Positions 1-32,866 of a DNA stretch of 32,866 nt are shown here, piece by piece (the first letter of the stretch is position 1; each line of letters begins with the position of its first letter). The notes under the pieces are model-generated. The model was not told where the DNA came from and did no database searches. It saw only the letters and a list, made by a program, of their open reading frames with translations. Source of the stretch: Miltoncostaeales bacterium (GTDB lineage Bacteria > Actinomycetota > Thermoleophilia > Miltoncostaeales > Miltoncostaeaceae); the NCBI GenBank assembly GCA_030833665.1, contig JAURGT010000017.1, forward strand, positions 1 through 32,866. Reading direction: 5' to 3'. The translations under genes and the position numbers were made by a program.

Positions 1-2
1 AT

Positions 3-779
3 GCCGACAGCACCTACGTGCAGCTGCCGCCCTTCTTCGAGGGCCTCACGCCCGACGCCCCGGGCGTTACCGACATCGTCGACGCCCGCGCGCTCGCCGT
101 GCTGGGCGACTCGGTCACCACCGACCACATCTCGCCCGCCGGCGTGATCCCGGTCAACTCGCCCGCCGGTGAGTACCTCATCAGCAAGGGCGTGGAGCCC
201 CGCGACTTCAACTCGTTCGGAAGCCGCCGCGGCAACCACGAGGTGATGATGCGCGGCACCTTCGGGAACATCCGCCTGCGCAACGCGCTGGCCGGTGGCA
301 AGGAGGGCAACTGGACCGAGCACGTCACCACGGGCGAGGTCATCCCCATCTACGACGCCTCCATGCGCTACCAGGCCGACGGCATCCCGCTCGTGGTGCT
401 GGCCGGCAAGGAGTACGGATCGGGGTCGAGCCGCGACTGGGCGGCCAAGGGCACGGCATTGCTGGGCGTGCGGGCGGTCATCGCGCAGTCGTTCGAGCGC
501 ATCCACCGCGGCAACCTGGTGGGCATGGGCGTGCTGCCCCTGCAGTTCCTCGAGGGCGAGTCGGCCGAGAGCCTCGGCCTGTCGGGCCACGAGACCTTCA
601 GCATCCGGGGCCTCGCCGACATGGAGCCGCGCGCGATCCTCACCGTGGAGCTCGGCGACGGCCGCCAGTTCCAGGTGCAGAGCCGCATCGACGGCCCGAA
701 CGAGATGAACTACCTGCGCAACGGGGGCATCCTCCCCACGGTGCTGCGCCGCCTCTACAAGGAGAGCGCCGGGGCATAG
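3..779 (+). CDS. acn: Aconitate hydratase, C-terminal part (5' truncated by window edge)
   Basis: This is the C-terminal 258 or so residues of an aconitase A/IRP-type enzyme, which isomerises citrate and isocitrate in the TCA cycle in the cytoplasm. The reading frame is open from base 3 and begins inside the conserved [13 protein letters not shown] stretch, so the start and the [4Fe-4S]-ligating cysteines lie upstream of the window. Visible family motifs are [14 protein letters not shown], the [17 protein letters not shown] block, and [13 protein letters not shown], which carries the substrate-binding Ser/Arg residues of the mobile swivel domain. The final block ([21 protein letters not shown]) is typical of the family. 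The gene ends with TAG and is followed at once by a nested palindrome containing a terminator. It converges on the inositol-monophosphatase-family gene. Identification is firm; only the N-terminal two thirds is unseen. Confidence 0.96.
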
Positions 780-863
780 CCCCGGTGTCAGGCACTTAAC
801 CGAAGGGCCCGCTCCGGCGGGCCCTTCGCGTTTGGGGGATCGGTTACGTGCCTGACACCGGGG
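780..863. repeat. Nested palindromic element at the acn/IMPase convergent junction (copy A)
   Basis: Outer arms at 780-801 and 842-863 are inverted copies, 21 of 22 bases matching, with ends CCCCGGTGTCAGGCAC. They enclose a separate perfect hairpin (801-828). The outer ends closely resemble those of the element inserted in purC (31896-31992), so this looks like one copy of a dispersed palindromic repeat that also supplies a terminator. No transposase is present. That it belongs to a REP-like mobile family is inference. Confidence 0.7.
801..833. terminator. Rho-independent-type hairpin after acn, usable in both directions
   Basis: A perfect 12-bp stem (801-812 with 817-828, CGAAGGGCCCGC) closes a 4-base loop (TCCG) and is followed by a short GTTT run at 830-833. 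It sits 22 bases after the aconitase stop and 43 bases beyond the stop of the oppositely oriented IMPase gene, so it can end transcripts from both sides. The T-run is weak, as is common in GC-rich genomes. Confidence 0.7.
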
Positions 864-870
864 TGCGGGG

Positions 871-1680
871 CTAGGCGATTCCCTCCGCCGCCGCGTCCAC
901 CACGGCGCGCAGCGGATCGGCGAGGCCGGGGCGGGCAGCGAGGGTGCCCGGGGCGCCCTCGGGGCCCGCGGGGATGTCCTGCACGGTGCCGCCCGCGGCG
1001 ATGACGATCACGGCGCCCGCCGCGACGTCCCACGCGTTGACGCCGAACTCGTAGTAGGCGTCAAGCCGGCCGCAGGCCACCCAGGCCATGTCGAGGGCAG
1101 CGGAGCCGCCGCGGCGCATGTCGCGCACGTGGGGGATCACTCCCATGAGGCGCGTGGCCTGACGGCGACGGCGCACGGCGTCGTAGCCGAAGCCGCTGCC
1201 GATGAGCGCCTGGCCGAGGTCGTCGCTGGGCTCGAGCGCGAGCACCTCGCCATTCAGGTGCGCCGGCCCGCCGCGCACCGCGCTGAACGTCTCGCCGCGG
1301 ATGGGGTCGTGCACCACGCCCATCAGGCCACCGACCTCGTCGTAGCAGGCGATGCTCACGGCCCACTGGGGGTAGCCCCAGAGGTAGTTGGTGGTGCCGT
1401 CGAGCGGGTCGACCAGCCATCTGAGCCCCGTGGTGCCCTGCTCCGCCTCGCCGGACTCCTCCGAGAGGATGGCGTCGCCCGGCCGCTCGGCGCGGATTAT
1501 GGAGAGGATCACGTCCTCGGCCTCGCGATCGGCGTCGCTCACGAGGTCGGTGGACGTGCTCTTGGCGGTGATCCCCTCAGCGGGGCGCTCGAAGCGGGCC
1601 ATCAGGCCACGGCCGGCGATCTCGGCCGCGCGCAGCGCGATGTCGAGGGCCTGCCGGGCATCTGCGGGGTCGGTCGTCAC
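871..1680 (-). CDS. Inositol monophosphatase family protein
   Basis: A 269-residue member of the Mg-dependent, Li-sensitive phosphatase superfamily (IMPase, CysQ and histidinol-phosphatase relatives). Metal-binding motifs are present in order: DLVSDADREAE (about residues 45-55), the ILSEES glutamates (about 74-75), DPLDGTTNY (91-99), and the late NAWDVAAGAVIVIAAGG motif with the last metal-binding Asp. Residues between DGTTNY and WD that would pick the substrate (inositol phosphate, histidinol phosphate or PAP) do not let me name one. The GTG start at 1680 is preferred because TAGGAT lies 8 bases upstream and homology begins shortly after; an upstream in-frame start at 1701 would add a Cys-rich peptide with no family support. 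It diverges from ispH across 52 bases. Confidence 0.9.
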   Translation of the reverse strand: MTTDPADARQALDIALRAAEIAGRGLMARFERPAEGITAKSTSTDLVSDADREAEDVILSIIRAERPGDAILSEESGEAEQGTTGLRWLVDPLDGTTNYLWGYPQWAVSIACYDEVGGLMGVVHDPIRGETFSAVRGGPAHLNGEVLALEPSDDLGQALIGSGFGYDAVRRRRQATRLMGVIPHVRDMRRGGSAALDMAWVACGRLDAYYEFGVNAWDVAAGAVIVIAAGGTVQDIPAGPEGAPGTLAARPGLADPLRAVVDAAAEGIA

Positions 1681-1688
1681 GAGGCGGC

Positions 1689-1694
1689 ATCCTA
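1689..1694 (-). promoter_or_regulatory. -10 element for the IMPase-family gene
   Basis: TAGGAT (minus strand) ends 8 bases before the GTG start. This fits the TAnnnT-N6-8-start pattern seen at other genes here and suggests a leaderless or nearly leaderless mRNA. No -35 is recognisable. Confidence 0.45.
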
Positions 1695-1719
1695 CGCACA
1701 AGCGCGCCCCGCGCCGCGC

Positions 1720-1725
1720 TACCCT
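1720..1725 (+). promoter_or_regulatory. -10 element for ispH
   Basis: TACCCT is followed by 7 bases and then the GTG start of ispH. There is no Shine-Dalgarno sequence in that gap, so the transcript is probably leaderless. It lies back to back with the IMPase promoter. Confidence 0.5.
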
Positions 1726-1732
1726 CCCGGCC

Positions 1733-2665
1733 GTGAGCGAGACCGTGAACCTGATTTCCCCGCGCGGTTACTGCGCAGGCGTGGACCGCGCCATCGAGAC
1801 CGTCGACCGCCTGCTCGAGGAGCGCGGCGCGCCGGTGTACGTGCGCGGCGAGATCGTGCACAACCAGTACGTGGTGCGCACCCTCGCCGAGAAGGGCGCC
1901 GTGTTCGTGGACACGCCCGAGGAGGTTCCCGAGGGCAGCGTGATCGTGCTCTCGGCCCACGGCAGCGCCCCGGACATCTACGAGCGCTGCGCAGCTCGTG
2001 AGCTCGAGGTGATCGACGCCACCTGCCCGCTGGTGAGCAAGGTGCACGCCGAGGTGCGCCGCTACGCCGGCAAGGGCGCCACCGTGCTGCTGGTGGGGCA
2101 CCTCGACCATGATGAGGTGATCGGCACCCGCGGCGAAGCGCCCGATCGGGTGATCGTGGTGGAAGATGTGGAGCAGGCCGAGGTGGTGGAGGTGCCCGAC
2201 CCCGACAACGTGGCGCTCACCACCCAGACCACCCTCTCGCTCGACGATACCGCCGAGATCATCGCGGTGCTCAAGCGCCGCTTCCCCGCGCTGCAGTCAC
2301 CCGCCTCGAGCGACATCTGCTACGCCACGCAGAACCGCCAGGACGCCGTGAAGGCCACGGTGGAGATGACCGAGGCCGAGCTGGTGCTGGTGGTGGGATC
2401 CCAGAATTCGTCGAATTCGCAGCGCCTGGTGGAGGTCGCGCGCGCCGGCGGTGCCGAGAGCTACCTCATCGACGGCGTGGACGATCTCGACCCCTCATGG
2501 CTGGACGACCACCCCCGTGTGGCCCTCACCGCCGGGGCATCCGCCCCCGAGGTGCTGGTTCGCGGGGTACTCGACTACCTCGAGACCCGCGGTTATTCCC
2601 GCAAGGGCAACGAGGTCCCAACGGACGAGGGCGTCGTGTTCGCGCTCCCGCCCCAAGTACGCTAG
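1733..2665 (+). CDS. ispH: 4-hydroxy-3-methylbut-2-enyl diphosphate reductase (IspH/LytB)
   Basis: IspH performs the last step of the MEP isoprenoid pathway, reducing HMBPP to IPP and DMAPP with a [4Fe-4S] cluster in the cytoplasm. The 310-residue product has the usual length. All three cluster cysteines are visible: Cys14 (RGYCAGVDRA), Cys98 (DATCPLVSKVH) and Cys196 (DICYATQNRQ). The substrate-binding His residues (EIVHNQ, SAHGSAP, GHLDHDE), the TTQTTLS motif and the VVGSQNSSNSQRL stretch are also present. The GTG at 1733 is chosen because the protein then starts VSETVNLISPRGYCAGV, the standard distance before the first Cys, and a TACCCT -10 precedes it. A secreted hypothetical gene follows 4 bases after the stop but seems to have its own promoter. 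Confidence 0.97.
   Translation: MSETVNLISPRGYCAGVDRAIETVDRLLEERGAPVYVRGEIVHNQYVVRTLAEKGAVFVDTPEEVPEGSVIVLSAHGSAPDIYERCAARELEVIDATCPLVSKVHAEVRRYAGKGATVLLVGHLDHDEVIGTRGEAPDRVIVVEDVEQAEVVEVPDPDNVALTTQTTLSLDDTAEIIAVLKRRFPALQSPASSDICYATQNRQDAVKATVEMTEAELVLVVGSQNSSNSQRLVEVARAGGAESYLIDGVDDLDPSWLDDHPRVALTAGASAPEVLVRGVLDYLETRGYSRKGNEVPTDEGVVFALPPQVR
2658..2663 (+). promoter_or_regulatory. -10 element for the secreted hypothetical gene
   Basis: TACGCT lies exactly 6 bases before the ATG at 2670 and overlaps the end of ispH. No Shine-Dalgarno sequence is visible, so a leaderless start is likely. Confidence 0.45.
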
Positions 2666-2669
2666 GCAC

Positions 2670-3191
2670 ATGCGTCGCCACATACTGCTCACGGTGCTCG
2701 CCCTGCTCGTCCCCGCGGGGGCAGCGCTGGCGGGCTCCGCCGACTGCGCCGATGGCGCCTGCGCGGTGACTCCGGGCGAGGCCACATGGGCACAGGTCGC
2801 CAAGGGCGTGGAAGGCGGCACCATCAAGTGGCCCCGCAACCCACGGGGCGCCCAGCTTCTGCGCGTGGACCTCACGCGGCAGGAGCCCGTTGATGGCGAG
2901 GCCACAGTGTGCGACGGCCGCCAGGAGGCAACCGCCCGCTACGCCTGGAAGAGGAAGTCCGTGACGTTCAAGAACGTCACGGCGGCAGGCACCGACTGCA
3001 CGAAGGACGACCCCGTGCGCTTCCGGTGCACCACCACCAGGATCACCGGCCTCGGCCGCACCCGGGACTGCACCAGCAGCAAATGGCGCATCCTCACCTG
3101 GGGCAACTACGTGCAGCACAAGGGCGGGACGTTCGAGTTGAGCGGCCCGCGGGCCTTCGCACTCGTGCCGATGGCCCGCTCGGTGCGCTAG
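2670..3191 (+). CDS. Small secreted Cys-containing protein, function unknown
   Basis: A 173-residue protein with a clear Sec signal peptide: a basic MRRH start, a hydrophobic core (ILLTVLALLVPAGAA) and a likely cleavage after ALA at about residue 21. The mature part is basic and contains six cysteines, an even number consistent with disulfides outside the cytoplasm. It also has several short beta-prone stretches (ARYAWKRKSVTFKNVT, KWRILTWGNYV). I do not recognise a family. It begins 4 bases after ispH, but a TACGCT -10 suggests independent transcription. Its TAG stop overlaps the stop of the convergent pyrophosphorylase gene within a shared CTAG. Confidence 0.8.
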   Translation: MRRHILLTVLALLVPAGAALAGSADCADGACAVTPGEATWAQVAKGVEGGTIKWPRNPRGAQLLRVDLTRQEPVDGEATVCDGRQEATARYAWKRKSVTFKNVTAAGTDCTKDDPVRFRCTTTRITGLGRTRDCTSSKWRILTWGNYVQHKGGTFELSGPRAFALVPMARSVR

Positions 3192-4582
3192 CCCCGCAGC
3201 AACAGCGGGCCGTCCACGGCGAAGTCGGACGGAATGCGACCACGAAGATCGGCAGCATCCTGCGCGAACCGCGGGTCGATCTCGATCGGGAACACGCTGG
3301 TGCCGTCAGGCCCACGGGGCACGGCCGCACCCTCGGCCTCCAGCCACCGGGCAGCGCGGTCGACCATCGCCGCCCGGCACGTTGCCGGTGAGTCGGCGCC
3401 ATCGGCGTTCTTCACCGGGGCGAAGCGCTCCTCGCGCGCCATCTCCACGGTGGCGGTGCGCTCGGAGAGCGGCAGGGCGTCGAACATGAAGGCCTCGAAC
3501 TTCACGGCGTTGGGCGCCTGCGGGTCGGGGTCGTCCACCGTGGCCACGCGCTTGTCGGCACGATGGAAGGGAAGTGGGGCCTCCCCGGTGGCAAGCCGCG
3601 TGGCGAACGCGCGGTCGAGGCAGTGCACGCCCGTGGATCCGGCCCAGTAGAGCAGGTCTCCGGCCTCATCGCGCGCGGCCTCGAGATCGGCCGGCAGGTC
3701 GGTGTACTCCACCAGCGCGGTGCGGCCGTCAACGGCCGCCATCACGCCCATGCGCTCCTCGGGCGCCACCTTGGCCACCACCAGCGTGCTCATCTCGGCA
3801 TGGGCCAGCAGGTGCGCGCCAATGAACTCCGGGTCGGCCGGGCGCATGAGCGGGTTGTCCACCTGGAAGGTCATGATGGTGTCGATGCCGCGCTCCTCAA
3901 GGTCGCCGAGGATCGCCGCATGGCCCATGGCGCGGAAGATGCCCCCGTGGCCATCGGGCGAGAGCGCCAGGCAGTCCGGCGACTCGCGCAGGATGTCCCC
4001 GGTCACGGGGTCCACCGCCGGCAGCATGCCCTGCACGAAGGTGGTCACGGAGTCGGGCTGCAGCCCGAAGAGCAGGTGCTCATCGAAGAAGGCACGGGTC
4101 TCGGCGTCGTTCACGTCGGACGTCATGAGCAGGAACGGCAGGTCGCAGCCGTAGCGGCGGCGCGTGGCCCCCACCCCGGCGGCGTGCACCGCGAACAGCG
4201 ATGCGTTGCTCACCGGGCCGATCGGGAACATGCCCTTGGGGTGGTCGAACCCCAGGCGCGTTCCCTGGCCCCCGGCCAGGAGCACCACGGCCACCCGGCC
4301 CTCGCGCAGGGCCTGCTCGCCGGCGTCGAAGGCCCGGCGGCGATGTGCGCGCGAGGCGTCATCCATCGGTCGGCGATCAACCTCAGCAGGGCCGATGCTG
4401 CCGGCCGCCGCCTCCACCGGCTCGCGCACCAGCTCCCGCACCAGACGCTCCACGAGCGGCAGGTCGATGGACGCCACCTGCATCAGCAGGGTGTTGGCCT
4501 GCTCGTCGGGAAGCGCGCGGATGGAGTCGGCCAGGCGCTGCTGCCCGGCCGACTCCAGCGCGTCCAGTACGGAGTCGCTCAC
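3188..4582 (-). CDS. UTP:sugar-1-phosphate uridylyltransferase, UAP1/AGX-like
   Basis: A 464-residue nucleotidyltransferase of the UDPGP family, closest in style to UDP-N-acetylglucosamine pyrophosphorylase of the eukaryotic UAP1/AGX1 type, which makes UDP-GlcNAc or UDP-GalNAc from UTP. The signature LAGGQGTRLG (residues 102-111) with PKGM follows a helical N-terminal segment. Later motifs are SPDGHGGIFRA (UTP/uracil region), TFQVDNPLMRPADP, KFEAFMFDALP, and REERFAPVKNADGADSP, all typical of UAP1. Bacteria usually use GlmU instead, so this is an additional or alternative enzyme; exact sugar specificity cannot be read. The GTG start at 4582 overlaps the upstream alcohol dehydrogenase stop by 4 bases (GTGA), so the two are translationally coupled. 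The gene converges on the secreted hypothetical gene with shared stop bases. Confidence 0.85.
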   Translation of the reverse strand: MSDSVLDALESAGQQRLADSIRALPDEQANTLLMQVASIDLPLVERLVRELVREPVEAAAGSIGPAEVDRRPMDDASRAHRRRAFDAGEQALREGRVAVVLLAGGQGTRLGFDHPKGMFPIGPVSNASLFAVHAAGVGATRRRYGCDLPFLLMTSDVNDAETRAFFDEHLLFGLQPDSVTTFVQGMLPAVDPVTGDILRESPDCLALSPDGHGGIFRAMGHAAILGDLEERGIDTIMTFQVDNPLMRPADPEFIGAHLLAHAEMSTLVVAKVAPEERMGVMAAVDGRTALVEYTDLPADLEAARDEAGDLLYWAGSTGVHCLDRAFATRLATGEAPLPFHRADKRVATVDDPDPQAPNAVKFEAFMFDALPLSERTATVEMAREERFAPVKNADGADSPATCRAAMVDRAARWLEAEGAAVPRGPDGTSVFPIEIDPRFAQDAADLRGRIPSDFAVDGPLLLRG

Positions 4583-5667
4583 GCTGGCGTGAGGCAGACC
4601 TTGATCACGCCCTCTTCGCGCGACTGCATCTTGCGGTAGCCATCCGCGGCGTCGTCCAGCGACAGCTCGGTGGTGAGCACAGGCGCCGGGTCGAGGCGAC
4701 CGGCCTTCACGGCGTCGAGCAGCTCGGGGAAGTACGCCGGCCCCGGCACCAGGCCGCCCGTGATCGTGATGTTGCGCAGGAACTGGTCGAACCAGTTGAT
4801 CTCCGGCACGTTCTGCATGAAGTGATCCATGCCGAGGCAGGCGATCGACCCGCCGGCGCGCACCGTGGCGTGCGCCGCGGCCATCGACGACTTGCCGCTG
4901 ATGCTGTCCACCACCACGTGGGCGCCCTCGCCGTTGGTCATCTCCATCACCTGCTCGCGGATCTCGTCGGTGTCGCGCGAGGTCACCACGCCCGTGGCGC
5001 CGAGCTCGCGTGCCACCTCGAGGCGGTCCTCGTGGTGGCCGAGGGCGATGATGTTCACGCCGTCCATGGCCTTGGCGCCATGTACGCCGCACAGGCCCAC
5101 GGCACCGTCACCGATAACCACCACGTTGTAGCCAGGCTTCATGCCGGCGGTGCGCAGCCCGTGCCACGCCGTGGACATCACGTCGACCAGCGGCAGCATG
5201 GTCTTCTGGCGGTCCATGCCGGAGAGCTCCTCGGGCATGGGGATGAGCGTGGTGGATGCCAGCGGCACGCGCACGTACTCGCTCTGTCCGCCCTGAACCA
5301 GGCCGTCGTGCTGCCAGGTGCGCGGGGCCCACCCGAACAGCGACCATGAGTTGCACGAGCTGTGCAGGTGCTCGGCGCACATGGGGCACGTGCCGTCGAG
5401 GATCGAGCACGAGGCCAGCACGCGGTCGCCGGGCCGTAGGTTGGTCACCTCGCTGCCGACCTCCTCCACCGTGCCGATGAACTCGTGCCCGAGGCGCGAG
5501 CCTGGCTCGAAGCCGAAGGCGGTGCCGGCGTTGAGGATGTGCAGGTCCGATCCGCAGATGCCGGCCATGGTCACCTTCACCAGTGCATCGGTCGGCTTCT
5601 CGATCGCGGCGTCCGGCACGTTGTCGACGCGGACGTCCTGGTCGCCATGAAAGGTCAGGCCACGCAT
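4579..5667 (-). CDS. Zinc-dependent alcohol dehydrogenase family protein
   Basis: A 362-residue medium-chain dehydrogenase/reductase. The N-terminal GroES-like domain carries the catalytic zinc ligands in AGICGSDLH and GHEFIG. A cysteine cluster (CSILDGTCPMCAEHLHSSC) resembles the structural zinc loop but with altered spacing. The Rossmann domain follows, with VVIGDGAVGLCGVHGAKAM as the nucleotide-binding turn and GHHEDRLEVARELGA as the cofactor-selecting strand. It likely oxidises an alcohol or polyol with NAD(P)+ in the cytoplasm; the substrate is not evident. The ATG at 5667 has a GGGAG Shine-Dalgarno about 7 bases upstream. It is the first gene of a two-gene operon with the UAP1-like pyrophosphorylase and diverges from the phosphatase gene. 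Confidence 0.9.
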   Translation of the reverse strand: MRGLTFHGDQDVRVDNVPDAAIEKPTDALVKVTMAGICGSDLHILNAGTAFGFEPGSRLGHEFIGTVEEVGSEVTNLRPGDRVLASCSILDGTCPMCAEHLHSSCNSWSLFGWAPRTWQHDGLVQGGQSEYVRVPLASTTLIPMPEELSGMDRQKTMLPLVDVMSTAWHGLRTAGMKPGYNVVVIGDGAVGLCGVHGAKAMDGVNIIALGHHEDRLEVARELGATGVVTSRDTDEIREQVMEMTNGEGAHVVVDSISGKSSMAAAHATVRAGGSIACLGMDHFMQNVPEINWFDQFLRNITITGGLVPGPAYFPELLDAVKAGRLDPAPVLTTELSLDDAADGYRKMQSREEGVIKVCLTPA

Positions 5668-5701
5668 GTGTGATCTCCCGGGGTAGGCATGCGAACTGTG
5701 C

Positions 5702-5709
5702 CTAGTATC
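5702..5709. promoter_or_regulatory. Overlapping divergent -10 elements (ADH operon / phosphatase operon)
   Basis: The sequence CTAGTATC reads TAGTAT on the plus strand and GATACT/TACTAG on the minus strand, in the middle of the 97-base gap between two divergent genes that both have Shine-Dalgarno sequences. The two transcription units therefore probably share overlapping -10 regions and compete for RNA polymerase. No clear -35 is seen on either strand. Confidence 0.4.
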
Positions 5710-5764
5710 GCCCACGGGCCGCCATCGGTGGCCTGACTGCGGACCACCCGGAGGATTCCCCGAA

Positions 5765-6253
5765 ATGGCCCCAATGCGCGTGTGCTTCGTGTGCCTCGGC
5801 AATATCTGCCGCAGCCCCACGGCCGAGGCCGTGCTGCGGCACCGCCTGCAGTTCCACGACCTCGGCGTGCACGTGGAGGTCGAGAGCGCCGGCACCGGCG
5901 ACTGGCACGTAGGCCACCCGCCCGACGAGCGGGCCCGCGAGGAAGCCTCGCGGCGGGGCATCACCATGGAGAGCGTGGCGCAGCAGTTCACGGAGGCCGA
6001 TTTCGCCCGCTTCGACCTCATCCTCGCCATGGACTCCGCCAACCGGGAGGCGCTCCAGCGCCTCTCACCCTCGGCGGAGGCCGCGGCCAAGGTGCAGATG
6101 CTGCGCGAATTCGACCCGCTCGCAGGCGACGAACTCGACGTGCCCGACCCCTACTTCGGCGGCTCGCAGGGCTTCGTCGAGGTGTTCGACATGGTCGACC
6201 GCTCGGTGGTCGGCCTGCTCGACCACATCGCCGCCGCGCGCGCCGACGGGTGA
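5765..6253 (+). CDS. Low-molecular-weight protein tyrosine phosphatase family
   Basis: A 162-residue LMW-PTP with the phosphate-binding loop CLGNICRS (Cys10-x5-Arg16) near the N-terminus and the general-acid motif DPY (Asp128) near the C-terminus, so all catalytic residues are intact. The enzyme removes phosphate from phosphotyrosine or small phospho-substrates in the cytoplasm. The ATG at 5765 is preferred to the one at 5774 because GGAGG lies 10 bases upstream. The stop overlaps the next GTG by 4 bases, coupling it to a fructosamine-kinase-like protein. That pairing suggests the phosphatase may act on phosphorylated glycation adducts or small molecules rather than on proteins, but this is only context-based. 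Confidence 0.93.
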   Translation: MAPMRVCFVCLGNICRSPTAEAVLRHRLQFHDLGVHVEVESAGTGDWHVGHPPDERAREEASRRGITMESVAQQFTEADFARFDLILAMDSANREALQRLSPSAEAAAKVQMLREFDPLAGDELDVPDPYFGGSQGFVEVFDMVDRSVVGLLDHIAAARADG

Positions 6254-7089
6254 ACGCCGACCTCACCGCGGCCATCGAGCAGGCCACCGGGACGACCGTG
6301 GTCGGCTCCACTGCGGTGGGTGGCGGGTCCACCAGCACGGGCCGCGCAGTACGTCTCTCGGACGGCCAGCGGCTGTTCGCCAAGCACACGCCCGGAGCGC
6401 TCCCCGGCCTCTTCCGCAGCGAGGCGGAGGGGCTGGCCTGGCTGGCCGAGCCCGGGTCGGTGCGCGTGCCCGCCGTCATCGCGGTGGACGACGACTGGTT
6501 GGTGCTCGAGTGGATCGACGAGGGCCCGCGCACCACGGCCACCGACGAGCAGTTGGGGCGGGCCATCGCCCGTATGCACCGCGCGGGAGCCGACGCATTC
6601 GGTGCCTCCTGGCCGGGGTTCGCCGGCTCAGTGCCGGTGCCCAACGAGCCCCTCGACGGCTGGCCGGCTTTCCTGGCGGAGCGGCGCCTCATCCCCATCG
6701 CCCATGCCGCCAGCCTGCCGCCGGAGATGCTGCGGCGGCTCGATGCCCTCATCCCCCGCCTGACCGACCTGCTGGGCCCGACCGAGCCCCCATCCCGCCT
6801 GCACGGGGACCTCTGGGCAGGAAACCACATGACCGACGCCGAGGGCCGCCCGGTGCTCATCGACTGCGACGCCTACGGCGGCCACCGCGAGGTGGACATC
6901 GGGATGATGCTGTTGTTCGGGGGCTTCGGCGAGCGCGTGCTGGCGGCCTACGACGAGGAGTTCCCGTTGGCCCCCGGCTGGCGCGAACGCGTGGAGCTCA
7001 ACCAGCTGCTCCCCCTGCTGGTGCACTGCGCGATGCTGGGTGGCTCCTGGTTCGCGAGGACCGACCGGGTGCTGAGAAGCCTGGCGTAG
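6250..7089 (+). CDS. Fructosamine kinase / aminoglycoside phosphotransferase-fold kinase
   Basis: A 279-residue protein of the fructosamine kinase (FN3K) family, which phosphorylates sugars attached to amines so that the adduct becomes unstable and the amine is repaired. N-lobe features are the glycine-rich GGGSTSTGRAVRL and the ATP-binding Lys in LFAKHTPGALPGLFRSEAEGLAWL. The catalytic loop is RLHGDLWAGNHM (HGD with Asp and Asn), followed by the metal-binding VLIDCDAYGGHREVDIGMM. These match the FN3K pattern closely. The GTG start overlaps the LMW phosphatase stop (GTGA), so the two are co-translated. A very large palindrome follows the stop. Confidence 0.88.
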   Translation: MNADLTAAIEQATGTTVVGSTAVGGGSTSTGRAVRLSDGQRLFAKHTPGALPGLFRSEAEGLAWLAEPGSVRVPAVIAVDDDWLVLEWIDEGPRTTATDEQLGRAIARMHRAGADAFGASWPGFAGSVPVPNEPLDGWPAFLAERRLIPIAHAASLPPEMLRRLDALIPRLTDLLGPTEPPSRLHGDLWAGNHMTDAEGRPVLIDCDAYGGHREVDIGMMLLFGGFGERVLAAYDEEFPLAPGWRERVELNQLLPLLVHCAMLGGSWFARTDRVLRSLA

Positions 7090-7141
7090 CCTCAGCCCAC
7101 CTGCATGCCGTGGTAGCTGGGGGCAAGCGGCGCATAGTGCG

Positions 7142-7260
7142 GCGCCCGGTGGGAGATGGGCCCCGCGGGCTCCTCGGCGAAGCGGGATCGGCATTTGCGG
7201 GGGCCGCAAATGCAGGATCCCCGGCTCGGACGCCCGCGGGGCCCATCTCCCACCGGGCGC
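7142..7260. repeat. Large nested palindrome between fructosamine kinase and hemQ
   Basis: Arms at 7142-7170 and 7232-7260 are perfect inverted copies over 29 bp. Inside them is a second structure: GGGATC/GATCCC flanking a perfect 10-bp stem GCATTTGCGG (7191-7200) / CCGCAAATGC (7204-7213) with a GGG loop. The 119-bp whole fills the gap between two convergent genes and can fold as a long hairpin in RNA of either strand. It is far larger than a normal terminator and lacks a T-run. It may be a bidirectional terminator, a non-autonomous mobile palindrome, or both. Confidence 0.85.
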
Positions 7261-7269
7261 GTCAGCGCG

Positions 7270-8040
7270 CTACTTCAGTCCCGAGCGCTCCAGCACGTCA
7301 GCGGGATCCATGACGAGCCCCACGAAGAACGGCCCGAACTCGCCGAACCGGGTGGACACCTCGTCGAAGCGCATCTCGTAGACGATCTCCTTGAGCGCGG
7401 CGAGGTCGTCGCTGAACAGCGTGACTCCCCACTCCCAGTCGTCGAGGCCCGTGGAGCCGGTGATCAGCTGGGTGACGCGCCCGGCGAACTTCCGGCCGAG
7501 CGTGCCATGGCCCATCATCAGGGCCTTGCGCTCGTCGAACGACAGGGCGTACCAGTTGTCATCGCCTTCACGGCGCTTGCTCATGGGGTAGAAGCACAGG
7601 AGCTTGCGCACGGGCAGGTCGGGGTGCACGCGCATCTCGCGGTAGTGCGCGATGCGCTCATTCCACTCGGCGAGCTTGCCCTCCAGGTCGTCCTCGCCGA
7701 GCTCCACGAGCCGCGCGCGCTCGTCGTCCTCGGTGGCGCGGTACTCGCTCTCCTCCGTGACGGACAGGTACGTGTACACCACGTCCACGGGTCCGGCGGT
7801 GACGCCCTTCACCGCGACGTCGAGGTCGTGAAGGTTCGGGGCGACGAGCATGACGCCGAAGTCGGCACGGCCGCCCAGCACCGAGAAGGCCCGCACCTGG
7901 TTCTCGGGCGCGGCCTCGGTGAAGGCGCGCAGCGCGGCCTGGATCGGCAGGCCGGTGCCGTCATCGGGACGCGCCCTCAGCATGAGGTGCGCCACGCCCC
8001 AGCCGCTGCTGGGCACCACGGATTCGTGCGGGGAACTCAC
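7270..8040 (-). CDS. hemQ: HemQ, coproheme decarboxylase (chlorite dismutase-like)
   Basis: A 256-residue chlorite-dismutase-fold protein of the HemQ type, which decarboxylates coproheme III to haem b in the coproporphyrin-dependent haem pathway of Gram-positive bacteria. Diagnostic stretches are FYPMSKRREGDDNWYALS, then ERKALMMGHGTLGRKF with the proximal haem-binding His, and LITGSTGLDDWEWGVTLFSDD. The position used by chlorite dismutases for the distal Arg is not recognisable as such, which supports HemQ rather than a true chlorite dismutase. The GTG at 8040 gives a normal N-terminus and has a TACCGT -10 seven bases upstream. It diverges from a small unknown gene with 41 bases between starts. 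No other haem genes are seen here. Confidence 0.9.
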   Translation of the reverse strand: MSSPHESVVPSSGWGVAHLMLRARPDDGTGLPIQAALRAFTEAAPENQVRAFSVLGGRADFGVMLVAPNLHDLDVAVKGVTAGPVDVVYTYLSVTEESEYRATEDDERARLVELGEDDLEGKLAEWNERIAHYREMRVHPDLPVRKLLCFYPMSKRREGDDNWYALSFDERKALMMGHGTLGRKFAGRVTQLITGSTGLDDWEWGVTLFSDDLAALKEIVYEMRFDEVSTRFGEFGPFFVGLVMDPADVLERSGLK

Positions 8041-8047
8041 GGGGGTG

Positions 8048-8053
8048 ACGGTA
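8048..8053 (-). promoter_or_regulatory. -10 element for hemQ
   Basis: TACCGT on the minus strand is separated by 7 bases (CACCCCC) from the GTG start of hemQ. There is no Shine-Dalgarno sequence, so a leaderless mRNA is likely. Confidence 0.5.
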
Positions 8054-8069
8054 GCGCAGCCCCGACCGC

Positions 8070-8075
8070 TACCGT
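8070..8075 (+). promoter_or_regulatory. -10 element for the small gene at 8082
   Basis: TACCGT, identical to the -10 of the divergent hemQ, lies 6 bases before the GTG start. The two -10 elements are 16 bases apart on opposite strands, so expression of hemQ and this gene may be linked. Confidence 0.5.
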
Positions 8076-8081
8076 GACCGC

Positions 8082-8369
8082 GTGAGCGATCCCGAGACCT
8101 TTGACCCCGGGGGCAGGTTCCGCGCCGAGGTGGCCGCGTCGAGGCTGACCGACCCCATGCCGGGCATCGAGGTGCTGGCCGGCGAGCTCGGCGTGCCGGT
8201 GGACGACGTGGTGCACCACGCCCTGGTGCGGTGGAGCAGCGCCGGCTCGGAGGCGCTCATGGCCGCCCCGCCGGAGATGCTCGTGGCGCTGCGCGACGCC
8301 GCTGATGCCGGCGACGTGCACCGCGTCCAGGGCATCGTGGCCGCACTGCTGGCCGGATGGGATTCATGA
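8082..8369 (+). CDS. Small acidic hypothetical protein
   Basis: A 95-residue, mostly helical acidic protein starting MSDPETFDPGGRFRAEV. I do not recognise the family with certainty. It has no signal peptide, cysteine or membrane segment, so it should be cytoplasmic. Coding is supported by a GTG start with a TACCGT -10 six bases upstream and by the 4-base ATGA overlap with the following DUF427 gene, which implies co-translation. Confidence 0.7.
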   Translation: MSDPETFDPGGRFRAEVAASRLTDPMPGIEVLAGELGVPVDDVVHHALVRWSSAGSEALMAAPPEMLVALRDAADAGDVHRVQGIVAALLAGWDS

Positions 8370-8866
8370 GGCTGCCGTGGCCCGATCCCGACCCCATCGG
8401 CCCCGGCCAGGAGTCGGTATGGGACTACCCCCGTCCGCCCCGCGTGGAGCAGAGCGACCGGCACGTGGTGGTGCAGCTGGGCGACGTGGTGCTGGCCGAC
8501 ACCCGCCGCGCGTGGCGCGTGATGGAGACCAGCCACGCGCCCTCGTGGTACCTGCCGCCCGACGACATCGCCATGCAGCACCTGAGGCAGGCCCCGGGGC
8601 GCAGCATGTGCGAATGGAAGGGCCAGGCCGATTACCTCGACGTGGCGGTCGACGAGATCGTGGTGCCGCGAGTGGCCTGGCGCTACCGCAACCCGGTTCC
8701 CGCCTTCGCCCCCATCGCCGGTCACATCGCGTTCTACCCGGGTGCCGTGGAGTGCACGGTGGACGGCGAGGCAGCGAGTCCCCAGCCCGGGGGCTTCTAC
8801 GGCGGGTGGATCACCCCCGACGTGGTGGGCCCGTTCAAGGGCGGCGAGGGAACCCTGGGCTGGTGA
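8366..8866 (+). CDS. DUF427 family protein
   Basis: A 166-residue protein matching the DUF427 family, small proteins common in Actinobacteria with no established biochemical role. Family-like stretches are VVVQLGDVVLADTRRAWRVMETSHAPSWYLP, MCEWKGQADYLDV, AWRYRNPVPAFAPIAGHIAFYPG and the C-terminal GGFYGGWITPDVVGPFKGG. The ATG at 8366 is chosen over 8357 because it forms the usual 4-base overlap with the preceding gene. Its TGA stop directly abuts the TCA (stop complement) of the convergent oxidase gene, leaving no room for a separate terminator. Confidence 0.85.
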   Translation: MRLPWPDPDPIGPGQESVWDYPRPPRVEQSDRHVVVQLGDVVLADTRRAWRVMETSHAPSWYLPPDDIAMQHLRQAPGRSMCEWKGQADYLDVAVDEIVVPRVAWRYRNPVPAFAPIAGHIAFYPGAVECTVDGEAASPQPGGFYGGWITPDVVGPFKGGEGTLGW

Positions 8867-10435
8867 TCAGCCCCGCGGGCGCCTCAACGGGATGGCCTGG
8901 CGGAAGCGGAAGACCTCGTCGGGATCGAACCTGCGGCGGGTTTCGATGAGCCGGTCGAAGTTGCGGCCGTAGTACACCTGCGGGCGGTTCCGCTGGTCGG
9001 AGTCGATGTAGTTCACATACTTCTGCCCGCACACGTAGGGGGCCAGCGCCTTCTCGAACCGGCGCAGCCACTGCACCGCGGGCTCCTGCAGCTGGGGCTG
9101 CGGCCAGTAGGCCTCGTACTGCATCGAAAAGCGCATGTCGCGATGGGCGAAGGCTGTTGACGTCGCCGGCACGCGATTGATGGCGCCACCGTAGGAGTCG
9201 AGGATCATCATGCCGGTGCCCATGGCGGCGCCCTGCATCTGTCGCTCCATCACGTAGTCGCGGATCACCTCGGCGCCTGCACGGCTGAACGACGTGCCGG
9301 CCTTCACGTAGTCGGACTTCCCCCAGTGCGCCGTCCGCGTGATCTGGCCCTTGGGGTTCGCCTGCTGGCGTGCGCATTGCTCGGCTGCTTGAGCCGTGCA
9401 CTGCGCCCAGTACTGGATGAGCGAGGCGTAGGAAGCCGGCGTGATGGTGCGGCCGGTTGGGGTCACCTTGGCGAGCAGCGGGGCGAGGGTGGCCTCGAGC
9501 TGGGCCTGGCTGCCGATGAACTGCCCCGACACCTCGCAGATGGGGTTGGCGCCGTTCGCGTTGGTGATCGACGTGCAGATGCTGAACAGGCTGTCATCGG
9601 CCTGCCAGCACCAGTCCTGCCAGGCGAGGATGACGTCAGGGCACTCCGACCACGGAAAGGTGAGCAGGAAGTGCATGGCGGGCTCGGCGGGGTGCACCGC
9701 GATGTCGTACGAGGTGATGATGCCGAAGTTACCGCCCCCGCCCCCGCGGCAGGCCCAGTAGAGGTCGCGCTCGCCGCGCGGCCCGGCCTCGCGCACACGG
9801 CCGTCGGCGGTGACGATGCGCAGGCCCAGGACGTTGTCGGCCAGCGTTCCCCACTTGCGCGCCACCCAGCCCAAGCCGCCGCCCTGGGCAAGGCCGCCCA
9901 CCGACACCGTGGGGCACGTGCCGCCCGTGATCGTGAGCCCCTGCGGAGCGAGCTCGTGGTAGGTGACGCCCAGTGCAGCGCCTCCCCCGATGCGCGCGTA
10001 CGGCACACGACCGGACTTCGGCACCACCTGCGCGAGGTTCGTGAGGTCCACGATAAGGCCATCGTTCACCGTGGAATACCCCTGGTACGAGTGCCCTCCC
10101 GCGCGCGCGGTGATGAGCACGTCATTGCGCGCGGCCCAGCGCACCGCCTGCTGCACATCGCGCTCGTCCGCGGCGTAGAGCACGGCAAGCGGCCGGCGGC
10201 CGTCGAACCGCGGGTTGAAGATCTGCGCCGCGAGGCCGAGGGTGGCATTGGCCCGCGTGACCATGGGGCCCCGGGTCATGGCGCGCAGCTCGCGCACGAG
10301 GCGCGCATCACCCGATGCGCGCCGGGCGGCGGCCATCGACCATGAGGGAAGAGCCACGGCTCCGGCGGCGGCCGCCGCGCCCAGCAGCAACGTGCGGCGC
10401 GTGACGGGGATGCCGTCGGACGGGAGTCTGTCCAT
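8867..10435 (-). CDS. Secreted BBE-type FAD-linked oxidase (bicovalent flavin)
   Basis: A 522-residue berberine-bridge-enzyme-like oxidase. The N-terminus has a Tat-like signal: TRRTLLLG followed by an alanine-rich hydrophobic stretch to about residue 37. The PCMH-type FAD-binding domain contains RAGGHSYQGY with His115 and GGTCPTVSVGGLAQGGG with Cys174, the two residues that bind FAD covalently in bicovalent family members. The C-terminal BBE domain is visible in NYIDSDQ, YYGRNFDRLIETRRRFDPDEVFRF. Such enzymes oxidise carbohydrates or alcohols with O2; the substrate here is unknown. The ATG at 10435 is preferred because TAACCT lies 6 bases upstream, overlapping the stop of the aldose dehydrogenase gene. 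Confidence 0.9.
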   Translation of the reverse strand: MDRLPSDGIPVTRRTLLLGAAAAAGAVALPSWSMAAARRASGDARLVRELRAMTRGPMVTRANATLGLAAQIFNPRFDGRRPLAVLYAADERDVQQAVRWAARNDVLITARAGGHSYQGYSTVNDGLIVDLTNLAQVVPKSGRVPYARIGGGAALGVTYHELAPQGLTITGGTCPTVSVGGLAQGGGLGWVARKWGTLADNVLGLRIVTADGRVREAGPRGERDLYWACRGGGGGNFGIITSYDIAVHPAEPAMHFLLTFPWSECPDVILAWQDWCWQADDSLFSICTSITNANGANPICEVSGQFIGSQAQLEATLAPLLAKVTPTGRTITPASYASLIQYWAQCTAQAAEQCARQQANPKGQITRTAHWGKSDYVKAGTSFSRAGAEVIRDYVMERQMQGAAMGTGMMILDSYGGAINRVPATSTAFAHRDMRFSMQYEAYWPQPQLQEPAVQWLRRFEKALAPYVCGQKYVNYIDSDQRNRPQVYYGRNFDRLIETRRRFDPDEVFRFRQAIPLRRPRG

Positions 10436-10441
10436 CACCCG

Positions 10442-10447
10442 AGGTTA
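10442..10447 (-). promoter_or_regulatory. -10 element for the BBE-type oxidase
   Basis: TAACCT on the minus strand ends 6 bases before the ATG at 10435 and includes the TAA stop of the upstream gene. It could drive a leaderless transcript in addition to read-through from the dehydrogenase gene. Confidence 0.35.
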
Positions 10448-11569
10448 CCCGGTGATGCGCCGCACGCCCTTGTCGGTGACCACGTACACGTTGCCCGCGC
10501 GGTCCTCGCCGAAGGAGGTGACGCCGGGGATGCGCCCGAGGCGACGGGTGATGTCCTCGGGGGTGCCGGGCGACGTGGCGTCGATGGCCCACGCCTTCCC
10601 CGTGCACCAGTCGGCGTACACGTACTTCCCGGCAAGCGATGGCGCGCGCGGTCCCCGCACCACGTGGCCGCCGGTCACCGAGCAGTTGCCGTCAGCGTGC
10701 CGGTACTGGGCCACGGGGTCGGTCTCGCGGGCGCTGCGGGGTCCGCCCTTGAGGTCGTCGGTGCCCTCGCGCTTGCTCCAGCCGAAGTCGAGGCCGGCCT
10801 GACCGTTGCGCGCCACGTCGATCTCCTCTACCTCGTTCTGGCCGACGTCGCCGATCCAGAGGTCGCCGGTCACGCGGTCGAAGGCGATTCGCCACGGATT
10901 GCGCAGTCCGTAGGCCCAGATCTCCCGGCGCGCCCCGGGCTGGGCCGTGAACGGGTTGCCGACCGGGATCGCATAGCCGCGCCCCGCCTCGCGTCTGGAG
11001 GGGTCGATGCGCAGGACCTTGCCGAGCAGGGTGCCGAGGTTCTGCGCGCGGTTGCCGGGGTCGCTTCCGCCGCCCCCGTCGCCGAGCCCCACGTAGAGCA
11101 TGCCGTCGGGACCAAAGGCCAGCGCGCCGCCGTTGTGGTTCGGATACGGCTGGTCCTGCGAGAGCACCACCCGGGCCGTGCGCGGCGACACGCGGCGGAC
11201 GCCGGGCTTCGCGCGGAATTCCGCCACGCGGGTGTCGCCGCGGCGATCGGTGTAGTTCACGTACAAGCGGCCCGATCTGGCGAAGTCGGGCGCGAAGGCC
11301 AGGCCGAGCAGGCCCTGCTCGATGCCCTCGGATCCGACGCGATCGCGGATGTCCAACCATGGCGCACCGGGCTTCCCGTTGCGGCCGATGGGCCTGACTG
11401 TGCCCCGGCGCTCCACCACGAGCAGGCGCGACTCACCGGGCGCCTGCACCACCCCGAGGGCCCCGTCGAATCCCGAACCGACAGGCTGGAGGCCGAGCCC
11501 CATGGCCGACGATGCCGACGCCACGGCGATGGCCGCTCCCGCGGCGGTGATGGTGCCGTGCCACCTCAT
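10445..11569 (-). CDS. Secreted PQQ-type sugar (aldose/sorbosone) dehydrogenase
   Basis: A 374-residue six-bladed beta-propeller of the soluble glucose/sorbosone dehydrogenase family (YliI/Asd-like), which oxidises aldoses outside the cytoplasm using PQQ. A signal peptide covers about residues 1-25 (MRWHGTITAAGAAIAVASASS). Family hallmarks are EQGLLGLAFAPDF, LYVNYTD, QPYPNHNGGALAFGPDGMLYVGLGDGGGG, GKVLRIDPS, YAIPVGNPF, EIWAYGLRNPWRIAFDR, and GDLWIGDVGQNEVEEID. The NHNGG motif carries the catalytic His. The ATG at 11569 gives the signal peptide and has a TACCGT -10 six bases upstream. The BBE-type oxidase follows after 9 bases, so both secreted oxidoreductases are likely co-expressed. Confidence 0.92.
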   Translation of the reverse strand: MRWHGTITAAGAAIAVASASSAMGLGLQPVGSGFDGALGVVQAPGESRLLVVERRGTVRPIGRNGKPGAPWLDIRDRVGSEGIEQGLLGLAFAPDFARSGRLYVNYTDRRGDTRVAEFRAKPGVRRVSPRTARVVLSQDQPYPNHNGGALAFGPDGMLYVGLGDGGGGSDPGNRAQNLGTLLGKVLRIDPSRREAGRGYAIPVGNPFTAQPGARREIWAYGLRNPWRIAFDRVTGDLWIGDVGQNEVEEIDVARNGQAGLDFGWSKREGTDDLKGGPRSARETDPVAQYRHADGNCSVTGGHVVRGPRAPSLAGKYVYADWCTGKAWAIDATSPGTPEDITRRLGRIPGVTSFGEDRAGNVYVVTDKGVRRITG

Positions 11570-11575
11570 GGCCCG

Positions 11576-11581
11576 ACGGTA
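11576..11581 (-). promoter_or_regulatory. -10 element for the sugar dehydrogenase
   Basis: TACCGT on the minus strand is followed by exactly 6 bases (CGGGCC) and then the ATG. There is no Shine-Dalgarno sequence. Confidence 0.5.
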
Positions 11582-11615
11582 TCCCACCTTCGACCCGTGC
11601 AGGGCGGGTTTGGTG

Positions 11616-11870
11616 CTAGTTGACCTCGGCCGGCTCGATGACCGGCTGCACCACACGACTCACGGTGACCGGCAGCAAGCGCACGAACGCGTTGAGTTCC
11701 GGCACCGATGCACCGCCCCTGATGCCGTTCACCAACCGCAGAAGCACTGCGACCTCGCGGGGGCCCAGATCGGGGAGCACGGGTTCGAGTGCCTCGACCA
11801 GCTTGTCCTTCATGGCGGGATCAATCGTGGCGAGGGCGGATTCAAGATCGGGCGGAAGAGCATCAGACAT
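11616..11870 (-). CDS. Small acidic helical hypothetical protein
   Basis: An 84-residue protein with long amphipathic helices (DLESALATIDPAMKDKLVEALEPVLPDLGPREVAVLLRLVNGI). It has no cysteine, signal peptide or membrane segment. No family is recognised. It starts 9 bases after the stop of a 322-residue unknown gene on the same strand and has TAGAAT six bases before its ATG, so it may be expressed both in an operon and alone. Coding is plausible because the composition is protein-like and the start context repeats that of neighbouring real genes. Confidence 0.6.
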   Translation of the reverse strand: MSDALPPDLESALATIDPAMKDKLVEALEPVLPDLGPREVAVLLRLVNGIRGGASVPELNAFVRLLPVTVSRVVQPVIEPAEVN

Positions 11871-11876
11871 GCATCC

Positions 11877-11882
11877 ATTCTA
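11877..11882 (-). promoter_or_regulatory. -10 element for the 84-residue gene
   Basis: TAGAAT on the minus strand lies 6 bases before the ATG at 11870 and overlaps the TAG stop of the upstream gene. It suits a leaderless transcript. Confidence 0.35.
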
Positions 11883-12848
11883 CCCCACCAGCGGTCCGGT
11901 CCCGGCCGACGGGTCGGCGCATGACCCCCCGCATGCCGCGTGCAGGCGCCGCATGCGGGTGATGACCGACTGATGAGCCTCCGACGGGATAGGCCTTCCA
12001 GCGGCGAGCGCGCTGCCGAGGGCAGCCGACACCGAGCCAAGGGCGCGATCGGGCGCCACCGGGGCCGCGCGCATGCCCGCGGCGGCCATGGGTCGCAGCA
12101 CTTCGCGCTCGAGCCGCCCCGGCACCATGTCCGCGAGGAAGAAGGCGTCCCTCAGCATCGGGCCTGCGCCCGCATGGTCGACGAGCGCAACGAGCGGGCC
12201 CACGCGCCCGCCATCACGGGCGACCGCGAGCACCATCTGCTGCTGGCCGTCCGCGGAATGACCGCCCGCCACCCACGCCGCCGCGAGCCGCGGGTGCGCG
12301 AGCGCCCGCGCGACGGGCGACGCGGCGCGCGCCCCGCGCGCAAGCCGACGCGCCTCCCGCGCGGCACGGCCTGCGAGCACGGCCGCGCATGCGAGCAGGA
12401 GGTCGTCGGCGTCGCGTGTGCGGGCGTCGCGCATCGCCACGAGCAGCCGCTGCAGCACGCGGCCCGGCAGCACGACAGCGACCTCTTCTATGACGGCCTC
12501 CACGAGGTGGGCGCGCCTGAGCGCAATGACGTCGTGGGCAAGATCCGCCGGATGCGCCAGCCAGCCGCGAGGCCCCGGCGTGCGTGCGGCGAAGCGACGC
12601 AGGGCCGCCTCGCCATCGAGTTGGGCGCCGAGGTCGTCGAGGCACTCGCGCACCTGCGCGCACTGTGGCCGCCAGGATCGCGCCAGGCCCTCCTCCACTG
12701 CCCGGCGCGCGCCCACCTCGTCACCGGCGTCGAGACACGTGAGCGCATGGCGGTAGCTCTCGAGCGGACCCCGGCCCGGGTGAGGCGGAAGAGGCTCACT
12801 GGGTGGCTCAGGCACCCATGCGACGCTAGGCGTCCGCGGCGCACGCAT
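11880..12848 (-). CDS. Alanine/arginine-rich helical hypothetical protein
   Basis: A 322-residue protein of unknown family. After a proline-rich N-terminus (WVPEPPSEPLPPHPGRGPLE) the rest is almost entirely helical and rich in Ala, Arg and Leu, with an internal HSADGQQQMVLAVARDGGRV segment. There is no signal peptide or convincing membrane span. The start at 12848 (ATG) lies just 20 bases after the L,D-transpeptidase stop and excludes an arginine-rich upstream extension that would be the antisense of that gene. A long open frame exists on the opposite strand, but its low-complexity Arg/His-rich translation is typical of a shadow. A 322-residue size with repeated helices might suggest a repeat scaffold, but no repeat unit is clear. 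Confidence 0.65.
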   Translation of the reverse strand: MRAPRTPSVAWVPEPPSEPLPPHPGRGPLESYRHALTCLDAGDEVGARRAVEEGLARSWRPQCAQVRECLDDLGAQLDGEAALRRFAARTPGPRGWLAHPADLAHDVIALRRAHLVEAVIEEVAVVLPGRVLQRLLVAMRDARTRDADDLLLACAAVLAGRAAREARRLARGARAASPVARALAHPRLAAAWVAGGHSADGQQQMVLAVARDGGRVGPLVALVDHAGAGPMLRDAFFLADMVPGRLEREVLRPMAAAGMRAAPVAPDRALGSVSAALGSALAAGRPIPSEAHQSVITRMRRLHAACGGSCADPSAGTGPLVG

Positions 12849-12868
12849 GGCGCGCGCACCGTGTCGAC

Positions 12869-13696
12869 TCAGTTGCGGATGATCACCGAGGTGCCGCCGC
12901 GCACGAGGCGGGCGAGGCGCTGGATGTCGGCGTTGCGCATGCGGATGCACCCGTGACTCGCTGCCGTGCCGATGAGCTCGGGCTTGCTGGTGCCGTGGAT
13001 GGCAACGCGGCCGTTGCCGCCGGCGTACTCGTTGAGCACGTTCGAGAAGGCCGTGAGCGGCATCACGATGGGACCGAGGAACGCCTTGGGGTCACCGGTG
13101 GGAATCACCTCGGCCACGGCGAACCTTCCGAGCGGCGTGGGGGTCTCCGACTTCCCAACCGCCACGGGGAATGACCGCAGCTTGCGCATGCCGCGGTACA
13201 GGTGGAGCTTGCGGTCGCCCACGTCGATCACGACGCGCAGGCGAATAGGCCGGAACACCATGTCCGCTGCGCGCACCCAGGCCGTGCTGCCGTTGGGGCG
13301 CACCGGAAGCAGCACCTTCACCCAGCGCACGCCGGCGACCACCTTCACGCCGCGCACCTGCAACCACACCGGGCCGGCACCAAGCGGGGCGATGGGCTGA
13401 AGCAGGCGCAGGGGCTTGCCACCGGGCGACGGCATGGCGCGCGCGGTGGCCACCACCAGCAGGCGACCTGCCCACGAGCGCTTCGGATTCGGCGGCTGCA
13501 CCGGGGAGGGCGGGGCCACGGGCATGGGCTCGGGGGTGCTCGTGGGCTCCGGCACAGGGGTTGGGGCCGGGGGCGCTGCGGGCACCGGCTCGGCGGGCGT
13601 GGTACCCACGGGATCCTGCGCCATGGCGGCGCCAGAGGCCATCAGCAACGCCCCTGCGGCGCCAAGCATCACGAGCATCATGCGCATCCGTCCCAC
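12869..13696 (-). CDS. Secreted L,D-transpeptidase (YkuD domain)
   Basis: A 275-residue cell-wall enzyme that makes 3-3 cross-links in peptidoglycan or attaches proteins to it. Order of parts: a signal peptide ending near AMAQ (residue 27), a Pro/Ala/Glu-rich linker to about residue 75, an SH3-like region with VWLQVRGVKVVAGVRWVKVLLPVR, and a C-terminal YkuD domain starting RLRVVIDVGDRKLHLYRG. The catalytic signature is complete: VAIHGTSKPELIGTAASHGCIRMRN with His248 and Cys250. GTG at 13696 is chosen because TATCCT lies 6 bases upstream; ATG at 13687 is a close alternative and changes only three residues. It diverges from the DedA gene. Confidence 0.92.
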   Translation of the reverse strand: MGRMRMMLVMLGAAGALLMASGAAMAQDPVGTTPAEPVPAAPPAPTPVPEPTSTPEPMPVAPPSPVQPPNPKRSWAGRLLVVATARAMPSPGGKPLRLLQPIAPLGAGPVWLQVRGVKVVAGVRWVKVLLPVRPNGSTAWVRAADMVFRPIRLRVVIDVGDRKLHLYRGMRKLRSFPVAVGKSETPTPLGRFAVAEVIPTGDPKAFLGPIVMPLTAFSNVLNEYAGGNGRVAIHGTSKPELIGTAASHGCIRMRNADIQRLARLVRGGTSVIIRN

Positions 13697-13702
13697 GCGA
13701 CG

Positions 13703-13708
13703 AGGATA
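13703..13708 (-). promoter_or_regulatory. -10 element for the L,D-transpeptidase
   Basis: TATCCT on the minus strand is 6 bases before the GTG at 13696. The same spacing at neighbouring genes supports that start over the ATG at 13687. Confidence 0.45.
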
Positions 13709-13756
13709 GCCCACAAGGGCCTCTCCGCTGCACGGGGCGGTCCGGGCCCACCATGT

Positions 13757-13762
13757 CATCAT
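13757..13762 (+). promoter_or_regulatory. Possible -10 element for the DedA gene
   Basis: CATCAT sits 6 bases before the ATG at 13769, matching the spacing but not the first base of the TAnnnT pattern. No Shine-Dalgarno sequence is visible, so a leaderless start is plausible. Confidence 0.25.
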
Positions 13763-13768
13763 CCCGGC

Positions 13769-14473
13769 ATGGACCTCTCCTGGAGCGGCATCGCCTTCCC
13801 CGCCGCCACGGGGTTCTTCGAGCAGATCGGAGACTGGGCGGCCGAGTACGGCTACCTGGCCATCTTCCTGGTGGTCGCGGGCGACGGCATCTTCCCCATC
13901 CTCCCCGGTGAGACATCCATCGTGGCCGGCGCGGTGTTCGCCGCCGAGGGCGACCTCACGCTGTGGGGCGTCGTGGTGGTGGGCGCCGTGGGAGCGGTGG
14001 TGGGCGACTCCATCGCCTACTGGGTCGGGCGCGGGGGTGCGCCATGGATACGCCGCGCGATCACCCGCATGGCGGGAGAGCACCGCACCCACGCCGCCGA
14101 GCGGATGGTGCGGCGCCATGGGCCGGCGCTGGTCTTCACGGGCAGGTTCCTCCCGGGCATCCGGATCGGCATCAACATGGCGTGCGGCGCCGGCCAGATG
14201 TCCTATCGCAGGTTCCTGATGTTCGACATCGCCGGGGCAATCTGCTGGTCGCTCCAGGCGGCGCTCATCGGCTACTTCGCCGGCAAGGCGTTCGCCAACC
14301 AGATCTGGGTGGCGCTGGTGGTGGCGCTCGGCGTGGCGGCGCTCGTGGCGCTCTTCGTGATCATCCGCGAGCGCCGCATGGTGGCGCGCGAGGAGGCTCT
14401 CGAGGCTGCCGAGGACCGCGCGGCTACCCTTTCGACTGACCCCGCAACGGCAGTCTCCCGGGAGAATGCATGA
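13769..14473 (+). CDS. DedA family membrane protein
   Basis: A 234-residue inner-membrane protein of the DedA/SNARE-associated (VTT) family, which supports lipid flipping and envelope homeostasis. The N-terminal re-entrant region has the conserved acidic motif GDGIFPILPGETSIVAG. This is followed by transmembrane stretches, GDSIAYWVGRGGA, and the arginine-containing GRFLPGIRIGINMACGAGQMSYRRF motif typical of the family. Late hydrophobic segments (SLQAALIGYFAGKAFANQIWVALVVALGVAALVALFVII are the last two) are followed by a charged cytoplasmic tail. The stop overlaps the start of the next secreted protein by 4 bases (ATGA), which links this envelope protein to a set of exported or redox genes. 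Confidence 0.9.
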   Translation: MDLSWSGIAFPAATGFFEQIGDWAAEYGYLAIFLVVAGDGIFPILPGETSIVAGAVFAAEGDLTLWGVVVVGAVGAVVGDSIAYWVGRGGAPWIRRAITRMAGEHRTHAAERMVRRHGPALVFTGRFLPGIRIGINMACGAGQMSYRRFLMFDIAGAICWSLQAALIGYFAGKAFANQIWVALVVALGVAALVALFVIIRERRMVAREEALEAAEDRAATLSTDPATAVSRENA

Positions 14474-15243
14474 GATCCGCGCGCCGCGCACGCGCGATCG
14501 CCCTGGCGCTCGTCGCCGGCGTCGGCCTGGCCATCGCCGCCGTGCCCGCGATGGCTGACGGCGGACGCACCGCGTGGCCGGGGTCAGCGCTGCTCGCCGG
14601 CGCCTGGAGCGGCACGGCGAGCAGTACGAGCAACCCCGACTTCACCTTCCCGGTGACGGCCACCGTCAGCGTGGCCGCCACCGGTCGGCCCACGGGCACG
14701 GTCGACCTCGGCGCCCCGGTGAACTGCGTGGGCGGGTGGAGCCCGGTGTCCACCGCGGGGCGCGTCACCACATTCGCCGAAAACATCGTGAGCCGCGTGC
14801 CCGGCGGGGACTGCATCAAGAACGGCACGGTGCGCCTGTCAGCGGCCAGCGGGGGACGCCTCCGCTACGTGTGGACCAAGGGCGACGATGGCAGCGTGGC
14901 CTACCTCAAGCCCGTCGGGGTGTCCGGCGCGTGGGTAGGCACCCTCAGCCAAGCCGGCCTCGGTACGGTGCCGGTGCGCATTCGCGTGGCGGGCGTGAGG
15001 GCCGGAGAGATCCACGGGGTATCGAGCTACGCCGCCCCGCTCGCCTGCGGCGGGCGCCTTGAGCCGCAGGGCGCCGGATCGCAGCGGCGCGCCGTGCTGC
15101 GCGAGGTCATCACCCGGAGCGCGAGCACCGCGTGCGTGGGCGTGGGTACGATGACGGTGGCGATGCGATCCGATGGGCGTCTCTCGTATCGCTGGGAAGG
15201 CGGGGGCGTGGTATCGACGGCGACGCTGAAGAGGGCCGGGTAG
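14470..15243 (+). CDS. Secreted protein with two tandem copies of a Cys-pair beta domain
   Basis: A 257-residue exported protein with a signal peptide (MRSARRARAIALALVAGVG, cleavage near AMA at about residue 29). The mature part is an internal duplication. Unit 1 (about 44-148) opens GAWSGT and unit 2 (about 153-255) opens GAWVGT. Each has two cysteines separated by exactly 29 residues (86/115 and 193/222) and ends in an RYVW or SYRW strand followed by a short hairpin. The pattern resembles a domain I recall at the C-terminus of some actinobacterial Ser/Thr kinase-like proteins, of unknown ligand. One disulfide per unit is likely. It is co-translated with DedA and followed two bases later by a thioredoxin-like gene. 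Confidence 0.8.
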   Translation: MRSARRARAIALALVAGVGLAIAAVPAMADGGRTAWPGSALLAGAWSGTASSTSNPDFTFPVTATVSVAATGRPTGTVDLGAPVNCVGGWSPVSTAGRVTTFAENIVSRVPGGDCIKNGTVRLSAASGGRLRYVWTKGDDGSVAYLKPVGVSGAWVGTLSQAGLGTVPVRIRVAGVRAGEIHGVSSYAAPLACGGRLEPQGAGSQRRAVLREVITRSASTACVGVGTMTVAMRSDGRLSYRWEGGGVVSTATLKRAG

Positions 15244-15245
15244 GC

Positions 15246-15707
15246 ATGGGCACGCGCATCGACATCGACGGCCGCTCGCTGGCCGATCGCATGACAGAGA
15301 TCCGCGGCGCGGACGAGGCCGTGCTGGTGATCGGGCGGCCCGTGTGCCCCGCCTGCCAGGTGACCGGCGCCGGCCTCGAGGCCCTGGGCGAGGCCCGCCC
15401 GGGGCTGTTCATGGCGTTCGTGGAGATGTGGGGCCCTGAGGATTGGCGCGCCCGCGGCGAGGACGGCTGGCCCGAGGGCGTGACGGTGAGCCCGTCGGCC
15501 GTGCCCGCCACGGTGCTCATGCGTCGCGGCGAGGTGGTGTCAAAGCGCTTCGGCGCGGTTCCGGCGCACGACCTGGACCGCTGGATGGACGAGCACTTCG
15601 GACCTGCGGCGCACCCGCTGCCCGAGGGCATCACTGAGGCCGAGCAGGCGGTGCTCGACCGCACCGCCGCCCGCCGGGCGCAGCATGACGCCGTGAAGGG
15701 GCGCTGA
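15246..15707 (+). CDS. Thioredoxin-fold protein with CPAC motif
   Basis: A 153-residue protein with a thioredoxin-like layout: a beta strand AVLVIGRPV, the redox motif CPAC (Cys34, Cys37) at the start of a helix, the strand LFMAFVEM, then the cis-proline loop in SPSAVPATVLMRRGEVVSKRFG, and a final helix. No signal peptide is visible, so it should act in the cytoplasm as a thiol-disulfide reductant or bacilliredoxin-like protein; the partner is unknown. ATG at 15246, two bases after the previous stop, avoids a low-complexity upstream extension. It precedes an iron-sulfur photolyase, whose cluster or flavin chemistry might benefit from a reductant, but that link is speculative. Confidence 0.75.
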   Translation: MGTRIDIDGRSLADRMTEIRGADEAVLVIGRPVCPACQVTGAGLEALGEARPGLFMAFVEMWGPEDWRARGEDGWPEGVTVSPSAVPATVLMRRGEVVSKRFGAVPAHDLDRWMDEHFGPAAHPLPEGITEAEQAVLDRTAARRAQHDAVKGR

Positions 15708-15724
15708 GCGCGCCCACCATATGG

Positions 15725-17212
15725 GTGCTCGGGGATCAACTCGATCCCTCGGGCCCGGCATTCCGGGGACACCGACCGGGCGAGGCCCGGGTGCTGATGG
15801 TCGAAAGCGATCACGCCCTCGCTCGCCTGCCCTACAACCGCGAGCGCCGCGTGCTGGTGATCGGCGGCATGCGGCGGCTGGCCGACCGCCTGCGCCGGGA
15901 TGGCTGGGCGGTCGACCTGCGCCGGGCGCCCACGCTCTTCGCGGGCGTGATGGCCCACGCGACGGAGGAGCAGCCCGACCGCCTGGTGGTGGCCCACCCC
16001 ACCTCGCGCAGCGGCCTCGCGCTGGTGCGGAGCCTGGCCGACGCCCTACCGGTGCCCGTTGAGGTGCGCGAGCCCGTGGGCTTCATCACGCGTCCAGGGG
16101 AGCTCGACGAGATCCTCGGAAAGCGCGCGCCGCGCATGGACACCTTCTACCGCGACATGCGGCGACGGCTGGACATTCTCGTGGATTCGCACGGCGACCC
16201 GGTGGGCGGCGCCTGGAGCATGGACAAGGAGAACCGCAAGCCGCCGCCGCGCACCCGCGACCTGGGAGCGCCGGCTCCATGGCTGCCCCCGGCCGACGAC
16301 CCGCTCGACGCATCGCTGCGTCGCGAGTTCGCGCCGCTGCCAGAAGTCGGCGAGGGAGGCGAGCGCGTGATGGCCGCCGACACCGATGAGGCCGAGGCCG
16401 CGCTCGACCGCTTCATCGAGGCGCGCCTCGCCGGGTTCGGCCCGCACGAGGACGCCATGATGGACGACGACTGGGCGATGGCGCACTCGCTGCTCTCAGG
16501 ACCCCTCAACCTGGGGCTCCTCTCCCCGGAGCGCGTGGCCCGGCGGGTGGCCGACGCCCTGGGGGACGGCGCGCCCATCGCGTCGGTGGAGGGCTTCGTG
16601 CGGCAGGTGATCGGCTGGCGCGAGTACGTGTGGGGTTGGTACTGGAAGCGCACGTGGCGCGATGCCAACGCCCTCGGGGCCGAGGCGCCCGTGCCCGCGG
16701 CGCTGTGGGGCGGCACCACCCGCATGCGCTGCGTGCAGGTGGCCATGGACGGCATCCACCGGCGCGGCTACTCGCATCACATCCAGCGGCTCATGGTGCT
16801 GGGCACCCTCATGCTGCTGCGCGGCACCGAGCCCTGGGCGGCCACCCGGTGGTTCCAGGCCGCCCACGTTGACGGCTCGGCGTGGGTGATGGCTCCCAAC
16901 GTGATCGGCATGGCGCTCTACGCCGACGGCGGCCAGATGATGACCAAGCCCTACGCCGCCAGCGGGGCGTACATCAACCGCATGAGCAACCACTGCCGCT
17001 CGTGCCCCTACGACCCCAAGTCGGCCACCGGGCCCGATGCCTGCCCCTTCACCACCCTCTACTGGGACTTCCTCGACCGGCACCGCGAGCGGCTCGGGCA
17101 GAATCCCCGCATGTCGCTCTCGATGCGCAACCTCGAGAAGAGGCAGGACATCCCGGCCATCCGCGCACGCGCACGCGAGGTGATGGCCGCCCTCGACACG
17201 GGAGTGGACTGA
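15725..17212 (+). CDS. Iron-sulfur bacterial cryptochrome/photolyase (PhrB/CryB-like)
   Basis: A 495-residue member of the FeS-BCP group, which repairs (6-4) photoproducts in DNA with light, FAD and a [4Fe-4S] cluster. The N-terminal part is the antenna-binding alpha/beta domain (LGDQLDP, VLMVESDHALARLPYNRERRVLVIGGMR). The C-terminal FAD domain has EGFVRQVIGWREYVWGWYW and RGYSHHIQRLMVLGTLMLLRG. Cluster cysteines appear at 336, 424, 427 and 440. Their spacing (88, 3, 13) equals that of Agrobacterium PhrB (350, 438, 441, 454) as I remember it. GTG at 15725 is the first standard start, but it cuts into the first strand; CTG at 15704, overlapping the previous stop as CTGA, would restore it. Confidence 0.9.
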   Translation: MLGDQLDPSGPAFRGHRPGEARVLMVESDHALARLPYNRERRVLVIGGMRRLADRLRRDGWAVDLRRAPTLFAGVMAHATEEQPDRLVVAHPTSRSGLALVRSLADALPVPVEVREPVGFITRPGELDEILGKRAPRMDTFYRDMRRRLDILVDSHGDPVGGAWSMDKENRKPPPRTRDLGAPAPWLPPADDPLDASLRREFAPLPEVGEGGERVMAADTDEAEAALDRFIEARLAGFGPHEDAMMDDDWAMAHSLLSGPLNLGLLSPERVARRVADALGDGAPIASVEGFVRQVIGWREYVWGWYWKRTWRDANALGAEAPVPAALWGGTTRMRCVQVAMDGIHRRGYSHHIQRLMVLGTLMLLRGTEPWAATRWFQAAHVDGSAWVMAPNVIGMALYADGGQMMTKPYAASGAYINRMSNHCRSCPYDPKSATGPDACPFTTLYWDFLDRHRERLGQNPRMSLSMRNLEKRQDIPAIRARAREVMAALDTGVD

Positions 17213-17937
17213 TGGCCGACCAGCCGAAGCGCCGCGGGCGCATCACCACGCGGGGCCCCGGCACCGAACGGGTACGCGACGCCGACCTCGCGCTGTTGCA
17301 GGGCCCCGAGCCCGACTTCGTCTCCACCGACCCGTGGCGTGCGCTGCGGATACTCGGGGAGTTCGTGGAGGGCTTCGACCTGCTGGCTCGCGTAGGGCCG
17401 GCGGTATGCGTGTTCGGATCGGCGCGCACGCCCCCAGATGACCCCGACTACGCAGCGGCCGTGGAGATCGGCCGGCTGCTCGCCCGCGAGGGGCGGGCCG
17501 TCATCACCGGTGGCGGCCCCGGCCTCATGGAGGCCGCCAACAAGGGCGCGTCCGAGGGCGGCGGGCTGTCGGTGGGACTCAACATCGAGTTGCCGCACGA
17601 GCAGTATCGCAACCCTTACGTGAACCTCGGCGTGGACTTCCGCTACTTCTTCGTGCGCAAGACGATGTTCGTCAAGTACTCCGAGGCCTTCGTCGTGATG
17701 CCCGGCGGCTTCGGCACACTCGACGAGCTCTTCGAGGCGCTCGTGCTCATCCAGACCGGCAAGGTGCGCGACTTCCCGCTGGTGCTCTACCGCAGCGCCC
17801 ACTGGCACGGGCTGATCGACTGGATGCGCGAGACCACCCTCGGCGAGGGCTGGGTCGACGAGGACGACCTCGCGCGCATCCACCTGGCCGACACGCCGGA
17901 GGACGTGGTGCGCCTGGCCACGGGAGGCGCCGGCTAG
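17212..17937 (+). CDS. LOG family protein (TIGR00730-like; possible cytokinin riboside-5'-phosphate phosphoribohydrolase)
   Basis: A 241-residue Rossmann-like protein of the LOG/lysine-decarboxylase-like family. The diagnostic PGGFGTLDELFE motif and ITGGGPGLMEAANKGASEGG, which form the nucleotide-phosphate site, are present. VCVFGSARTP is the first strand. Members cleave ribose phosphate from N6-modified AMP or from other nucleotide 5'-monophosphates; true lysine decarboxylation has been disproved for this group. The start codon shares one base with the photolyase stop (TGATG), so the two are co-translated. A 40-residue charged N-terminal extension precedes the core. Function in nucleotide salvage is likely but the substrate cannot be read. 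Confidence 0.88.
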   Translation: MADQPKRRGRITTRGPGTERVRDADLALLQGPEPDFVSTDPWRALRILGEFVEGFDLLARVGPAVCVFGSARTPPDDPDYAAAVEIGRLLAREGRAVITGGGPGLMEAANKGASEGGGLSVGLNIELPHEQYRNPYVNLGVDFRYFFVRKTMFVKYSEAFVVMPGGFGTLDELFEALVLIQTGKVRDFPLVLYRSAHWHGLIDWMRETTLGEGWVDEDDLARIHLADTPEDVVRLATGGAG

Positions 17938-17941
17938 GGCT

Positions 17942-17959
17942 CCCACCCGCATGGGTGGG
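17942..17959. terminator. Short perfect hairpin after the LOG gene
   Basis: CCCACCC and GGGTGGG (7 bp, loop GCAT) begin 5 bases after the stop at 17937. There is no T-run, but the position right after an operon end supports a terminator. Confidence 0.4.
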
Positions 17960-17977
17960 GCGGGCCCACCGGAACGA

Positions 17978-18000
17978 CCGTGGCGTTCTCGGCGCCACGG
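17978..18000. promoter_or_regulatory. Inverted repeat over the -35 region of the HTH gene pair (possible operator)
   Basis: CCGTGGCG and CGCCACGG form a perfect 8-bp inverted repeat with a 7-base spacer. It ends 3 bases before the GATACT -10 and so covers the expected -35 region. A dimeric DNA-binding protein there would control the promoter, and the two HTH proteins encoded just downstream are obvious candidates for autoregulation. The alternative reading is a second terminator hairpin. Confidence 0.4.
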
Positions 18001-18003
18001 ATC

Positions 18004-18009
18004 GATACT
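18004..18009 (+). promoter_or_regulatory. -10 element for the HTH gene pair
   Basis: GATACT lies 7 bases before the ATG at 18017, fitting the leaderless spacing except for the first base of the TAnnnT pattern. Confidence 0.35.
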
Positions 18010-18016
18010 CGCCTAC

Positions 18017-18697
18017 ATGGCGCACGGTACGGCGACATGCAGCGGTGAACAGCTCTCGGTATCCGCCGCCGCTCGCCTGCTCGGGGTGAGCGTGTCATCG
18101 CTCAGGGCATGGGCGGCCGACGATCTGGTGCCGCATGAGCGCACGCCGGGGGGACATAGGCGCTTCGACCGCGAGCGGCTGCGCGAGTGGATGGCAGAGC
18201 GTGGCGGAGAGCTTCCTGCGCAGCCGTCGGGGCGCGGCCCGAAGCTGGTGGCCGGGCGCGTGGAGCGCCTGCCCCGCCCCGCGCACGTGCTCACCGACGA
18301 TGCCGGGGCCATCGTGGACGAGGCCCTTGCGCTCATGGCCGACGGCCAGCAACTCTCGCACCGGCGCACTACAGCGCGGCGCGCGCGCATGGAGGACCAA
18401 CTCGCCGACCTGGCCGACGCGCTCGACGTCGGCGATCTCTCAGGATGCCTGCGCGAGGCCGAGTGGCAGGCATTCCGCCACGGCGCAGCCGGACTGCCCG
18501 CCACGCAGCCGGTGGGCGAGTGGCTCGCGCTCGCGTGCTCCGTGGAGCGGCGTCTGCATGCCGTGGGGCTGTCGCATCATGAGGTGGATGCGGTCCGGCA
18601 GGCGATGGACCGACTCTCGTGGCGAGCCGCCGCGGGGCTCGCGGCAGGTCGCCGGTCGCGGGCCGAGGCCCGGGAGGACGCCCTCAGTGCGGCCTGA
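18017..18697 (+). CDS. MerR/excisionase-type HTH protein, copy 1
   Basis: A 226-residue protein with an N-terminal MerR/excisionase-like winged HTH: LSVSAAARLLGVSVSSLRAWAADDLVPHERTPGGHRRF is the helix-turn-helix plus the wing with the GGHRRF signature. The rest (about 80-226) is helical and contains no obvious cofactor-binding motif; a histidine-containing stretch (QAFRHGAAG, LSHHEVDAVRQ) is seen. It is probably a transcription regulator that senses through the C-terminal domain. ATG at 18017 gives the normal short lead before the HTH. The next gene encodes a paralogue of exactly the same length and overlaps it by 11 bases. No phage genes are nearby, so a chromosomal regulator is more likely than a true excisionase. 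Confidence 0.8.
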   Translation: MAHGTATCSGEQLSVSAAARLLGVSVSSLRAWAADDLVPHERTPGGHRRFDRERLREWMAERGGELPAQPSGRGPKLVAGRVERLPRPAHVLTDDAGAIVDEALALMADGQQLSHRRTTARRARMEDQLADLADALDVGDLSGCLREAEWQAFRHGAAGLPATQPVGEWLALACSVERRLHAVGLSHHEVDAVRQAMDRLSWRAAAGLAAGRRSRAEAREDALSAA

Positions 18698-19367
18698 CGG
18701 CACCATCGGTGCGCGCGAGCGGCAGGACCGGCCGTGGCTTTCCATCTCGGGCGCCGCCCGCGCGCTTGGCGTGAGCACGAGCACCCTGCGCGCCTGGGCG
18801 GCCGACGGCAGCGTGCCGCACGTGCGTACCGCCGGCGGGCACCGGCGGTTCAACCCCGACGCCCTCGCGGAGTGGCTCGCCGAGCGCCCCGACCCGGGGG
18901 TGCCGCGGGAGGAGCGCTCCACATGGTTCGCGCCTGATCCCGGGCTGGCAGACGTTCTCGTGAGCCGCGCCGATCGGGTGGCCATGATCGCGGACGACGA
19001 GATGGCCGGGGCGGGCGGGCAGGGCTTTGGTCACCTGCCCGCGCACGAGCGGCGCCGCGCTGCCGTTGACTGGGTGCTGGTGGTGGCGCACGCCCTGCGC
19101 ACCGGCCGGCTCGCCGAGGGACTCGCTCAGGCGCAGGCATACGGCCACGCGCACGGCACTGCCGGATCATCCGCGGAGGATGCCCTCTCTGGCCCCATCA
19201 CCATGGGGCGCGCCATCGACGCCGCACTCAGGATGGAGCCGGGCGCGGTGACGCCCGGCGAGTGTGATCACGCCGCCGCGGTGGTGAGACGACTCACGGT
19301 TCGCATCGCCGATGCCTGGGCCGATGCCACGCACGAGGGGCGCGCCGAGGCGGCGATCCTCCCGTAG
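18687..19367 (+). CDS. MerR/excisionase-type HTH protein, copy 2
   Basis: A 226-residue paralogue of the preceding gene. Over the 47-residue HTH and wing about 33 positions are identical (RAWAAD and GGHRRF shared), while the C-terminal domain is much more diverged but still helical, with a HAHGTAG stretch aligning with RHGAAG of copy 1. The GTG start at 18687 lies inside the end of copy 1 and has GGAGG 9 bases upstream (18673-18677), which fixes the start. Both are therefore made from one mRNA. The near-identical recognition region suggests that they bind similar sites or form a heterodimer. It converges on the metallophosphatase gene with a 40-base gap holding no strong hairpin. Confidence 0.8.
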   Translation: MRPDGTIGARERQDRPWLSISGAARALGVSTSTLRAWAADGSVPHVRTAGGHRRFNPDALAEWLAERPDPGVPREERSTWFAPDPGLADVLVSRADRVAMIADDEMAGAGGQGFGHLPAHERRRAAVDWVLVVAHALRTGRLAEGLAQAQAYGHAHGTAGSSAEDALSGPITMGRAIDAALRMEPGAVTPGECDHAAAVVRRLTVRIADAWADATHEGRAEAAILP

Positions 19368-19407
19368 CCCCAGATTGCGGCAGGCGCTGCAGCCGGTGTG
19401 CGCGCCG

Positions 19408-20322
19408 TCACCTGCCCGACGGGGTGCGCACTGGCACGCTCACCGACTCCAGAGTCGAGCCGTCGCGGCGCACCGCGCGCACGGCGATGGCAGCGGCTGT
19501 GGCGTCGACCTCGAGGAAGTTGTACTGCGGTGTGCACTTCGCGAGGCCTGCGGGCAGGCGCACGCACGGGTACACCTGCGCCCCGCCGCCGCCCGACACG
19601 ATGTAGGTGATGCCCCGGTTCACGATGCGCTCGTATGAATGGTTGTGGCCGCTCAGTACCAGCGATACGCCGTGCTTGCGGAAGAGCGGCACCATGAGGC
19701 GCTGCTGGGTGGTATCGGGGGCGTGCAGCCCCGCCGTGTAGGGCGGCTGGTGGATGGACACCACGCGCACGGGTTCCTTCGCCCGCACGAGCGTGCGCCT
19801 GAGGAACGCCAACTGGGCCGATGAGGACGGCTGGTTGCCGTCGAGCACGATCACGCGCAGGGGCCCCTGCGCGAAAGAGTACCAGCGCTTCGGGGTGCCG
19901 AGGCGCGTGGCCGTGGAGGTGCCGCCGATGTCGTGGTTGCCCCACGTGGCGCGCCAGGGGAGGCCCGTGGCCAGAAGGCAGGCCTCAGGGCGGTCGAACG
20001 TGGAACGGGTGGCGGTGCCGTCGGGCGAGTAGAAGTTGTCGCCGGTGGTGAGGATGAACGACGCGGGCCTGGCCGCGTGGCTTGCGCACATGCGCTTGCT
20101 GATAGCCGCCTGCGCGCTGCTGCCGGTGCCCCAGTCGCCCTTCACGAGGAACCTCACCGACTGGACAGAGGGCGTGCTGGATGCTCCGGGTGGCTGCGCC
20201 GCCGCGGACCCGCTGGCGGCGAGGGCCGACCCCGCGAGCGCGACGCCGACGATCGCAGCGCCCGCGAGGGCTCGGGACGGGCGACCGGGGCGGCGGCGAG
20301 GGCGTCGATGCATGGCTGTCAT
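19408..20322 (-). CDS. Secreted calcineurin-like / purple-acid-type metallophosphatase
   Basis: A 304-residue exported phosphoesterase. A basic N-terminus (MHRRPRRRPGRPSR) leads into a hydrophobic signal stretch ending near SAAAQ. The dimetal site motifs occur in order: VKGDWG, TTGDNFY, TWGNHDIGG, SIHQPPY and LSGHNHSYER, as in the metallophosphatase domain of purple acid phosphatase-like proteins (ACP5-type). It likely hydrolyses phosphomonoesters outside the cytoplasm, aiding phosphate supply. ATG at 20322 is chosen; ATG at 20313 is an alternative. It diverges from rpsF across a 180-base region whose TATA stretch near 20396-20403 could serve both strands. Confidence 0.88.
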   Translation of the reverse strand: MTAMHRRPRRRPGRPSRALAGAAIVGVALAGSALAASGSAAAQPPGASSTPSVQSVRFLVKGDWGTGSSAQAAISKRMCASHAARPASFILTTGDNFYSPDGTATRSTFDRPEACLLATGLPWRATWGNHDIGGTSTATRLGTPKRWYSFAQGPLRVIVLDGNQPSSSAQLAFLRRTLVRAKEPVRVVSIHQPPYTAGLHAPDTTQQRLMVPLFRKHGVSLVLSGHNHSYERIVNRGITYIVSGGGGAQVYPCVRLPAGLAKCTPQYNFLEVDATAAAIAVRAVRRDGSTLESVSVPVRTPSGR

Positions 20323-20397
20323 GGTTGCACCGCGTGCGGCGTCACGAGTCCGCGCGAGGTCTGGCACGAACGTCGGGGATCGGGCGCGAGGCGCTGT

Positions 20398-20403
20398 TAT
20401 AGT
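20398..20403 (+). promoter_or_regulatory. -10 element for the rpsF operon
   Basis: TATAGT is the best -10 in the 180-base divergent region and would give a leader of about 90 bases before rpsF, unlike the leaderless genes elsewhere. The same bases read TATAAC on the minus strand and might serve the metallophosphatase. Confidence 0.45.
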
Positions 20404-20409
20404 CTCCGG

Positions 20410-20502
20410 CCTGCCGCGGCCGGGTGGGACGCACTGCGATCCCCCGGCCATTGCGTGCGGCCGACCTGACGAGCATCACAGACCAACACCGGAGGACCGG
20501 CG
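20410..20502 (+). promoter_or_regulatory. Structured rpsF leader (possible ribosomal-protein autoregulation)
   Basis: The leader contains alternative pairings: CCGGCC/GGCCGG near its start and CCGG..GGGA with TCCC..CCGG around a CGCACTGCGA loop. In many bacteria the rpsF leader binds the bS6:bS18 complex and represses the operon. I cannot confirm the conserved motif by eye. A GGAGG Shine-Dalgarno lies at 20491-20495. Confidence 0.25.
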
Positions 20503-20919
20503 ATCACCGCGTACCAGATCATGATCATCCTCAACCCCGAGGTTGACGGGGAGCAGCACGCAGAAATCGTCTCGCGCGTGCGCTCGCTCATCGAGGATGG
20601 CGGCGGCACGGTCGACGACGTCGCCGAGTGGGGACGCCGCAAGATCGCTTACCCGGTACGCAAGCAGGCTGACGGCATGTACGTGGTCGTCACCTGCCAG
20701 ACCTCTCCCGAGGTGCTCGACGAGATCAGCCGCGTGCTGGCCATCAGCAAGGACGTCGTGCTGCGCGCGATGCCGTTCCGCCTCACCGAGGCCGAGCTGG
20801 CCACCGTGCAGGCCAACGGCGTCCCCGAGCCCATCGATGAGCGTCCGGAGCGCGAGGAGCGCCCCCGGGGCGGGCGTCGTGGCGGCCCGGGTGGCGGCGG
20901 CCGCCGGCGCGACCGCTAG
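20503..20919 (+). CDS. rpsF: 30S ribosomal protein bS6 with an apparent ATC start codon
   Basis: bS6 binds the central domain of 16S rRNA together with bS18. The 138-residue product has the ferredoxin-like core (AYQIMIILNPEVD, then VAEWGRRKIAYPVRKQADGMYVVV) and an Arg/Gly-rich tail. No ATG, GTG, TTG or CTG occurs in frame between the upstream stop (20467) and ATG 20521. Starting at 20521 would remove most of the first strand and leave the Shine-Dalgarno GGAGG 25 bases away. The ATC at 20503 is 7 bases after GGAGG and aligns exactly with Met1 of Thermus bS6 (MRRYEVNIVLNP against ITAYQIMIILNP). I therefore call ATC as the start. ssb follows after 27 bases. Confidence 0.85.
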   Translation: MTAYQIMIILNPEVDGEQHAEIVSRVRSLIEDGGGTVDDVAEWGRRKIAYPVRKQADGMYVVVTCQTSPEVLDEISRVLAISKDVVLRAMPFRLTEAELATVQANGVPEPIDERPEREERPRGGRRGGPGGGGRRRDR

Positions 20920-20946
20920 TCGCGCAACCCCTTCCGAGGAGCCCAA

Positions 20947-21426
20947 GTGCCCGCCGATCTCAATCGCGTGACCCTCATCGGTCGCCTCACCCGTGACCCC
21001 GAGCTGCGCCACCTGCGCTCGGGCGACGCCGTGGCCTCGCTGCGCATCGCCGTCAACGGCCGCGCCCGCGACGAGGGCGGCCAGTGGGTGGACAAGCCGA
21101 ATTTCTTCGACGTCAGCGTTTTCGGTCGCCAGGCGGAGACCGTGGCCAACTACATGGCCAAGGGTCGGCGCATCGGCATCGATGGCCGGCTGCAGTGGCG
21201 CGAGTGGGAGTCCCAGGACGGCGCCAAGCGCCAGAGCGTCGACATCGTGGCCAACGACGTCTTCTTCCTCGACAGCCGCGAAGGCGGCGAGGGCGGAGGC
21301 GGAGGCGGAGGCGGCTGGCAGTCGCAGGCCGCGCCCGTCAGCCCCGGCGGCGACCTGCCGGTGGACACCAGTGACCTTTCATCACCGGCCCCGGATCCCG
21401 CCGGGGACGACGACATCCCGTTCTAG
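20947..21426 (+). CDS. ssb: Single-stranded DNA-binding protein
   Basis: A 159-residue SSB that coats single-stranded DNA during replication and repair. The OB-fold spans about residues 1-110 (LNRVTLIGRLTRDPELRHL, PNFFDVSVFGRQAETVANYMAKGRRIGIDGRL). A glycine-rich linker (about 112-120) and an acidic tail ending DDDIPF follow; the tail recruits partner proteins such as helicases. The GTG start at 20947 has GAGGA 6 bases upstream. It is followed after only 10 bases by rplI, so the rpsR gene normally found here is absent. Confidence 0.97.
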   Translation: MPADLNRVTLIGRLTRDPELRHLRSGDAVASLRIAVNGRARDEGGQWVDKPNFFDVSVFGRQAETVANYMAKGRRIGIDGRLQWREWESQDGAKRQSVDIVANDVFFLDSREGGEGGGGGGGGWQSQAAPVSPGGDLPVDTSDLSSPAPDPAGDDDIPF

Positions 21427-21436
21427 GAACTGACTG

Positions 21437-31285: not shown

Positions 31286-32271
31286 GCCTGATCCTCCGGG
31301 GGAAAGTCCGGGAGGTCCACGACGTCGGCGACGGCCGCTTGGTGATGGTGACCAGCGACCGCATCTCCGCATACGACGTGGTTATGCCCACGGAGATCCC
31401 CGGCAAGGGGCAGGTGCTCACCGGGCTCAGCGTGCACTGGTTCGCGCGCATGGCCGACCTCGTGCCGGGTCACCTGCTGGGCTGGCGGCTGAGCGAGATG
31501 CCCGACGGCTGGAGGAAGAAGGAGCTCGCCGGCCGGGTGATGCTGGTGAAGGCGCTGGACATGCTGCCCGTGGAGTGCGTGGTGCGCGGCTACCTCATCG
31601 GAAGCGGCTGGCGCGACTACCAGGCCACCGGCGCCACCAGCGGCGTTGCCCTGCCCCCCGGGCTGGAGCAGGCCGACCGGCTTCCGGAGCCCATCTTCAC
31701 CCCGGCCGCCAAGGCCGAGGTGGGCGAGCACGACGAGAACATCACCATGGACGACGTGGTGGCCACCGTGGGGCCCGAGCTCGCCGCCGAGATGGAGAGC
31801 GTGAGCATCGCCGTGTACGAGCGGGCAGCGGCCGACTGCGCCAAGGCGGGGATCATCCTGGCCGACACCAAGTTCGAGATGGGAGTGGCGCCCAACCCCG
31901 GTGACAGTCACCCTTCTGGCGACAGTCACCATGCGGGCGGTGGCGCGTCTGGCAGCGACGTGTCTGGCACCGGAACGGTGACTGACACGGGGGTTGCCGT
32001 TCGAAGCTCGCTCACGCTGGCCGACGAGGTGTGCACTCCCGACTCCTCCCGCTTCTGGCCGGCCGACACCTGGCAGCCCGGAACCTCTCCCCCCTCGTTC
32101 GACAAGCAGTACCTACGCGACTGGCTCGATCAGAGCGGGTGGGATCACTCGCCGCCCGGGCCCGAGCTTCCGGCCGACGTGGTGGCCGGCACGCGCGAGC
32201 GGTACGTGGAGGCATACGAGCGCATCACCGGTCGCTCGTTTGATGAATGGCTCAAGGAGGCCGCTGAATGA
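31282..32271 (+). CDS. purC: SAICAR synthetase with an internal palindromic-repeat insertion
   Basis: PurC links CAIR and aspartate using ATP to give SAICAR. The 329-residue product is about 30-40 residues longer than close relatives. Conserved parts flank the extra piece: RGKVREVHDVGDGRLVMVTSDRISAYDVV, VECVVRGYLIGSGWRDYQ, FTPAAKAEVGEHDENIT, ADTKFEMG and LTLADEVCTPDSSRFW, PSFDKQYLRDWL. Between FEMG and LTLADEV, relatives have a short turn, while here about 35-40 residues (about 203-241) rich in Gly, Ser, Asp, Thr and His are inserted. The frame is intact, so the enzyme is probably functional with a surface loop. GTG at 31282 overlaps the purB stop. Confidence 0.94.
   Translation: MSLILRGKVREVHDVGDGRLVMVTSDRISAYDVVMPTEIPGKGQVLTGLSVHWFARMADLVPGHLLGWRLSEMPDGWRKKELAGRVMLVKALDMLPVECVVRGYLIGSGWRDYQATGATSGVALPPGLEQADRLPEPIFTPAAKAEVGEHDENITMDDVVATVGPELAAEMESVSIAVYERAAADCAKAGIILADTKFEMGVAPNPGDSHPSGDSHHAGGGASGSDVSGTGTVTDTGVAVRSSLTLADEVCTPDSSRFWPADTWQPGTSPPSFDKQYLRDWLDQSGWDHSPPGPELPADVVAGTRERYVEAYERITGRSFDEWLKEAAE
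31896..31992. repeat. Palindromic element inserted in frame within purC (copy B)
   Basis: The ends 31896-31912 (CCCCGGTGACAGTCACC) and 31977-31992 (GGTGACTGACACGGGG) are imperfect inverted copies. They resemble the ends of the element at 780-863 (14 of 16 bases on the left). Inside, GGTGACAGTCACC recurs at 31918-31930 with one change, and GTCTGGCA occurs twice (within 31940-31975). It is translated in frame without a stop. It looks like a dispersed palindromic repeat that landed in a loop-coding position. Confidence 0.7.
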
Positions 32272-32504
32272 CCCTGGTCGTCGTCACCGTCATGCCGAAG
32301 AAGGGGGTGCTCGATCCCCAGGGGCAGGCCGTGCAGGGCGCGCTCGCCCACATGGGCTTCGCCGGGGTGAGCGACGTGCGCGTGGGCAAGCGCATCGAGC
32401 TCGAGATCGGCGGCGGCGACCCCGCGGGCCAGGCCACGAAGATGTGCGAGGACCTGCTGGCCAACGACCTGATCGAGGACTACTCGGTGGAGGTGCCCGG
32501 GTGA
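32268..32504 (+). CDS. purS: Phosphoribosylformylglycinamidine synthase subunit PurS
   Basis: A 78-residue PurS, the small bridging subunit of the three-part FGAM synthase (PurL-PurQ-PurS) that is used by Gram-positive bacteria and archaea. Family stretches are VVVTVMPKKGVLDPQGQAVQGALAHMGF, VRVGKRIELEI and KMCEDLLANDLIEDYSVEV. The start overlaps purC (ATGA) and the stop overlaps purQ (GTGA), so subunits are made together. Confidence 0.95.
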   Translation: MTLVVVTVMPKKGVLDPQGQAVQGALAHMGFAGVSDVRVGKRIELEIGGGDPAGQATKMCEDLLANDLIEDYSVEVPG

Positions 32505-32866
32505 GCGCAGCCCGGGTGGCGGTGCTGAGGTTCCCGGGCACCCTCGACCACGAGAGCGCGGCGCGCGCGGTGGAAGGCGTGGGCGCCGAGCCGGTGTTCA
32601 CGCATCATGAAGACGGGGCGCTGCCCGACGGCACGCACGCGGTGGTGATACCCGGCGGTTTCTCGTACGGCGACCACCTGCGCCCCGGTGCGCTGGCCAG
32701 CCGCACGCCCATCATGGGCGCGGTGAAGGCCCACGCGGTAGGCGGCGGCAAGGTGCTGGGCATCTGCAACGGCTTCCAGATCCTCTGCGAGAGCGGGCTG
32801 CTGCCCGGCGTGCTGCGCCCCAATGCGTCGCTCAGCTTCATCTGCCGGCAGGCCGAGCTCGAGGTG
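32501..32866 (+). CDS. purQ: Phosphoribosylformylglycinamidine synthase subunit PurQ (3' end beyond window)
   Basis: The first 122 residues of PurQ, the glutamine amidotransferase subunit that feeds ammonia to PurL for FGAR to FGAM conversion. Visible features are VAVLRFPGTLDHESAARAV, VIPGGFSYGDHLRPGALAS, and the nucleophile elbow KVLGICNGFQILCESGLLPG with the catalytic Cys in GICNG. The His and Glu of the triad lie beyond the window. GTG 32501 overlaps the purS stop by 4 bases. purL is expected next, but is not seen. Confidence 0.95.
   Translation, partial: MSAARVAVLRFPGTLDHESAARAVEGVGAEPVFTHHEDGALPDGTHAVVIPGGFSYGDHLRPGALASRTPIMGAVKAHAVGGGKVLGICNGFQILCESGLLPGVLRPNASLSFICRQAELEV

Follow-up and report, generated by a model that had tools for sequence, protein, structure and literature searches.

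A REPIN-like inverted repeat pair in frame within purC of a Miltoncostaeales bacterium

The layout of REP doublets, or REPINs, has been described for Pseudomonas fluorescens SBW25 (PMC3116915), and a second report deals with REPs that lie in frame within known genes, in several genera and either singly, as dimers or in groups (PMC3733652). The latter classifies REPs by whether they bear a GTAG or a CGTC tag, records that roughly the same place in recB was hit in two Xanthomonas species, and summarises the Rickettsia palindromic elements (RPEs) as palindromic, in frame and tolerated in conserved proteins. The word 'actinobacteria' does not occur in PMC3733652, and no report of REPs or RAYTs for Miltoncostaeales or Actinobacteria was found in the open-licence literature.

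The DNA analysed here (the window, 32,866 nt) is contig C30 of genome G000, the assembly of which comprises 1.62 Mb in 121 contigs and is 87.85% complete. With a probability of roughly 85%, an insert found in its purC gene is a REPIN-like, RAYT-linked element that lies in frame and is tolerated in a flexible loop of the protein. Like the REPs and REPINs of SBW25 (PMC3116915), the repeats are inverted doublets of imperfect hairpins, dispersed and with copies beside RAYT genes, and different RAYTs are accompanied by different repeat groups; unlike those of SBW25, they bear the tag AACCCC, occur as many in-frame copies in protein genes, and have no RAYT found in their own assembly. With the intragenic GTAG/CGTC REPs described in PMC3733652, they share the in-frame position in known protein genes and a single site that was hit repeatedly, but the terminal tetranucleotides of the GTAG and CGTC super-families are absent, the affected genes are not chiefly ones for DNA synthesis and repair but include those of PurC, ThyX and MnmA, and several repeat types occupy one loop within one genus, beside short loops. 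In-frame REPs are thus already published in that source, and what is new in this group is the other tag and the repeated use of one loop.

The insert in purC and its two inverted repeats

Between the motifs ADTKFE and SSRFW, the PurC protein of G000 has 66 residues, which is about 37 more than the 29–30 residues of six relatives from the same genus and agrees with the 35–40 extra residues that the initial annotation had claimed. The reading frame remains open through the repeat, and the PurC domain (PF01259) is matched on both sides of it. Alignments with the solved PurC structures 3r9r and 6yvq run to residue 202 and resume at residue 237, with nothing between. The AlphaFold2 model of the G000 protein (mean pLDDT 83) is confident except for most of residues 209–239, where the segments 209–211, 213–235 and 237–239 have pLDDT values below 50, and this stretch is placed between the predicted strands 195–202 and 244–246; the low values may in part reflect the thin alignment there. 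The residues encoded by the insert probably have no catalytic role. Twelve public records hold a PurC 85–97% identical over the queried part. Bins titled Bifidobacterium breve in public data (L048, L052, L055) contain purC proteins that are 80–92% identical to that of G000, and these titles look wrong.

Imperfect inverted repeats had been proposed to bound the extra DNA, and both arms were confirmed, CCCCGGTGACAGTCACC at 31896–31912 and GGTGACTGACACGGGG at 31977–31992; the full arms, 31893–31929 and 31960–31996, are longer than those quoted, each spanning 37 nt, and are 81% complementary and 30 nt apart. Each arm consists of CAACCCC, a near-palindrome of 13 nt, 5 nt and a second near-palindrome of 13 nt, and the ends of the insert read CAACCCC and GGGGTTG. 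When both 38-nt repeats (Table 1) are written in the same sense, 30 of the 38 positions agree; the highest agreement among 200 shuffles was 19. The whole insert folds as DNA into one long hairpin (-31.7, z -3.90, 0/200 shuffles as good), and two inverted REPs in a long hairpin are what characterises a REPIN; the RNA fold of 31890–32000 reaches -59.8 kcal/mol (z -2.80, 2/200 shuffles as good). Taken alone, the second repeat forms a strong hairpin (z -5.44, 0/200 shuffles as good), while the DNA fold of the first is only moderate (z -1.82, 11/200). The second repeat also shows a 92% match to a repeat in a thyX-like gene of the same genome. Depending on the frame, the core is translated as GDSH, as VTVT or, in the third frame, into a TGA stop. 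No target-site signature was seen at the insert on inspection by eye.

Table 1. Coordinates of purC, of the parts of its insert and of related repeats
Feature	Position	Strand	Basis or context
Inverted pair of the second class, CCCCGGTGTCAGGCACTTAACCG and its inverse	778..865	.	between aconitase C-terminus and opposite-strand suhB-like gene
purC, SAICAR synthetase, 329 aa with in-frame insert	31282..32271	+	translation (GTG start codon at 31282); PF01259 match in two stretches
Whole insert, inverted repeat pair (REPIN-like), 104 nt	31893..31996	+	arm complementarity, loop comparison, DNA fold
First repeat: CAACCCC tag and hairpin (13 nt - 5 nt - 13 nt)	31893..31930	+	copies elsewhere in genome
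Spacer between repeats, loop of the long hairpin	31931..31958	+	shorter form in G018 purC
Second repeat, inverted	31959..31996	-	30/38 positions identical to first repeat
PurC stretch encoded by the insert	about residues 204-239		open frame through the repeat
Ham1 core site	L283-L289 genes; G000 L089 residues 105-109		orthologue comparison

Dispersed copies and their presence in other genes

The repeat is dispersed, as had been supposed from its ends. In G000 the exact core GGTGACTGTCACC was counted 24 times, distributed over both strands (14 and 10) and forming 21 clusters, against none for the reversed-pattern control, and tagged hairpins of the form AACCCCNGTGNCWGNCAC number 17, again against a control of 0; short imperfect hairpins in many dispersed copies are the mark of REPs. 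The tagged hairpin is present in 13 of the 20 genomes of the genus, with a control of 0 in all 20. Exact cores number 61 in G013 and 68 in G018, and none occurs in G019, G006 or G007, which also belong to the genus, although G019 has seven places with a G/C centre. Outside the genus, five occurrences of the core were found among 41 genomes, one each in five of them. When the insert DNA was searched against these genomes, the whole composite was found, among the matches listed, solely in purC of G000 and G018 (80%), and its two ends matched separately at many places, also among the matches listed; since repeat-poor genomes likewise give 4 to 8 weak matches, the weak end of this list, which runs best first, is attributed to chance.

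The initial annotation further stated that the ends of the insert match those of a palindrome after aconitase. The genes flanking this palindrome are presumably those of aconitase and a suhB-like protein, to judge from motifs in their sequences. Both repeats share the skeleton CCCCGGTG.CAG.CAC, but the palindrome belongs to a different class (GGTGTCAGGCACTTAACCG) and is intergenic. The aconitase stop lies at 779, and the DNA fold of 778–865 is strong (z -8.70). The class recurs elsewhere in G000, where six examined sites of the form GGTGTCAGGCACT had no coding signal across them, and it also flanks RAYT genes in G018 and G010.

The coding context of the core clusters was judged by the score of the frame spanning them. 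In G000, 9 of the 21 clusters lie in frame in proteins with a Pfam match, namely PurC, a ThyX-like protein, MnmA, a fusion of a luciferase-like protein with an AMP-ligase, an aldehyde dehydrogenase, a DNA polymerase III alpha protein, Ham1, a class IV aminotransferase and a GT87 protein in which the core falls outside the domain. For G018, 65 of the 68 cores were listed and form 37 clusters, 15 of them in frame in a Pfam-matched protein (10 run directly against Pfam, 5 assigned through their orthology to G000 proteins that had been run); for a further candidate, at L112, Pfam gave no match. Among the 15, six are single VTVT cores in conserved proteins (L106, L110, L115, L119 at 10915, and L121 at 11106 and 12394) and may be native. 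The MnmA protein of G018 (L104:2315-3838) is a fusion that also contains a NifU N-terminal domain.

Orthologues were compared for PurC, ThyX, MnmA, the luciferase-ligase fusion and Ham1. The search expression read 8 of the 17 ThyX loci, for which 16 proteins were aligned instead, and 14/16 loci were read for MnmA, 12/19 for the luciferase-ligase linker and 11/16 for Ham1. Length varies with the repeat in PurC, ThyX, MnmA and the luciferase-ligase linker, relatives having either other repeats or a shorter loop. The linker between the luciferase-like oxidoreductase and the AMP-ligase is repeat-rich in this fusion (L086:1540-4104, L122:2009-4564 and orthologues).

In Ham1, the exact 13-nt core encodes GDSH in G000, G015, G013, G018 and G005, and the protein is as long as in six core-less relatives, which have other codons at this place. 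Insertion alone offers no explanation for cores at unchanged length. The repeat might also spread by conversion, in which single-stranded REP DNA would anneal to near matches in native coding DNA and overwrite them without a change in length; the Ham1 site is the kind of case that this process would produce, the single VTVT cores of G018 and the G/C-centred places of G019 may be further ones, and we hold such spreading to be improbable yet worth naming beside insertion. Somewhat less probable again is that GGTGACWGTCACC is a conserved genomic motif, a site bound by a host protein, which selection would have maintained or created both within genes and between them, and not mobile at all. Length-neutral exact cores such as those of Ham1 would suit a site of this kind, as would the persistence of copies in genomes in which no RAYT was detected, but it accounts poorly for PurC inserts of 12 to 85 residues with tags and inverted pairing, for repeat types that differ from species to species and flank RAYT genes, and for the lack of any exact core in G019, G006 and G007.

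PurC loops in relatives

A PurC match was obtained in 15 of the 20 genomes of the genus and the loop was read in 14, G000 included; purC of G001 is divided between contigs and therefore unread, and G004, G008, G010, G015 and G017 have no PurC match. Among the 13 other PurC proteins read, six (G013, G019, G012, G009, G016, G007) have a loop of 29–30 residues and that of G006 has 34. Outside the genus, 15 purC loci were fetched and 12 were readable, L037, L038 and L041 not fitting the search expression; 11 of the 12 have a 30-residue loop. The remaining one, G044 of the same class, has a longer loop of 44 residues that is Gly/Ala-rich, unrelated and free of the repeat. The short-looped PurC of G013 is 97% identical to that of G000 over residues 2–204.

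At least four types of insert can be told apart, and they add 12 to 85 residues to the 29-residue form. Those of G000 and G018 (loops of 66 and 76 residues) are of the GGTGACAGTCACC type, that of G005 is GTGTCAGGCACC, that of G014 is GGGGACTGTCCCC, and G002 and G003 share GTTGACAGTCAC, the loop of G003 also having GGARGGARGG tracts; the insert of G011 is short and degenerate. Three of the types resemble repeats of their own genomes. This holds for G000 and G018, whose purC insert type matches the repeats of the respective genome, and for G005, in which repeats related to the insert flank its RAYT. In the samples taken from G003, G005 and G014, which are non-random in that several G005 and G014 contigs, the purC contig of G005 included, were picked from earlier match lists, the 196 kb of G014 contain GGGGAC[AT]GTCCCC at 10 places, six of them with a GCGGTTG neighbour as in its purC, whereas GTTGACWGTCA, from the insert type of G002 and G003, was not found elsewhere in the 175 kb of G003, where the commonest repeat is GGGGACTGACCCC.

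No relative lacking the repeat carried the same loop, close relatives being short-looped, and copies of the ends were found elsewhere in the genome. The dispersed copies and the short loops of relatives thus support the proposal that a dispersed palindromic repeat makes new protein sequence in PurC; the initial annotation had likened it to the Rickettsia palindromic elements, and the closest known kind is now refined to REP/REPIN with its RAYT transposase. It is very improbable that this is an ordinary unstable loop which grew by low-complexity or tandem slippage and resembles dispersed repeats only secondarily: the tracts in the G003 loop, the Gly/Ala-rich loop of G044 and four units arrayed in tandem in the luciferase-ligase linker of G012 would all fit such growth, but slippage does not yield ends that are inverted, tagged and, among the matches listed, 89–92% identical to copies elsewhere in the genome.

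In a tree of four trimmed proteins, in which several nodes are weakly supported, filled and short loops stand side by side. G013 and G019 branch between G000 and G018, and both have a short loop with the same AQGTLTL turn as G012. Since the composite is common to G000 and G018 and the loops between them are short, loss, recombination or repeated insertion is required; judged from these sequences, plain vertical descent of the composite would need losses or recombination. The purC loop is a natural replicate experiment, since members of one genus have either a short loop or one of at least four repeat sequences there. It gives an opening to study the cost of a REP insertion to the protein, the possible gain of a function by such loops, and the joint evolution of RAYT-linked repeats with their targets.

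RAYT genes and the probable origin of the insert

A search for a Y1/RAYT transposase, which had been suggested as a check, found no PF01797 (RAYT) match in the 87.85% complete G000 assembly, but RAYT genes with flanking repeats exist in genomes of the same genus, where PF01797 was matched at 15 places in 11 of the 20 genomes. All eight RAYT proteins run against the NCBIfam model REP_Tyr_transpos matched it, four of them above its cut-off. Near-palindromes of one kind were found by an automated scan on both sides of the gene in 8 of the 15 loci. At L080 of G018, five exact cores flank the RAYT gene and are of the type present in purC of G018, so that the association of a RAYT with the same repeat is found in a relative. 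Reading of the sequences added two RAYT loci, L070 and L071, at which CCCCGGTGTCAGGCACTTAACCGA and its first part in inverse form flank the gene; the remaining five have a different inverted repeat around CTGACAGGCACC, the upstream arm being taken from the translation in three of them. The class GGTG[TC]CAGGCACTTA surrounds the RAYTs of G018, G010 and G005. G013 has no detected RAYT beside its 61 exact cores, and the repeats may therefore outlast a local transposase or lack one.

The least probable reading of the insert is a palindromic element of the Rickettsia type or some other MITE without a connection to RAYTs: it too would be palindromic and in frame in conserved proteins, a likeness by description only, drawn from the summary in PMC3733652, but the RAYT link of the present repeats and their anatomy favour REP/REPIN.

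The REPIN-like element consists of two REP repeats, each an AACCCC tag with an imperfect hairpin, inverted around a short spacer. By analogy with IS200-like transposases, a RAYT (Y1, HUH-type transposase) acting in trans most likely moved it into purC as single-stranded DNA. It may have survived there because its length keeps the frame, the TGA of the core appears in just one of its three frames, and the turn between β strands would tolerate flexible residues. We infer both the movement by a RAYT and the neutrality of the PurC loop.

The RAYT frame at L080 gave no match at 0.01 when compared with solved structures by phmmer; it is a stop-to-stop frame and probably has a long non-coding start, so that this negative result carries little weight. 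The last codons of the RAYT frames L077:1369-2043 and L080:679-2103 are supplied by the repeat, and both frames end in VTVT.
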